Assembly (NCBI GenBank): GCA_014896315.1
Contig: JADBKP010000001.1
Span: 519,557 to 583,556 of the forward strand
Length of the DNA: 64,000 nucleotides
From: Limnochordales bacterium
GTDB taxonomy: Bacteria > Bacillota > Limnochordia > Limnochordales > DUMU01
Direction of reading: 5' to 3'
Shown here: in pieces, positions 1 through 64,000 of the stretch
Position numbering within the stretch: position 1 is the stretch's first letter
Layout: each line of letters starts with the position of its first letter
Program-made: the position numbers and the translations under genes
Notes under the pieces: model-generated
Databases searched by the model: none
What the model saw: only the letters and a program-made list of their open reading frames with translations
What the model was told of the DNA's origin: nothing

Positions 1-2
1 CG

Positions 3-1991
3 CTGCTCTACGCCTTCTACCTCTTTGGCCGTATCAGTCGTGCCGATGCCGGCAGCGACCGGATGAAGGAGATCTCGGCGGCCATCCACGAAGGTGCCAT
101 GGCCTTTCTCACTCGTGAGTACCGCACTCTGGTGCTCTTCGTTATTGGATTGGCAGCCCTGATCTTCATCGTAGGTCGCTTTACACCCAAGGAAGCAATG
201 CAGCCGGTCACTGCCGTTCCGTTTGTGGTGGGAGCGCTCTGCTCCGTGTTGGCGGGCTTCTTCGGCATGCAGGCTGCCACCCGCGCCAATGTCCGGACCG
301 CGAGTGCTGCTCGCAAGGGACTGAATCAGGCGCTCGGGATTGCTTTCGCCGGCGGGTCGATCATGGGCATGGCGGTGGTCGGGCTCGGCCTGGTAGGCCT
401 CGGCTTGATGTACATCCTGTTTGCTGATCCCGCTGACCCCATCACGTTCCAGATCATCAACGGGTTCGGGCTGGGCGCAAGTAGCATCGCCCTTTTCGCC
501 CGTGTGGGCGGTGGTATCTACACCAAAGCGGCAGACGTAGGTGCGGACCTGGTCGGCAAGGTGGAGGCAGGAATTCCGGAAGACGACCCCCGCAACCCGG
601 CGGTCATTGCTGACAACGTAGGGGACAACGTGGGGGACGTCGCCGGAATGGGGGCCGACCTCTTCGAATCCTACGTGGGTTCAATAATCGCCACCATGGC
701 CATCGGTTCAAACATGATTCTGGACGGTACCGGTACCGTCGGCCATATTACTCTGCCGCTTCTGATTGCCGCGGTAGGGACGGTGGCTTCTATTGTTGCT
801 TCCTTCTTCGTCAGGACCGGTGAGGGGGCAAACCCCCGTCTTGCGCTCCGCAACGGGACTTTTGGCTCCGCGATTTTGGTCCTGATCGCATCGTACTTCT
901 TAACCCGCAGCACCATGCCGGACGGCGGTTTGGGCATCTTTGGCGCCGTGGCTGTCGGGACAGTAGTGGGGATGATCATTGGGATCTTGACGGAGTACTA
1001 CACCTCGGCCGACTACCAGCCGGTGCGCCGGGTGGCGGAAGCTGCCCAAACCGGGACGGCTACCAATATCATCGAAGGGTTGGCCCTGGGTATGGGCAGT
1101 ACGGCAGCGCCGATCGTACTGATCGGAGTTGCCATCTGGCTCTCATACGTCTGGGCCGGTCTATACGGCATCGCGATTGCTGCCGTCGGCATGCTGGCCA
1201 CTACGGGCATGACAGTCTCGGTGGACGCCTACGGTCCGGTAGCAGATAATGCTGGCGGCATCGCCGAGATGGCGGGTCTTGATAAGAGCGTGCGGCAGAT
1301 AACGGATAAGCTGGATTCGGTCGGCAACACCACTGCGGCTATGGGGAAGGGGTTTGCGATTGGTTCGGCGGCCCTGACGGCCCTGGCCCTCTTCTCGGCG
1401 TATGCGCAGACTGCGGATCTGGAAAGCATCGACCTGTTGAACTCGCGGGTCATTGTCGGGCTCTTCCTGGGGGGTGTACTGCCCTTCTTGTTCGCTTCGC
1501 TGGCGATGCGAGCTGTCGGGCGGGCCGCTCACCAGATGATCGAAGAGGTCCGGCGTCAATTCCGGGAGATCGCGGGACTGATGGAGGGCAAAGCTCGGCC
1601 CGATTACGCCCGGTGTGTTTCTATCAGCACTTCAGCGGCGCTGCGGGAGATGATCATTCCTGGCCTGATGGCGGTGGTCGTGCCGCTGCTGGTGGGGATC
1701 CTCTTGGGCCGGGAGGCGCTGGGAGGGCTGCTGGCCGGGGCGAACATAACCGGTGTACTCCTTGCCATCCTGATGGCCAATGCTGGCGGCGCGTGGGATA
1801 ACGCCAAGAAGTATATTGAGGAAGGGAACCTCGGTGGCAAGGGAACACCCGTCCATGCGGCGGCGGTAGTGGGCGACACGGTGGGCGATCCCTTCAAAGA
1901 TACTGCCGGTCCGTCCATGAACATCCTCATCAAACTGATGGCCATTGTCGCGCTGGTCTTTGCGCCGCTCTTCAGCTGGCTGGCCATCTGA
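3..1991 (+). CDS. hppA: Membrane-bound ion-pumping pyrophosphatase, 5' end outside window
   Basis: The protein hydrolyses pyrophosphate in the cytoplasm and pumps H+ or Na+ across the membrane. The frame is open from base 3 with no start, so the N-terminus lies upstream. The substrate loop [12 protein letters not shown] is at about nt 612-650, and the C-terminal [15 protein letters not shown] loop is intact, so the gene should be functional. The [17 protein letters not shown] segment (about nt 1324-1370) has Ala where K+-independent enzymes have Lys, which places it in the K+-dependent branch. That branch contains both Na+ and H+ pumps, and I cannot tell them apart here. A strong hairpin follows the gene. 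Confidence 0.97.
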
Positions 1992-2010
1992 CCGCCCGGC
2001 TTGAACTGCC

Positions 2011-2050
2011 CGCGCAAGCGGCCGCAAGCGGCCGCAACCGGCCGCGGGTG
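2011..2050. repeat. Short GC-rich tandem decamer
   Basis: Just after hppA the decamer gccgcaagcg occurs twice, followed by two diverged copies (gccgcaaccg, gccgcgggtg). The block can also fold on itself through CCCGCG/CGCGGG. No gene is visible in it. Confidence 0.6.
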
Positions 2051-2080
2051 AAGGCCGGGAGTCGGGAGAGGAAGAAAGAG

Positions 2081-2110
2081 AAACGGGGCGTTGGTGACAA
2101 CGCCCCGTTT
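2081..2110. terminator. Bidirectional terminator between hppA and tmRNA
   Basis: This is a perfect 12-bp inverted repeat (AAACGGGGCGTT and AACGCCCCGTTT) with a 6-nt loop. The minus strand continues into a pyrimidine/T-rich tract after the stem, and the plus strand ends in GTTTAA. It lies between the convergent hppA and tmRNA genes, so it can serve both. Confidence 0.85.
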
Positions 2111-2130
2111 AACTCTTAATCTGAGAAAAC

Positions 2131-2482
2131 TGGTGGAGGTGAGCGGAGTTGCACCGCTGTCCACGAGCAGGACCACAACCGCTTCTACGAGCGTAGCTCT
2201 CGCCTTGCTCTCGTCCCGCCAGACCCGCGAGAGCCGGGTCCGAGCAGGACCAGCCTGTAAGAGTCCCCCGACCTACCAGGCACTCGGCCGGAGCGATCCC
2301 GCTAGATGACACCTGGTCCGGTTAGCGGGCGTTACCGGGCAGGCGTAGCAGGCTGCTTACGCAGCAACAGCTAGAGCAGTGTTGTTGTTGGCACTTTATT
2401 TGAATTCCCCGGTTTAACGAGTCAGGGAAGCTCGGCTCGCAACGGTTGCCATCCCGGCCCGTGTCGAACCTGATTCACCCCC
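2131..2482 (-). ncRNA. ssrA: Transfer-messenger RNA (tmRNA)
   Basis: tmRNA rescues stalled ribosomes together with SmpB. The 5' GGGGGTG and the 3' CACCTCC-A-CCA ends form the seven-pair tRNA-like acceptor stem, and a T-arm GTGCAACTC element precedes the encoded CCA. The tag reading frame runs leftward from the GCC at 2392 to the TAA at 2357 and encodes ANNNTALAVAA, ending in the small hydrophobic residues expected of a protease tag. The length is 352 nt, normal for a one-piece tmRNA. smpB lies upstream on the same strand. Confidence 0.96.
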
Positions 2483-2494
2483 CTTGCGCAACTT

Positions 2495-2524
2495 AGTATA
2501 CCAAACGTCAGGTCCTTTTGTCAC
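2495..2524 (-). promoter_or_regulatory. Sigma-A type promoter of tmRNA
   Basis: On the minus strand GTGACA (2519-2524) and TATACT (2495-2500) are separated by 18 bp. Transcription would start about 5-10 nt before the mature tmRNA 5' end, so ssrA need not depend on smpB read-through. Confidence 0.75.
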
Positions 2525-2685
2525 GGGCGACGAGGGTGTGCTGCTGGCGGTCGGGAGCGGTCCGGCGGATGCAGGGCGGTGAGGCAGGAGGAGGCATGAT
2601 TGGAGGAGAATCCAATTACTGCTGCAATAGCCTGTAACTGCTGAAGGGGCGAAGCCGGTCAGCGCCGAATGAAAAGAGGGCCTAT

Positions 2686-3162
2686 CTAGGCATCACTGGT
2701 ACCCCGTTCTTTGACAATCCGGCGGATGTGGCGTTCGGTTTCAGCACGGGCGAGGCTCTCGCGCTTGTCGTAGAGCTTCTTACCACGGGCCAGGGCCAGT
2801 TCGATTTTGACTTTACCCCGCCGCAGGTAAACGGAGAGGGGGATAAGCGTATACCCGCGTTCCCGGACGCGACTTTCCAGTTTGAGTATCTCCCGGCGGT
2901 GGAGCAGGAGCTTGCGTACCCGGAGCGGTTCGTGGTTAAACCGGTTGCCTTGGTCGTACTGGGAGATGTGTACGTTGCGCAGGAAAACTTCACCATTTTC
3001 GATGGTGGCGTAACCATCCCGGAGGTTTATGCGGCCGAGGCGGATGGACTTGACCTCGGTGCCGGTGAGTACAATGCCGGCCTCGATGGTTTCCTCAATG
3101 AAAAAGTCGTGGCGGGCTCTGCGGTTTTCGGCTATGGTACGGATCTGGTCCTGGACGTTCAT
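2686..3162 (-). CDS. smpB: SsrA-binding protein SmpB
   Basis: This is the tmRNA partner protein, 158 residues and normal for the family. It has the [19 protein letters not shown] core and the HEP.R.RKLLLHR segment, and a basic C-terminal tail ([22 protein letters not shown]) that reaches the ribosomal decoding site. I chose the ATG giving [20 protein letters not shown] because family proteins start there; a longer in-frame reading to 3327 adds residues with no homology. About 200 bp separate it from the tmRNA 5' end on the same strand. That gap holds the ssrA promoter and a small ATTGG/CCAAT inverted repeat near 2600. Confidence 0.97.
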
Positions 3163-3265
3163 GAGCACATAGTAGAAAGTTTCTGGGATATCTGTCAAGA
3201 GCTCGCGAGAGGTACGGCAGCTTATACAGGCGAAAAGGCAACGAGTGGGAAATGGGGGTATCGGC

Positions 3266-4231
3266 ATGATTGAAACCAGGGGGTTGACGAAACGGTTCGG
3301 TGAGTTAACCGCAGTGGATAACCTCAATTTGCATGTGGAAAAAGGGGAGATTTACGGGTTCTTGGGGCCAAATGGTGCTGGCAAAACCACCACGATCATG
3401 ATGATCCTGGGATTGCTCAGGCCAACGTCCGGTTCCGTCAAATTGTTTGGAAAGGACCTATCGGAGGATTACTTTGGCATTCGCAAGCGCCTGGGAGTTA
3501 TGTCAGAATACCAGTACACGTACGATGAGATGACGGCCAGGGAGTACCTCACCTTTTTCGCCCGCCTCTATGAAGTGGAGAACGCCAATCGGCGTGTGCA
3601 GGAAGTCCTGGAACGGGTCGGGCTGCGGGACCGCCAGGATGAGCTGATAGGTGGTTACTCCAAAGGTATGAAGCAGAAGCTGGGGTTGGCCCGCGTGCTG
3701 CTGCACGACCCCGAGGTGCTGATCCTGGACGAGCCCACCAACTCGCTTGACCCTTACGGCGTTCGCGAGGTGCGTGACATCCTTCTTGAAGAGCATGAAC
3801 GCGGCCGGACGCTCCTCATCTCCTCGCACTTGCTCTCGGAGATTGAGCGTACCTGCACCCGAGTGGGAATCATGAATAAAGGCCGTCTTCTGGCGGAGAA
3901 CACGATGGACGAGTTGCGGCGCCGGCTCACCCAGGAGATCGAGATCCGCGTCGATTTGGAAAGCGCGCCAGATGGGATTGTTGACCTGCTCAGCCAGATA
4001 CCGTCGGTGGTCTCCGTCACTGCGGCCCCCACCCCTTCCGAAGGAGCAGCGGTAAGCCTGATCATCAAAGCGAAGCCGGGAGCGGAAAGGCGAGCGGAGA
4101 TTGCCAGGGCTCTCAGCAACGCCGGTGCACTTGTGATCGGAATGAGGACTCAAGAAATGAACTTGGAAGAGGTTTTCGTCACCATCACGGAAAACAACAT
4201 TTCATTGCTGACTGAGGAGGGCGTTGCATGA
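3266..4231 (+). CDS. ABC transporter ATP-binding protein (ABC-2 type)
   Basis: This 321-residue cytoplasmic ATPase powers the permease encoded next. Walker A ([10 protein letters not shown], residues 34-43), signature [11 protein letters not shown], Walker [13 protein letters not shown] and the H-loop SSH are all present. A roughly 90-residue C-terminal extension of the type seen in exporter and gliding/Nat-like ATPases follows. The start MIETRG is preceded by a GGGGG stretch. The stop overlaps the permease start by 4 bp (ATGA), showing translational coupling. The gene is divergent from smpB. The substrate is unknown. Confidence 0.93.
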
Positions 4232-5058
4232 GCGTTACCTCGCAGCGACTGCACGCAGTCCGGTTGATCGCGGGGCGGGAGCTCCGTTCCACATTGATGG
4301 GGATAGGTATCTATATCGTAATGGCCGTCTCCTTCCTCCTATCGTCCTATTTCATCAATGGTTACCTGTATACCATTGTTCATAACGGGGCGCTAGCCAT
4401 GCCATCCCCGCTTATGGTTCCACTATTCGTTGCCGTCTTCGTCGGTGCTCTGTATCTTGGCCTGTTGTCGTCGCTTGCCATCTCGCGGGAGCGGGACCAA
4501 GGTACATTAGAGGTGCTATTTTACGGACCGGTTGATTCATTTAGTTATGTGGTTGGCAAGTTTGTTGAGCAGATGGCTGTTTTCGGGGTATTTCTGCTCT
4601 TTGATCTGGTTTTCTTCGCCATAATGGCTCTTATAACTAACTTCGGCTTCAACTGGCAGCTTATTGCGCTACTACTCATCTCGTTCTTTGTAGCAGCTTC
4701 GGTGGTGGCATTCGGCATCTTTCTTTCTTCGCTCACGCGCAGCAGCCGAGCGTCGGTGATTCTCTTCGTTGCTATCCAGGTGAGTTTCATCGCATTCTTC
4801 TACTTGTATCAGAGCTTGATGAAGATTCCTGACAAAGAACTGTCTACTACCATGATCTACGTCCGGCAGGCCCTTGACTACATGCGTCGGGGTATTGAGT
4901 GGATTTCGCCGCTGGATTACCTGAATCGTGGTGCGGCCGCGGTTGCTTCCGGTGGCTTCACGGGCTTTCTCATTGCTCTGATCGAGGCGGTGATCTATGG
5001 GATTATACTCCTTGCCGCTGCCATCTTCTTCTTCAACCGCAGGGGGGTCAGGAAGTAA
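4228..5058 (+). CDS. ABC-2 family permease
   Basis: This is a 276-residue membrane protein with about six hydrophobic helices. A conserved ISRERDQGTLEVLFYGPV loop follows the second helix and is typical of ABC-2 permeases (NosY/GldF-like), where it contacts the ATPase. It overlaps the ATPase gene by 4 bp, and its TAA is followed immediately by the ATG of the next gene. The three genes therefore form one tight unit. Nothing in the sequence identifies the cargo. Confidence 0.9.
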   Translation: MSVTSQRLHAVRLIAGRELRSTLMGIGIYIVMAVSFLLSSYFINGYLYTIVHNGALAMPSPLMVPLFVAVFVGALYLGLLSSLAISRERDQGTLEVLFYGPVDSFSYVVGKFVEQMAVFGVFLLFDLVFFAIMALITNFGFNWQLIALLLISFFVAASVVAFGIFLSSLTRSSRASVILFVAIQVSFIAFFYLYQSLMKIPDKELSTTMIYVRQALDYMRRGIEWISPLDYLNRGAAAVASGGFTGFLIALIEAVIYGIILLAAAIFFFNRRGVRK

Positions 5059-6600
5059 ATGAAGTCAAGAATTCTACTGGTGCTGCTGATCGGAGCTGGC
5101 CTGGCAGGAATTGCCGGTCTGCTGCACGCGTTGCCGGATGGTGAACCCGCAAAGGCAGCAGTGGCCCGGGCGGCTGAAGATGAGGCGGCAAAAACTTCGG
5201 ACACCGGTTCACAAAGTGAACAGAATGCGCAAAAGACTGCTACCAGCGAAAGCGGCAGTAAGCTCGCGCCGTGGGAAGCTAAGATGCCCCAGCCCGATGA
5301 GGAGCAGTTGAAGAGCGAGGGTGTTCCCGAGAAGGAGAAACAGCTGGTATACTCTCTCAGCCCGTGGACAGCAAACGAGAAAGAGCCGTACGGCGGCACA
5401 TTTGTGCCTAAGAGCGAGAAGGTTTTCTATCTGCTTGCCGACCACGACAGCCTCGTGAACCCCGTGCGCACCGAAGTCTACTACTGGCCGATCACCCAGG
5501 AGTACATGGCGGATTGGTTCGGATACCGCGAAGACGTTCCCGGCAAGCTGGAGATCCTGCAAGACGGCAAAGTTATCAAGACCCTGGAGAAAGTAAAATA
5601 CGCGTACAAGTATGGTGGGGACGATTGGACGGCGCCACCTACGCTCCTGGTGGGCGAGGAGGCACTCCGGGAGTACGAGGCGTATAACAAGGCTACTGAC
5701 GAGTACTACAAGGCCATGACGAAGTACTATGAGGAGTACGACGCCTGGAACAGGTACATGGAGAAACTGATCAAGCGGGTGCAGGAGACCGGGAAGCCGG
5801 CCAAACCGGAGGAGATTCCGGAAGCTCCCAAGCAACCAGAGCCACCCAAGATCTATGTGACCGAACCGACTGAGGCCTTCCTCGTAAACCTGCCCGCTGG
5901 CGAGTACGAGATACGGACGGTGGATGAGAAGGGCAAAGTCGTGCCTGGAAGCGAGAAAAAGCTGGTGGTAGTTGCGCCCCGCCGTCGGGGGATAGGGTAC
6001 GTAATCGTACCCGAGAGCGAGTGGACGCAACCTTTTACCAGTGAAGACACCACCCAGCTTCTGTACACTTACGGTTCACGCACGCTCTACCTGGGAGTTT
6101 TCGATGAACTGGAGTACAACCGGTATGCCTATACCCGGTTGACACAGGTGCACGTTCCGCTGGCAGGCAAGGGCACGGAGACTGCCTGGCAGTGGGTGCA
6201 GACGAAGGAGTTGACCGATGTCAAGCTCCAACTGGTGAAGGACGGGAACGTGGTTCAGGAGTTGGTCCGGCAACCCTTCTATGTGAAGCAGACTCCAGGC
6301 TATGCCCTGGGCTATGAGATCATTCCTTTTGATGAGAATGACCCTGCCATGCAGGGGCAGCAGCCGACTCTGTGGGGGTTCAAGGTGGTCGTGCCGGAAG
6401 GGGAGGGGTATCAGATCCGGGTGGTTGATGCTAAAGGCAATGTGTTGCCTACCAGCGTCCGGGACATACGCTCGGTTGGGAGGCCAGACCCCTGGGCCCT
6501 CTATGCTATATCCCTCTTCCCGCTCGCAGTAGGAGCGATTGTCTACAGCCTGCGCCGGTCGCGGATGCGGCGCAGGGTTCCGGTGGGAGTTGAGCTGTAA
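5059..6600 (+). CDS. Exported, C-terminally anchored protein of unknown function, ABC-linked
   Basis: I do not recognise this 513-residue protein. Residues 1-24 form a signal peptide or anchor (MKSRILLVLLIGAGLAGIAG), followed by a Glu/Ala-rich linker. The middle is rich in Tyr, Glu and Pro, including a charged helical stretch with repeated YYKAMTKYYEEYDAWNRYMEK-like heptads (about 210-245) and a PAKPEEIPEAPKQPEPP linker. Beta-rich segments follow with two similar 'Y.IR.VD.KG.V.P' motifs (about 280 and 455). A single helix (about 475-495) and a basic tail (RRSRMRRR) suggest an outside-facing domain tethered by its C-terminus. There is no gap to the permease gene, so it is probably an accessory part of that transporter. 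Confidence 0.85.
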   Translation: MKSRILLVLLIGAGLAGIAGLLHALPDGEPAKAAVARAAEDEAAKTSDTGSQSEQNAQKTATSESGSKLAPWEAKMPQPDEEQLKSEGVPEKEKQLVYSLSPWTANEKEPYGGTFVPKSEKVFYLLADHDSLVNPVRTEVYYWPITQEYMADWFGYREDVPGKLEILQDGKVIKTLEKVKYAYKYGGDDWTAPPTLLVGEEALREYEAYNKATDEYYKAMTKYYEEYDAWNRYMEKLIKRVQETGKPAKPEEIPEAPKQPEPPKIYVTEPTEAFLVNLPAGEYEIRTVDEKGKVVPGSEKKLVVVAPRRRGIGYVIVPESEWTQPFTSEDTTQLLYTYGSRTLYLGVFDELEYNRYAYTRLTQVHVPLAGKGTETAWQWVQTKELTDVKLQLVKDGNVVQELVRQPFYVKQTPGYALGYEIIPFDENDPAMQGQQPTLWGFKVVVPEGEGYQIRVVDAKGNVLPTSVRDIRSVGRPDPWALYAISLFPLAVGAIVYSLRRSRMRRRVPVGVEL

Positions 6601-6624
6601 ACTGTACCAAACTCGCTCGATTCA

Positions 6625-6657
6625 GGCGCCCGCCCACCGGGCGCCTTATTTATTTCT
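6625..6657 (+). terminator. Rho-independent terminator of the ABC unit
   Basis: A GGCGCCCG/CGGGCGCC stem with a 5-nt loop is followed by TTATTTATTTC. It ends the three-gene transporter unit and separates it from the amidase gene. Confidence 0.85.
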
Positions 6658-6812
6658 CTGGCAGATAACAGGAATCGAGTCTTTCCGCGAGAATGTGCCA
6701 TTATGGCCTGTCCTGCGGCAGAAAGTCTCGCAGATTGAGACTCTCTGCAGCCGGGGACGCTGTGTCATCGACCAAGGCCGGGCAGGTGATACCCGTGGGG
6801 CCTGGTAGCAGA

Positions 6813-9305
6813 ATGAGAAGCCTGGTGATCTCTCTTGTCACTCTGCTCCTGCTGGTTTATCCGGCCTGGGCCGCTCCAGGCACGGCCAATCCCGCCGCTG
6901 CCGAACAGGAGATTCTGTGGGTGGCAGGAGCTCCCCTCAAGTCCGTCCATCCGGTACGGGTAACCTCGGGTTACCTGCTTGTGCCGGCGGTCGATACCTT
7001 CGCTCCTTTGGGAGTGGAGGTGATTCCGCAAGGGGCGGGTCAGGATAACCCCGGCCAGACTGCCCGGCTTGAGCTGCGCCGGGGCGAGCAGCGACTGGTG
7101 GTGGGTGCCGGCCAGCTGGATGCGGAGTTGAACGGCAAACCGTATCGCCTGCATGTGGCACCCGTGCGAGAAGCAGGCGTCTGGTTCGTCCCCCTGGCGG
7201 GGGTTGCGTCGGCGCTCGGGTTGCAGTTGACCTGGGATGATCAGGCCGGCCGGCTCCTGCTTGAAGCGCCGGGACAGCCCGCTGCGGTCCAACCCGCATC
7301 CCGGCCCAGTCCTCTGCCGGGTGCAGGACACGGGGGGGCGGCTCAAGGCAAGCGCTCCGGCCAGCAATCGGATCAAGCCGGAGTGGCCAGGCTTCAGGTG
7401 CTGTTGTTACAGGAAGCCGGCCTCGCGAGTTTACGTCTCGTTGCGCCAGTTCAGTTCGAGGTTCGGGTGGTGCCGGCGAAGGGCGCGGGGGAGAAGGAGA
7501 AGCCGGCCACTACCCGAGTGGACATTGAGATAGAAGGTTTGCAGCCAGGGACAAAGGTTGCCATACCCGCCATTCTGCCCGGCCAATGGCCGAGCCCATT
7601 CGTCAGCCTGTCGGTGCAGACTGACGGGACGGCGGCAGGTACATCAGAGCAGAAGGCGCGGCTTGGGGTGGAACTGGACAGCCGGTTCCGGTTGATCACC
7701 CGCACCGGCGTGGCAGAGCAGGTGGGTACTGCGGAAGCCGGCGTCGCGTACCGCGTAGATCTTGTGCCTCAGCCGGTACAGGAAGAGAAAGTTTCCCTGC
7801 TGGCCCGCCTTGATCGTCTCGTCTGGCAGCGGGAGGTGGGCGGATCGGCCCGTTTAACACTGGCCGGGAGCGCGCCGCGCTACTCATTCAGGTATCAATT
7901 GGTGAAAAACCCGTCCCGGCTCCTGATAGATCTGCCGGGAACGGTTTGGACCGGCAAAGAAACGGTACTGGATCTGGCTGATCCCGACTTTACGCGGCTT
8001 ACCATAAGCCAACCCCAGCCCGACCAGGCCAGGATAACCCTGGACTTGCGGCACCCGGGTTATCCCAGCGTACGGCAGGATGATGTGACGGGCGATCTGC
8101 TCATGGACATACTGCGCGTCGTGGAGGAGATCAACCTGAGGACGCTCTCGGGCCAGCCTGTTGAACAGGTCCAGGTGACCATCCAGAGTTCAGGGCCGGT
8201 TGAGGCCCGGGCCTACGTGCTCCCCACCCCCGAACGGCTGGTAGTCGATCTGTCGGGGGCGGCCCTGGTGGGGGCGGGCGCGAAAATCAGCGAGCAAGCC
8301 AATTCCTTAGTTAACCGGGTCAGAGTGGCCCAATTCAATCCGCGGACGGTGCGGGTAGTGCTGGAATTGGCCAGGCCTTTGGAGGTAAAAGTAAATCAGG
8401 TTGGGGATGGTTCCCGGGTTGAACTCTTCCTCAGCCCGAGCCCGCCGGCGCCAGCGCCGGGGTCCGGGGCACAGGCCGGCGGTTCGCAGCCTGCTACCGC
8501 GGCTACCACTACCGTTACGTGGCTGCAGCGCTGGCAGGCGCAGGAGGTACAGGGGGAGTTACCGTTCAAAGCGGTGGCCACCGCGGCGGTGGGGGATTCC
8601 CTCTTTGCCGGTTGGTCGGAGACCCTGGCCCAGATTCTCAGCGCGGTATCGGTTAGCGGCCAGGGGGGCGGGGAGGGAGCCCACCCGGGAGCAACGGAGG
8701 TGAGTCTGAGCAAGATCGCAGGGATCAAGGCACTGGCCGGCCGTACCATCGTCATCGACCCGGGGCACGGGGGCGATGACCCCGGGACCATTGGAGTAAA
8801 CGGTGCCCGGGAAAAAGATCTGGCCCTGGCCATCAGCCTGCGGCTTGCTGCGGTCTTGCGGCAGTCAGGGGCGCGTGTGATCCTGACCCGGGAGACGGAT
8901 GTGAAGCCGGAGTGGGAAGAGAGGACGGCGCCGGCCAACCTGAACCAGGCCGATGCCCTGCTCAGCATCCATCTCAACTCCTCGCCCGGCAGGGTTCCTG
9001 AACCGCGCGGCGTCGAGGTCTACTATCACAGCCAGAGGCCGGGAGCAGACCAGCTGGCGCAGGCCGTGCTGCGGGGGCTGACTACCGTTCTCAAGGTGCC
9101 GGCCCGGCGCCTGGAAGCATGGGACGATCTGCGGGTACTGAAGGGGAGTACCGTACCCGGGGTACTGGTTGAAGTAGGTTATCTCACCAACCCAGAGGAG
9201 GCGGAAAAGCTCGTTACGCCGGAGTACCAGGAGTTGATCGTAGAGGGGTTGGTAACGGGATTGAGCCAGTATTTCGCCAGCCGGCAGAGTAAGGCGGGGC
9301 AGTAA
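6813..9305 (+). CDS. Secreted N-acetylmuramoyl-L-alanine amidase with AMIN domains
   Basis: The enzyme cuts the MurNAc-L-Ala bond of peptidoglycan outside the cell. From the ATG chosen here a clear signal peptide runs MRSLVISLVTLLLLVYPAWA. A copper-amine-oxidase-N-like domain follows (about 25-150), then a long region with at least two AMIN-like beta domains (about 340-570), a Pro/Gly/Ala linker, and an Amidase_3 domain from about residue 645. The zinc and catalytic residues are visible: DPGHGG, GAREKD, SIHLN and VEVGYLTN. Total length is 830 residues. A longer frame back to 6693 is open but would hide the signal peptide. gerM follows almost without a gap, so the pair probably acts at the wall or spore envelope. 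Confidence 0.93.
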   Translation: MRSLVISLVTLLLLVYPAWAAPGTANPAAAEQEILWVAGAPLKSVHPVRVTSGYLLVPAVDTFAPLGVEVIPQGAGQDNPGQTARLELRRGEQRLVVGAGQLDAELNGKPYRLHVAPVREAGVWFVPLAGVASALGLQLTWDDQAGRLLLEAPGQPAAVQPASRPSPLPGAGHGGAAQGKRSGQQSDQAGVARLQVLLLQEAGLASLRLVAPVQFEVRVVPAKGAGEKEKPATTRVDIEIEGLQPGTKVAIPAILPGQWPSPFVSLSVQTDGTAAGTSEQKARLGVELDSRFRLITRTGVAEQVGTAEAGVAYRVDLVPQPVQEEKVSLLARLDRLVWQREVGGSARLTLAGSAPRYSFRYQLVKNPSRLLIDLPGTVWTGKETVLDLADPDFTRLTISQPQPDQARITLDLRHPGYPSVRQDDVTGDLLMDILRVVEEINLRTLSGQPVEQVQVTIQSSGPVEARAYVLPTPERLVVDLSGAALVGAGAKISEQANSLVNRVRVAQFNPRTVRVVLELARPLEVKVNQVGDGSRVELFLSPSPPAPAPGSGAQAGGSQPATAATTTVTWLQRWQAQEVQGELPFKAVATAAVGDSLFAGWSETLAQILSAVSVSGQGGGEGAHPGATEVSLSKIAGIKALAGRTIVIDPGHGGDDPGTIGVNGAREKDLALAISLRLAAVLRQSGARVILTRETDVKPEWEERTAPANLNQADALLSIHLNSSPGRVPEPRGVEVYYHSQRPGADQLAQAVLRGLTTVLKVPARRLEAWDDLRVLKGSTVPGVLVEVGYLTNPEEAEKLVTPEYQELIVEGLVTGLSQYFASRQSKAGQ

Positions 9306-9307
9306 GG

Positions 9308-9877
9308 GTGACAACAATGGTACCGTCGATACAGTGGCTGGGCCGCGTTTCCCGTCACGGTCTGGTGGTTGCGCTGCTGGCAGCTATCGCCTGGACCGGC
9401 TGGAGATGGGAGGGGCAAAGGGTCCTTCCCCTGCACAGCCCGGCGATCTCCCGACCGGTTGTTACCGTCACGCTGTACTTTCCGGCACGCAGCGGTGACT
9501 TGCTGCTTCCCGAAGTGCGGCAAATCGACGCAGAACGCAGTTCACCGGGGGATATAGTGAGGGAGTTGTTAAAGGGCCCATCTCCAGGGCTGCCGCTGGT
9601 GAACCCGTTTCCGCCCGGAACGCGTCTGCTGGACTGGGACCTGGAGCCTGATGGAACGCTGGTGGTCGACTTCTCCCGGGAGATCGTAACAAGGCACTGG
9701 GGTGGAACCGCAGGCGAGCTGGCTACCGTCTACTCGCTGGTTAACACCCTCACGAGCCGGAGCGGGGTGCGTGCTGTTCTGATCAAGGTCGAGGGCCAGC
9801 CGGTCGACACGCTGGCGGGCCACCTGGACCTCCGCTACCCGCTGACCTTTGCCGCCGAACTGGTGGCGGGTGGCTGA
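9308..9877 (+). CDS. gerM: GerM-like protein with GerMN domain
   Basis: The protein has 189 residues, with an N-terminal membrane anchor (about 15-32) and one GerMN domain. The domain motifs are VTVTLYFPARSGDLLLPEVRQI, an ELLKGPSPG.PLVNPFPPGTRLL stretch, and YSLVNTLTSRSGVRAVLIKVEGQ. B. subtilis GerM has two such domains and works in sporulation and germination. Here the neighbourhood (gerM then rph then rdgB) matches the Bacillus order, which supports orthology. The start is GTG at 9308 or ATG at 9317. It lies 2 bp after the amidase stop. Confidence 0.88.
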   Translation: MTTMVPSIQWLGRVSRHGLVVALLAAIAWTGWRWEGQRVLPLHSPAISRPVVTVTLYFPARSGDLLLPEVRQIDAERSSPGDIVRELLKGPSPGLPLVNPFPPGTRLLDWDLEPDGTLVVDFSREIVTRHWGGTAGELATVYSLVNTLTSRSGVRAVLIKVEGQPVDTLAGHLDLRYPLTFAAELVAGG

Positions 9878-9914
9878 GTAACTCGCCCGGGAAGATTATT
9901 GGGAGGATGCAGGT

Positions 9915-11438
9915 TTGGAATCTATCAGGGGTGAATTGAGCCATACAAACGAAGTGAACGAGTGGCGGGGCCGCCGGGTGGCTGTGGTGGGGCTCGGCAA
10001 GAGCAATCTCGCCGTCATCCGGTATCTGTTGCGCCGGGGCGCAGAGGTGTCGGGGCGAGATCAGAAGCCGCTCGATCAGTTGGGGGAGATCGGAGAGGAA
10101 CTGAGATCCTATCCGATTGAGTTGCGCCTTGGGCCGGGATACCTGGAAGGATTGGAAGAGTACGATTGCGTCTTCCTGACCCCCGGCATTTCCCGGCATA
10201 AGCCGGAGCTGGTTCACCTACGGGAAGCGGGGGTGCCGGTGCACAGCGAGATTGAGATCGTGCTGCGGGAGTGCCGTGCGCCCATTTTGGGGATCACCGG
10301 GACGAGCGGGAAGACGACCACCACCACGCTGGTGGGTAAGATCATGGAAGCCAGCGGCCGCCGCACGTTTGTGGGGGGCAACATCGGTCAACCCCTGATT
10401 GAAATAGCTGCCGAGATTCCGCCTGATGCGGTGGTGGTGCTGGAGCTGTCCAGCTTCCAGCTGGAGATGCTAAACCAGAGTCCCCGGGGGGCGCTGGTCA
10501 CCAACGTCAGCCCCAACCACCTGGACATGCATGCGGACATGGCCGAATACGTGGCGGCCAAGGAACGGATCTTCTTGTTCCAGCATCCGGAGGACGTGGC
10601 CGTCTTCAACCTGGACAATGAATACACTCGTGCCATGGCGCAGCGGGCCCGGTCCCGCACGTTCTGGTTTAGCCTGGAGCGCGAGCCCGTGCGGGGCGCC
10701 TGGCTGGAGGGCGAGAACCTGCTTCTGCGTAGGGGGCAAGGTAATCAGCAGGGACGGGCGGGCCGGGGAGAGGGAGAGGTTGAGATTGTCGCCCGCCGGG
10801 AGGAGTTGCTCCTGCCGGGTCTGCACAATGTGGCCAACGTCCTGGCCGCCTGTGCCCTCACGGGAGCGTTCGGCGTACCGAAGGAGGCCATGTACCGGGT
10901 AATCACCACTTTTCGGGGGGTGCCTCATCGTCTAGAGCTGGTGGGTGAAGGAGAGGTAGGTGGCAAACCGAATGTTATGTTTATCAACGATTCCATTGCC
11001 ACCACCCCGGCACGGGCGGTTGCTGGTATCAGGGCCATGACCAGGCCCACCGTGCTCCTGGCGGGGGGTTACGACAAGCACATACCCTTTGACGAGCTGG
11101 CCGCCGAATTGCTGCGGCCTGGCTGCCCGGTGCAGGCAGTGGTATTGCTGGGAGCAACGGCCGAAAAGATCGAGCAGGCCATCGATGAGGCCCGGCAGCA
11201 GGCCATCGCTCTTGGAGAGCAGCCCCGTTCGCTAGCGGTACACCGGGCGGGCACGTTTGCCGAAGCGGTCCGGCTCGCGGCCGAGCTTGTGCCTGCCGGA
11301 GGGGTGGTGCTGCTTTCCCCGGCTTGTGCCAGCTATGATATGTTCCGTAACTTTGAGGAAAGGGCGGCGGAGTTTGCCCGGTTGGCCGGGCAATTGCTTG
11401 GGCAGTCGGGCTCGCGAGCTGAAGCGGTGAAGCGTTGA
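9915..11438 (+). CDS. murD: MurD-type UDP-MurNAc-L-Ala--glutamate ligase
   Basis: A cytoplasmic Mur ligase that adds glutamate to UDP-MurNAc-L-alanine. The P-loop GITGTSGKTTTT, ELSSFQLEML, NVSPNHLDMH and the C-terminal LAGGYDKHIPFDEL are in family order; length is 507 residues. A TTG start at 9915 has GGGAGG 8 bp upstream. The usual NDSKATN motif reads NDSIATT here, so the Lys is replaced by Ile. The gene sits between gerM and rph, away from a division/cell-wall cluster, so it may be a relocated or second MurD. A Gly/Arg-rich insert (GQGNQQGRAGRGEGE) lies in the middle domain. Confidence 0.93.
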   Translation: MESIRGELSHTNEVNEWRGRRVAVVGLGKSNLAVIRYLLRRGAEVSGRDQKPLDQLGEIGEELRSYPIELRLGPGYLEGLEEYDCVFLTPGISRHKPELVHLREAGVPVHSEIEIVLRECRAPILGITGTSGKTTTTTLVGKIMEASGRRTFVGGNIGQPLIEIAAEIPPDAVVVLELSSFQLEMLNQSPRGALVTNVSPNHLDMHADMAEYVAAKERIFLFQHPEDVAVFNLDNEYTRAMAQRARSRTFWFSLEREPVRGAWLEGENLLLRRGQGNQQGRAGRGEGEVEIVARREELLLPGLHNVANVLAACALTGAFGVPKEAMYRVITTFRGVPHRLELVGEGEVGGKPNVMFINDSIATTPARAVAGIRAMTRPTVLLAGGYDKHIPFDELAAELLRPGCPVQAVVLLGATAEKIEQAIDEARQQAIALGEQPRSLAVHRAGTFAEAVRLAAELVPAGGVVLLSPACASYDMFRNFEERAAEFARLAGQLLGQSGSRAEAVKR

Positions 11439-11518
11439 GGGTGAACGTTGAGGAGATCCGCAACCCAGGCACCGGCGAGCCCTGTACCCGAGGGGCCGAT
11501 GAGCATTGAGCAAGGAGT

Positions 11519-12322
11519 GTGAAGGCTGTGCCGCGATTGGATGGCCGGCGTCCGGATGAACTGCGTCCCGTGAAAATCATACGTCACTATACCAAATGGG
11601 CCGAGGGTTCAGTCCTGATTCAAAGCGGCGACACCTGGGTGGTATGTACCGCTTCTATCGAGGACCGTGTGCCACCTTTCCTGCGAGGTACGGGACAGGG
11701 CTGGGTGACCGCGGAGTACGGGATGCTCCCCCGTTCCACCAGCAGTCGGACGCAGCGGGAGGTCTCCCGCGGCCGGGTGGCCGGTCGCACCAGTGAGATC
11801 CAGCGACTGATCGGCAGAGCTCTCCGTTCCGTCGTGGACTTGCGGACGTTGGGCGAGAAAACCATCTGGATTGACTGCGACGTCCTGCAAGCGGATGGGG
11901 GCACCCGCACGGCTTCTATTACCGGAGGCTTCGTAGCCATGGTGGAAGCGCTGGCCCGGCTGGCCGCGCAGGAGCAATGGGAGACGCTACCTGTGTACGA
12001 TTACGTAGCGGCCGTCAGCGTCGGCATGGTGGATGGTGAACCGTTGCTGGACCTTTGCTTCCAGGAGGACTCCCGCGCCGCTGTGGACATGAATCTGGTC
12101 ATGACCGGCACGGGAGAGTTCGTCGAGATTCAGGGAACAGCCGAGGGCGACCCGTTTGGCGCGCGGGATCTGGAGGTCATGCTGCAACTGGGTCGCCAGG
12201 GAGTGCAACGGCTCATCGAGTTGCAGAAGGAAGCGCTTTCGCCCGATCTGGCGGGCCGGGTGGGGACACGTCCCCGTCCGATAGTCACCGGAACGACGCT
12301 GCCGCACAGGATAGAAGACTGA
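11519..12322 (+). CDS. rph: Ribonuclease PH
   Basis: A phosphate-dependent 3'-5' exoribonuclease that trims tRNA 3' ends. Family motifs are [13 protein letters not shown] at the start, [43 protein letters not shown] and LDLCFQEDS. The length of about 264-267 residues is normal. Two GTG starts are possible, at 11519 and 11528; AAGGAG at 11511-11516 is very close to the first, and the second gives the usual PRLDGR start. rdgB follows, as in many Bacillota. Confidence 0.96.
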
Positions 12323-12357
12323 TCCCGGGCTGTTGCCGGGACGGGAGTACGAAAGTG

Positions 12358-13008
12358 ATGGAGATTACAGACCCGATGTACCGCCGATTAGTCCTGGCCA
12401 GTGGCAACAGACACAAAGTGATTGAGATCAAGGAGCTCATCAGAGAGTGTTTGCCCGGGCTCGAGGTGGTGAGTTTGCAGGATCTGGCTGAGGAAAGACG
12501 GATGCCGCCGCCGCAGATCGTAGAGGACCAGCCTACGCTGGAAGGCAATGCGATCAAGAAGGCCCGGGTGGTAGCAGAGTGGAGCGGGCTACCCGCTCTG
12601 GCCGATGATACCGGTCTCTTGGTGGACGCTTTGGGAGGCCGGCCGGGAGTCAGGTCAGCCCGGTATGCAGGTCCCAATGCCACTGATGCGGAAAACCGTC
12701 GCCGACTGCTGGAAGAGCTGGCAGGAGTCCCGCCGGAGGCGAGGGGGGCACGTTTTCGGACGGTTGTGGCCGTCGCCTACAGCCCCGCCGAAGTCCAAAC
12801 AGTCGTGGGAGAGCTGGTCGGACGGATTCTTCAAGCCGAGCGCGGCGTTGGTTTCGGCTACGAGGCTCTTTTCGAGGTTCCCGAACTGGGTAAAACGCTG
12901 GCTGAACTCAGCGTCACCGAGAAGAACAGAATCAGTCACCGGGGACGGGCGCTGCGGGCAGCTCTTCCTCTGCTCAGGCGGCTCTCAGGACCGGCCGCTG
13001 CATCTTGA
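12358..13008 (+). CDS. rdgB: XTP/dITP pyrophosphatase (Ham1/RdgB)
   Basis: A house-cleaning nucleotidase that removes ITP, dITP and XTP. It has the N-terminal LASGNRHKVIEIKEL motif, EGNAIKKA, ALADDTGLLVDALGGRPGVRSARY, GFGYEALFEVPELGKTLAEL and EKNRISHRGRAL, all family hallmarks. Length is 216 residues. I start it at the ATG at 12358; a GTG lies one codon upstream and another ATG six codons in. It follows rph by about 35 bp and precedes the tRNA cluster by about 55 bp. Confidence 0.95.
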   Translation: MEITDPMYRRLVLASGNRHKVIEIKELIRECLPGLEVVSLQDLAEERRMPPPQIVEDQPTLEGNAIKKARVVAEWSGLPALADDTGLLVDALGGRPGVRSARYAGPNATDAENRRRLLEELAGVPPEARGARFRTVVAVAYSPAEVQTVVGELVGRILQAERGVGFGYEALFEVPELGKTLAELSVTEKNRISHRGRALRAALPLLRRLSGPAAAS

Positions 13009-13064
13009 CGGAGAGCGGCAAGCAGTGATAACCTATCGTCGAGACGCGTTTCCAGGCGTAACGA

Positions 13065-13141
13065 CGGGGTGTGGCGCAGCTTGGTAGCGCGTCTGCTTTG
13101 GGAGCAGAAGGCCCGCGGTTCAAATCCGCGCACCCCGACCA
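13065..13141 (+). tRNA. tRNA-Pro (TGG)
   Basis: Acceptor CGGGGTG pairs with CACCCCG. The anticodon loop CTTTGGG gives TGG, the T-loop is TTCAAAT, and CCA is encoded. It is the first of four tRNAs in a row. Confidence 0.97.
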
Positions 13142-13150
13142 GTCAATCTT

Positions 13151-13224
13151 GCGGGTGTAGCTCAATGGTAGAGCATCGGCCTTCCAAGCCGAGTACGGGG
13201 GTTCGATTCCCCTCACCCGCTCCA
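13151..13224 (+). tRNA. tRNA-Gly (TCC)
   Basis: Acceptor GCGGGTG pairs with CACCCGC. The anticodon loop CTTCCAA gives TCC, the T-loop is TTCGATT, and CCA is encoded. It begins 9 bp after tRNA-Pro. Confidence 0.97.
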
Positions 13225-13263
13225 GTTTCCGGCAACGACCGACCGATCAGGTCTTTGGTTATT

Positions 13264-13342
13264 GCGCCTGTAGCTCAGCAGGATAGAGCGGGGGCCTTCT
13301 AAGCCCTGTCTGTCGGGGGTTCGAATCCTCCCAGGCGCGCCA
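13264..13342 (+). tRNA. tRNA-Arg (TCT)
   Basis: Acceptor GCGCCTG pairs with CAGGCGC. The anticodon loop CTTCTAA gives TCT, the T-loop is TTCGAAT, and CCA is encoded. Confidence 0.96.
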
Positions 13343-13374
13343 ATTTTGGTGATTTTTAGTTCGGTTTGTCGCTT

Positions 13375-13452
13375 GGTGAGCGTAGCTCAGGTGGTTAGAG
13401 CGCCAGGTTGTGGCCCTGGAGGTCGTGGGTTCGAGTCCCGTCGCTCACCCCA
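13375..13452 (+). tRNA. tRNA-His (GTG)
   Basis: GTGAGCG pairs with CGCTCAC. The additional G-1 opposite C73, the mark of tRNA-His, is present. The anticodon loop TTGTGGC gives GTG, and CCA is encoded. A terminator follows directly. Confidence 0.97.
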
Positions 13453-13458
13453 AGTTTT

Positions 13459-13488
13459 GCCGCCGGGCTTGTGCCTGGCGGCGTTTTT
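13459..13488 (+). terminator. Terminator of the four-tRNA cluster
   Basis: A 10-bp stem GCCGCCGGGC/GCCTGGCGGC with a TTGT loop is followed by GTTTTT. It ends the transcript that includes tRNA-Pro to tRNA-His. Confidence 0.93.
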
Positions 13489-13611
13489 CATTGGGCGGGG
13501 AGTTGACGCGCGGCATATTATGCTAGGAAAATCGAATGTGAGTTGACGGCACAAGCGGGCAGGGGAGTCGGGCAGAGCAAGTTTGAGTGTCCAAGGCGAG
13601 GGGGACAGGGG

Positions 13612-15063
13612 ATGTCTGACTTTCGGTCGCTGTGGAACGGGCGATTGAAGCGGGTCGTCCAACATGGTATCAGCGCTCGGACTTTTGCCGCTTTCAATAC
13701 CAACGTGGATGTCATCGTCCATCTGGATGATAGCGTTGTGGGGCAGCTGCTGGCGGACGCCGACATCTCACTTGAGCGGGTCAGGTCGCGGTCGGCCGAC
13801 ACCATGGAGCGGATCTCTAATCAAGAAGATTTCTTTACCGTGCTCCGGGACCGCCTGATTGCGGGCAAGTCGTTCCACATCACCGTGGAGAACCTCGAAT
13901 TGCTCGATTGGCTGGACAAGCATTTCCAGAACGAGAAGGAGAGCATGGGTGGTCAGGCCGGCATCATCGCCAACCAGATGGCCGAGCTGGGAGCACCCGC
14001 GATGGTTTACACGCCGGTCAACTCGAGCAAGCAAGCCCGTCTTTTTCACCCGGCAGTTCAGTTTCCGGTGGTCACTCCCGAGGGTGAGCTGGCCATTGTT
14101 CCAGCTGCCCGGGCCGGCCGCAGCGATACGGCCACCAAGATCAATTGGATTCTTGAGTATGGGAAAGGGCTCACTTTCCATTTTGGTGACGAAACGATAG
14201 TGACGCCCCGTGCCAACCGTATTATCCTGGCGACGCGGCCCAAGGAGGCCGTGATGGGCTTTCCTCTGGCTCTCCGTCCCTATTTGACTGAACTGGCCAA
14301 GCGGATGGACGTCGCCTTCATGGCAGGCTACCACTACGCGGGATATACGCTGCCGGATGGCCGTTCCTTCGCTGAATACATGGCCGATAGTGTGGCGGAC
14401 CTGCGAGCGCTGCGTGCGGGCAACCCGGAGTTGCGGATTCATCTGGAATACGTGCCGATGCAACAGGCCGAACTGGAACGGGAGATGCTCAGCCGTATCG
14501 TGCGGGAGATCTCGAGCTTTGGTATCAACGAAAACGAGATCCGGCGGGTGCTCCGGGAGTTCGGCTTTGAAGAGCAGGCCCGCAATATCGAGCAGGCCGA
14601 GTCTGCTTACACGCTCTACCAGGGTGCGCTGGCGCTCGTGAACGAACTGGGGCTTGAGCGCATCCAGGTGCACAACCTGGGATACTACGTGCTTGTCCTC
14701 CGTAAACCCTATCCGCTACCCCCCGACGAAGTGCGAGACGCCTGTCTCTATGCTTCTTGCGTCAACGCTCTCAAGGCCAGGGACGGCGGCTATGTCAAGG
14801 GAGAGCGTCTCCCTGAAGCTGCCGAGATCCCGCTCTCGGACATCGGGTTCAACAACCTGGAGATGCTGGCCCAGGACTTGCGGCTGACGGGGAAGGCGAC
14901 CGAGCGCTTCTTGCAGGAAGGCTTCCTGGAGCAGGAGGATCACATTCTCGTGGTTGTACCGGCCCATGTTGTGCCCAACCCGGTCAGCACAGTCGGCATG
15001 GGAGATACCATCTCCTCGTCCTCCTACGCCCGGGAGCTACAGCCGCTTGTCGTCAATAGATAG
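13612..15063 (+). CDS. ADP-dependent phosphofructokinase/glucokinase family sugar kinase
   Basis: The 483-residue protein matches the ADP-dependent glucokinase/phosphofructokinase family, ribokinase-like enzymes that use ADP as phosphoryl donor and are best known from archaea. Visible marks are AFNTNVDVIVHLD near the N-terminus, the GGQAGIIANQMAELG sugar/fold motif, the HLEYVP (NxxE-like) metal motif, and the C-terminal NPVSTVGMGDTISSSS with the GXGD catalytic base. The start MSDFRSLW has GGGG just upstream. glgA follows in the same direction, so a role in glycogen or sugar phosphate metabolism is likely. The exact substrate cannot be read from the sequence. Confidence 0.87.
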   Translation: MSDFRSLWNGRLKRVVQHGISARTFAAFNTNVDVIVHLDDSVVGQLLADADISLERVRSRSADTMERISNQEDFFTVLRDRLIAGKSFHITVENLELLDWLDKHFQNEKESMGGQAGIIANQMAELGAPAMVYTPVNSSKQARLFHPAVQFPVVTPEGELAIVPAARAGRSDTATKINWILEYGKGLTFHFGDETIVTPRANRIILATRPKEAVMGFPLALRPYLTELAKRMDVAFMAGYHYAGYTLPDGRSFAEYMADSVADLRALRAGNPELRIHLEYVPMQQAELEREMLSRIVREISSFGINENEIRRVLREFGFEEQARNIEQAESAYTLYQGALALVNELGLERIQVHNLGYYVLVLRKPYPLPPDEVRDACLYASCVNALKARDGGYVKGERLPEAAEIPLSDIGFNNLEMLAQDLRLTGKATERFLQEGFLEQEDHILVVVPAHVVPNPVSTVGMGDTISSSSYARELQPLVVNR

Positions 15064-15148
15064 AGATTAGACAGGCTTCAAGCTCCGCGGCCGGTCGGGG
15101 ATAAAGCGACCCTGCGAACCACAGACTACAGGCTAGTGGTCGAGGAAA

Positions 15149-15185
15149 CGGCCTCCGCCATCGGAAGGCACGGTGGCGGAGGCCG
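15149..15185 (+). promoter_or_regulatory. Perfect 12-bp hairpin upstream of glgA
   Basis: CGGCCTCCGCCA and TGGCGGAGGCCG form a perfect stem with a 13-nt loop, ending 20 bp before the glgA start and just ahead of its GGAGGA site. No T-run follows, so it is not a standard terminator. It could affect mRNA stability or glgA translation. Confidence 0.5.
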
Positions 15186-15204
15186 GATGTGGGGAGGAGC
15201 GAGC

Positions 15205-16698
15205 ATGACCGGCCAGGAGTTTGATGAAACCTATAAGATCTTGGTGGTTGCCGCCGAGGCCACCCCCCTGGCGAAGACGGGCGGGTTGGGAGATGTGGCG
15301 GGATCTCTTCCCAAAGCCCTTTCCGCCTGGGGTAATGACGTGCGGCTGGTCATTCCCCGGTACCGGGGAATAGACGATTGGAAGATTCTGGCTGATTTTC
15401 CTGTTTGGGTGAATGGCCGGCGGGAGACCGCAGTCTTGCGCCAATCTCACGTCCGGGCCCGGCTGGACGGCGTTGACCGCTTGGTGCCTGTATACTTCAT
15501 CGATAACTACCACTATTTTGACCGCGAACGCTTCTACGACTTCCCGGATGACGCTGAGCGGTGGGCCTTCTTTTCCCGGGCGGTTCTTGAAATGTTGAGG
15601 GTTACCGGCTGGAAGCCGGACATCATTCATGCCCACGATTGGCAGACGGGCCCCCTGCCGCTCCTGCTCAAAGCCCACTATGTACATGATCCGTTCTACA
15701 GTTTGATTGCCACCGTGTTTACGGTTCACAACCTGAAATACCAGGGGAATTTCGACCGGGGGGCACTTTCCTTCCTCGGGTTAGGAGACGACTACTTCAC
15801 TCCGGAACGGGTGGAGTTTTACGGTCAGGTCAGCTATCTGAAGGCGGGGCTGGTCTTTGCGGACTTGATCAGTACCGTGAGCCGGAGGTATGCTCGGGAG
15901 ATCCAGCAGCCGGGACGGGGCTATGGCTTTGAAGGAGTGCTTGCCCAGCGCAGCCAGGAGTTGTTTGGGATACCGCACGGGGTGAACTACCACGAGTTCA
16001 ATCCGGCTACCGATCCGCGGTTGCATCACAACTATTCGGTGGACAACGCTCTGAGCGGAAAGAGGATGAACAAGCACGCCCTACAGAAGGAGCTGGGCCT
16101 GTCCATTACCGATCTTCCGTTGCTTGGCATGGTAACCCGTTTCGAAGACAACAAAGGGATCGATCTGCTGCAGGCAGCTTGCGCCGAGATCATGCAGCTT
16201 GACGTGCAGATGGTGATCTTGGGGGTGGGAGACCGTAACTTTGAGGCATGGGCTCGGGAGCTGGCCTGGCGTTACCCGCAACGGGTGGCGACGGAGATCG
16301 GTTTTAATACGGTGCTGGCTCAGCGGGTGTACGCCGGCGCAGATATGATGCTCTTTCCTACCCGCCAGGAGCCGGACGGCATGGGACAGCTGATCGCCAT
16401 GCGCTACGGTGCGATCCCGATCGCGCACGCGACGGGGGGGTTGGCCGACACCATAATGGACTACCAGCAGGAGACGGGTAGGGGAACGGGGTTCCTCTTC
16501 GCCCCGCCAGAACCCGAACCTTTCGTGCAGGCGATCGCCCGGGCGCTGAGTGTCTACCACAATCAGGAGCGTTGGCGTCTGTTGGTAGAGGAGGCGATGC
16601 AGCAGGACTTCTCCTGGAACCGCGTGGCAGGGGAGTACATGGGACTTTACCGGCTGGCCCGGGAGAAGGTTCAACAGCGGGAACTGGCGCTGGTTTGA
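15205..16698 (+). CDS. glgA: Glycogen synthase (GT5)
   Basis: Transfers glucose from a nucleotide sugar to growing alpha-1,4-glucan in the cytoplasm. It has the KTGGLGDVAGSLPKAL nucleotide-sugar motif near the N-terminus, HAHDWQT, TVHNLKYQG, and the C-terminal EPDGMGQLIAMRYG followed by ATGGLADT. Most family members have a Cys where this one has Asp (EPCG to EPDG). Length is 497 residues. The start MTGQEF has GGAGGA upstream; an earlier ATG at 15136 would read through the hairpin. A tRNA promoter overlaps the stop codon. Confidence 0.94.
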   Translation: MTGQEFDETYKILVVAAEATPLAKTGGLGDVAGSLPKALSAWGNDVRLVIPRYRGIDDWKILADFPVWVNGRRETAVLRQSHVRARLDGVDRLVPVYFIDNYHYFDRERFYDFPDDAERWAFFSRAVLEMLRVTGWKPDIIHAHDWQTGPLPLLLKAHYVHDPFYSLIATVFTVHNLKYQGNFDRGALSFLGLGDDYFTPERVEFYGQVSYLKAGLVFADLISTVSRRYAREIQQPGRGYGFEGVLAQRSQELFGIPHGVNYHEFNPATDPRLHHNYSVDNALSGKRMNKHALQKELGLSITDLPLLGMVTRFEDNKGIDLLQAACAEIMQLDVQMVILGVGDRNFEAWARELAWRYPQRVATEIGFNTVLAQRVYAGADMMLFPTRQEPDGMGQLIAMRYGAIPIAHATGGLADTIMDYQQETGRGTGFLFAPPEPEPFVQAIARALSVYHNQERWRLLVEEAMQQDFSWNRVAGEYMGLYRLAREKVQQRELALV

Positions 16699-16724
16699 CG
16701 GCGGGTGCGCGCCTGTGCTATATT
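16695..16724 (+). promoter_or_regulatory. Promoter of tRNA-Lys/tRNA-Leu
   Basis: TTGACG (16695-16700) and TATATT (16719-16724) are 18 bp apart, overlapping the glgA stop codon and about 45 bp before tRNA-Lys. Confidence 0.82.
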
Positions 16725-16767
16725 ACTCACTGGAGTGCAGACCCGGGTTTTGTGGAAGTATTCAGAC

Positions 16768-16843
16768 GAGCCGATAGCTCAGTAGGTAGAGCAGCGGACT
16801 TTTAATCCGCGGGTCGAGGGTTCGATTCCCTCTCGGCTCACCA
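16768..16843 (+). tRNA. tRNA-Lys (TTT)
   Basis: Acceptor GAGCCGA pairs with TCGGCTC. The anticodon loop CTTTTAA gives TTT, the T-loop is TTCGATT, and CCA is encoded. Confidence 0.97.
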
Positions 16844-16871
16844 TTACTTTGTCTATGGTGTTGAGTTGCGT

Positions 16872-16956
16872 GCGAGAGTGATGGAATTGGTAGACATCGG
16901 CGACTTAGGATCGTCGGCCATACGGCGTGGGGGTTCGAGTCCCCCCTCTCGCACCA
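16872..16956 (+). tRNA. tRNA-Leu (TAG)
   Basis: Acceptor GCGAGAG pairs with CTCTCGC. The anticodon loop CTTAGGA gives TAG. A long variable arm is present, as in class II tRNAs, and CCA is encoded. Confidence 0.96.
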
Positions 16957-16967
16957 GAGATTTGTAA

Positions 16968-17010
16968 GGGCAGCCGTCCCCCCACCAGGGTAGGACGACT
17001 GCCCATTGTT
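16968..17010 (+). terminator. Terminator after tRNA-Leu
   Basis: GGGCAGCCGTCC and GGACGACTGCCC form a 12-bp stem with one mismatch, followed by ATTGTTCG. It separates the tRNA pair from tig. Confidence 0.72.
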
Positions 17011-17080
17011 CGCTCACCCTCGCTCTGCACCCACAGCCCGCAGCATGGCACCCGTACCACAGGGAGGAGATTCCTCGCAG

Positions 17081-18448
17081 ATGAAGACATCGGTGGAAAG
17101 ACGGGACAAGAACCTCGTGGCCCTGACGGTTGAGATTCCGGCCGAAGAGATGGAGAAGGCAGTCGAGCGTGCATATCGCCGGATCGCCCCTCGGCTGCGG
17201 ATTCCGGGTTTCCGGCCCGGGAAGGCACCCCGAGCCGTAGTGGAGATGCGGTTGGGCAAGGATTATCTTTTCCAGGAAGCCGTAGAGGAAGTCATTCCCA
17301 GGGCCTATAGCTCGGCCGTCCGTGAGCACGCTCTTGAGCCGGTGGACCGGCCGCAGATTCGGGTGACCCAGGCCGAGGAAGGCAAGCCTTTGATATTCGA
17401 GGCAGAAGTTGTGGTTACTCCCGAGGTCAAGCTCGGCGAATACAAGGGTCTCGAGGTCGAAAGGCCGCTGCGGCCGGTGACCGAAGCCGATGTGACGCGG
17501 GTGCTGGAAGCACTGCGGGAGCAGCAGGCGCGTCTTGTGGTAGTTGAGCGGCCAGTTCAGGCGGGTGATTTCGTCACCATAGACTTCGCCGGTTTGCTGG
17601 AGGGGAAACCGTTCCGCGGCGGAGCGGCCAACGATTATACCCTGCAGGTTGGATCCGGGACGTTCCTGCCCGGTTTCGAGCAGGGGCTTATTGGCATGAG
17701 CGCCGGCGAGACCAGGGAGATTCCCGTTACTTTCCCGCAGGATTACAGCAATCCCGAACTGGCAGGGAAAGAAGTGAAGTTTACCGTCACGGTCAAGACC
17801 GTACGGGAGAAGCAACTGCCAGAGTTGGATGATGAATTTGCCAAGACCATCGGGGAGTTTGATACCCTGGAACAACTCCGCCTTAACATACGTCAGAGAT
17901 TAGAGCAGCAGGCAGAGCAGGAGGCCGATGAAAAGGCTGAGGAGGCGCTGGTAAAGAAGGCGGTGGCAGCCGCGGAAGTCGACGTGCCTGAGGTTATGAT
18001 CAAGCGCGAGGTGGAGCACATACTGTACCACTTCCGGATTAAGCTGGCATACCGGGGAATCAAGCTCGAGCAGTATCTCCAGGCCACGGGGAAAACTGAG
18101 GATGACCTCCGTCAGGAGTTTGCCCCCCAGGCGGTGGAAAACGTAAAGACCGAGCTTTGCCTGCGGGCCATTGCCCGGACCGAAGGTCTTTTGGCGACAG
18201 AAGATGAGATCAAGGAAGAGATTGAACGGCGGGTTCGCAGCGCGGAGAATCCTGCCGAAGCCAGACGGCAGTGGGAGAGTGAGGCCGGCCAGGAAAGGAT
18301 CCGGGAAGGGATCGAGATAGCCAAGGCAGTACGGTTCCTCCGGGAACAGGGCAAAGTGAAGACCGTGGTCTTGCCCGAGTCTGAGCCTGAGCCACAGCCT
18401 GAGTCCGAGCCCGAGCGGGCTCAGACGCCGGCGATCGTAGAGGACTGA
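17081..18448 (+). CDS. tig: Trigger factor
   Basis: A ribosome-bound chaperone and prolyl isomerase. The GFRPGKAPRAVVE ribosome-docking signature lies at about residues 45-57, the FKBP-type domain (AGDFVTIDFAGLLEGKPF to LPGFEQGLIGMSAGE) at about 160-240, and the helical C-terminal chaperone part follows. Length is 455 residues. The start MKTSVERRDKN has GGGAGGAGA 10 bp upstream. The last 25 residues form an acidic Glu/Pro/Ser repeat (PESEPEPQPESEPE), not part of the core fold. clpP and clpX follow, the common Bacillota order. Confidence 0.97.
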   Translation: MKTSVERRDKNLVALTVEIPAEEMEKAVERAYRRIAPRLRIPGFRPGKAPRAVVEMRLGKDYLFQEAVEEVIPRAYSSAVREHALEPVDRPQIRVTQAEEGKPLIFEAEVVVTPEVKLGEYKGLEVERPLRPVTEADVTRVLEALREQQARLVVVERPVQAGDFVTIDFAGLLEGKPFRGGAANDYTLQVGSGTFLPGFEQGLIGMSAGETREIPVTFPQDYSNPELAGKEVKFTVTVKTVREKQLPELDDEFAKTIGEFDTLEQLRLNIRQRLEQQAEQEADEKAEEALVKKAVAAAEVDVPEVMIKREVEHILYHFRIKLAYRGIKLEQYLQATGKTEDDLRQEFAPQAVENVKTELCLRAIARTEGLLATEDEIKEEIERRVRSAENPAEARRQWESEAGQERIREGIEIAKAVRFLREQGKVKTVVLPESEPEPQPESEPERAQTPAIVED

Positions 18449-18553
18449 GAAGGAAGCCGGGCTGCTCGAGCCAGAGCAGTAGAAGAGACAAGGGGCTAAG
18501 GTAACGGGTAACGCTCACTTCGCTTATATTGCTCAGGGAAGGGCGGGTAAGGT

Positions 18554-19159
18554 ATGAGCATCCTGGTGCCAATGGTGGTGGAGCAGACCAATCGAGGGGA
18601 GAGAGCATATGACATCTACTCCCGGTTACTCAAGGATCGGATTGTCTTCCTCGGAGGACCTATTGACGACCATGTAGCCAACCTGGTCATTGCTCAGCTT
18701 CTCTTTCTCGAATCAGAAGACCCCGAGAAAGACATCAGCCTCTACATTAACAGTCCGGGTGGTGAGGTATATTCGGGGCTTGCCATCTACGATACTATCC
18801 AGTATATTCGCCCGGACGTGTCCACCATCTGTGTAGGTCTGGCAGCCAGCATGGCAGCGTTGCTCCTCGCTGCAGGAACAAAGGGGAAGCGTTATGCGTT
18901 GCCGTACAGTCGGATCATGATCCACCAGCCCCTCGGCGGGGCCAGAGGACAGGCTACAGAAATCGAGATCGAGGCCCGGGAGATCCTGCGGGTGAAGAAT
19001 ACACTTAACGAAATTCTTAGGAAGCATACCGGCCAACCAATGGAGAAGATAGAGCGGGACACCGACCGCAATTTCTACATGTCGGCACAGGAGGCGCTGG
19101 AGTACGGAATCATCGACGACATAATGACACCTGGTTCACGGAAACAGGAGGGTAAGTAG
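18554..19159 (+). CDS. clpP: ATP-dependent Clp protease proteolytic subunit
   Basis: A serine protease of 201 residues that forms the barrel used by ClpX. The catalytic triad is visible: Ser99 in GLAASMAA, His124 in MIHQPLGG and Asp169 in IERDTDR. The N-terminal [20 protein letters not shown] and the INSPGG loop are typical. Its TAG overlaps the GTG of clpX by one base, so the two are coupled. Confidence 0.98.
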
Positions 19160-20436
19160 TGTTCAAATTCGGCGACGAAAAGTCCACTCAGCTCAAGTGC
19201 TCCTTTTGCGGCAAGCCGCAGGAGCAGGTCAAAAAGCTCATCGCGGGCCCGGGTGTCTTCATCTGCGATGAGTGCATCGAGCTTTGCAACGAGATCATCG
19301 AAGAAGAGCTGAGCGAAGAATCCGTGGGGGATCTGGGCAATCTGCCCAAGCCCCGTGAGATCAAGGCTATCCTTGACCAGTACGTGATCGGTCAGGAACA
19401 GGCGAAGAAGGTTCTCTCCGTCGCCGTCTACAACCATTACAAGCGGATCAACGCTGGCGGTCGGATCGATGACGTCGAGCTGCAGAAGAGCAACGTCCTT
19501 CTACTCGGCCCGACCGGTTCCGGCAAGACCCTGCTCGCCCAGACGTTAGCCAAGATTCTCAATGTCCCGTTTGCCATTGCCGATGCCACCTCACTGACGG
19601 AGGCAGGTTACGTCGGCGAGGATGTTGAGAATATCCTTTTGCGCTTGATCCAGAACGCCGACTACGATGTGGAGAAGGCCGAACGGGGCATTGTTTACAT
19701 CGACGAGATCGACAAGATCGCTCGCAAAAGCGAGAATCCCTCCATCACCCGCGATGTATCGGGTGAGGGCGTGCAGCAAGCGTTGCTCAAAATATTAGAG
19801 GGGACGATTGCCAGCGTACCACCCCAGGGAGGACGCAAGCACCCGCATCAGGAGTTCATCCAGATTGACACCACCAACATTCTGTTCATCTGCGGCGGGG
19901 CTTTTGAAGGGCTTGACAAGATCATCGAGAATCGGATCAACCAGAAGGCGATCGGTTTCGGCGCCAACATCAAGAGCCGGCAGGAACGGCAGGTGGGCGA
20001 GATCCTGCGCCAGGTAATGCCGCAGGATCTGCTCAAGTTCGGTATGATCCCGGAGTTTATCGGGCGGCTGCCGATCGTCGTCGCTCTGGATGCCCTGGAC
20101 GAAGATACCCTGGTGAGGATCCTGGTCGAGCCGAAGAACGCCCTGGTCCGTCAGTACCAGAAGCTGCTCGAACTGGACAACGTTGAGCTGGAGGTTACGG
20201 AGGAGGCGCTGCGGGCGGTGGCCCGTAAGGCTCTGGCCCTGAAGACGGGAGCCCGTGGCTTGCGTGCCATCCTGGAAGAAGTGATGCTCGATGTCATGTT
20301 CGAGGTACCTTCGATGAAGGATGTTCGCAAGCTTGTGATCACCAAGGAGTGCATCGAGGGTCTCGAACCTCCTCGCCTGATTAAGGTGGAGGACGGCAAG
20401 GCCCAGACGGACAGGCAGCAATCGGCTTCAGCCTAG
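19159..20436 (+). CDS. clpX: ATP-dependent Clp protease ATP-binding subunit ClpX
   Basis: AAA+ unfoldase of 425 residues that feeds ClpP, including ssrA-tagged proteins. The N-terminal zinc-binding domain (CSFCGK and CDECIELC) recognises adaptors and substrates. Walker A GPTGSGKT, Walker [10 protein letters not shown], the pore loop GYVGED and the ClpP-docking IGFGA loop are intact. It starts with GTG overlapping the clpP stop. The short tail ([12 protein letters not shown]) is unremarkable. Confidence 0.98.
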
Positions 20437-20571
20437 AGGGCGCCTGGTGCGGCGGCCGCTCGGCGGAGCCAAGCCAGGACCAGGTCAGGCGAAGAGACGA
20501 GCGGGGTGCGCTACGCACCCCTTTATTCTTTCCCGCCTTGGGCATACTACCCATGCGAGGGGGAGTGCGTC

Positions 20572-22434
20572 TTGAGCCTGGCAGCCATCGTTACGCTGCT
20601 TAACCTGGTCTTTCTCCTGGTGGTCGGCAGTTATTTCTGGAGCATGCTGCGTACACAGCAGGTCCACCGTAACGTGATCGATCGGGAGTCCCGCAAGGAA
20701 CTGGAGAAGCTCAAGCGGTTGCGAGCTATCTCCCTTACTGAACCGCTGTCCGAGCGAACCAGACCCCGGGAGATCTCCGAAATAGTCGGCCAGGAGGAAG
20801 GTCTGCAGATGCTGCGCGCCGCCCTGTGCGGTCCCAATCCGCAGCATGTGATCATCTACGGACCGCCCGGAGTGGGCAAGACCGCAGCGGCCCGGGTGAT
20901 CCTGGAAGAAGCCAAACGCAATCCGCTCTCACCTTTCCGGCAGTCGGCCGTCTTCGTAGAGATGGACGGCGCTACGGCTCGTTTCGACGACCGGGGCATC
21001 GCGGATCCGCTGATCGGTTCAGTACACGATCCCATCTACCAGGGAGCGGGGGCTCTGGGCATAGCGGGAATTCCCCAGCCCAAGCCGGGAGCGGTGACCA
21101 AAGCCCACGGTGGAATCCTCTTCATCGACGAGATCGGTGAGCTCCATCCCATACAGATGAATAAGCTCCTCAAAGTTCTTGAGGATCGAAAGGTCTTGCT
21201 TGAGAGCGCCTATTACAGCTCCGAAGATCCCAATATACCCGCGCACATCCACGACATTTTTCAAAATGGTCTGCCGGCAGATTTCCGGCTGGTGGGGGCG
21301 ACTACGAGGATGCCGGAGGAGATTCCGGCTGCCATTCGTTCCCGCTGCGTAGAGGTCTTCTTCCGGCCGCTCACCCCAGATGAGGTGGAACTCATCGCGC
21401 GGCAGGCAGCGAGCCGGGCCGGCATTGAACTCGAAGACGAGGCGGCCAAGGTAATCCGTGCCTATGCCCAGAACGGACGGGATGCAGTCAACATGGTGCA
21501 GCTGGCGGCCGGGCTGGCGTCGGTAGAGCGGCGTACGCGCATCAGCCGCGGTGATGTGGAATGGGTGATAGAGAGCGGTCAGTACTCCCGTCGGCCGGAG
21601 GTGCGGCTCGGTGGCGAGCCGAAGGTAGGTCTGGCTTTCGGGCTGGCGGTGGCTGGCCCGGGTGTGGGAGTGGTAATGGAAGTCGAAGCGGTGGCGACGC
21701 CGGCGGAGATGCCAGGGACGGGCCAGGTGCGGATCACCGGCATCATCGAGGAAGAAGAGGTGAGTGGGCTGGGAAAGACTCTGCGCCACAAGTCGATGGT
21801 ACGCGGTTCAGTAGATAACGTTCTGGCGGTGCTACGCCATCACACGGGCTTGCGGGTGAAGGATTACAACATAGATGTGAATCTCCCCGGTGGCACTCCT
21901 GTGGACGGCACTTCTGCCGGCGTGACCCTGGCTACAGCCATCGCCAGCGCCATATCGGGCCGGGCCGTGGCCGGGGATCTGGCTATGACCGGCGAAGTCT
22001 CGCTCCTTGGAGAGGTGCGACCGGTAGGCGGCATCCTGCCCAAGATCGAAGCGGCGATCCGGGCGGGTGCCAGCAGGATTATCATTCCGGCGGGCAACTG
22101 GCAGGACCGGTTTAAGGAGAGACGGGAGGCCGAGATCCTGCCGGTTACCAGCATTAAAGAGGTCCTCGAGCTTGCCCTACTTCCCGAGCCCCAGGACCGG
22201 GCTGAGCTCGAGCCGCAGCTCCAGCTCCAGCTCCAGCCCCAGCCCCATCTACTGCCTCTGCCCCGGTTCCAATCCGGTTCAGGCTTAAAGCCCCAGGCGG
22301 CAGCCGCCGCGCCTGCTGGGGCGGCTGCGAAGGGAGTTTCTGCTACTCCTGCTGTTGCTGCGACTGCGCCCGTAGCTGCCGATGCAACCACCGAACGGGT
22401 AGCTTCCGGCCAGGACGCGCAAAAGACGCGCTAG
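20572..22434 (+). CDS. lonB: ATP-dependent protease LonB
   Basis: A membrane-associated Lon-type protease of the Bacillus LonB group. The N-terminus is a single helix (SLAAIVTLLNLVFLLVVGSYFW), then an AAA+ domain (Walker A GPPGVGKT at nt 20860-20883, Walker B ILFIDEIGEL). The C-terminal protease domain has the Ser-Lys dyad in DGTSAG (nt 21904-21921) and GGILPKIEAA. The TTG start with GAGGGGGA upstream is preferred over an earlier in-frame start. The last 70 or so residues are a low-complexity Gln/Leu/Pro then Ala-rich tail absent from most homologues. Confidence 0.94.
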   Translation: MSLAAIVTLLNLVFLLVVGSYFWSMLRTQQVHRNVIDRESRKELEKLKRLRAISLTEPLSERTRPREISEIVGQEEGLQMLRAALCGPNPQHVIIYGPPGVGKTAAARVILEEAKRNPLSPFRQSAVFVEMDGATARFDDRGIADPLIGSVHDPIYQGAGALGIAGIPQPKPGAVTKAHGGILFIDEIGELHPIQMNKLLKVLEDRKVLLESAYYSSEDPNIPAHIHDIFQNGLPADFRLVGATTRMPEEIPAAIRSRCVEVFFRPLTPDEVELIARQAASRAGIELEDEAAKVIRAYAQNGRDAVNMVQLAAGLASVERRTRISRGDVEWVIESGQYSRRPEVRLGGEPKVGLAFGLAVAGPGVGVVMEVEAVATPAEMPGTGQVRITGIIEEEEVSGLGKTLRHKSMVRGSVDNVLAVLRHHTGLRVKDYNIDVNLPGGTPVDGTSAGVTLATAIASAISGRAVAGDLAMTGEVSLLGEVRPVGGILPKIEAAIRAGASRIIIPAGNWQDRFKERREAEILPVTSIKEVLELALLPEPQDRAELEPQLQLQLQPQPHLLPLPRFQSGSGLKPQAAAAAPAGAAAKGVSATPAVAATAPVAADATTERVASGQDAQKTR

Positions 22435-22671
22435 CGGCAGACGCATTAACTCTAAAGGTCGATTCCCAAGCAACCGCTCCACCTGCCTCAACTTTCCGAC
22501 AGGAGAAAAGCGGAGTTTTCCGAATATGGCCCTTATACCTCGTGAGCTGGGGGTCTGACAGCAGACCGGCGCATCCTGGCAGCATTTGCGTGCCGGGACG
22601 CCGGCAGTTCCATTATTGTATCTTTGTTGTATGCTTTAACTTATCTACTCCGAAGACGAGGAGCAGTGGTG

Positions 22672-25233
22672 ATGCCTGAGCTTGTGGACCGCACGGACTC
22701 CTTCAGAAGTCTGCGAGCCGGGGCGCAACGGGTCTTGCCGTTGTTGCCACTCCGCAACATGGTGATCTTCCCGGGGCAGGTCGTAACTCTGGATGTCGGG
22801 CGGGCTAAGTCCATACTGGCTATTCAGAAAGCGGCTGGCCGTGACGGTCTTCTGGTGGTGGCCACCCAGAAAGATGCCGATCAGCTGGAGCCGGAGCGGG
22901 ATGCTATCTACCCGATCGGAACGCTGGTTCAGATTCTTCTCTCCCGAGGGGTAATCGCCCTGCTGACGGGTCTTGCAGCCGCGGACGGAGAGAGTTTCCG
23001 GGTTACAGTCCGTGGATTGGAAAGGGTCAGGCTGACGAGGATCTGGCAGAAGCCCACCTACCGGGCGGCGGTCAAACTTGTACCGGAGGCGAAAGTCCGG
23101 GCCGAGGATCCCGAGTGTGCGGCGGCGCTGCTTGCTCTGGAGCGAGGGGTCAGAGAGTATGCCCAGACCGGTCGGCCGGCCCTCTTTGAGGGCGACGAGT
23201 TGCCGGAAGAGCTACTTGCCCACCCGGAGCGGGTGGCAGACCTTCTGGCCGCTCGCCTGCCTCTCTCTGTCAAAGAGAAGCAGGAGCTGCTTGAGGAAGT
23301 CAACATCTACGCGCGGCTGGTGCGGGTGTACGAGCACCTTAACCGGGAGATCGCCGTTGCCCGCCTGGATCAAAGGGTGCAGGAGCGGGTGCGCCAGCAG
23401 ATGGAGCGCTCGCAGCGGGACTACTACTTGCGGGAGCAATTGAGGGCTATCCAGCAGGAGCTGGGCGAGAGTGAGGGGACGCTGCCCGGGGATAGCGAGA
23501 TAGAGGCCTATCGACGGAAGATCAACGAGGCCGGCTTGCCGGAGGAAGCGGCCCGGAAGGCGAACCAGGAGCTGGAACGGTTGAGCCGGATGCCGCTGAT
23601 GTCGCCAGAGGCGGCTGTTATCCGGACCTACCTGGACTGGTTGATCTCCATTCCCTGGCAGAAGCGGAGCGAAGATCGGCTGGATCTTGCCCTGGCGCGG
23701 GAGATACTCGAAGCTGATCATTACGGGTTGGAGGAAGCCAAGCGGCGGATCCTGGAGTTTCTGGCCGTGCGCCGGCTGGCAGGCACCGGTGTAAGCAAGG
23801 GCCCGATCCTCTGCCTGGTCGGGCCGCCGGGGGTCGGCAAGACATCGCTGGCCCGTTCCATCGCCCGGGCGCTGGGCCGCAGTTTTGTCCGCTTCTCCCT
23901 GGGTGGCCTGCGGGATGAGGCAGAGATACGCGGGCATCGCCGCACTTACGTGGGAGCACTTCCGGGTCGCATCGTGCAAGCACTCAAGCAGGCGGGAACG
24001 ATCAACCCCGTCCTCTTACTGGACGAGATCGACAAGATGGGGATGGATGTGCGGGGTGACCCGGCCTCGGCCTTACTGGAGGTGCTCGACCCCGAACAGA
24101 ACCGGGCCTTCTCCGACCACTACCTGGAGGTGCCGGTCAACCTGAGCGAGGTGCTGTTTATTACGACGGCCAACTATCTGGGGGGGATACCGCGCCCGCT
24201 CCTGGACCGGCTGGAAGTGATCGAGATCTCGGGCTATACGGAAGACGAGAAGTTTCAGATCGGTCGCCGGTACCTCTGGCCCAAGCAGATGCGAGAGAAC
24301 GGTCTGTCGGAAGATACGGTCAGCCTGGCGGACAGCGCTCTGCGGGATATCATACGGAAATACACGCGAGAGGCAGGTGTGCGCCAGCTCGAAAGGCAAC
24401 TTGGTAAATTGTGCCGGCGTATCGCCTTGCATCTGGTGGAGGCGGGCCCGAGCCAGAAGAAACTGGTCATTGGCCGGTCTCACCTCAAGAAATACCTGGG
24501 AGCCCCGCTTTTCCGCTTTGGCGAGGTGGAGGGTGAAGACCGGGTGGGGGTCGCGACCGGTCTGGCCTACACCGAAGTGGGCGGGGATATACTTTCCATC
24601 GAGGTGGTTGTAGCGCCCGGCATGGGAAGGTTTGTGCTCACCGGCAAGCTGGGTGAGGTGATGCGGGAGTCGGCGCAGGCCGCCCATACGTACATCCGTT
24701 CACAACGAGAAGCGCTGCAGATCACTGCGGACTTTCCCGACCGGATGGATATCCATATTCACGTACCGGAGGGGTCAATCCCCAAAGACGGGCCGTCGGC
24801 GGGGATCACCATGGCCACCGCTCTAGCTTCGGCGCTGACAGGGCGGCCGGTTCGGCGGGATGTGGCCATGACCGGGGAGATCACCCTGCGCGGGAGAGTG
24901 TTGCCGGTCGGAGGGTTGAAGGAGAAACTGCTGGCGGCTGCCCGGGCAGGCATCAAGACGGTTCTGATCCCGGCTGACAACGAAAAGGACCTGAGTCTGA
25001 TACCCGCCAGTGTCAGGCGGAAGCTCGACATTCGCCTGGTGCGGGAGATGCACGAGGTCCTGGCTGCGGCGCTCCTGCCGGCAGCTCCGGCAACGGGAGG
25101 GCCGGAGGCGAGCAGCCCGGCGCAAGGGGAAGAAGAAAAGACAGGTGAAGTCCAGCCTGCGGACGAGGGGCAGGCCGGACAGGGAACTGAGCAGAAGCCG
25201 GGGACGAAGGAGAAAGCTGCCAAAGCTGGCTGA
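22672..25233 (+). CDS. lonA: ATP-dependent protease La (LonA)
   Basis: Cytoplasmic Lon protease of 853 residues. The N-terminal substrate domain starts [14 protein letters not shown], followed by a coiled-coil, the AAA+ module ([29 protein letters not shown]) and the protease domain with Ser in PKDGPSAG (nt 24781-24804) and Lys in [11 protein letters not shown] start it at the ATG at 22672, behind GAGGAG. The C-terminus has a 60-residue charged tail rich in Pro, Glu and Lys. The 237-bp gap after lonB holds an imperfect GC-rich hairpin (about 22568-22605) and a possible -10 element TATGCT near 22632. Confidence 0.97.
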
Positions 25234-25296
25234 GCTGCGCGCCCTGCAGCGGACGCCGGCGCGGAGGTTGGCAGATGTCGAGATGGAGGGTGGACC

Positions 25297-26307
25297 ATGG
25301 AGGAGCAGCAGTCTCATACGACAGTATCCGTAAAGCACTGGCAGGAGCTCTTAAACACGGAGATCATCCGGGGATTGGCGGGACGGGACTTCCTTTCTTT
25401 GCGTGATTTTACGCCCGGGCAGATCGAAGCTCTGATTGACCTGGCCTTGGCTTTGAAGCAGGCAAGAAGCCGAGGAGAACCACACCCGATACTGGGCGGG
25501 CGTTCTCTGGCCATGATTTTCCGCAAACCTTCAACCAGGACGCGAGTGGCATTCGAGGTTGGTATGACCGAGTTGGGAGGCCATGCCCTCTACCTTAGCG
25601 CGAACGAGATTCAGCTGCACCGGGGCGAGAGTCTGCCGGACACAGCTCGGGTCTTGTCGCGTATGGTTCATGGCATCGTAATCCGCACTTTCCGCCAGGA
25701 AGAGGTGGAAGAGATGGCCCGGTACGCTTCTGTGCCGGTGATCAACGGCCTGACCGACCTCTTCCACCCCACACAGGTCCTGGCCGATCTCGTTACGTTG
25801 CGGGAAAAGTGGGGGAGCCTGCGCGGTCATCGTCTTGCTTACGTGGGCGATGGCAACAACATGACCCATTCGCTCATGTTCGGAGCAGCTCTGATGGGGA
25901 TGGAGATGGTGGTGGCGACCCCGGCCGAGCACGGGCCCGATCCTGCTGTTCTGGCTGAAGCCCGGCAACTGGCAGCCCGGTACGGCGGGCGGGTGGAGTG
26001 GGTGCAGGACCCGCGCGAGGCGGTCAAGGGTGCCGAAGCGGTCTACACCGATACCTGGGTCAGCATGGGGCAAGAGGGGGCAGGGGAAGAGGTTGAGGCC
26101 AAACGGGCACGCCTGCGGCCGTACCAGGTGAATACTGCCTTGTTAGACCTGGCCGCCCCGGGAGCGCTGGTCATGCACTGCCTGCCCGCTCATCGGGGCG
26201 AAGAGGCTACCGACGATGTGCTGGACGGGCCGACCTCGGTCATCTTCGACCAGGCAGAGAACCGGCTGCACGCGCACAAGGCGATTCTGGCCGCCTGTCT
26301 GCGATAG
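25297..26307 (+). CDS. argF: Ornithine carbamoyltransferase
   Basis: Joins carbamoyl phosphate to ornithine to form citrulline. FRKPSTRTRVAFEVG holds the carbamoyl-phosphate STRTR motif, HPTQ.LADL and the C-terminal HCLPAHRGEE are the ornithine-type signatures, and SMGQE sits in the mobile loop. Length is 336 residues. The ATG is preceded by GGAGGG. No other arginine genes are nearby, so it is isolated from its pathway. Confidence 0.94.
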   Translation: MEEQQSHTTVSVKHWQELLNTEIIRGLAGRDFLSLRDFTPGQIEALIDLALALKQARSRGEPHPILGGRSLAMIFRKPSTRTRVAFEVGMTELGGHALYLSANEIQLHRGESLPDTARVLSRMVHGIVIRTFRQEEVEEMARYASVPVINGLTDLFHPTQVLADLVTLREKWGSLRGHRLAYVGDGNNMTHSLMFGAALMGMEMVVATPAEHGPDPAVLAEARQLAARYGGRVEWVQDPREAVKGAEAVYTDTWVSMGQEGAGEEVEAKRARLRPYQVNTALLDLAAPGALVMHCLPAHRGEEATDDVLDGPTSVIFDQAENRLHAHKAILAACLR

Positions 26308-26357
26308 CGGTAACAACCCCGTGCGGCTGGCTGCTACGCCCGCAGGGCTCCCGATTC

Positions 26358-27077
26358 TCATTCTGTTTCCTCGGTGGCCGTCCGAACGATGCAGGCATCA
26401 GGGCCGATGGAGCGCACCCGGGTTGCCGGTATCAACATAGGTGAAAGGAAACGGCGAAGGAAACCTGTGTCACGCACCAGCAGCCCGGCAAGCCGGCCCG
26501 ATTTGGGGTCGACCAGCAGATCCTTTAGCTCGCCGATCTGCTCCCCCCGGTCGGTGAGAACGGGCAGGTGGTCCAGCTCGGGTGGCGGTTGTGAGGGGGC
26601 GGGGATGCCAAAGGCCAGTCCCTGGTAGGGCAGGTTATACGGTCGGGCCGGGTGGCGATGGCGCAGGTGAGTGCCCGGTCGGAGGGCCAACCAGTCGAGA
26701 ACGGGTACGGATCGGGGTGCCCGGGCCGGACCGCTCTGGCTCTGGCGTGAAAGCACGATCCGTTCCCAGTTTACCAGGGCTGCCAACGCCTGCCGCGCGG
26801 GCGGGAGGCTGAGACTGGCGGCGGAGTTGACAGTGATCGCGTGCGGTCCGATCGCCACAAGATCCTTCAGGCCGAGCAGGCGATAGGGGCCTGCTGCCAG
26901 GGTGGCATCATCCCCGGCGTCTTCCAGGGCCGGCGAGATCTCGCAGAGAAAACCTTCTAGCCGCAGGCTGAGAGGGTGGAAGAGCGCCTGAACCACGCGG
27001 GCCACTTCCCGGCCGGTGTCCACCGCCAGGATCGGGCGCCCCTTCAAGTTGGTAAGGCGAACTCCCTCCTCACTCAT
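26358..27077 (-). CDS. PRC-barrel domain protein
   Basis: A 239-residue cytoplasmic protein with two PRC-barrel-like halves. The first runs RLTNLKGRPILAVDTGREVARVVQALFHP, the second LPVLTDRGEQIGELKDLLVDPKSGRLAGLLV. A 70-residue linker rich in Pro, Arg and Ala lies between them. PRC-barrel proteins bind RNA or other proteins in varied settings, and I cannot give a specific role. MSEEGVRL is chosen as start because AAGGAAGGGAG precedes it. It converges with argF. Confidence 0.8.
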   Translation of the reverse strand: MSEEGVRLTNLKGRPILAVDTGREVARVVQALFHPLSLRLEGFLCEISPALEDAGDDATLAAGPYRLLGLKDLVAIGPHAITVNSAASLSLPPARQALAALVNWERIVLSRQSQSGPARAPRSVPVLDWLALRPGTHLRHRHPARPYNLPYQGLAFGIPAPSQPPPELDHLPVLTDRGEQIGELKDLLVDPKSGRLAGLLVRDTGFLRRFLSPMLIPATRVRSIGPDACIVRTATEETE

Positions 27078-27249
27078 AGTCAGTGCTCCCTTCCTTAAAG
27101 GTTCGGCTGCTGCCAAAGGGACGTGGCGCTCCCTTGTCTTTCCCCGGCCTGCCGCAAAAGCCAAGGAGGATGCAATTCAGTTTATGAAAGAGGTATGCGG
27201 GAGTGTGAGCGGGGTACAGACGAGGCCGATCGTAGCCAGGCCGGAAAGA

Positions 27250-27281
27250 CCAAAAAGAGGAGGGGCTTGCCCCTCCTCTTT
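27250..27281 (-). terminator. Terminator downstream of doxX
   Basis: A perfect 12-bp stem (AAAGAGGAGGGG and CCCCTCCTCTTT) with a 4-nt loop is followed on the minus strand by a T-run (TTTTTGG). It lies 35 bp after the doxX stop. The stem is symmetric, so some function on the other strand is possible. Confidence 0.9.
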
Positions 27282-27314
27282 CCTCTGATGATCAGGTCAG
27301 GTTGCGTTGCTTTG

Positions 27315-27857
27315 TTACCGGGCTTCCTTGGCGGAAGCTACGCCCAGATCAGAGCTGGAGAGTCGGAATGCCTGGCGGATTCGGTTCCAGTAGGGACGGA
27401 TGTAGGGCAGGAGGAAGTAGTCGAGCCCGTAGTACCCGGCGGCCGCACCGCCGGCGATGATCAGGATCTGTAGCGTGTAGAGAATCGGGTTCGTGCTGGT
27501 AGTGCCGGCCAGCATAAAGTTGAGGTTCATGAATGCGCCCATAATCGCAGCAAAGGTGGTAAGGGCGCCTGCAACCAGGGCGAGCCCGACCAGGAACTCG
27601 CCGATGGGAATAAGGTAAGTGAAGAACCCGGCAGAAGGCTGGGCCACATTCTTCAGAAACCAGGCGTACCAGCTCTGGACCGCCGGATGCTCGCCGGTAG
27701 CCTTAGCGATCGCCGCGTTGAAGAACCCGTTGATGGCAGTGCCTGCCTTCTCGCCGACCCAGACCGGGTTGTGAAGCTTCTCCCAACCAGACTCGAGCCA
27801 CTGGAAACCGACGTACACACGGATAAGTGTAAGGAGCGCCCGCTTGACGCCCAGCAT
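27315..27857 (-). CDS. DoxX family membrane protein
   Basis: A 180-residue protein with four hydrophobic helices and the DoxX features VYVGFQWLESGWEKL near the start and LIPIGEFLVGLALVAGALTTFAAIMGAFMNLNFMLAG in the middle (given here as position about 90-130). Family members include subunits of thiosulfate:quinone oxidoreductase and stress-linked proteins, but no partner genes are present here. The ATG follows GGGGGAG. The upstream 260 bp contain a conspicuous inverted repeat. Confidence 0.85.
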   Translation of the reverse strand: MLGVKRALLTLIRVYVGFQWLESGWEKLHNPVWVGEKAGTAINGFFNAAIAKATGEHPAVQSWYAWFLKNVAQPSAGFFTYLIPIGEFLVGLALVAGALTTFAAIMGAFMNLNFMLAGTTSTNPILYTLQILIIAGGAAAGYYGLDYFLLPYIRPYWNRIRQAFRLSSSDLGVASAKEAR

Positions 27858-27965
27858 GTTTTCTCCCCCTCTCAGCCTAGATGAGGATCGTCGGACCCCA
27901 TCCGGTAATCATGTTACAGTCTTCACAGTACGGCAACCAGGGTATATCCTCTGGATTGGCATGAT

Positions 27966-27992
27966 AAATGTCCCGCTCCATGTGGGACATTT
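27966..27992. promoter_or_regulatory. Inverted repeat, candidate operator between doxX and phosphomannomutase
   Basis: AAATGTCCC and GGGACATTT form a perfect 9-bp inverted repeat with a 9-bp spacer, in the 260-bp divergent gap. It has the shape of a dimeric repressor or activator site and no T-run. I cannot assign it to a known regulator. Confidence 0.5.
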
Positions 27993-28117
27993 GTCACAGG
28001 ATAGCCGGGCGTCTCCTGCCAGTCGGGGCAAGGCAGCGGTACAGATCCGTGGATCGGGCACTGCCGTTGATACGCTGGAGGCAGGTATGATAGGTATCAA
28101 GAACGCTCACAGAGAGG

Positions 28118-29578
28118 ATGGGTGTGTGGATGTCAGGGTTGAAGCCACCGGGCCTGCCGGGCGCGGTGCCGGCCGAGATCTTCAGGGAGTACGACTTACG
28201 CGGGCTTACCGCAACGCAGCTTACCCCGGAAGTGATGGGGTTGCTGGGTCGGGTTCTTGCCCGCTATTTTCAGCAGGCAGGAGAAAGACGGGTACTGGTG
28301 GGGCGCGACAACCGCCTAAGCTCGGACGGTCTGCGCGATGCCCTGGTGGATAACCTCCTTGGAAGCGGCATGGATGTGGTCGATCTGGGAGTGGTGACAA
28401 CCCCACTCTTCTACTACGCCCGGATAGACCTGGGGATCAATGCGGGGGTGATGATAACCGCGAGTCACAATCCTCCGCAGTACAACGGGCTCAAGGTGGC
28501 ACTGGGCTTTGCCACCATCTATGGTGAGGAGATTCAGCGGCTGCGCAAGCAGGCCGAGGAGTTGCTGGCTGAGGAGACAGCACGGGGATGCCCCCTCCGG
28601 GCTGAGCAGAGGGGCAAGCTCGACCTGGTCGATGTAGCCCCCTCGTATCTCAAAATGCTGACGGAGAAGATCAAGCTCGGGCCGCGTCGGCTCAAGGTCG
28701 TCGTAGATTGCGGCAACGGAACGGCGAGCCTTTTTGCCGTCGAATATCTGCAGCGGCTTGGTTGCGACGTTGTGCCGCTCTATTGCGAGTCGGACGGGCA
28801 CTTTCCCCATCATGAGCCGGATCCGACCGTCAGTGCCAATATGCGTGACCTGCAGCAGACAGTGGTCGAACAAGGGGCTGACGTGGGGATCGGCTTCGAC
28901 GGCGACGCCGATCGGATTGGCGTCGTGGACGATCAGGGGAAGATCCTCTGGGGAGACGAGCTGATGATCCTCTACTGGCGGGAGATCCTGCCGCGGCATC
29001 CGGGAGCGGTGGCGATCACGGAAGTGAAGTGTTCCCAGGCACTGGTAGAGGAGATAGAGCGCCTGGGCGGGCGGCCTCTCTGGTACAAGACCGGGCACTC
29101 TCTCATCAAAGCTAAGATGAAGGAGCTGGGCGCCGTCTTCACCGGCGAGATGTCCGGCCACATGTTCTTTGCTGACGAGTATTACGGCTTTGATGATGCC
29201 TTTTACGCCGCCGGGCGGCTTCTGCGGATCCTCTCCCATTCCGATCTCAGGCTGTCGCAAATGCGACAGACAATTCCCCATTACTACAGCACCGCCGAGA
29301 CCCGGGTTCCTACCACAGAGGATGGGAAGTTCCGCGTGGTGGCGGCGCTGCGGGACGAGTTCCGCGGCCGTCCCGAGGTAATAGAGGTTATCGACGTGGA
29401 TGGGGCACGAGTGGTTTTTGCCGACGGATGGGGACTGGTTCGCGCCTCCAACACGCAGCCCGTCATCGTTGCCCGCTGTGAGGGTAGGACACCCGAGGCG
29501 CTGGAGAGGATCAGCCGGGTGATGAAGGAAGCCTTACTTCGCCATCCCGAAGTGCGAGATTTCGAGTGGGCGTTCTGA
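28118..29578 (+). CDS. Phosphomannomutase/phosphoglucomutase
   Basis: Interconverts hexose 1- and 6-phosphates for polysaccharide or glycogen metabolism. The phosphoserine loop TASHNPPQYNG, metal loop GFDGDADRIG, sugar loop GEMSGHMFF and the phosphate-binding RASNTQP near the C-terminus are intact. Length is about 486 residues. ATG (28118), GTG (28124) and ATG (28130) are possible starts; GAGG at 28112-28115 favours the second or third. The enzyme would supply the hexose phosphates used by sugar nucleotide pathways. Confidence 0.92.
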   Translation: MGVWMSGLKPPGLPGAVPAEIFREYDLRGLTATQLTPEVMGLLGRVLARYFQQAGERRVLVGRDNRLSSDGLRDALVDNLLGSGMDVVDLGVVTTPLFYYARIDLGINAGVMITASHNPPQYNGLKVALGFATIYGEEIQRLRKQAEELLAEETARGCPLRAEQRGKLDLVDVAPSYLKMLTEKIKLGPRRLKVVVDCGNGTASLFAVEYLQRLGCDVVPLYCESDGHFPHHEPDPTVSANMRDLQQTVVEQGADVGIGFDGDADRIGVVDDQGKILWGDELMILYWREILPRHPGAVAITEVKCSQALVEEIERLGGRPLWYKTGHSLIKAKMKELGAVFTGEMSGHMFFADEYYGFDDAFYAAGRLLRILSHSDLRLSQMRQTIPHYYSTAETRVPTTEDGKFRVVAALRDEFRGRPEVIEVIDVDGARVVFADGWGLVRASNTQPVIVARCEGRTPEALERISRVMKEALLRHPEVRDFEWAF

Positions 29579-29620
29579 TTGGTAGTGCTGATCCACCGGC
29601 CGGGCTGTTGGGGCGTGAGA

Positions 29621-29652
29621 GGGCGGGGGGGGCATGCGACCCCCGCCTGCCC
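29621..29652 (+). terminator. Likely hairpin terminator after phosphomannomutase
   Basis: A GGGCGGGGG/CCCCCGCC stem lies 40 bp after the stop codon. It has no clear T-run, so it may only stabilise the mRNA end. Confidence 0.4.
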
Positions 29653-29710
29653 GACTGGCTCGTCCGATCGAGCGCTATCGGCGCGGCGAAACTGGTCCGG
29701 TGAAAGCGAG

Positions 29711-30378
29711 TCAGCCGGGAGGGAGAGGAAGGGCATTGGCCAGCAACTGCAAGGCCAGATAACCGGTGGTGGCGAGTGTGAGGCTGAGCAGGGTGCCGAC
29801 GAGGTAGTACTCGGCAAACTGGCGGTCTTCCAGCTCGCGAAAACGCGCAATGGACTTGGCCGGGGAGCATCGGTGAGAGCAGGTTCGTCCAATCCCGGCC
29901 ACTCGTCCAATCGGTGATCAAAACCGGACCGGGTTCAACGGTAAAGGCTGCGAGGTAGCAGAGAGTCGCATAATGAACTGCCTGGCTGAGGGTGAAGGCC
30001 CAGGCATAATGGGTGGGATCGGGGGAGCCGCAGAGAAGACGGAATAAGGCGAGTACCCAGGTCGACGGCTACGTGCAAGCCCACGGTTAGCAGAATGAAC
30101 CAGGGCCAGGCAAGCCGAAGCGATATGGCAGCAAAATGCCGGGCGGTTGGGTCGAGGAGATTCCTGCCTGCAAGGAGCAGCATCAGTATGCCGATCGCCG
30201 CCGCGTGCGAGCCGAGCTGGCGAAACCATCCCCAACGGGTAGACGGAGTCAGTTCGTCGGAGAGAGGCGCGGCCGGCTGCAGTTTTAGCAGCCAGTACTC
30301 TCCCGGCCGTAAGGGTGAGAACTCGACCAGGCCATGGATGACTGCCAGCCAAACGAAGAGCGGGAGAACAGAGTTCAC
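29711..30378 (-). pseudogene. DUF3307-like membrane protein gene broken by two frameshifts
   Basis: Read leftward, coding text changes frame twice. Segment one starts at GTG 30378 and runs NSVLPLFVWLAVIHGLVE to LHVAVDLGTRLIPSSLRL. Segment two runs DPTHYAWAFTLSQAVHYATL to about LLSPMLP. Segment three runs AKSIARFRELEDRQFAEYYL to ALPLPPG and a stop at 29711. Removing one base from the run of five G at 30021-30025 and one from the run of four G at 29862-29865 restores a single membrane protein of about 220 residues. DUF3307 proteins commonly sit next to SatD, as here. Either the gene is decaying or these are sequencing errors in G/C runs. Confidence 0.72.
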
Positions 30379-30425
30379 AACCCTTGCCCCCCTTGCGTCA
30401 CCCTCAAGACGGCGATTCAATGATT

Positions 30426-31124
30426 TCACCCTGGTGCGGGTGACGACAGATAGCCCAATAACCGGTTTGGTTCCGCTGTGACCAGGGCTTCTGCTTCCTG
30501 GACCGGGCCCCACCCGGCTGCCCGTAGCCGCTTGTGGACGTTCTGCTTCGCGACGCCAAGAATGTCCGCGGACGCGCGCAAGGTACGGGTCTCCTCCACC
30601 GCCATCACGGCATGCCACTGTTCGGTCGTCCAGCGCCTGGTGATTTCGTCGTACAGGCTGAGCAGAGCATTGAGCTCCCGTTCGACCCGCTGCTCTTCGT
30701 CAAGCCAGTAGCGGATACCGATACGAAGCCGGGTGCGAGGTAAAACCGTGTGTCCGAGCTCTTCCAGAGCCGTGCGAACCAGATGGAAAGCGGGACCGTC
30801 CATCTGCCACGAGCTTTCCGGATTGATGGGGGTCTCGATGGTTCCCAGGCCGACGCCGATACGCAGGCGGGCCGGCTGCAAAGCGTAGCGCAGGTGCCGT
30901 AGAATGGGGAGAAGGGGAGCGGTGGCCGCCAGTACACCCTGGATCTCATCTCCACGTCCGAGTGTGAACTTGGTGGCCAGGTGCGACCGGTCAACGCCCA
31001 GGATCGGTGACTGATTGAAAGCGGCGAGCGCTGTCACAATACGTTCCTGAGCTTCGGCCTGGGGAGTCAGCCTGCGTGAACGGATCACGTCCGCAGTTAC
31101 CACCAGCCAGAGGGAAGCCCCCAA
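30426..31124 (-). CDS. satD: SatD family protein
   Basis: A 232-residue protein resembling the SatD family: VVTADVIRSRRL at the start, a conserved middle with FTLGRGDEIQGVLA and RIGVGLGTI, and a C-terminal helix-turn-helix-like segment (SADILGVAKQNVHKRLRAAGW). SatD was named from an acid-tolerance locus in streptococci; its biochemical role is unknown to me. The TTG start is supported by GAGAGGAG 10 bp upstream. The stop lies about 50 bp before the broken DUF3307 gene. Confidence 0.75.
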   Translation of the reverse strand: MGASLWLVVTADVIRSRRLTPQAEAQERIVTALAAFNQSPILGVDRSHLATKFTLGRGDEIQGVLAATAPLLPILRHLRYALQPARLRIGVGLGTIETPINPESSWQMDGPAFHLVRTALEELGHTVLPRTRLRIGIRYWLDEEQRVERELNALLSLYDEITRRWTTEQWHAVMAVEETRTLRASADILGVAKQNVHKRLRAAGWGPVQEAEALVTAEPNRLLGYLSSPAPG

Positions 31125-31203
31125 AAGTTGCAGCTCCTCTCAACAGGAAATAGCATCCAGTCTAGAAGATACCACGCCTCGGTGGAGGATCGCAATCGAA
31201 AAA

Positions 31204-31896
31204 ATGAGAGGAGACGGAAAAGATCGAACTAGAATGGCTCAGCGCGAGAGAATCATCCTTCAGCTGTTTGGTGTCTTCTTCAAGATCGGCGCGTTCACTT
31301 TTGGCGGCGGTTACGCCATGTTGCCGCTCATCCGTCGTGAGCTTGGTGAGAAGCGTTCATGGCTTGAACCCGAGGAACTCGCTGATATGCTGGCACTTGC
31401 CCAGAGCGCTCCCGGGGTGATTGCCATCAATGCCGCCACCTTTACCGGGTATCGTATCGCCGGCATCGGGGGAGCGGCAGTGGCAATCCTGGGGGCGACT
31501 TTGCCCTCGCTGATAGTCATCATCCTCGTCGCCATGTTCTTCCTGGGCATACAGGATAACCCCTATGTCATCCGCGTCTTCCGCGGCCTGCGACCGGTGG
31601 TTTTCTCGTTGATCGCCATCGCGCTGTGGCAGGTGGGCCGGGACGTCTTTCGACTGCGGGGAGGACGAGGCGCAAAGACCGGAGTTGAGACAAGTCGTAC
31701 TTGTCAGCAGGCGAGTGGGACAGGCCGGGGCGCGGCTGACCAGGATGAATACCGGGCTTTTTCCCTGGCCGTCGCGACTTTTGGCCTGCTGGCCATGCTC
31801 TTGTTTGATCTTCACCCCATTCTTCTGATTCTGCTGGCCGGTGCAGCAGGACTCCTGCGGGGATTCCTCCTGCGCCGGCTGGCCAGGAGGAAGTAG
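31204..31896 (+). CDS. chrA: Chromate transporter, first half-protein
   Basis: A 230-residue CHR-family membrane protein with FKIGAFTFGGGYAMLPLI near the N-terminus and LALAQSAPGVIAINAATFTGYRIAG, the two family signatures. Short CHR proteins come in pairs that assemble into one transporter. A hydrophilic insert of about 30 residues rich in Arg and Gly (near 150) interrupts the helices. ATG at 31204 or 31234 could be the start. It is divergent from satD. Confidence 0.9.
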   Translation: MRGDGKDRTRMAQRERIILQLFGVFFKIGAFTFGGGYAMLPLIRRELGEKRSWLEPEELADMLALAQSAPGVIAINAATFTGYRIAGIGGAAVAILGATLPSLIVIILVAMFFLGIQDNPYVIRVFRGLRPVVFSLIAIALWQVGRDVFRLRGGRGAKTGVETSRTCQQASGTGRGAADQDEYRAFSLAVATFGLLAMLLFDLHPILLILLAGAAGLLRGFLLRRLARRK

Positions 31897-31897
31897 A

Positions 31898-32416
31898 GTG
31901 GTTCTGCTCGAGTTGTTCACCACTTTCTTGCGCATTGGCGCCTTCAGCTTCGGCGGAGGCTACGCTATGATTCCTCTCATTGAACGGGAGATCATCGATG
32001 CTCATCACTGGCTCACACTGGAGCAATTTATCGATGTGGTGGCCATATCACAGGCGACCCCCGGACCGGTGGCCATCAACTCGGCAACCTTTGTGGGATA
32101 CAAAGTAGCAGGGATTCCGGGCAGCATTGCTGCAACGGCGGGAGTTGTGCTGCCGTCGGCGCTGATTGTCTTGCTGTTATCCTGGCTCTTCTATCGTTAT
32201 CGTGAACTGCCGGTTGTTCACGATCTGCTGGCCGGAATCCGCCCCGCGACAGTGGTGCTGATAATCATGGCGGCTATTTCTACCTGGTCCACGTCGGTTG
32301 TGGATCTCACTTCCGGTTTCATCGCCGTTGTCGGCGTGGCGGTACTGGCTTTCACCAGGGTTGACCCGCTGCTGGTACTCCTGGGAGGGGCTGTGCTCGG
32401 CCTGCTGATCGGGTGA
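31898..32416 (+). CDS. chrA: Chromate transporter, second half-protein
   Basis: A 172-residue partner of the preceding gene, with the same family motifs (LRIGAFSFGGGYAMIPLIE, AISQATPGPVAINSATFVGYKVAG). It starts at GTG 31898, two bases after the upstream stop, with GGAGGAAG inside the end of the first gene. The pair should form an antiparallel heterodimer. The real substrate may be chromate or another anion. Confidence 0.9.
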   Translation: MVLLELFTTFLRIGAFSFGGGYAMIPLIEREIIDAHHWLTLEQFIDVVAISQATPGPVAINSATFVGYKVAGIPGSIAATAGVVLPSALIVLLLSWLFYRYRELPVVHDLLAGIRPATVVLIIMAAISTWSTSVVDLTSGFIAVVGVAVLAFTRVDPLLVLLGGAVLGLLIG

Positions 32417-32541
32417 TGGCATTGGGAATTACAATCAGCCTGCACCAGGGCAGGAGGTTGCCCGCCGACGGAGAATCGGTAGGGTAGCAATCATGTCTGT
32501 ATATAGCACCTTGTGAAGATGCGGACAAAGGAGGTTAAATT

Positions 32542-33591
32542 ATGCGTCCATCACTACTACGGTTGGGTCTCCTGGTCCTGGCCTTGGCGATGGCGTTGTC
32601 AGCGGCGTTTCCCGGCGGTGCGGCTCTGGCCGCGACCAAGCTGCGGGTCGGCATGGTCACCGATATGGGCGGTATCGATGACAAGAGCTTCAACGCTACG
32701 AGCTGGCAGGGGGTTGCCCGTGCCATCAAGGAGCTGGGGGTCGAAGGCCGGTATCTCGAGTCTCAGCAGCAGTCTGACTATCCCAAGAACATTCAGGAAT
32801 TCATCAGCCAGAAGTATGACATGATCGTTACCGTCGGTTTCATGCTGGCCGATGCCACTGCTGAGTTTGCCCGTCGCAATCCCAACACCAAGTTTGCGAT
32901 TGTGGACTATGCGTATGATAAGCCGATGCCCAACGTCCTGGGGCTAACTTTTGCCACGGACCAGGCGGCTTTCCTGGCCGGATACCTGGCGGCGGGCATG
33001 ACTAAGACAGGAATTGTTGGTACATTTGGCGGTATTGCGATCCCGCCGGTCACCATCTTCATGGACGGATTTGAGGCCGGGATCAAGTATTACAACCAGG
33101 TGCACAAGACCAACGTCAAACTCTTGGGGTGGAATGCCAAGACTCAGAAGGGTCTCTTCGTGGGCAACTTCGAGAGCACTGACGACGGACGGCGGATGGC
33201 TGAATCCCTCTTTGACGAGGGCGCCGACATCGTGATGCCGGTGGCCGGTCCGGTGGGACTCGGTGCGGCAGCAGCGGCCAAGGCTCGCAAAAAGATGATC
33301 ATTGGCGTTGACACCGACTGGTATGTGAGCGCTCCTGAATTCAAGGAAGTTTTCCTGACCAGCGTGGTCAAGAAGATGGATGTCGCCGTCTTCGAGGCGA
33401 TCAAAGCGGTCAAGCAGGGCACTTTCAAGGGCGGCGTCTATGTCGGCACCCTCGCCAATGGCGGTGTCGACATTGCCCCCACCCATGAGTTTGCCAACCA
33501 GGTGCCTCGCTGGTTGACGCAGGAGCTCGAGCAGATCCGCCAGAAGATCATCAAGGGCGAGATCGACATTGCGGCAATCCTCGGGCGTTAA
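32542..33591 (+). CDS. BMP family ABC substrate-binding protein
   Basis: A 349-residue exported protein: signal peptide to about residue 30 (ending AALAAT), then the BMP/PnrA-like fold (LRVGMVTDMGGIDDKSFNATSWQG, MIVTVGFMLADATAEFA, GLTFATDQAAFLAGYLA). Family members bind purine nucleosides. There is no lipobox Cys, unusual for a Gram-positive binding protein, so it may stay attached by an uncleaved helix or act freely. AAAGGAGG precedes the start. The ATPase and two permeases follow. Confidence 0.93.
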   Translation: MRPSLLRLGLLVLALAMALSAAFPGGAALAATKLRVGMVTDMGGIDDKSFNATSWQGVARAIKELGVEGRYLESQQQSDYPKNIQEFISQKYDMIVTVGFMLADATAEFARRNPNTKFAIVDYAYDKPMPNVLGLTFATDQAAFLAGYLAAGMTKTGIVGTFGGIAIPPVTIFMDGFEAGIKYYNQVHKTNVKLLGWNAKTQKGLFVGNFESTDDGRRMAESLFDEGADIVMPVAGPVGLGAAAAAKARKKMIIGVDTDWYVSAPEFKEVFLTSVVKKMDVAVFEAIKAVKQGTFKGGVYVGTLANGGVDIAPTHEFANQVPRWLTQELEQIRQKIIKGEIDIAAILGR

Positions 33592-33645
33592 GCCGCAAGA
33601 GAGAGTACGGTTCACGATGGGCAAAGGCTGAGTCTGACTGAGAAG

Positions 33646-33701
33646 AGGGGGTTTGGCAGCGCCGCGCCGTCGTCAGGCTGGTGTCCGCCAGCCCCCTTTC
33701 T
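33646..33701 (+). promoter_or_regulatory. Intercistronic hairpin after the binding-protein gene
   Basis: GGGGGTTTGGC and GCCAGCCCCC can pair across about 30 nt, followed by TTTCTTAC. This type of partial terminator between binding protein and ATPase genes usually keeps binding protein levels higher. Confidence 0.55.
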
Positions 33702-33720
33702 TACGAACGGAGGCCTGAGT

Positions 33721-35241
33721 ATGGAGCAACCCGTCCTCGAACTGCAGCAGATTGTCAAACAATTCCCTGGCGTTCTGGCCAACGATCATGTCGATCTTGA
33801 CCTGTATAAAGGCGAGATTCTGGCTATCCTGGGGGAGAACGGGGCGGGTAAGACGACGTTGATGAACGTGCTCTACGGCCTGCTTGCCCCTGACTCGGGC
33901 ACTATCAAGGTGCGGGGGAAGCCGGTACGGTTTAACAGCCCTGCGGATGCCATCAACCTTGGCATTGGTATGGTGCACCAGCATTTCATGCTGATCCCGG
34001 TGATGACGGTAACCGAGAACGTGATGTTGGGCCGGGAAGAGGTTCGGCATCGCTACTTTCTGGATCGAGAGAAAGCAGCCGCACGGATTCGCAGCATTTC
34101 GGAGAAGTATGGGTTGGCCGTTGATCCGGAAGCGCTGGTGGGAGAGCTTCCCGTCGGAATTCAGCAGCGGGTCGAGATCATCAAGTTACTTTACCGCGAA
34201 GCTGATATCCTCATCCTCGACGAACCGACCGCAGTTCTAACCCCCCAGGAAGTCAAAGAGCTTTTCACAATCTTAAAGAGCCTGGCGGCGGCCGGCCATT
34301 CTCTTATCTTCATCACTCACAAATTGAAAGAAGCCCTGGAGCTGGCAGATCGGATTACTGTCCTGCGGCGAGGCCGGGTGGTAGGCACGGTCCGGCCCGC
34401 AGAAGCTACTGAGGATAAACTGGCCGAGATGATGGTAGGTCGCGAAGTCGAGCTGACTGTCGAAAAAGCGCCCGCACGGCCGGCCGAGCCCGTCTTGCAG
34501 GTGGAGGATCTCTGGGTTGCCGGCGAACAGGGGCGTCCGGTAGTGCGGGGTGTTTCGCTTACGGTGCGGGCGGGTGAGATTGTGGGAATCGCCGGCGTCC
34601 AGGGCAACGGGCAGACCGAATTCATGGAGTCGCTGTTCGGCCTGCGTCCACCCCTGGCTGGCAAAGTCTTTTTCCTGGGCCGCGACGTCACCGGATACCC
34701 GCCCCGCCAGCGGACCGAGATGGGCATGGGCTATGTGCCCGAAGACCGGCAGCGGGATGGGCTGATACTTCCTTTTGCCATTGAGGACAATCTGATCCTC
34801 AACACTTACTACCAACCGCCGGTGGCCCGGCGGGGATGGCTCAACCGGCAGGCGATCCGGGAGCGGGCAGAGAAGTTGAGCGAGATGTTCGACATTCGGG
34901 CGGGATCAGTGCTCGCACCGGTCAGTTCACTTTCCGGGGGAAACCAGCAGAAGGTGATCATGGCCCGGGAATTGTCGCGGCAGATTCGGTTGCTCCTTGC
35001 CCTGCAACCGACCCGTGGACTGGATGTGGGCTCAATCGAGTATATTCACCGCCGCATTGTTCAGGCCCGGGATGCCGGCTGTGCCATCCTCTTCGTTTCC
35101 ACCGAGTTGGATGAGATTCTGGCTCTGTCCGATCGTATTGTGGTCTTCTTCCGCGGAAAAGTGGTAGGCGAGATGTCGGCTGCCGGGGCGGACAGAGAGA
35201 AACTTGGCCTGCTCATGGCCGGAGTGGGGGTAGCAGCATGA
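33721..35241 (+). CDS. Nucleoside/simple-sugar ABC transporter ATPase (two ABC domains)
   Basis: A 506-residue duplicated ATPase. The N-terminal domain has GENGAGKTTLMNVLYG and LILDEPTAVLTPQE. The second domain has GVQGNGQTEFMESLFG, PEDRQRDGLILPF, LSGGNQQKVIMARE and ALQPTRGLDVGS, the normal degenerate pattern of this group (RbsA/NupA-like). It overlaps the next gene by 4 bp. Preference for nucleosides is inferred from the BMP-type binding protein. Confidence 0.94.
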   Translation: MEQPVLELQQIVKQFPGVLANDHVDLDLYKGEILAILGENGAGKTTLMNVLYGLLAPDSGTIKVRGKPVRFNSPADAINLGIGMVHQHFMLIPVMTVTENVMLGREEVRHRYFLDREKAAARIRSISEKYGLAVDPEALVGELPVGIQQRVEIIKLLYREADILILDEPTAVLTPQEVKELFTILKSLAAAGHSLIFITHKLKEALELADRITVLRRGRVVGTVRPAEATEDKLAEMMVGREVELTVEKAPARPAEPVLQVEDLWVAGEQGRPVVRGVSLTVRAGEIVGIAGVQGNGQTEFMESLFGLRPPLAGKVFFLGRDVTGYPPRQRTEMGMGYVPEDRQRDGLILPFAIEDNLILNTYYQPPVARRGWLNRQAIRERAEKLSEMFDIRAGSVLAPVSSLSGGNQQKVIMARELSRQIRLLLALQPTRGLDVGSIEYIHRRIVQARDAGCAILFVSTELDEILALSDRIVVFFRGKVVGEMSAAGADREKLGLLMAGVGVAA

Positions 35242-36443
35242 AAAGAGAAACGCGAGGGGAGCGGGGAAAGCAAGAAGAACGATTCGCACCGGCAGGCTCC
35301 GGGCCGGTGCTGGAGATGCTCTCCCGCAGCGCCGTGCCGCTCCTGGCGGTTCTGACCGGGTTGCTCCTGGGAGCGGTTATTGTCATCGTTACCGACCAGA
35401 GAGTGATCGACGCCTGGGCTCAGGTTACGTCCAACCCGGCTGCTCTGTTGGCCGCCATGTGGGCGAGCATCAGCCAGGCTTACCAGGCCCTCTTTGACGG
35501 GGCGCTGGGGAGCCCTTACGCCATTTCCGAAAGTCTCGTCGCCGCTACTCCCTACATTTTCGCCGGCCTGGCCGTGGCGCTGGGCTTTAAGGCCGGCCTT
35601 TTCAATATTGGTGCTGAAGGGCAGCTTTTCATGGGAGCGCTGGCTTCGGTCTGGGTGGGTTATGCCTTTAGCGGGATACCAGCGGTGCTTCATGTTACGC
35701 TGGCCGTGTTGGCCGGGGCGCTGGCGGGTGGTGTTTGGGCCGCCATACCCGGCTACTTGAAGGCCCGCACCGGGGCACACGAGGTCGTCAACACCATCAT
35801 GCTCAACTACGTAGCCTTCCGATTGAGCGACTGGCTGATCAACGGCCCGATGAAGCGCCCGGGATGGGTGCCTATTACGCCGGAGATCCAGCCCACCGCC
35901 TATCTGCCCCGCCTCTTTGCTGAACCGCTGCGGCTGCATGCCGGCTTCTTCCTGGCTATTGCCGCGGCCGTAGGGGTGTACTACCTGCTTTTCCGTTCAA
36001 CCCTGGGTTTTGAGATGCGCAGCGTGGGGGCGAATCCACACGCGGCCCGGGTGGCAGGCATAAATGTGGGCCGTACATACGTGGTCACCATGGCGCTCAG
36101 CGGTGCACTGGCCGGTTTGGCCGGAGCAAGCCAGGTTCTGGGTGTCGATCACTGGTTGGGCCAGGGCTTTTCGGCCGGATACGGGTTTGACAGTATTGCC
36201 CTGGCGTTGCTGGGCAAGAGCCATCCGGCCGGTGTAGTAGCCGCGGCTTTGCTCTTCGGCGTCCTGCGCAGCGGCGCCACCCGCATGCAGTCGGCGGCAG
36301 GTATTCCCATCGACATAATCACGATAATCCAGGCGCTTGTCATCGCCTTCGTCGCGGCGGAAGCACTGGTGCGCGGGCTCTACCGGCTGCGCTCCCAGGG
36401 GAAGGTCGGTGCTGAACTGTTCACGAGGGGGTGGGGCCGTTGA
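35238..36443 (+). CDS. Nucleoside ABC transporter permease 1
   Basis: A 401-residue membrane protein of the BPD_transp_2 group. Conserved segments are LGFKAGLFNIGAEGQLFMGAL, GAHEVVNTIMLNYVA and VGANPHAARVAGINVGRTYV, plus about ten hydrophobic helices. It starts inside the ATPase stop (ATGA) and overlaps the second permease by 13 bp. Confidence 0.93.
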   Translation: MKRETRGERGKQEERFAPAGSGPVLEMLSRSAVPLLAVLTGLLLGAVIVIVTDQRVIDAWAQVTSNPAALLAAMWASISQAYQALFDGALGSPYAISESLVAATPYIFAGLAVALGFKAGLFNIGAEGQLFMGALASVWVGYAFSGIPAVLHVTLAVLAGALAGGVWAAIPGYLKARTGAHEVVNTIMLNYVAFRLSDWLINGPMKRPGWVPITPEIQPTAYLPRLFAEPLRLHAGFFLAIAAAVGVYYLLFRSTLGFEMRSVGANPHAARVAGINVGRTYVVTMALSGALAGLAGASQVLGVDHWLGQGFSAGYGFDSIALALLGKSHPAGVVAAALLFGVLRSGATRMQSAAGIPIDIITIIQALVIAFVAAEALVRGLYRLRSQGKVGAELFTRGWGR

Positions 36444-37735
36444 TCAGCCACGAGGTGGGTCAGGTAGAACGCGGCGGCCGACCGGGGATGTGGGCCGAGA
36501 CTGGTCCGATCGCCGGCCGTCCGGCCCGAACCCCGGTGGTGGTCGCCTTTCTGGTCATGCTGGTCATCGTCCTTGGGTTTCTGCGTACCTCCCCCGGGGG
36601 CGAAGCGGTGTTTACCTTTACGCCGGGAGGTGTTTCCCAGGCGGCGCCGCTCAGACCCCTATCCGTGCCCGTCGATCCCACCCTCTACCTCTTCCTGCTC
36701 TTGACTGTCGGCGCGGGTATGGGGTATGCGGCCGGTCGGATCCGTTCTGCCAATCTGGTCATCGGCCTCTCTTTCCTCTCGCTAGTAGTCACCTTCCTTG
36801 TGTGGGCGACGGCCGGCCAATCCCTCAATCTGCTTGGAATGTTGCAGGCGACGCTGGTGCGGGCCGTCCCCATTACGCTGGCCGCTCTCAGCGGAGTGAT
36901 TTGTGAAAGATCGGGAGTTGTCAATATCGCGATAGAAGGCATGATGTTAGGGGCGGCCTTTACGTCAGTGGTGGCGGCTTCGGTTTCAGGCAGTCTCCTC
37001 GTGGGGCTTGTCTTAGCCATTGCTACCGGGGCTTTACTGGCCGCCGTCCATGCAGGGCTTGCCATCCGCTACCGGGTGGACCAGATCGTGAGCGGCACGG
37101 TCATCAACATCTTTGCCACCGGCGTGACGAGCTATCTGAGTGCCCGTTTCCTGCAGGAGATTGAGTGGTTGAATAACTCGGGCACGTTTCCCAACCTGTC
37201 CATTCCGCTGCTCGGGCGGATTCCGCTCCTCGGGCCGCTCTTGTTTGAGGGTAATCTTTTCTTCTACATTGCCGTAGCGCTGGTGGTGGGGTTACACATC
37301 CTGCTTTTCCGTACCCGTTTTGGTTTGCGGATCAGAGCCGTAGGGGAGCATCCGCGGGCCGCTGATACGCTAGGCATTAACGTGGCCAAGGTCCGGTACA
37401 TCAGCGTGATCCTGGGGGGCATGATCGCAGGCTTGGGTGGCGCGTACTTCACCCTGGGATCGGTGGGCAGGTTTGACGAGTTGATGACTGCCGGCCGGGG
37501 GTTTATCGGCCTGGCTGCCATGATCTTCGGGAAGTGGACGCCAGTGGGCGCGTTCTCTGCATCACTGCTCTTCGGCTTTGCCGATTCGCTCCAGACCAAG
37601 CTGCAGATTCTAGGGATACCGATACCATCCGAATTCCTGCTCATGGCTCCTTACCTTGCAACCATGGTGGTGGTGTCGGGCATCGTCGGGCGGGCCGTAC
37701 CGCCGGCCGCCGACGGGCAACCGTACGAAAAATGA
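36431..37735 (+). CDS. Nucleoside ABC transporter permease 2
   Basis: A 434-residue partner permease, with GVICERSGVVNIAIEGMML, YRVDQIVSGTVINIFATGVT and VGEHPRAADTLGINVAKVRY. The first 120 residues hold an extra hydrophobic region before the core, as often seen in this subunit. GTG at 36431 or TTG at 36440 are both in frame. The four-gene importer is complete. Confidence 0.93.
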   Translation: MGPLISHEVGQVERGGRPGMWAETGPIAGRPARTPVVVAFLVMLVIVLGFLRTSPGGEAVFTFTPGGVSQAAPLRPLSVPVDPTLYLFLLLTVGAGMGYAAGRIRSANLVIGLSFLSLVVTFLVWATAGQSLNLLGMLQATLVRAVPITLAALSGVICERSGVVNIAIEGMMLGAAFTSVVAASVSGSLLVGLVLAIATGALLAAVHAGLAIRYRVDQIVSGTVINIFATGVTSYLSARFLQEIEWLNNSGTFPNLSIPLLGRIPLLGPLLFEGNLFFYIAVALVVGLHILLFRTRFGLRIRAVGEHPRAADTLGINVAKVRYISVILGGMIAGLGGAYFTLGSVGRFDELMTAGRGFIGLAAMIFGKWTPVGAFSASLLFGFADSLQTKLQILGIPIPSEFLLMAPYLATMVVVSGIVGRAVPPAADGQPYEK

Positions 37736-37768
37736 GTGCGAGGGTGAATAGGACCCTGGGGTGTTATA

Positions 37769-38848
37769 GTGCGCGAGCTGACCCTTGCTTTCTTCTTTAG
37801 CCTGCTGGTCGTCATCGGTTCACTGATGACGACGCAGGTGGCTGCTCCACCGCTGCAGCCGGCAGCCGGTCCCGGGGGAAAGGAGTACCGGCATGAAAGC
37901 GTGCGGGTCGGATTCTTTGGGCGTGGCGCAGAGGGTTACTGGCTGTTTGAACCGGATAACCCCCGGCCCGAGCGGGCACCGGTTGTGATCCTTCTACACG
38001 GATGGGGTGCTTGGGACCCCGAACCCTACCGCCGCTGGATCGACCACCTGGTCCGCCGGGGCAACGTAATTATCTACCCCAGGTACCAGGAGGCCTTTAA
38101 CAGCGATCCGGCCGGTATGACAGCGGCAGCGCAGGCAGCGGTGGAGGATGCCTGGCGACGCCTGCACGACCCCGACGGGCGGCATGTATCTCCGGACGGA
38201 GAAAAGGTTGTTATCATCGGCCACTCTCTCGGGGCGGTACTGGCCGCCAATCTGGCCGCCCGCGCCTCTTCCGATGCGGGTAGCGGGCTTTTCCGCCTGC
38301 CGTCCGTTGCGGCACTCTTGCTCATTGAACCGGGAGACTCGGAGGGGAGATACGCAGGTCGCGACTATCCCTCGATTATGGAACTATCCCACTACCACGA
38401 GATCTCCCCCGAAACTTTGCTTCTGCTGGTTGTGGGCGACCGGCCGGAAGCGCTTGTGGTCAGCACCGCCCGCGAGATGTGGCTCGCTTTCGCTCATATC
38501 CCGGACGCGAACAAGGATTTCGTTATCGTTCAGAGCGACGACCATGGACGGCCGGCCCTGGTTGCCGATCACTTCTCTCCTTGTGCCGCCGGACGCGGCT
38601 TTTCTCCAATGCTTGAGGCGGCGCTAGGCGATTTCGAGACCGATGCCCTCGACTACTTCGGCTACTGGAAGCTGGCCGATGCCCTGATAGGGGCGGTGTA
38701 TTACGGGAAAGATCGGGAGTATGCCCTGGGGAACACGGAGCAGCAGAGGTTTATGGGTCGGTGGAGCGATGGTACCCCGGTTCGTCCCCTCATTATCACT
38801 GACACACCGGATTTCTCGGCCTTCGGAGCTAACCGCGAGGATCCCTAA
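37769..38848 (+). CDS. Exported alpha/beta hydrolase
   Basis: A 359-residue protein with an N-terminal signal peptide (ELTLAFFFSLLVVIGSLMTT) and an alpha/beta hydrolase fold: VVILLHGWGAWDPEPYRRW, then GHSLGAVLAAN with the nucleophile Ser. A late DDHGRPAL segment may hold the catalytic His. It resembles lipase/esterase-type exported hydrolases, and the substrate is unknown. It starts with GTG, 33 bp after the transporter, and stops 59 bp before the GH3 gene. Confidence 0.82.
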   Translation: MRELTLAFFFSLLVVIGSLMTTQVAAPPLQPAAGPGGKEYRHESVRVGFFGRGAEGYWLFEPDNPRPERAPVVILLHGWGAWDPEPYRRWIDHLVRRGNVIIYPRYQEAFNSDPAGMTAAAQAAVEDAWRRLHDPDGRHVSPDGEKVVIIGHSLGAVLAANLAARASSDAGSGLFRLPSVAALLLIEPGDSEGRYAGRDYPSIMELSHYHEISPETLLLLVVGDRPEALVVSTAREMWLAFAHIPDANKDFVIVQSDDHGRPALVADHFSPCAAGRGFSPMLEAALGDFETDALDYFGYWKLADALIGAVYYGKDREYALGNTEQQRFMGRWSDGTPVRPLIITDTPDFSAFGANREDP

Positions 38849-38907
38849 TGCCGAGCGGTGGAAAGCAAAAGTAGCGCCGGTGCAAGTACCGGCCCAGGGA
38901 GGGAGTC

Positions 38908-41437
38908 TTGGGGAACCAGAAGCAGCAAGCGCCGCACTGCGATGCCCGTGACCAAGGCCCGGACTGTGCCGCCGGACACGCCGGTGGCGGAGGCGCAAGT
39001 CATGGCGCAAGCCATGGCGGTGGCAGCGGTGGCAGTAGCAGTACCTTCCGTTTTCGTGATCCGAAGCTGCCGGTGGAAGAAAGGGTCAACGATCTCCTCT
39101 CCCACATGACACTGGAGGAGAAGGTGGCCCAGCTCGGGTCGTACTGGATCGGGAACCTCCTGTCAGGAGAAGGCGAGATGGCCCAGTTTGACAGGGAAAA
39201 GGCCAGGCAGTACCTGGCCTGCGGCATTGGCCAGATCACGCGGCCGGCCGGTGGCAGCGAGCTCAGCCCCACCCGGGTGGCCGCTGTCGTCAATGCCGTG
39301 CAGCGGTGCCTGGTGGAAGAGACCCGGCTCGGAATCCCGGCCCTCATTCATGAGGAGTGCCTGAGCGGGTTTATGGCCAAGGGGGCGACAACCTTTCCGC
39401 AAGCCATCGGCATGGCCTCCACCTGGGACCCCGACCTGATTCGGCAGGTGGCCTCCATCATCCGCCAGCAGATGCGGGCCACCGGCGCACACCAGGGCCT
39501 CGCCCCGCTGCTGGACGTAGCCCGCGACCCCCGCTGGGGTCGGGTCGAAGAGACCTTTGGCGAAGACCCCTACCTGGTTGCCGCCATCGCCACCGCCTAC
39601 ATCCGGGGATTGCAGGGCGATGATCTCGCCAAAGGCATCGTCGCCACGGTCAAACATTTTGTGGCCTATCCCTTCTCCGAAGGCGGCCGCAACTGTGCTC
39701 CCATTCACGTGGGCGAGCGAGAGCTCCAGGACACCTTCCTCTATCCTTTCGAAGTGGCGATTAAGGAAGCACGGGCCGGCTCGCTGATGAATGCTTACCA
39801 CGATCTTGATGGTGAACCGTGTGCTGCCTCCCGCCGCCTGCTCACCGACATCCTGCGCGGGGAGTGGGGTTTTGACGGTTACGTCGTCTCCGATTATGCG
39901 GCCATCGACATGCTGCGCGGGTACCACAAAGTGGCGGCCAGCAAGAAAGAGGCGGCGATTAAAGCGCTGGTGGCCGGCATCGACGTGGAGCTGCCCGGGG
40001 TTGATTGCTACGGTGCACCGCTCATCGAAGCCGTGCGCGAGGGTCTCGTATCTGAGGAGCTGGTCGACGAGGCGGTTCGTCGACATCTGCGCTACAAGTT
40101 CAAGCTGGGTCTGTTTGAGAACCCGTACGTGGATGAAGAGAGGGTAGCCGAGCTCTTCGAGACGGCCGGCCAGCGGGAAAGTGGCCCGGCAAGTGGCCCG
40201 GGAGTCCATCGTGTTACTGAAGAACGAGCCCGTCGGCGGCGCCTCTGCATCGGACCATGACGGCGCAGCCAGACCGATTCTACCCCTGTCGCCTGACATC
40301 GAGTCGATCGCCGTAATCGGCCCGAACGCCGACAGCGGGCGAAACCTCCTGGGTGACTATTCGTTTATCGCGCACCGTTCACTGGGGCAGGAAGCACTGC
40401 GGGTAGTGAGCATACTCGAAGGAATCCAGGAGAGGGTGTCACCGCGGACCAGGGTTCTTTACGCCAAAGGTTGTGAGATAACGGGCGAGGACCGCTCCGG
40501 GATCGCAGCCGCGGTGGAGATTGCCCGGCAGGCACAGGTAGCCGTACTCGTGGTGGGCGAAAAGTCTGGCCTGGGGCCCTCGGACACCACCGGCGAAGGT
40601 CGGGATGTGGCTGATCTGGAGCTCACCGGTGTACAGCGGGAACTGATCCGGGCCGTTTGGGAGACCGGGACGCCCGTCGTGCTGGTGCTGGTCAACGGCC
40701 GTCCGCTTGCTCTGGAATGGGAGGCCGCGCACCTGCCCGCCATCGTGGAAGCCTGGCTGCCGGGCGAGGAAGGCGGCCGGGCCGTCGCCGACGTGCTCTT
40801 TGGTGACTACAATCCGAGCGGGAAGCTTCCGGTCTCTTTCCCCAGGTCTGTGGGCCAGATCCCCGTCTACTACAACCGCCGGCCCTCGTCTTGGGGCAAG
40901 TATGTGTCGCAGGACTCCCGGCCCCTCTTCCCGTTTGGTCACGGCCTCAGCTACACCCGGTTTGAGTACGGCAACCTGAAGATCACACCGGAGACGGTGG
41001 AGTTGCCGGCGGAGAGCGGGGCAGCGGGTGCCGGGAGCGATGCAGCAGGAGTCGGAGCGGGAGCAGCAACTGAGCCGGCAGCGGTTCTTATCCAGTGTGA
41101 AGTGGCCAATGTGGGGGATCTGGCCGGTGAGGAAGTCGTTCAACTGTACATCAGCGACCCGGTGGCGAGCGTAACCCGGCCCGTTAAAGAACTGAAGGGA
41201 TTCATCCGGGTGCGCTTGTTGTCGGGTGAACGGCGGCAGGTCAGGTTCTACCTGTATGTAGACCAGCTGGCCTTCCATGACGCGGCACTGCGGCAGGTGG
41301 TTGAGCCAGGTAAGATGCGGGTCTACGTCGGTTCTTCCTCGCAAGATATCCGCCTGCAGGGCGAGTTCGAGCTCGTGGGGACAACATTGTCGGTGCCGGC
41401 CCTCAGGAAGTTCTTCGCCAGAGCCGAAGTAAAGTGA
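38908..41437 (+). CDS. GH3 family beta-glucosidase/xylosidase with a +1 frameshift
   Basis: The catalytic (beta/alpha)8 domain is in one frame (to 40260) and the second GH3 domain and fibronectin-like C-terminus in another (from about 40175). Together they give an 842-residue enzyme. LAPLLDVARDPRWGRVEETFGEDP, ATVKHFVAYP and the nucleophile in GYVVSDYAAID are intact, as are ESIVLLKNE and PLFPFGHGLSYT. Taking one G out of GGG at 40174-40176 reads Q-R-K-V-A-R-Q-V-A-R-E-S-I-V across the break, as GH3 proteins do. A TTG start with AGGGAGGGAG upstream gives an odd His/Gly/Ser-rich leader of 40 residues and no signal peptide. Confidence 0.85.
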
Positions 41438-41439
41438 TG

Positions 41440-41512
41440 TCGCGGGACCGGAGGAGCGGAGCACTACGGCGGCTACGCCGTTCCGGTCCTGCAATTTTCC
41501 TGGATGAGCGTG
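41440..41512 (+). terminator. Possible terminator after the GH3 gene
   Basis: GCGGGACCGG and CCGGTCCTGC flank a smaller CGGCGGCTACGCCG hairpin, followed by AATTTTCC. The region to 41690 otherwise shows no gene on either strand. Confidence 0.5.
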
Positions 41513-41690
41513 AACGCGGTATGGAGACTCGACGACCCTCGCCGTTACGAACATGATCTTTGCGCTAACGTTCAGCTGGTGCAGAAAGCGTTCTCCCGCT
41601 CAGTTGGCAGTTTTAGTGACAGAGAGGTCAGAAAGCGCCGATGTTTGCTAGCATGACCGGCTTGCTTTTTGCTTTAGATGTTCCTGCCAA

Positions 41691-43925
41691 TCAAGGAACC
41701 CCTGAGCTGGACAAGAGAGAAGACGCATTGCTGATTTTGTAAACTCGAACATCATCAACGTCAACCTGTTCGTTCACATCGTCAAGCAGGATATGGAGGT
41801 ACCATGATGTTTCGCTTCCCGTTGTGAAAATTCCCTCTACCGTCATCCATTCTCCTTGTGTGTCCTCCGGCAGCTGGATACTTACCCTCCATCCTGGTCC
41901 CCCGCCAAGAAAGGCCCTCTTGGCGCTCTTAGTTCGTACCTTGATCGACATACGATACGTTGTATATGGTTCGACCGGAACGAAACAATACATACGACCG
42001 TATACATGTGGTGCACGTTCGAACTCGTTCTTAAGGCGCATGTATGCCTCGCCTTCAGGAGAATCGGCTGCATGTCTCACGTAAGTCCACGAAAATCGGG
42101 AATCTCTATTAATGGCGAGCTTCCAACCCTCGGGTCCATCACTGTTGGGTGCTGCTTCCTCAAAGCCTGAGTTTTGTACCAGGTTTATTGTGATTGATCC
42201 TGTCGTTGATAGTTCGCCGGCCAACGGATCGTCAGAAAACACGGCTATGTTTCGGTTCTTCATTTCTGATAGGTCGATTCCTTCCAAGTAGACAGGAGAT
42301 TCGGTGATGCTGAGTTCCACGGTACCTTCGTGAGGAAGGAGTGTCTGTTTTCGGCCCATAATATCGATAAGTGTCACTGGACCTGCTGCTGGCCATTTTA
42401 CTCTTTCACTGCCGCTTGCAGTCCAGGCCACAAGTGTGTTCCCTGTGGGCGTTTCAAAGGTATATGCCCGCAGCGACCTCTGGTTGAAAGCTAGCGTTTT
42501 GCAATATCGGGCCTCACCTAGCATCCGCTCTGCCGTAGCGTAGGCTACATACGCCGGCTTGGGCGACAGATCGCTGTGGACGATCCCGAAGTTAGCTTCT
42601 TTATCATGTGCATCAATCGCACCGTCAGCGAATTCATACCAAAAGAAACGCTTGACGCCAACAGCCATAGCCTGGACTATGGCTCTCACAAGAAAACGTG
42701 CTTGGTCTTTTTCTGATACTGCAGTACTGTCACCCAAGGTATGATAACCCATTTCGGTGATCCACACCTGCCGTTCGACTTTGCCGTCCGCTCTGGGAGG
42801 AAGTTCATTTCGTACTAGTCCCCACGTTCGGACAAGGTCCACTATAAGACCTGCTTCAGGGGAAGAGGGCTGCCGATAGGGGTGGACAGATACCACATCC
42901 ATGTACGCCCCGCCGCCGGCATTGACGACCTTTCGAATCCAACCCAGATCCACGCCACCCGTTCCGGCTACTGACACCAAGGCTGCAGGATCCGCGCTCT
43001 TTATTTCTTTATACGCTTCTCGGAGAAGGCTCGAATAATCGGCGGGAGTACCCAGCCAAAAGTTGGGGTTATTGGCTTCATTCCAGACTTCCCAGCAGCT
43101 CACCCTATCGCGGTAGCGTTCTACAAGCGCCTTGACAAAGGCTTTCCAGTCCTCTGCACGTGGCGGGTAAAATCTGGGATCACCCTTGCGGGCACCCTCC
43201 CAACTATTCGCGGCGAATGGGGAGGTGTAACCTATGATCGGTAGCACTTCAATTCCAAACTTTTCGGCTGTCTCCATTACTCGGTCTAGCTCAGACCAGT
43301 TGAACGCTGATCCACGGCTCGACTGTATGTTCTGCCACCGGACGTCTGTTCTGACCCACCTTATCCCCGCGCGATGCATAACTTCTGCGTTATTGTCGTC
43401 GAGCCCGTGTTCGCAGACACCAAAGAATGAATCTGGCTTGGGCCCGGATTCGGGCTTGGACACGACCGCGAAAGTGAAGGCTGGTTCTCCCGTGGCGAGC
43501 GCCGGATTCTCCAGGGGGACCACCCTGTCTCCATCTCTAAGTTCGAGGTTAACCTTGAACCAGCCAATTCCCTGACCGCTTGGAAGTGGCGGAGTGATCT
43601 CGACCCACCCACCAAGTTTCGTTGGCTGATGCAATTCCTCCATTCCTGATGACACTACTCTGTCCCAATAGTCTGTAATCCTGTAATGCACAACAGGTGA
43701 TATGAGATTGATTCCGGGGTCGCCTTTAAAAACGATGACTACACGCATCCTTACCTCCTCATCAGGGAAAAACACGTTAGAGTTTAGCGTATCGGAAAGC
43801 TTAATCACGCCAACTGGTTCCATACCAAGACATCTCCCCGATACTAATTGCACCAAAAACAATACAGAAAGAAGGCCCACAACGCTCACGCCCAGACGCT
43901 GGTTCAGCAGTATACGCGCAATCAT
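41691..43925 (-). CDS. Secreted clan GH-A glycoside hydrolase (GH39-like)
   Basis: A 744-residue exported protein. A signal peptide (LGVSVVGLLSVLFLVQLV) is followed by a beta-rich N-terminal domain (to about 175), then a TIM barrel. The likely acid/base Glu lies in SCWEVWNEANNPNFW and the nucleophile Glu in QVWITEMGYHT, spaced as in clan GH-A families such as GH39 and GH5. The C-terminal 170 residues look like a carbohydrate-binding jelly roll (NLVQNSGFEEAAPNSDGPEGW). The start MIARILL has AAGGAGG upstream. Base composition is less GC-rich than the housekeeping genes. The substrate is not evident. Confidence 0.82.
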   Translation of the reverse strand: MIARILLNQRLGVSVVGLLSVLFLVQLVSGRCLGMEPVGVIKLSDTLNSNVFFPDEEVRMRVVIVFKGDPGINLISPVVHYRITDYWDRVVSSGMEELHQPTKLGGWVEITPPLPSGQGIGWFKVNLELRDGDRVVPLENPALATGEPAFTFAVVSKPESGPKPDSFFGVCEHGLDDNNAEVMHRAGIRWVRTDVRWQNIQSSRGSAFNWSELDRVMETAEKFGIEVLPIIGYTSPFAANSWEGARKGDPRFYPPRAEDWKAFVKALVERYRDRVSCWEVWNEANNPNFWLGTPADYSSLLREAYKEIKSADPAALVSVAGTGGVDLGWIRKVVNAGGGAYMDVVSVHPYRQPSSPEAGLIVDLVRTWGLVRNELPPRADGKVERQVWITEMGYHTLGDSTAVSEKDQARFLVRAIVQAMAVGVKRFFWYEFADGAIDAHDKEANFGIVHSDLSPKPAYVAYATAERMLGEARYCKTLAFNQRSLRAYTFETPTGNTLVAWTASGSERVKWPAAGPVTLIDIMGRKQTLLPHEGTVELSITESPVYLEGIDLSEMKNRNIAVFSDDPLAGELSTTGSITINLVQNSGFEEAAPNSDGPEGWKLAINRDSRFSWTYVRHAADSPEGEAYMRLKNEFERAPHVYGRMYCFVPVEPYTTYRMSIKVRTKSAKRAFLGGGPGWRVSIQLPEDTQGEWMTVEGIFTTGSETSWYLHILLDDVNEQVDVDDVRVYKISNASSLLSSSGVP

Positions 43926-44133
43926 ACCTTGACCTCCTTCGCCTTTTTGGTCCCGTCCGAAGAACCTCCCAACTCCTTGACAGCTGTGGTTGCCATAAGA
44001 TAGAGTGTTTTTCGCACCCGTGACAAGTCTTGGCGTTGCGGTGGCTAACACGAGCGACCATACTCCATGGGTTTGGGATGCTCATGCCGGTCATTGGGAC
44101 TGCATGAGCATCCCGGTATTGGTGAAATTGGCC

Positions 44134-45489
44134 CTATTGGCTCAGAAGCTTTGTCGCCTGTTCGTGGATCTGCTGTAGAGCTACTTCGGGCGCGAGTTCA
44201 CCCCTCCAGACTTTGACCATCGTGCTCTTAACCAGGTTGTCTAGCTCAAGGCTATCAACCGCGTATGCTGGATAACCAGCAGGGTCAAATGCGGTTTCGT
44301 AAAACACCATCCAGTTGTCCGGAAGGCCCGGTGCAACTTTGGGATACTGCAACAAGGCGTCTTTCAACGATGGCATGCGACCCGTGAACTTTGACATCTC
44401 CAGCTGCCGGTTCACATCGGCCACCAGGTAACGCACCCACTTCCAGGCAGCTTCTTTGTTCTTGCTAGTAGCCACGATTTGGAAACCATCGGGGTTTACA
44501 CGTGCCGCGCGGCTGGCCGGCCCCTTTGGCTGCAGAGCCACGCCCCACTTGAACGTTGCACCGGCCCGGCGGTAGTTCTCGAGGATGCCTCCAGCGGCGA
44601 AGCCTAGTGTCATTGCAGCTCTGCCGTTCCATATAGAGTACACGGGGTCAAACAATGCTTCAACCCGATCTACAACCAGGAGTTGGTGGAGCCATTTGAC
44701 AGCCTTCAGCACTTCTGGGGTGTTGAAAAGGCTCCTCGAAGGTAGAATGAACCGATCGTATAGCATTCCGCCGGCCTGCTGTACCTGCATCTCCCAGCGA
44801 TCAGCGAGGAAGAAAGTACCGTAGCGGTCGGTCACGCCGTCACCGTTAAGGTCTGCGGTCAACCGCCGGGCGCTCTGGGCGAAGGTATCCCATGTCCAGT
44901 TCTCGCCCAGCTCTCGTGGGTTAAGCAGCCCGGCTTCGGCAAACATATCCGCATTGAAGCACGTAACCACGGGATACACACTGACAGGGAGGCTCCACAT
45001 GGAGCCATCGGGAGCCATACAACCTACTATTGCCGCTGGCGGCATTGTGTTGATAGGCACCTTGTCTCTGGTGACGTACGGCCTTAGGTCCTCGAAGAAC
45101 CCCTTCCGTATGAATGGCCCGGCAAGAGCAGGGTGTCCATCTGTCACATCTGGCGGGTTCCCACCCACTACCATACTGGTAAACTTCTCGCGCCACGCGT
45201 TAGCGTTGCCACTCACTACGAATTTGACATTGATTCCTGTTTCGGACTTAAATCGTTCGGCCATGGCAGTCAAGTATTCACGCCAATTGGCGCCATGGTC
45301 GATATACGTGAAGTGCACTATCTCAGGATTGGCTGCAAATATCGGTTGAGCCTGTGACAAAATGATCCCGAGCATAAGGGTAAGGATAACAGTTGCAACG
45401 AGCAGAGAAACAAGGCGGTGAATACCGGACTTGGTTTTAGCTACCGACAGCCACGATCCATTTCCTAAGATCACTACACCCAATTTCAT
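44134..45489 (-). CDS. Sugar ABC transporter substrate-binding protein
   Basis: A 451-residue exported binding protein of the family 1 (MalE/UgpB-like) type. It has a long N-terminal region with a hydrophobic segment at about 27-48, MAERFKSETGINVKFVVSG, a GNWTWDTFAQSARRLT-like hinge segment, and WKWVRYLVAD near the C-terminus. No lipobox is seen. The start has GAAGGAGG 11 bp upstream. No permease or ATPase genes are adjacent, so it must borrow them from elsewhere or be an orphan. The regulator gene upstream on the same strand probably controls it. Confidence 0.88.
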   Translation of the reverse strand: MKLGVVILGNGSWLSVAKTKSGIHRLVSLLVATVILTLMLGIILSQAQPIFAANPEIVHFTYIDHGANWREYLTAMAERFKSETGINVKFVVSGNANAWREKFTSMVVGGNPPDVTDGHPALAGPFIRKGFFEDLRPYVTRDKVPINTMPPAAIVGCMAPDGSMWSLPVSVYPVVTCFNADMFAEAGLLNPRELGENWTWDTFAQSARRLTADLNGDGVTDRYGTFFLADRWEMQVQQAGGMLYDRFILPSRSLFNTPEVLKAVKWLHQLLVVDRVEALFDPVYSIWNGRAAMTLGFAAGGILENYRRAGATFKWGVALQPKGPASRAARVNPDGFQIVATSKNKEAAWKWVRYLVADVNRQLEMSKFTGRMPSLKDALLQYPKVAPGLPDNWMVFYETAFDPAGYPAYAVDSLELDNLVKSTMVKVWRGELAPEVALQQIHEQATKLLSQ

Positions 45490-45544
45490 CGCGACCCAGG
45501 CCTCCTTCGTTCTGCGAGCTGATAATTAACTTGTTGAAAACAGT

Positions 45545-45575
45545 CGTTACATGGTCGATTGCCAACAACGTTACA
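45545..45575. promoter_or_regulatory. Direct repeat in the binding-protein promoter region
   Basis: CGTTACA occurs at 45545 and 45569, 24 bp apart, in the 133-bp gap before the binding-protein gene. Two equally oriented copies on one face of the helix suggest a regulator site, perhaps for the GntR/LacI hybrid next to it. Confidence 0.35.
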
Positions 45576-45622
45576 AAGCCTCGCATTTCGAAGCTAAACT
45601 TCAATTCCTTGAAAGAACATTG

Positions 45623-46777
45623 TCACCTCCTTTTTGTTACCAGCTCTGATTCAAGATCACCAGTTGGCCCTCCCTCAAGGATCCGCTCGCTAACAGTAAC
45701 AACCCCTGGGCATGACTGGCGCTGGACCACAGTGGCCGGTACATATTCGATGACTGGTTTGGCGTTCGGGTTCCGCAGGCGGCCCCACACAAGCTCCACG
45801 GCCCGCTCGCCAGCTTGAACACCGTCCAACCGGATGGTAGTCAGCGGGACAACGCAGCTGGCCGCCAATTCCAGGTCGTCTACCCCCACCACCTTGACCG
45901 ATTCGGGAATTGCAACGCCATGCCTCACCAAACACTGAACGGTTGTCGCCGCATGTTCATCGTTAAAAGCAACGACACCGTCAAATGCGAATCCTTTGGC
46001 TAGCAGACCTTCTAACAAACGTGTGGCTTTCTGCAGCATGGGTTCATTACCATCGGATGTGTCAAGAACCTGATCCGATAGGCAAGGCAAACCTGCTGCT
46101 GCCAGTGCCTCTCTGTATCCTCGTAACCTATCCCACGCTGTTCGATAGTCAAGTGGGCCGATGAAAATCGGAGTGCATTGGCCTGCATCTAGCAGTAGTC
46201 GGGTGGCTGTTGTTCCTATTCCTACGTTATCGATCACAACCTTGTCGCAGACAACCGCTGGGTCGTCACGCGACAATAGCACGTAGGGAATGTGAGCTTG
46301 GTCTAACCTGGTGGTATCGAACCGGCGCAGGTTACGAGGTAGCACGATCAGCGCTGCTACTACTCCTTGCTCAATCACAATGCGGATGGCATCGTCAAAA
46401 TAGTCCATTCGCTCTTCGTGTACTAGAGCTAGGACCGCCAGGTCGTGCTGTCTGGCTTGCCGGGCGATCCCCTGCATTAGCTGTCGGTAAAGAGACCAAC
46501 GTAGATCAGGCATTATAACCCCCAGCAGAGCCGCACTATTGTGCGTCGTCCTAACTAAAGGAGTTGCCCGAACGACATAGGTGCCGCTGCCTTGTCGGGA
46601 TTCTACCAAGCCGTCACGCCGCAGCTGGTCAATTGCCTGCCGGACCGTCTCTCGACTTACGCCAAAACGACGAGCCCATTCTCGTTCTGATGGCAACCGT
46701 CCACCCAGGGGCAGGACCCCGGCTGTGATCTGGTGACGCAGTTCTTCGTACAGTTGCTGGTACACGTATTTCCCCAT
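45623..46777 (-). CDS. GntR-type DNA-binding domain fused to LacI-type sugar sensor
   Basis: A 384-residue transcription regulator of the AraR-like architecture. The N-terminal winged helix (YQQLYEELRHQITAGVLPLGGRLPSEREWARRFGVSRETVRQAIDQLRRDGLVESRQGSGTYV, about residues 5-68) is GntR-like. The rest is a periplasmic-binding-protein-like sensor (LLGVIMPDLRWSLYRQLMQGI, VVGVDDLELAA). It lies directly upstream of the sugar-binding protein gene on the same strand and is probably its local, sugar-responsive regulator. Confidence 0.9.
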   Translation of the reverse strand: MGKYVYQQLYEELRHQITAGVLPLGGRLPSEREWARRFGVSRETVRQAIDQLRRDGLVESRQGSGTYVVRATPLVRTTHNSAALLGVIMPDLRWSLYRQLMQGIARQARQHDLAVLALVHEERMDYFDDAIRIVIEQGVVAALIVLPRNLRRFDTTRLDQAHIPYVLLSRDDPAVVCDKVVIDNVGIGTTATRLLLDAGQCTPIFIGPLDYRTAWDRLRGYREALAAAGLPCLSDQVLDTSDGNEPMLQKATRLLEGLLAKGFAFDGVVAFNDEHAATTVQCLVRHGVAIPESVKVVGVDDLELAASCVVPLTTIRLDGVQAGERAVELVWGRLRNPNAKPVIEYVPATVVQRQSCPGVVTVSERILEGGPTGDLESELVTKRR

Positions 46778-47025
46778 TGTGATCTCTCGCTTGGAACTCT
46801 TTAAGTGTTGATCAGTGCATCCCGCCCGGACAGCCCGCTTGATGCTGCGTCTGCTTTCATTTCGTCCGTCTCCGTAGCTCCGCCGGCTTCAAGGACCGTA
46901 CCAGTGCTATGGCCCTAAGCGATTGTGCCGCGTTGACCAAATGGTGATTGGTACATACCACTTCAAATGCCCCCCTTCTTCGGAAGCACATGTCACTGGA
47001 ACGAGGCTCATAGCCGGCAGGCTCG

Positions 47026-47430
47026 CTACCGGCTCGAAACTTGCTTGGTTACTCGATTCGACAGATACCGTTCCATTCCTGCCGACAAGAAAGTCCTTTC
47101 GAAATTTTTGGTCCACAACTGGTAGACGAATGGTCCCACCACCTGTGCAAAAAGGGTCTGAACCTTGGACAACCATTTTACCGAACCTACTCGTACAAGC
47201 AGCCCGTTGCTGTTAGCGGGGCGTTCCGGGTCGTCAACCACCACCGGGGACCATCGCGACGGTTTGGTTGTAGCTGCTGGTGTAGGTGCAGGTGGCAGCC
47301 GTCTAATCCAGTGTTACAGCGGATGGGGTTTTGTCTCTGGGCTCTATACCACACCCCCAGTTTGCCACTGGCGCGAAAAAAGGCTTACCGCACGGGTCTG
47401 CCACTCTTCCTGTTGTTCGGCGCTGGTCAT
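47026..47430 (-). pseudogene. Possible decayed gene with two in-frame stops
   Basis: Leftward from the ATG at 47430, which has GGGGAGG upstream, the frame reads MTSAEQQEEWQTRAVSLFSRQW, then stops twice within 40 codons. It continues in the same frame through a linker-like LPPAPTPAATTKP and on to 47026. The good ribosome site and linker composition suggest a former gene. I recognise no family, so this may also be chance. Confidence 0.3.
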
Positions 47431-47545
47431 CCGACGATAACCTCCCCTACAATGCTCTCGAGGAGAGTACCGCCGGGGGAAGGTCGCCGGGCCAGGTCGT
47501 TACTATCTCTTAGAGGTGCTGGCAACATCCCATTTGCCTACGTAT

Positions 47546-47571
47546 AGCCAACCATGTCGGTTGGCTTTTTT
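47546..47571 (+). terminator. Strong plus-strand terminator without an evident gene
   Basis: AGCCAACC and GGTTGGCT with a 5-nt loop are followed by TTTTTT. On the plus strand no believable gene ends here, which suggests a lost gene or an unannotated RNA. Confidence 0.8.
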
Positions 47572-47775
47572 CGCCTGGGCTGCTATGGCTGGCAGTGCGA
47601 GTTATTCAAAGGAGAGAGTTTGCAATGCCATGACCCAGGGACCGACGTGCTCAATGGCAACTGCTCCTGCTGGAGAACAAGCCCATGGACACCGAGGAGG
47701 TGAGCATAAGACCGCTGAGCGCGAAGTTCGTGATTCATCACCAGCTGTACGAGTTGCGGCTACTTTCCTTGCTAT

Positions 47776-48090
47776 TCAGGAGGCAGATCCGGGCCAGTAG
47801 TCGAAAAGCTCTTCCCAGGCCACGGTCCCGTAGCTCCCGAAGCTAAAGGTCGCGGGCAAAGGGAGGAGCCGACGAGCTCCACTACCTTTTGATCACCTTT
47901 TCCGTCCGGCCCGACCACCCGGAGGCTGGCCCTGTCTGTCTCGTCCAGGCGTACGGAGAGCATGTACCGACGGTTGGCGGAGAAGAGGGGACGTTCGTCA
48001 CGGAAGGCACAGTCTTTTGTAAGCCGGCGCGGGCTGTCACCGGTGAGGTCGGCGATCCAGATCTTGCGACTGCGAAGGGCGGCTCGAATA
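47776..48090 (-). pseudogene. C-terminal remnant of a TolB-like beta-propeller protein
   Basis: In a frame different from the GH36 gene, the minus strand reads RKIWIADLTGDSPRRLT, then FRDERPLFSANRRYMLSVRLD, a WD40/TolB-type propeller blade pattern. After a -1 shift near 47870 it ends ATFSFGSYGTVAWEELFDYW and a stop at 47776. It has no start of its own and joins the GH36 coding region without a gap. It is a fragment left by a deletion or recombination. Confidence 0.6.
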
Positions 48091-50204
48091 CCGGAGACGG
48101 ATGGGGGGCACCGGCCAGAGGCGCTTGCGCGAGTGCAGGTAAACGAACAGCACGGCTTCGCTGGCATCTTCGTTCACGTACTGCAGTGCCGCCAGCTCTC
48201 CGGCCCGGGGGGAGATGAGCCGGTAGAGGTTACCCTCCTGTACCAGATGGCGGATAGCCTTATACTGGGCGACCAGAGCCCTGGCCTCTTCCATTTCCGC
48301 CGGCGACCAGTGGTTCAGGTTGGCACCGATTCCGAGCGTACCACTCATCGCCATATGGAAACGGTATCGCAACGAGCTGGCTCGCTGGTTGCCCCAGTGG
48401 GGCGAGTCCGTTACCCAGCAGACCATTGTCTTGGGCGAGTAAGCGTAGGAGTATCCTTCCTGAATAAAAAGGCGGTCGAACGGATCGGTAGTGTCGCTAG
48501 TCCATACCTGATCGGCCCGGCGGAGGATACCAAGATCGACGCGCCCACCCCCGCCGGAACAGGACTCCCAGAGAACCCCGGGGTGACGGGCTCGCAGTTC
48601 ATCCCAGACTTCGTAGAGCCCTTCCACGTAGCGTATCCAGATCTCTCGCTGGTGCTCGGGCGTCTGATCGGGCCAGCCCGGCTCGCTGAAGTGGCGATTC
48701 ATGTCCCATTTGATGAAGTCGATGGGGTTTTCTGATAGGAGACGATCCATAAAATCAAGGATGAACTGCCGCACGTCCTTCCGGGCCAGGTTGAGGACCA
48801 GCTGATGACGGGATTCGGTACGGGGGCGGCTCGGGAAGTGGAGCACCCAGTCCGGGTGCCGCCGGTAAAGGTCGCTGTCGGGGTTGACCATCTCCGGCTC
48901 TACCCAGAGGCCAAACTTCATCCCCAGTTTGTGGACGTGATCGATGAGCGGTCCGAGCCCGCGGGGGAACTTTTCCGGGTTGACGTACCAATCACCAAGC
49001 CCGGCACGGTCGTTGTTCCGACGTCCAAACCAGCCGTCGTCTACCACGAAAAGCTCCACGCCGAGCTGGGCGGCCTTCTCGGCCAGCTCCATCTGCTGCT
49101 TTTCGTTCACGGAAAAGTTGGTGGCCTCCCATGAGTTGTAAAGCACCGGTCGCGGCTGGCGGGCGCCGGCAGGAGGCAGTACGTGCCGGAGCTGGTAGCG
49201 GTGCAGCGTGCGGCTCATTGAGCCGAAGCCGCCCTCAGTATAACCGGCGACACAGGCCGGCGTAGTAAACTTCTCACCGGGCATGAGCGTGATGGTGGTG
49301 TCGAAGTCGTTGATCCCTATCAGGACCTGCGTCTGTGCATACGGGGTGGTTTCTACTACGATCTTCCAGTTGCCACTCCAGGCCAGGGCACCGTACCATA
49401 CCGGACCATCCTCCTCGCCGGTTGGACGGCCGAACTCGGGCCAGGGCGGGACCAGCGTTCCTGCTGCGGCTAGATCGACGCCGACGGCCGCTCCGGCCAA
49501 AGTCAGGGCAAACCAGGGGTTGGCCTGAGGGCTCGTAGTTCCCCGGCGGCTTTCCAGCACCTTCTTACCCTCGCTCAGCAGATCGTGGCGGAGTTGGGTT
49601 TCACCGCCCCAGCGGCCCGCAAGGTGGGTGAGGCAGTAGGGCGTCCCCGCGGGCAGGTTCCAGCAGGCTGAGAAGACCTGTTCCAACCGGATGGCAGCCG
49701 GTTTTGCCGCAGTCCCGGCGGGTCCGGCAGGGTCAGAGGTGGCCACCTCGGCCGTATTGGCCACATCGGCCACATTGGCCACTACCGCCCAGCGCTCTAC
49801 CATGTCGAACTCTTCATAGAGGCGATAGTGTAGCTCGACCCGGAGAGGATATACGGTATCAGCCAACCTGATGACGAGATGAGGCTGGCCCGCCTCGTCG
49901 CGCGGCAATACGTTGCATCTTCGAAAACCAGGCGAGTGTCACGGCAGCCGTCGGGGAATTCCACCTTAAGGCAGGGCTCACTAAACCGCAAGCCACCCCA
50001 GGTCGGATATTCCAGCGGCACCAGGCCCTGAGGATTCTCAAAAGCAAAGGATGGCTTGCGATCGGCCGCCGGGTAATCGGTATCCAGCGGCAGTTTGGGA
50101 CCCCAATACAAGTGCTCTACCAGCTTATCGTTGCGCACGGCGAGGACGTAAGCCGTTTTTTGACCCTCCAGAAAGTAACGCTTACCGTCGCTGCGAATGG
50201 GCAT
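48037..50204 (-). pseudogene. GH36 alpha-galactosidase, frameshifted and 3'-truncated
   Basis: Read leftward from the ATG at 50204 (GGGAGG upstream), the N-terminal domain ends near 49910. There a -1 shift moves coding to a second frame, from about PRDEAGQPHLV on. The catalytic barrel is complete: DDGWFGRRNNDR, GLWVEPEMVNPDSDLYR, nucleophile Asp in FIKWDMNRHF, LWESCSGGGGRVDLGIL and acid/base Asp in TSDTTDPFDRL. After PPIRLR the expected C-terminal beta domain is missing, and 17 unrelated residues lead to a stop. A 30-residue Ala/Val repeat insert (VANVADVANTAEVA) sits in the N-terminal domain. Function is doubtful. Confidence 0.8.
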
Positions 50205-50349
50205 CTTCGGATCTATCCTCCCAAGTCAGCAAATCAGTAGATAGAAGCATCTGCCGGTCCTGAACCTCTTGCTGCACGTCACGCATGATCTACCAGTCGA
50301 TCTCATCGAGCAGCGATGGGCTTTCGCCCCTGGTGTAGGCTACCTTTGG

Positions 50350-51474
50350 TTACCCCGGAGGTGGCCCGGTCGAGGCACGCACCTGGAGGGTCGGATCAAT
50401 GCGAACCACCAGGGTGGTCCGGAGCGTATTGTCTGCTGCCTCAGTCTCATCTGATCCATCTGATGTCGCCATCTGCATTTGTCCAACCAGTCTTACTACT
50501 GCCTTCCCTATTTCCTCGTAGGACTGGGCAACGCTGGTAAGCGGTGGCCAAAGAAGTGAGTTGACGAAGACATCATCGAAGCCCACTATCGACAACTGCT
50601 CTGGCACCAGTACACCCCTGTCACGAGCTGCCTGAAGGCAACCGGCCGCGATCATGTCGTTGGCAGCGAGGAGCGCGGTAGGGCGGCGATCCGATGGCAG
50701 CGAAAGCAACTTTGTCGCCATCTCAAGGCCCGACGTCCCCGAGAACTCTCCGAACACCTGTAGCTCGGGATCGGGATCTATACCACCCAGCGTCAGGGCC
50801 TCCAGGTATCCCTGATGTTTTACGACGGTGGGGTAGAGGTGAGCTGGTCCGCCCAGGAAAGCGATCCGTCTGTGCCCGAGCGAAACCAGATGCTGCACCG
50901 CTTTGATAGCGCCCGCTTTTTCGTCTACCAGCACTCTGGCCCAGCGCCGGGCAACCGGCCCGGAAGCCGGAGGCTCGAGATCCGCGTTGATAAGAATGAT
51001 CGGCCTGTGCATCGCGTAGCGATCGAGCCATGCCGGGCGGTTTCGGGTATCGTGAACTGAGCCGCCCGCGACAACCAGGGCATCAACGTGACGCCCACGC
51101 AGTGCTGCCACGTATTGCTCCTCCTGTTCCGCTCCTCCAGGAGCATTGAGCAACAACAAGCTGTACCCAGCCGCATGTACCGCTCTCTGAACTGCCAGTG
51201 TAACCTCGGGGAAGTAAGGGTTGCGCACGTCGGGAACCAGCAAAGCAAGGGTGCGGCTCTGCTTGCCCGTGAGAGTTCGTGCCACAATACTGGGTGCATA
51301 TCCAAGACTCGAGGCGGCCTGCAATACCCGGTGGCGAGTCTCTTCGTCGACACGGGGGAGAGAGTTGAACACCCGGGAGACCGTGGCGATGGAAACCCCT
51401 GCCTCCCTGGCCACGTCATAGATCGTTGTCCGCCGGGCCACAGATTGCTGCCTCCTGCCGTTTTCTACGTCCAT
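50350..51474 (-). CDS. LacI family transcription regulator
   Basis: A 374-residue repressor-type protein. The helix-turn-helix and hinge are typical (TTIYDVAREAGVSIATVSRVFN then TRHRVLQAASSLGYAPS), followed by a sugar-sensor domain (LALLVPDVRNPYFPEVTLAVQ, IVGFDDVFVNSLLWPPLTSV). It lies between the GH36 gene and a large secreted glycosidase, all on the minus strand. CGAGGAGCA precedes the start. It probably controls one or both glycosidase genes in response to a sugar. Confidence 0.94.
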   Translation of the reverse strand: MDVENGRRQQSVARRTTIYDVAREAGVSIATVSRVFNSLPRVDEETRHRVLQAASSLGYAPSIVARTLTGKQSRTLALLVPDVRNPYFPEVTLAVQRAVHAAGYSLLLLNAPGGAEQEEQYVAALRGRHVDALVVAGGSVHDTRNRPAWLDRYAMHRPIILINADLEPPASGPVARRWARVLVDEKAGAIKAVQHLVSLGHRRIAFLGGPAHLYPTVVKHQGYLEALTLGGIDPDPELQVFGEFSGTSGLEMATKLLSLPSDRRPTALLAANDMIAAGCLQAARDRGVLVPEQLSIVGFDDVFVNSLLWPPLTSVAQSYEEIGKAVVRLVGQMQMATSDGSDETEAADNTLRTTLVVRIDPTLQVRASTGPPPG

Positions 51475-51516
51475 TGCTCCTCGGTTGCCAGGGGGAGCGA
51501 GTTCGGCGACCCAGCT

Positions 51517-53943
51517 TCAGACTCCTTCCGCCAAGACGACCTCGTAGTAGATGCCTTCCGGAATACTCCCGGCATCCCGAACTTCCAGGACCAGCGCCCC
51601 GGGAGCCTCCCTCCAAGCAGGCCTTGCGGGGATCAGCCCTCCGTCGAGACGGCGGGCTCGCACCTCGACCACCCTTGTTCCCGAAGGCAATGGGATGCGT
51701 AACTCCTGATCCCGAACCGAGGTGATCCAGATGCGGGGCAGGGCTTCCGTCGAGGAGGGTGATGGCCCGAGCTCTGCCGGCGACAGCTCAGCTGCTACCA
51801 GCGCGCTGCCGTCCTCCATGGCCGCCGCCCGCAACCGGACCGGATTACCGCTCTCGTCCACGTCCCAGCGGGTGAACTCGTCGTTGGCAAGATCGACCCT
51901 CACTGCCTGGCCCAGCTGGAAGGGAGAGCGGCGATAGACCTGGAAAATGGCGGCGACGCGGGCGTAGTGCGTAGAAGTCAAAGCCACCGGCTGGTTCCCC
52001 GGTCCGAAACGGTATTCTGAACTATACAGAGCAGGAATACCGATGGCGGCCCGGCGGGCGAAGAGAGTGTCTACGTACTCGAGGTAGGCGTGCCAGTCAT
52101 CCGAGTCCATAGCGTTGAGGCTGGCGAGGCTATGTACCCAGGCCCGTCGCAGATACCGTTCGGGCGTATACCCCGGCATGTAATCGTCGTTGAGCCGATC
52201 GGCATCCTGCACGTCGTTGTAGAACGGATTGGCTGCCGAAGACTCCACATATGCCCACGGCTTGATCGACTTGACCGTATCATAGATGAACTTCTGCACG
52301 TTATAGCTGTACCGCTCCCCAATGCCCCATTCGGGATGGGCCAGCGGCAAGTGAATATCGGGGTTATCGTAGAGGAAATCAACTTTCAAGCCGTCCGCAT
52401 TCAGTTGGCCCGGACCGTCTCCCAGAAGAAAGCGCAAGCGTTCGGCAACGTACGCTCGGGTCTCAGGGTTGGTATAGTCAAACAAGTAAAAGCCACAGGT
52501 GCTTGCCGGCGAGCCAAACAAGTCGCGCAGCAGCCACTCGGGGTGTTCCCTGGCCGGTTTTGAGTTCTTGCTCACCCAGTGAGGTGTGTACCAGAGCAGG
52601 ACTTTCTTACCCTGCTGGTGGAGCCGGTCGATGTAGGCACGCAGATTCTTGACCCGTTCCTCGGGAGTTGCGCCCCAGCGAGGGTGAACCGTCCACTCCC
52701 CCACCGCGTCACTCCAGCCCGAGTCCAGAATAACTGCGGTCACCGGGATCTGACGATGAGCAAGACGTTTGAGCCAGGCGTCGATCTGTTGTTCGTTGAG
52801 GTAGTCGAAAGCCGATCCGCCGCGCACCCTGGCCGCTAGTTCTTGATCTCCCCACGTGCAGTAGATGGGACCAGACCACCAGTCAACCCACTGCCGGGGA
52901 TGGAAAACCAGTCCCCTCTCATCGAGGATCTCCACATACCGCTTGAGAAGCCTGTCTCTCAAGCCTTCGGACTTAGGTCCCATGATGAAGACTGCCTCTG
53001 GACCGGCCACCGGCGTGGTAGCAGAACCGCGCACCTGCCCGCCAGTGGGAAAACGGATCTGAAACTGCACTGGGGAGCTGCCGGTTGCCGTCGTTGTGTC
53101 CGGAAGGGGTGAAACGTCAAGGATCATCCCTGCCGCGTTGGGAATCTCCATCAGGCCGACCGCCCACCAGGTATTCTCCCGCGGATTCCCGAACGCGGCC
53201 AGGTACGGCGGGATGACATATCGAGCGCTCTCCTCGTTCGTTCCCAGCCACACGGAAACCGTTTCGCCCAGGTTATGTACCCCGGCCAGGGACACCGAGT
53301 AATTGTCCGGGCGCCACACCCAAAGGCGGCTGGTGGATACGGCCAGCGCACTACCCGCCCCGTAGATGATGTCTTCAACTGCTACCGTTGCGTCATCCTC
53401 CCGGTCAGGCCAGAGTGAGAGACGGTAGGTGAAGTAGTCCGGACGGAAACAAAGGATCGCTTCTCCCTCCGACCAGGAAGCTTCCCGGCTTTCTTGGGTG
53501 CGTGCCCGCCGTTCATCCGCAAAACGATTTGATAGGCGGATACGAACCTCTGTGCCTTTGTCCTCAGGATTGTTTACTACCCGCCAGTCCTTCATTGCCA
53601 TCGTTGATACATCATCAAGAATCCGGAGCTTCTGGCGCTGGCGGGCCTTCCCGTTCAGGTGAAGTGCGAATAAGAACTCCCCTTTATCGTCCTGCACTGA
53701 CAAGAGCAGCCTGACCAGGTCAAGTCTGGCGCGGTAAAAGCGCCCTGTGTACTCCCAAGCCTCTATGGCAGCTCCCTCCATCGATTCGGCGAGCAGGTCA
53801 TCGCCCGCCGGTGAAGGCTGGCGGTGGGCCAGCGCCAGTTTCTCCTCCGACAAGCGCGCCTTGGGGAATATACCGGCTGCAACCAGTAACGACATACATA
53901 CACCTGAGAAGAGCGCCGCCCACCGCCCAACCTTCCCCAGCAT
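51517..53943 (-). CDS. Large secreted glycoside hydrolase, GH31/GH36-like barrel
   Basis: An 808-residue exported protein with signal peptide MLGKVGRWAALFSGVCMSL. The first 320 residues are a beta-rich domain. A (beta/alpha)8 barrel follows, with AVILDSGWSDAVGEWTVHPRWG, KKVLLWYTPHWVSKNSK and GLKVDFLYDNPDIHLP. The Asp in GLKVDF sits where the nucleophile is found in GH31/GH36/GH27-type enzymes. The C-terminal 130 residues are beta-rich. I cannot place it in one numbered family. Its gene lies downstream of the broken sugar-binding protein gene on the same strand, probably once co-transcribed. Confidence 0.75.
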   Translation of the reverse strand: MLGKVGRWAALFSGVCMSLLVAAGIFPKARLSEEKLALAHRQPSPAGDDLLAESMEGAAIEAWEYTGRFYRARLDLVRLLLSVQDDKGEFLFALHLNGKARQRQKLRILDDVSTMAMKDWRVVNNPEDKGTEVRIRLSNRFADERRARTQESREASWSEGEAILCFRPDYFTYRLSLWPDREDDATVAVEDIIYGAGSALAVSTSRLWVWRPDNYSVSLAGVHNLGETVSVWLGTNEESARYVIPPYLAAFGNPRENTWWAVGLMEIPNAAGMILDVSPLPDTTTATGSSPVQFQIRFPTGGQVRGSATTPVAGPEAVFIMGPKSEGLRDRLLKRYVEILDERGLVFHPRQWVDWWSGPIYCTWGDQELAARVRGGSAFDYLNEQQIDAWLKRLAHRQIPVTAVILDSGWSDAVGEWTVHPRWGATPEERVKNLRAYIDRLHQQGKKVLLWYTPHWVSKNSKPAREHPEWLLRDLFGSPASTCGFYLFDYTNPETRAYVAERLRFLLGDGPGQLNADGLKVDFLYDNPDIHLPLAHPEWGIGERYSYNVQKFIYDTVKSIKPWAYVESSAANPFYNDVQDADRLNDDYMPGYTPERYLRRAWVHSLASLNAMDSDDWHAYLEYVDTLFARRAAIGIPALYSSEYRFGPGNQPVALTSTHYARVAAIFQVYRRSPFQLGQAVRVDLANDEFTRWDVDESGNPVRLRAAAMEDGSALVAAELSPAELGPSPSSTEALPRIWITSVRDQELRIPLPSGTRVVEVRARRLDGGLIPARPAWREAPGALVLEVRDAGSIPEGIYYEVVLAEGV

Positions 53944-54019
53944 TGCTGACCTTCACCCTTTCTTAGGTTGTTTCTTGTGAATGTGTGGCCGGAGAATCAA
54001 GTGTGTCCCGGCTTACCTT

Positions 54020-54785
54020 TCACTTCAAGATTGCTTGCGCCTTGTCCATGATCACCCGGATAGCCTGGTCCAAACTGACCTCCCCTCTAAACGCCTTGGC
54101 CAACTCCGGATCGAGGATTTCGTTTACGAGGCTGTTCCAGTGCGGAGTCAAAGGTGGCCACTTGGCGGTGGGAATGGCCTCGACGAAGACTCTTCTATGT
54201 AGCGGCCTCTTGCCCGGCTGCAGGAAACTGTCGGAGAGAAGCAACGAGAGACGGGCGGGAAGTGCGCCACCCAGGCTGGCGTACATGGCCAGTCCTTCCG
54301 ACTCCAGGTACTTGACGAAATCCATGGCCTCTGCCGGGTGCTTGCTGATGGCTGAGACACCATACCAGTTGGAGCCCAGGGTTGTTGTACGCCCCGCCGG
54401 CCCCGCAGGAACGTGTGCCACGTCCCAGTCAAACTTGAAGGCCCGGTATGCCCACGGGAGGTCCCAGTAGCCAGTCCACTTGGTAGCACCCTTCCCTTCA
54501 TGGAACCCAAATCCTGTCCAGTTGAAGGTCGGGCCACCCATCCAGCCTTCCCTCATCGCATGAACTGCAAGCCGGCTCGCGCTTCAGGAGAGTTCAAGTA
54601 GAGGCGCGTGACTGGCTGGTCACTCACCTGGCCGCCCCACATCCAGACCATGTTCATCCAGGCACCCCACCACCAGCCCCAGTCTATGGTGAGGATCTTG
54701 ACCTGGTTGGTCGCAGGATCCTTCTGGCTGAGCTTGAGCCCTACCTTCCTCATGCGGTCCCACGTCCAGCTCCCTTCGGCGCTAT
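54020..54785 (-). pseudogene. Remnant of a sugar ABC transporter binding protein
   Basis: The minus strand reads EGSWTWDRMRKVGLKLSQKD, a typical middle segment of MalE-like proteins, to LNSPEARAGLQFMR and a stop at 54553. The rest, from MREGWMGGPTFNW through AEAMDFVKYLESEGLAMYA to the C-terminus, continues in another frame. The N-terminal half is absent: upstream the frame meets an unrelated stretch and a stop near 54860, then the radical SAM gene. It is therefore 5'-truncated and frameshifted, and cannot make a working protein. Confidence 0.78.
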
Positions 54786-54898
54786 CGCGATGGTGAAAGC
54801 GCTTACACAGGAATTCGACGGCAACTCGGAACTTCCTTCCGCTCAGAGTTTTTTCAGACTACATACCGGCCATGTCAGTATTGAGGATCAGGGGGAGG

Positions 54899-56419
54899 TC
54901 ACGGCTTCATTAGTTCTATTTCGGTTCGCAGGGCAATGGAGAGCTCCACACGTTTTTTCTGCAAGGTGCAGAAGAGGGGGAGGGTAGCAGCGATGTCGCC
55001 GGCCAGCAGGTCGGCATTGGCGTGACATCCGCCGCCGCAGTAAAGCTTGGCCCAGCACCTGCGGCACTCCGGCTTGGACTGCGCATGAGTCCGGCGGAAA
55101 CGCTCGCTCAAAGTGCAGCCACCGTCCGGACTGAAACGTTGCACCGCGTCGGGGTCAAAGATCGAGCCCAGCCGGTAGGCATCCCGGCCTACGAACTGGT
55201 GGCACGGGTAGAGTTCACCTTCAGGGGTGACGGCCAGATACTGATACCCCGCGCCGCAGCCGCTGATGCGCCGGGCGACGCACGGCCCGGAGGGCGGCGC
55301 AAGCCGGAAGTGGAAGAACTCAAAGGGATCGCCTTTCGCTGCCTGTTCCAGGTATAGTTCGGCAAGCCTTTCGTATTCGGCGAGGAGTCGTGGCAGATCT
55401 TCTTCTTGCAGCGCCCAGGGCCGGTCGGGGAGGTCGACCACCGGTTCAAAGGAGATCTGCCGGAACCCGTGCTTAACCAGGTATTCGACGTCGGAGGCGA
55501 AATCCAGGTTAAAGCGGGTGAAAGTGCCCCGCACCCAGTAGTTTTGATCCACCAACGATGCGACTGCCTGCGTGACGTTGCGCAAGACCAGGGCGTGGCT
55601 GGGCTGGTCTCCCGCCCGCCGCCGCAGCCGGTCATGTACCTCGGGCCGGCCGTCGAGGCTGAGGATCACCTGGAAATGATGCTCATTTAGGAAGTCGGCG
55701 ATCTCGTCGCTCCAAATCAGGGCATTGGTGGTGAGAGTGAAGTTTACTTGCTTGTCGTGCTGGCGGGCAACTGTTTGGGCGTATGCGGTCGCCTCGCGGA
55801 CGACTTCCAAATTGAGCGTCGGTTCACCACCGAAGAAGTCGATCTGGAGAAAACGGGAAGCACCGGAGGCTTCAATGAGAAAATCAATGGCCCGGCAGGC
55901 GACTGTCAGCGGCATCCGGCGGGGGCCACGAGCGTGCCAGTCGGGCGCGGCAAAGCAGTACCGACAGGCTAGGTTGCAGTCCATGGCCACCAGCAGACAG
56001 AGGGCCTTGAGTGGCGTACCGATGCGGATTGGCTCTGGCTCAGCCCAAGACCCGGCCTCGGGGCTAGCCCCCGGTTTAACCTGGGCCTTGGACGGCGAGG
56101 CCGAGCAGGACTCGGAGCAGGAGACGGCGCGGACCAGTGTGCAGACCTCCTGCCAGGCTTCGGTGGCAACGGCACGACCGAAGCGGGAGACCAGGGTGTC
56201 AGGTACCTGCTCCGCGCTCTGGCCCGGCTCTTGCCCCTGGTCAATGCTGCACGTGTAGGCGCAGTCTGGCGGACCGAGGGTAGACCGGTCGAGCAGCACT
56301 TCCCAGGCGGCCGCAGCAGCTTCGTCCAGGAGGTGTACTACCCCGGTCTCGCCGTTTACCAGATAGTGGCGGCCGCGGAAGCTGAACTCATGCCAGGGCC
56401 ATCTTTGTGCGGCGGCCAC
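54899..56419 (-). CDS. SCIFF peptide maturase (radical SAM, SPASM-type)
   Basis: A radical SAM enzyme that forms thioether bonds in the SCIFF ranthipeptide (CteB-like). The N-terminal peptide-recognition region (WHEFSFRGRHYLVNGETGVVHLLDE) is followed by the CNLACRYC cluster motif (Cys148, 152, 155). The C-terminus has many Cys for auxiliary iron-sulfur clusters (CGAGYQYLAVTPEGELYPC, CRRCWAKLYCGGGC). I start it at GTG 56419 because AAGGAG lies 10 bp upstream; a longer frame to 56572 reads low-complexity Pro/Ala sequence. Length is 506 residues. It has a Ser/Cys/Pro-rich insert before the radical SAM domain. It overlaps the SCIFF gene by 32 bp. Confidence 0.93.
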   Translation of the reverse strand: MAAAQRWPWHEFSFRGRHYLVNGETGVVHLLDEAAAAAWEVLLDRSTLGPPDCAYTCSIDQGQEPGQSAEQVPDTLVSRFGRAVATEAWQEVCTLVRAVSCSESCSASPSKAQVKPGASPEAGSWAEPEPIRIGTPLKALCLLVAMDCNLACRYCFAAPDWHARGPRRMPLTVACRAIDFLIEASGASRFLQIDFFGGEPTLNLEVVREATAYAQTVARQHDKQVNFTLTTNALIWSDEIADFLNEHHFQVILSLDGRPEVHDRLRRRAGDQPSHALVLRNVTQAVASLVDQNYWVRGTFTRFNLDFASDVEYLVKHGFRQISFEPVVDLPDRPWALQEEDLPRLLAEYERLAELYLEQAAKGDPFEFFHFRLAPPSGPCVARRISGCGAGYQYLAVTPEGELYPCHQFVGRDAYRLGSIFDPDAVQRFSPDGGCTLSERFRRTHAQSKPECRRCWAKLYCGGGCHANADLLAGDIAATLPLFCTLQKKRVELSIALRTEIELMKP

Positions 56420-56615
56420 GATAGAAGGTCTCCTTGCTGCTCCGTTCTTGCTGTCCCTTGGGGCAGGACTGGCTGGCGACGGTGCAAGAGGTCTTGCAGG
56501 CGGACTGGCAGGAGGTGTTGCATTCATCGCAATTCCAGTCCGCGGCCTCATTACGCAGGATGCTCCAGCCAAGGGTCACCACATGCTTTCCTGTAGTTTC
56601 TAGAGTACCGCGCAT
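56388..56615 (-). CDS. SCIFF ranthipeptide precursor, extended
   Basis: A 75-residue precursor peptide with the SCIFF core ECNTSCQSACKTSCTV and six Cys at 29, 32, 36, 40, 44 and 51. Usual SCIFF peptides are about 46 residues and end just after the last Cys. This one continues 24 residues (KGQQERSSKETF...) into the maturase gene. The extension carries the maturase ribosome-binding site in its DNA, so it may be the price of tight coupling. The start MRGTLETTG has AAGGAGGGG upstream. It is followed by its maturase. Confidence 0.92.
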   Translation of the reverse strand: MRGTLETTGKHVVTLGWSILRNEAADWNCDECNTSCQSACKTSCTVASQSCPKGQQERSSKETFYRGRRTKMALA

Positions 56616-56761
56616 CCCGTTCCCCTCCTTGACGCGGTAATACTGAGACGCTGCCCGCAGTGCTGCTCCGGGCGCGTAAAGACCTTGTGACGCTATGATC
56701 ATACGCAGGACTGCCTGGGCAGCGCAAGGGTGTCGCAGGAGTGCAGGTTAGCAAGATTAAG

Positions 56762-56773
56762 TATAATGAGAGC
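56762..56773 (+). promoter_or_regulatory. -10 element placing sdaAB on a leaderless mRNA
   Basis: TATAAT at 56762-56767 lies only 7 bp before the sdaAB ATG, so transcription would begin at or next to the start codon. No good ribosome site precedes that ATG. The -35 region is weak. Confidence 0.45.
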
Positions 56774-57487
56774 ATGAAATACCGCTCCGTCTTCGACATC
56801 ATTGGCCCTATCATGATCGGGCCTTCCTCCTCCCATACGGCCGGTGCGGTACGCCTGGCACGGGTGGCCCGGGGCGTACTGGCAGCCACGCCCGGGAGGG
56901 CGCAAATCACTTTGTACGGTTCATTTGCCGCCACCGCCAGGGGGCACGGGACGGAAGTTGCTTTGACCGCAGGCCTGCTGGGAATGGACCCGGATGATCC
57001 GCACCTCAGGGAAGCGGAGAAGCTGGCGCGAGAGACGGGGCTCAGGGTGGAATGGCGGCTGGCCGACCCGATTGAAACCGAGCGCCTGGGGTTGCCGCCG
57101 ACCAGCGCCCGATTGCAGCTTTGGCCTGCGGCGCCGGCGGGCGAGGGGAGTTGGGGCCTGATGCCGCCCCCTGTGGACGTGCTGGGAGCGTCGATTGGGG
57201 GTGGCGCCATCGAGATTCGCGAGGTAAACGGCTTCCCGGTCTCCTTCTCGGCCACCCAGCCGACACTGCTGGTATTTCACGTGGACCGGCCGGGCGTGGT
57301 GGCCAAGGTAACGGCAGAGCTGGCCCAAGCCGGTGTCAACCTGAGCCAGATGACGCTCGGGCGCAAGGCACGGGGGCGGGAAGCGCTGATGGTTATAACC
57401 ACAGACGAAGAGATCACCAATGCCTTGATCGACGGTTTACAGACGCTTCCCGATGTCAGCCGGGTAGCGCTGGTAAAGCCCGTGTAA
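56774..57487 (+). CDS. sdaAB: L-serine dehydratase, beta subunit
   Basis: The beta subunit of the iron-sulfur L-serine dehydratase that converts serine to pyruvate and ammonia. FDIIGPIMIGPSSSHTAGAVRLA at the start is the family mark, and a C-terminal ACT domain (LLVFHVDRPGVVAKVTAELAQAGVNLSQM) probably senses an amino acid. Length is 237 residues from the ATG at 56774; a GTG at 56741 would add 11 residues. sdaAA follows after about 50 bp. It is divergent from the SCIFF genes. Confidence 0.95.
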   Translation: MKYRSVFDIIGPIMIGPSSSHTAGAVRLARVARGVLAATPGRAQITLYGSFAATARGHGTEVALTAGLLGMDPDDPHLREAEKLARETGLRVEWRLADPIETERLGLPPTSARLQLWPAAPAGEGSWGLMPPPVDVLGASIGGGAIEIREVNGFPVSFSATQPTLLVFHVDRPGVVAKVTAELAQAGVNLSQMTLGRKARGREALMVITTDEEITNALIDGLQTLPDVSRVALVKPV

Positions 57488-57539
57488 CGCCAAAATGCGA
57501 CAGCTACTTGAAACGGTTGCCGGGCGGAAAGGGGATTCC

Positions 57540-58442
57540 ATGCAGTCTCTGCAGGAGTTGATTGCTGAAGCTACTGCCCGGGGGGTGACCCTGGCCGACC
57601 TGGCGCTGGAGTATGAGGCACGGGAGTCCGGTGTCGATCCCCGGAAGCTTCTTCAACGTATGGGGGAACGTCTGCAGGTGATGCGGGCCTCCGTAGCGGA
57701 GGGAGCAAGGCCCGGGCTGCGGTCCTATTCGGGCCTGACCGGCCCGCTTGGGCACAAGCTCCTGGCACACCTGGCCGCGGCCCGCTCTGGAGAAAAACCC
57801 CTGCTTTCGGGCACCAGCACGTTCCTGGCGGCGTCCCGAGCGACGGCCGTGATGTGCGTGAACGCCGCCATGGGCCGGGTGGTGGCTACGCCGACCGCCG
57901 GCTCGGCCGGGATCGTGCCGGCCGTGCTGCTGACGGTGGCCGAGACGCTGGAGGCGGACGACGAGGCGGTCATCCGTGCCCTCTTCACCGCCGGGATCAT
58001 CGGGCTGGTCATAGCCAACCGGGCCTCGATTTCGGGAGCGGCCGGCGGCTGTCAGGCAGAGGTCGGCGCGGCAGCCGGGATGGCGGCGGGAGCGGCGGTG
58101 GAGCTGGCGGGAGGTTCACCGGAGGCGGCGGGAGCGGCGGTGGCGTTAACGCTCCAGAATGCCCTCGGACTTCCGTGTGATCCGGTGGCGGGCCTGGTGG
58201 AGATCCCCTGCGTCTACCGGAATGCTGCTTTTGCCGCGGTGGCGCTGACCATGGCAGACCTGGCACTGGCAGGAATCCGTTCACCGATACCGGTGGATGA
58301 GGTCATCGATGTGATGGGACAGCTGGGGCGTCATCTCCCGGCTGAACTGCGGGAGACCGGCCGGGGCGGGCTGGCCGCCACTCCCACGGGAATCCGCCTG
58401 GCCCGGCAGGTGGAGTGGCGGGAGTACCGTTCAGAAAGGTAA
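57540..58442 (+). CDS. sdaAA: L-serine dehydratase, alpha subunit
   Basis: The catalytic subunit, 300 residues. The iron-sulfur ligands are visible: Cys in GAAGGCQAEVG, LGLPCDPVAG and VEIPCVYRN. ATPTAGSAGIVPAVL and SGTSTFLAA are conserved. The start MQSLQEL has AAAGGGGA upstream. Two repeats of Ala/Gly-rich helix text (AAAGMAAGAAVELAGGSPEAAGAA, about residues 180-205) give the region a repetitive look but are normal for the family. Confidence 0.96.
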   Translation: MQSLQELIAEATARGVTLADLALEYEARESGVDPRKLLQRMGERLQVMRASVAEGARPGLRSYSGLTGPLGHKLLAHLAAARSGEKPLLSGTSTFLAASRATAVMCVNAAMGRVVATPTAGSAGIVPAVLLTVAETLEADDEAVIRALFTAGIIGLVIANRASISGAAGGCQAEVGAAAGMAAGAAVELAGGSPEAAGAAVALTLQNALGLPCDPVAGLVEIPCVYRNAAFAAVALTMADLALAGIRSPIPVDEVIDVMGQLGRHLPAELRETGRGGLAATPTGIRLARQVEWREYRSER

Positions 58443-58486
58443 TGGCTCCATCCCCCGGGCTGGTCATGGGGATGAAGCCGAAAACG

Positions 58487-58966
58487 CTACTGAATGTTGA
58501 TTTTCAACCGGCGGCCGTGTCCCTCCTCATCACCGGCCTTGGGGAGTCTGATCTCGAGGACGCCATGGCGCAAAGAGGCGGAGGCTTGCTCCGGTTTGAT
58601 TCGGGTTGGGAGTGGTATCGTCCGATAGAATGAACCGAACCGCCGTTCTGACCGGTAGTAACCTTCCTTCTCTTCTTTGGTCTCCTGCCGCATCTCGCCT
58701 TTGAGTACCACGGAGTCGTCCAGGACCCGTACGTCGACGTTGGCCGGGTCAACCCCGGGCAGGTCGGCACGGACGATCAGGCTCTCTCCGGCGTCGACCA
58801 CGTCGACTGATGGGTAACCGGCCAGGCCGCCCCACTCGCCCGTGAAGATGCGCCAGGGCATTTCGAACATCTGCTGCATCCATTCTGTGCTCCAGGGCGA
58901 CGGCGATAACGAAGGCGACCCGCCTCGCCGCTGTGCAGGAAACCAGCTCCAAGGCATCAACTCCAT
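58487..58966 (-). CDS. hsp20: Small heat shock protein, Hsp20 family
   Basis: An ATP-independent chaperone of 159 residues. The alpha-crystallin domain runs from about residue 50 (VDVVDAGESLIVRADLPGVD.ANVDVRV) to the conserved GVLEIRLPKA motif, then a short basic tail ending KINIQ. The N-terminal arm is Trp/Met/Pro-rich. GGAGAG precedes the start. It converges with sdaAA with a 44-bp gap. No CIRCE-type element is visible upstream. Confidence 0.93.
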   Translation of the reverse strand: MELMPWSWFPAQRRGGSPSLSPSPWSTEWMQQMFEMPWRIFTGEWGGLAGYPSVDVVDAGESLIVRADLPGVDPANVDVRVLDDSVVLKGEMRQETKEEKEGYYRSERRFGSFYRTIPLPTRIKPEQASASLRHGVLEIRLPKAGDEEGHGRRLKINIQ

Positions 58967-59052
58967 GCTGAGGTCTCTCCTTCGCTCGTTAGTACAGGGT
59001 TAACTGCAGTACTAGTTTGAGCTTCTGGCGGGTACGAGATACACTGGATCGC

Positions 59053-59105
59053 TTGACCTGAGAGCATCGGGTCATGTACGATTCATCTCGTTATATGACA
59101 AGATG
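59053..59105 (+). promoter_or_regulatory. Promoter and candidate ArsR operator of the ars operon
   Basis: TTGACC (59053-59058) and TACGAT (59077-59082) are 18 bp apart. Right after the -10 lies the inverted repeat CATCT-N12-AGATG (59084-59105), overlapping the expected transcription start, where ArsR repressors usually bind. Confidence 0.65.
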
Positions 59106-59119
59106 AGGTTGATGTGTGA

Positions 59120-59530
59120 GTGCTTGCGGATTATGAGGCCGTGATGAACGCTGCTGCCGACAGTACCAGGGCACGCATCCTCAAGATGCTTCAGACAGGG
59201 GAGCTCTGTGTCTGCCAGATTATGGCGGTTCTCGGTATGAATTCGTCCACCGTCTCCAAACACCTGGCCATTCTGAAAATGGCCGGTCTTGTCCGCAGCC
59301 GCAAGGAAGGTCGCTGGGTGTACTACTCACTCGAGTCGCGGGAGCGAAACCCCTACGCCCTCTCTGTTCTTCAGATGGTGCAAGGTTGGCTGGATGATGA
59401 CCCTGATGTGATCGCCGATCGCAAGAAGCTCAAGGTGGTCCTGGCCACTCCCCTGGACAAGATGTGTATCCAAGATGGCCGTGTCGTTCTCGCTGAACAT
59501 CAGAGGGTGAATGGGGAGGCTAAACTGTGA
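59120..59530 (+). CDS. arsR: ArsR family metalloid-responsive repressor
   Basis: A 136-residue winged-helix repressor. The arsenite-binding ELCVC motif (Cys30, Cys32) lies at the start of the DNA-binding region, followed by STVSKHLAILKMAGLVRSRKEGRWVYYSL. It releases DNA when As(III) or Sb(III) binds. It starts with GTG and overlaps arsC by 4 bp. The C-terminal 45 residues, with a third Cys (MCIQ), extend beyond the core. Confidence 0.94.
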   Translation: MLADYEAVMNAAADSTRARILKMLQTGELCVCQIMAVLGMNSSTVSKHLAILKMAGLVRSRKEGRWVYYSLESRERNPYALSVLQMVQGWLDDDPDVIADRKKLKVVLATPLDKMCIQDGRVVLAEHQRVNGEAKL

Positions 59531-60000
59531 AACCCATCAGAGTATTGTTTGTCTGCACTGCCAACTCTTGCCGCAGCCAGATGGCCGAGGCGTGGGCCAG
59601 GATGCTACACCAGGGGAAGATCGAAGCTTTCTCGGCGGGGACGGAGCCTGGGAATGTGCACCCTCTGGCGATCCAGGTCATGGCCGAAGCAGGAGTCGAC
59701 CTGGCGTCCCATCGCAGCAAGCACTTGCGGGAGTTTCTGGGCCAGCAGTTCGACTACGTTATCACCCTCTGCGGCGATGCCCGCGACAGATGCCCGGTTT
59801 TCCCGGGGGCAGCCCGCATTGTGCACGTGGGCTTCCCCGACCCTGCAAGAGCCACCGGCACACCGGAAGAGGTGCTGAATGAGTTTCGGCGTGTGCGGGA
59901 CATGATTCGTGACTTCGTAGCGGGACTGCCATGGTCGCTTGCCAATGCAGACTCTCTGCCCTTTCATTCTGCCGACTCCCAGGAGGATGAGAACCCGTGA
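59527..60000 (+). CDS. arsC: Arsenate reductase, thioredoxin-coupled type
   Basis: Reduces arsenate to arsenite using a low-molecular-weight phosphatase fold. The P-loop is CTANSCR (Cys10 to Arg16), and the two further redox Cys, Cys82 and Cys89, match the thioredoxin-coupled triad. A DPAR motif supplies the catalytic Asp. Length is 157 residues. It overlaps both arsR and acr3 by 4 bp. Confidence 0.95.
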
Positions 60001-61067
60001 AGCAGTCTACGGCTGAACAGTCGGTAGCCCAACGTCTATCTTTTCTGGACCGGTATCTTACGCTATGGATCTTCCTGGCCATGATCGTGGGGGTGGCATC
60101 GGGCTACCTTGTACCGCAGTTAGTCGAGTTGATGACTCGTTTTCAGGTTGGTACGACATCCATCCCTATCGCCATCGGCTTGATTCTCATGATGTATCCG
60201 CCTCTGGCCAAGGTGCGCTACGAGGAGCTGGGCCACGTCTTCCGCAATACCAGGGTGCTGGCTCTCTCCCTGGTTCAAAACTGGCTGGTCGGGCCGGTAT
60301 TCATGTGGGTGCTCGCCGTGGTTTTCCTGCGGCATTACCCGGAGTATATGGCAGGCCTCATCATGATTGGCCTGGCCCGCTGCATTGCCATGGTAATCGT
60401 GTGGAACGAACTGGCAAGAGGTGATACCGAATACGCTGCGGGGCTTGTGGCCTTCAACTCCATCTTTCAGGTGCTGTTTTATTCCGTGTATTCCTACGTA
60501 TTCCTCACGGTGCTGCCCCGTCTGGTCGGTCTGGAGGGCACGGTAGTGCACGTCTCCATGCGCCAGATTGCGGAAAGCGTCCTGATCTACCTCGGCATCC
60601 CCTTCTTTGGCGGCATGCTGACACGATTCCTGCTGATGCGTCTGAAGGGGCGTGTGTGGTACGAGAGAGTCTTTATCCCGAAGATCAACCCTCTGACCTT
60701 AGTAGCTCTCCTATTCACCATCGTGGTGATGTTCTCCCTCAAAGGTGAAGTCATCGTACAGCTGCCCCTGGACGTACTGCGTATCGCCGTGCCTTTGCTT
60801 ATCTACTTTGTGGGCATGTTCCTGGTCTCTTTCTTCATGGGGAAACGAGTGGGCGCCGACTACTCCACGGCGACAACCCTTGCCTTCACCGCAGCGAGTA
60901 ACAACTTCGAGCTGGCCATCGCCGTTGCCGTCGCCGTCTTCGGGATCGAATCGGGAGCGGCTTTCGCGGCGGTGGTTGGTCCCCTCGTCGAGGTGCCCGT
61001 TATGATCTCACTGGTTAACATAGCCCTCCGGCTTCAGCGGAAGTACTTCCCGCAGGAATCCAAGTAG
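59997..61067 (+). CDS. acr3: Arsenite efflux permease ACR3
   Basis: A membrane carrier of the bile/arsenite/riboflavin superfamily with about ten helices that expels arsenite. The conserved Cys129 is in [13 protein letters not shown], and [20 protein letters not shown] and [10 protein letters not shown] are family signatures. Length is 356 residues. It is the last gene of arsR-arsC-acr3. A weak hairpin with CTTTTTG follows near 61110. Confidence 0.96.
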
Positions 61068-61125
61068 TGCTTGTTCTCTGCTTGGGGCCGTGGCTCGGGC
61101 CTCGTACCGCTTTTTGCGTGGTGTT

Positions 61126-61500
61126 CTAGATTATGCGGGCGGCCAAGATGCCCAGGACGACCGACAGGCAGCCGACGACCAGGTTTAACATAATATTCCC
61201 CAGTCCTAACCAGATGCTATCGTCCTGGAAAAGCCGGACCGACTCGTAGGCGAAGCTGGAGAATGTGGTCAATCCACCCAGAATACCTGTCACCAGGAAG
61301 ATCCGGGCCTCGGTGCTCAAGACGGCGAGTTCGATGGCAAGTGTCATGACGAAACCAATCAAGAAGCTGCCGCCGATGTTCACGAAGGCGGTACCCCACG
61401 GGAAAAGCGAGCCAAACTCCTTTTGCGCCCAACCGGAGATCAGGTAGCGGGCCATAGCACCCAGAAGTCCTCCGATTCCTGCCAGGATAAGACGGTTCAC
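61126..61500 (-). CDS. crcB: Fluoride ion channel CrcB/Fluc
   Basis: A four-helix membrane protein of 124 residues that works as a dual-topology dimer to let fluoride leave the cell. GGLLGAMARYLISG, GTAFVNIGGSFLIG and GGLTTFSSFAYE are the family motifs. It follows the DUF6062 gene by 86 bp with no terminator between, and both lie downstream of a fluoride riboswitch. It converges with acr3. Confidence 0.96.
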   Translation of the reverse strand: MNRLILAGIGGLLGAMARYLISGWAQKEFGSLFPWGTAFVNIGGSFLIGFVMTLAIELAVLSTEARIFLVTGILGGLTTFSSFAYESVRLFQDDSIWLGLGNIMLNLVVGCLSVVLGILAARII

Positions 61501-61586
61501 GTTGCTACTTCCCTTCCAAGCGTGTGTTTAGCAGTGAAATGTGCCTCTACTGTACTGCTTTTCGGCGCGTCACCAGACACCCACCG

Positions 61587-62348
61587 TCAGTCTGTCCTTC
61601 CCGTCAGAATGTGCAGGGCCTCTCGAATGGCGGAGGCAACCTCCTGCCGGGAACCTGGTGCGGCCTGGTAGTCGAAGTTTTTAATGAAGGTCTCCAGCTG
61701 GCTGCCGATTCGTTCGAGACGCCGCTTGGTACTGCTCTTAATGAACTGCATGAACTCGGCCAGTTCGTAGCTACGCAGCTCCTGGCGGGCTTCCGCCAGC
61801 AGCATGCGGGAGTGGGGCAGGCAGATCATCCGGACGTTTCTGAACAGCTCTCGAAAGTCGCTCTTCGTACCGTAGAGCTTGGCTGCCGTCTGGCAGTACT
61901 GACGCACCGCTGCCTCCACGTCGGCGCAGACGATGCAGTGAACGGCGGGATTTGTGTAATTAGCGGCCGCGGGGCAAAAGAGCGCCCGCAGACGAACAAA
62001 CGGTGTATCGTTAGTGGCAGGCTTGGCCGAGGTAGGGGAGGTTGCTGCTGGCGTCATCGTTGTTCTGGCGGCCTGGCTTACCAGCGCTTGCAGCAGAATC
62101 GCCAGCCCCAGGCGGTCAGTTCCCTGGAGCAGGCGCAGGAAATGAGTCCGGCACACTCCTTCCTTCTCGACCCGGTGGCGAAAGGCCGGATCCATCAGCT
62201 TTTCACCCAGCAGGTGCTCGAGGGCATTGGCTTCCGCCCGCATCTCGGGACGGCAGAGCGGGCACAATTCACCGGGCGACTGAGCTGCCCGGAAGGCATC
62301 GACCACCGGCACAACTTCTATCGACTCCCCGCGGGTCTCAGGTCTCAT
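61587..62348 (-). CDS. DUF6062 family protein, fluoride-regulated
   Basis: A 253-residue protein with a Cys-rich pattern: CPLC near residue 30, GVCRTHFLRLLQ, HCIVC in the middle, then CLPHSRMLL and a C-terminal FIKNFDYQ. The paired Cys/His motifs look like metal or iron-sulfur sites. This matches DUF6062; the function is unknown. The ATG at 62348 has AGGTGG six bases upstream and lies after the riboswitch terminator. A longer open frame to 62447 would run through the riboswitch and is rejected. A Thr/Ala/Pro linker lies near residue 100. crcB is next. Confidence 0.85.
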   Translation of the reverse strand: MRPETRGESIEVVPVVDAFRAAQSPGELCPLCRPEMRAEANALEHLLGEKLMDPAFRHRVEKEGVCRTHFLRLLQGTDRLGLAILLQALVSQAARTTMTPAATSPTSAKPATNDTPFVRLRALFCPAAANYTNPAVHCIVCADVEAAVRQYCQTAAKLYGTKSDFRELFRNVRMICLPHSRMLLAEARQELRSYELAEFMQFIKSSTKRRLERIGSQLETFIKNFDYQAAPGSRQEVASAIREALHILTGRTD

Positions 62349-62384
62349 CAGAGCCACCTCGTCGACCGGCAGGGGCGGCAGAAA

Positions 62385-62416
62385 ACAAAAACCCCTACCA
62401 GCCATGTTCTGGTAGG
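62385..62416 (-). terminator. Terminator of the fluoride riboswitch
   Basis: On the minus strand CCTACCAG and CTGGTAGG form an 8-bp stem with a 7-nt loop, followed by GGTTTTTGTTTTC. The stem takes bases from the 3' end of the aptamer (CTCCTACC), so aptamer folding and termination exclude each other. Confidence 0.9.
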
Positions 62417-62468
62417 AGCTATCAGCCGGTCTGATCATGCCCGGCACTTATGGGCGAGCTCCATCGCC
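62411..62468 (-). promoter_or_regulatory. Fluoride riboswitch (crcB motif)
   Basis: On the minus strand the element begins GGCGATGGAGCTCGCC and ends GGCTGATAGCTCCTACC. GGCG pairs with CGCC, GCCGG with CCGGC, and GGAGCT forms the pseudoknot with AGCTCC. The invariant GCTGAT and CTCCTAC positions match the known crcB motif. It lies about 26 nt after the predicted transcription start. When fluoride binds, the overlapping terminator should not form, switching on DUF6062 and crcB. Confidence 0.95.
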
Positions 62469-62500
62469 GCTTCTGCTTAAGCCTGTTTGATGTTAGCTCT

Positions 62501-62529
62501 AGTATAGCAGCGCGGCAGACGGAGGGCAA
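62501..62529 (-). promoter_or_regulatory. Promoter of the fluoride-response operon
   Basis: TTGCCC (62524-62529) and TATACT (62501-62506) on the minus strand are exactly 17 bp apart. The start point near 62494 gives a leader of about 145 nt containing the riboswitch. Confidence 0.85.
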
Positions 62530-62701
62530 TGACAGAAGGAAACTCACGGGTCATGTTGAAATTGAAGGCGGGCAACTTAGTGTACCAACACGTAGCAGCG
62601 CGTGGCAAAAGACTGGAGGGGCAAAGGGACTGAGAAATCGACGGTGGAGGGGTGCCGGCACTGGCGGGTGATAAGGAGAGAGCATATGAGGAGGGACAGC
62701 A

Positions 62702-64000
62702 GTGAGACTGCGCCTTGGGAAGCAGAGGCTTTCGGCCACGGCGGTTGTGATCGTGCTGGGACTGGGAATCATGGAAATGCGAATAGGAGGATCGGGGCAG
62801 ATGGTTGCGTTGGCAGCAGGAGCGGAGGGAGAAAATCCGGCCACTCCGTTCATCGCGCAATTGGGCGAGCTTGAGATGGCGCAGCAAGAGGCAGAGAAGG
62901 CACTGGAGGCGGCACGAGCCCGTATAGAGCAAGGTCGGCTCAAGCTGTGGAGTTTCGACGAAGAAAAGGCCAATCGCGTTTTGGTCGAGGCCGAGCAAGC
63001 CCTCGCCCGGTCCTATGCGGCAAGCCGAGCGGCGAATGCGGACCAGCCCTCTGGGGTGACGGTTGACGACCCGGAGGTGCTGGCGTGGCAAGCCAAGGAA
63101 CTGGCGGATTCGGTCTCCAAGATTGTCGTGGATTCGCGGGCGGCGGAGGCTCGAGGTGTGTGGATCGACAAAGATATCCTGGGTTACATGAGTGATCCGG
63201 ACATGCTGCGGCGTTTGCTGCAACGGTTGGCGGAGACAAACATCAATGTTGTTTATGTACTGGCATACGACATGGGCGAGACCATTTACCCTAGCCCCTA
63301 CGCAATCGTTCAAAACCCGCGTTTTAAGGACTGGGAGGAAGACCCACTCAAGGTGATCGTGGATGAGGCCCATCGGTACGGGATGGAGGTTCAGGCGTGG
63401 ATCGGGGTGTTTATTGGCGGTTACAGCGGCAAACCCGGACCCCTGCTGACCGCACATCCGGATTGGGCGGACGAGACGCGCAGCGGGAAGAAAGTTTCCC
63501 GTTACGGCACGCTGGTGGTCAACCCCTCCGTTCCGCAGGCGCAGGAGCACCTCCTTGACGTGATTGGAGATCTGGTTAGGCGCTACGAGGTCGACGGGAT
63601 CCAGCTAGACTACGCCCGCTACGAAGAGAACGGTACGGACGATTTCGGCTATCATCCATACTCTGTCGAGCTCTTCCGCAAGCAGTACGGGGTAGATCCG
63701 CACACCATCTCCCGGTCGTCCCCCCTTTGGCAAACGTGGGTCAAATGGCGGCAGGACCAGGTGACGGAGTTCGTGCGGCGGGTGCGGCAGCGCCTCGAAG
63801 AGACTCGCCCCGGTACACTCTTGTCGGTTGCGGCTGAACCGATCGTTGAGGCAGCCTCGCTGCGCTTCCAGGATTGGGCGCTCTGGGCGAAGGAAGGAAT
63901 CGTTGACCAGGTTGTGCCGATGGACTACGTACGCGATGTGGCTAAGTTCCGGCAGTGGGCCGAACTCGACGCGGCGGCGTTGCGTGACGCCCGGGGCATC
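62702..64000 (+). CDS. Secreted GHL10-type glycoside hydrolase-like protein, 3' end outside window
   Basis: The frame is open from GTG 62702 (GAGGAGGG upstream) to the end of the window. A signal peptide (TAVVIVLGLGIMEMR) is followed by a helical, Glu/Ala-rich segment (about residues 55-150: GELEMAQQEAEKALEAARAR and so on). A TIM-barrel domain of the GHL10/DUF187 type then starts at ARGVWIDKDILGYMS and includes NINVVYVLAYD, DEAHRYGMEVQAWIGVF and VDGIQLDYARYEE. Members act on, or bind, cell-wall or other glycans. The N-terminal helical region is not part of the usual family core. Confidence 0.85.
   Translation, partial: MRLRLGKQRLSATAVVIVLGLGIMEMRIGGSGQMVALAAGAEGENPATPFIAQLGELEMAQQEAEKALEAARARIEQGRLKLWSFDEEKANRVLVEAEQALARSYAASRAANADQPSGVTVDDPEVLAWQAKELADSVSKIVVDSRAAEARGVWIDKDILGYMSDPDMLRRLLQRLAETNINVVYVLAYDMGETIYPSPYAIVQNPRFKDWEEDPLKVIVDEAHRYGMEVQAWIGVFIGGYSGKPGPLLTAHPDWADETRSGKKVSRYGTLVVNPSVPQAQEHLLDVIGDLVRRYEVDGIQLDYARYEENGTDDFGYHPYSVELFRKQYGVDPHTISRSSPLWQTWVKWRQDQVTEFVRRVRQRLEETRPGTLLSVAAEPIVEAASLRFQDWALWAKEGIVDQVVPMDYVRDVAKFRQWAELDAAALRDARGI

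Follow-up and report, generated by a model that had tools for sequence, protein, structure and literature searches.

The window, i.e., the whole stretch of 64,000 nucleotides from a Limnochordales bacterium that was analysed here, carries on its reverse strand a fluoride riboswitch aptamer, an overlapping intrinsic terminator, a gene for a protein of the DUF6062 family and crcB, in this order (Table 1). Direct reading of the sequence shows that the DUF6062 open reading frame is intact, starting with the ATG at 62348. The aptamer, which scores above the gathering score of RF01734 (34 bits), is the sole fluoride riboswitch of the whole genome. The crcB gene starts 86 nt downstream of DUF6062, and the terminator scan returned no terminator-like site in the gap between the two; its product is assigned to CrcB by its family scores (the cut-off of TIGR00494 is 80.45 bits) and by its size, which is that of a small membrane protein. 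A preliminary description of this DNA had placed DUF6062 directly under a fluoride riboswitch and before crcB, and the matches to RF01734, PF02537 and the DUF6062 family PF19538 (161.2 bits) bear this out.

Table 1 Features of the fluoride-riboswitch operon, given as positions in the window
Feature	Position	Strand	Basis
Sigma-70-like promoter TTGCCC-17-TATACT, 5' of the riboswitch	62501..62529	-	consensus scan, 9/12 matches
Fluoride riboswitch aptamer (crcB motif, RF01734)	62406..62477	-	48.3 bits, E 2.6e-10
Intrinsic terminator (expression platform)	62390..62420	-	12-pair stem, then T-rich tail
Ribosome-binding site GAGGTGG	62354..62360	-	direct sequence reading, just 5' of the DUF6062 ATG
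DUF6062 protein, 253 aa, soluble, all-alpha, internally duplicated	61587..62348	-	PF19538
CPLC (C29, C32), first half of putative metal site 1	62253..62264	-	invariant in 29 diverse sequences; 98-99% in 143
CRTH (C66, H69), second half of putative metal site 1	62142..62153	-	invariant in 29 diverse sequences; 99% in 143
CIVC (C138, C141), first half of putative metal site 2	61926..61937	-	invariant in 29 diverse sequences; 98-99% in 143
CLPH (C176, H179), second half of putative metal site 2	61812..61823	-	invariant in 29 diverse sequences; 99% in 143
crcB/Fluc predicted fluoride channel, 124 aa	61126..61500	-	PF02537, 96.4 bits; TIGR00494, 93.5 bits

The terminator is predicted to fold with -18 kcal/mol (z -4.5), and its 5' arm reuses the 3' strand of the aptamer, so that the overlap constitutes an expression platform excluding the aptamer; judged from the sequence, this arrangement is as expected for an ON switch. 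Among 30 related aptamers, P1 and the pseudoknot are preserved by covariation, with 99.7% of cells paired and double-sided changes in 8 of the 10 aptamer pairs, while shuffled and slid controls gave far lower values; because of the covariation in 8 of 10 pairs, we judge the RF01734 aptamers to be real. The same order of aptamer, DUF6062 and crcB is found in a genome of the same genus (G398) and in one of the same family (G399), the latter and the Limnochordaceae MAG Bu26 (L170) encoding identical DUF6062 proteins. The terminators of these two relatives have their own differing sequences, yet both again pair with the aptamer 3' strand.

This anatomy and its conservation make it near certain that DUF6062 is regulated by fluoride, with the riboswitch as the predicted controlling element. 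In the absence of fluoride the leader would fold as the terminator; in its presence the aptamer would sequester the strand required for this fold, and polymerase would enter DUF6062 and then crcB, whose product would let fluoride out.

Two further gene groups in the window were noted. An arsenic operon, encoding an ArsR-type regulator, an arsenate-reductase-like LMW phosphatase and Acr3 (59120-61067, forward strand), is convergent with the fluoride operon, and a Cys-rich short ORF (CDECNTSCQSACKTSC) adjoins a radical-SAM-like ORF (54899-56702, reverse strand), a pair that we take to resemble the SCIFF peptide and its maturase.

Linkage of DUF6062 to fluoride riboswitches

Among 398 genomes drawn evenly from the phylum of the source organism, 53 have DUF6062, with 63 genes in all. 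Nineteen of the 63 genes, from 11 families, start at most 250 nt downstream of a same-strand aptamer, compared with 0.005 genes expected by chance under random gene placement. Six of these 19 genes come from one family (f91), and 7 of the 19 linked aptamers score under the Rfam gathering score, without which 12 genes in 6 families are left. A further 7 genes, most of them operon-internal, are found at a distance of 250-3000 nt from an upstream aptamer, and when the remaining cluster and crcB cases are counted, the riboswitch- or crcB-linked total reaches 32 of 63. At the level of genomes the association is weaker, RF01734 being present in 32 of the 53 genomes with DUF6062 versus 123 of 345 genomes (odds ratio 2.75, p 8e-4). 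The association is thus one of position and not of mere co-occurrence. The genes that follow DUF6062 differ among the directly riboswitch-adjacent loci of the 11 bacterial families. A search of a plasmid collection for DUF6062 returned one Monoglobus record only.

A replication of the linkage comes from archaea. The Bathyarchaeota contig L138, found in a scan of named genomes, carries a DUF6062 gene with an upstream aptamer; among 300 genomes of its phylum 24 have DUF6062, in 10 of which a same-strand aptamer lies upstream. At nine archaeal loci (L138, L240-L247) the aptamer precedes a gene for a prenyltransferase-type alpha-alpha toroid protein, after which comes DUF6062. Chance or artefact as the source of the linkage is rejected by the positional count together with this archaeal replication, and the enrichment near fluoride riboswitches or crcB that had been named beforehand as the test of a conserved link is found in both domains.

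The link is not universal. The named-genome scan, the query of which was a four-sequence alignment biased towards one side of the family, returned 80 DUF6062 loci, mostly from gut Clostridia, of which only 4 have an aptamer; neither dynamin nor crcB genes were found at its aptamer-less loci. The conserved fluoride link proposed in the preliminary description thus holds in bacteria and archaea, but roughly half of the DUF6062 genes lack a link to a riboswitch or crcB, among them those of a large clade composed mostly of gut Clostridia; riboswitch control, taken as a criterion for the fluoride-tolerance class, was found for part of the family only. In a tree of 65 DUF6062 sequences, in which L105, with its aptamer ~4.4 kb upstream, was counted as a linked tip, the linked state requires 8 changes compared with 22 for shuffled labels. 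It is found in both main branches, and is therefore either old with losses or gained repeatedly. The unlinked Clostridia loci (L114, L130, L127, L160 and similar) have a conserved neighbour set of their own, which on sequence reading resembles dCMP deaminase, DRTGG, PHP and iron-sulphur/hydrogenase genes.

Neighbours in the fluoride-riboswitch islands

In the linked loci, DUF6062 is repeatedly accompanied by a dynamin-family GTPase, a Na+/H+ exchanger of the CPA2 type, Usp, HEAT-repeat and MFS proteins, and tandem MutS-like proteins. The GTPase belongs to PF00350, retains the GTPase motifs and is related to the bacterial dynamin-like proteins Nostoc BDLP (2j68, E 4e-38) and IniA (6j72, E 4e-25), which are kin of this GTPase and not of DUF6062. 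It is a partner of DUF6062 by gene position, and is missing from the operon in the window; none of the dynamin-like genes of the window's genome (G000) has a riboswitch, and they are either on different contigs or at a great distance. One tandem pair of such genes (G000:C20:136975-139259) is on a contig different from that of the only fluoride riboswitch of this genome. An obligate pairing of dynamin and DUF6062 is rejected, as there are islands with either alone and many with dynamin but without DUF6062. A search of the literature available to us found no mention of dynamin together with fluoride riboswitches.

Dynamin-like GTPase genes were observed in the fluoride-riboswitch islands L061-L063, L066, L068, L069, L072-L074, L078-L081, L083, L086 and L087, in L188, L190, L191 and L193-L195, and in the archaeal L244, which additionally has a MutS-like pair, MFS and P-type ATPase genes. 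The island GTPase gene is single, with or without DUF6062, and is at times the first gene after the aptamer. Tandem pairs of MutS-like ATPases (~500 aa each) adjoin the aptamers at L067, L069, L073, L079, L188-L191 and L193. At L081 (3992-5955, reverse strand) a decayed fluoride island was seen, in which a truncated dynamin-like gene is followed by a fusion ORF with an enolase fragment in frame with the C-terminal part of DUF6062; the fusion is either a rearrangement or a misassembly.

The DUF6062 protein and its role in fluoride tolerance

The protein encoded in the window aligns with PF19538 over profile positions 3-239 of 243, far above the gathering cut-off of 27 bits, and has all conserved residues of this family, to which Pfam assigns no function and of which the fluoride-linked members are only a part. 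The AlphaFold model is all-alpha (mean pLDDT 84.8), and no membrane-like stretch was found (maximum 19-residue hydropathy 1.19), in line with the earlier description of the protein as soluble. That description had also pointed to repeated Cys/His pairs in CPLC, HCIVC and CLPH; these are real, and CRTH (66-69) adds a further one, giving four pairs at residues 29-32, 66-69, 138-141 and 176-179. Across 143 sequences, archaeal members included, the eight Cys/His (alignment columns 48, 51, 85, 88, 157, 160, 195 and 198) are 98-99% conserved, and besides them no column exceeds 92%, the next best being a Gly and a Leu at this value. The two halves of the protein are homologous by hhalign (P 7e-13), each with CxxC-x33-CxxH. 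The conserved Cys/His look like two metal sites belonging to DUF6062 itself, and are probably structural zinc sites of the C2CH type.

CxxC and CxxH ligand pairs are shared with zinc ribbons, RING/IBR, the zinc hook and rubredoxin-like proteins; unlike these small zinc-binding families, DUF6062 is all-helical, and a fold search with its model gave no match at E 0.001 or better in the PDB or a viral library. The best PDB sequence match, ribosomal bS18 (E 0.029), was dismissed as a chance CxxC similarity, and no second Pfam family was convincing, with only scattered, sub-threshold zinc-family matches.

In many distantly related bacteria and some archaea, DUF6062 very probably makes a so far unrecognised contribution to survival under fluoride, and the company that its gene keeps makes a role in fluoride tolerance likely. 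Our overall reading, held with moderate confidence, is of a fluoride-inducible operon in which DUF6062 is a metal-folded accessory of tolerance, with a lean towards an adaptor step. DUF6062 would be a dedicated accessory, a soluble protein whose duplicated helical body is held together by two metal sites of the C2CH type, and would serve the remaining fluoride-stress machinery as an adaptor or scaffold instead of an enzyme. In the lineage of the window its partner would be CrcB, in archaea the prenyltransferase-fold (alpha-alpha toroid) protein, and in other lineages the dynamin-like GTPase, the HEAT-repeat protein, the CPA2 antiporter and further proteins of the islands. We lean this way because of the two probable structural sites, the duplicated helical body, the lack of conserved catalytic residues and the varied partners; the choice of an adaptor over another mechanism, inferred from the missing catalytic residues and the neighbours, is a tentative one. 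Since about half of the DUF6062 genes are unlinked, the biochemical role need not concern fluoride as such.

The strongest rival is metal handling, in which the thiol sites of DUF6062 would carry, buffer or donate metal, as zinc or an iron-sulphur type centre, to fluoride-damaged enzymes. Its appeal lies in the two CxxC-x33-CxxH sets, whose conservation nothing else in the protein approaches, but we consider it unlikely: fluoride sequesters hard ions (Mg, Ca, Al) and not thiol-bound soft metals, the ligand spacing and the duplication suit structural sites, and no match to a chaperone or metal-donor family was found in Pfam or by fold. A review reports a disturbance of divalent-metal homeostasis by fluoride and, in fluoride operons, an over-representation of metal transporters (PMC11139923), which speaks for metal handling. 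The repair or protection of a metalloprotein hit by fluoride, as suggested in the preliminary description, gained no specific support, given that the conserved residues resemble metal sites of DUF6062 itself and that DUF6062, at most linked loci, has no crcB directly next to it and is instead surrounded by genes for a dynamin-like GTPase, a Na+/H+ antiporter and Usp, MFS and HEAT proteins. The near-invariant Cys/His could also form the active site of an enzyme whose substrate would be a damaged metabolite or an adduct produced by fluoride, and the absence of a fold match leaves room for a novel activity; with no further near-invariant polar residue in the 143 sequences, and with the ligand pattern occurring twice in homologous halves, as in structural metal sites, an enzyme is very unlikely.

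DUF6062 adjoins crcB in the window and in G398, G399, G288, G353, G049, G065 and G168, which would fit a specific partner or modulator of CrcB/Fluc, e.g., a factor for assembly, gating or membrane recruitment. However, only 18 of the 53 genomes with DUF6062 have any CRCB match, which rejects crcB as an obligate partner, and in the majority of linked loci DUF6062 has no adjacent crcB; to our knowledge, fluoride channels are described as functional without a cytosolic partner, and a CrcB-specific role is quite unlikely. As a passenger, DUF6062 would be a protein of ordinary housekeeping type and its presence in fluoride islands accidental, which would agree with the unlinked half of the family and with the Clostridia clade, where its genes appear to stand beside those for dCMP deaminase-like and iron-sulphur proteins. 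This is most improbable in view of the direct riboswitch adjacency, with varied downstream genes and far beyond the chance expectation, and of the riboswitch-led DUF6062 operons that recur in archaea.

An extension of the adaptor reading, which we regard as doubtful, makes DUF6062 a core, unrecognised component of a fluoride-defence island common to bacteria and archaea, in which the riboswitch would drive a metal-folded adaptor and a dynamin-like membrane GTPase; if true, membrane remodelling or repair would belong to fluoride resistance besides export. Work on fluoride resistance mostly concerns export, and DUF6062 points to unstudied non-exporter parts of the regulon, which include the dynamin-like GTPase and the HEAT and toroid proteins. 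The riboswitch position in 11 bacterial families and the riboswitch-led archaeal operons provide a first functional handle for DUF6062, for which simple deletion and binding tests are now feasible.

A search of the literature available to us found no mention of DUF6062, which does not prove priority. In the parts of the published accounts available to us, fluoride-riboswitch operons comprise the exporters CrcB/Fluc and CLC-F with accessory Na+/H+ antiporters, pyrophosphatase, enolase and formate hydrogen lyase (PMC11139923), and mutS and K+ or Cl- transport genes are riboswitch-associated (PMC2864571). DUF6062, the dynamin-like GTPase, the HEAT proteins and the archaeal toroid proteins are not found among the regulon genes in these same parts (PMC11139923, PMC2864571), whereas the CPA2 antiporter, the MutS-like proteins and the enolase fragment of the related islands fit the known fluoride regulon. 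With the known operons the window has in common the RF01734 aptamer, the overlapping terminator and the presence of crcB in the operon.
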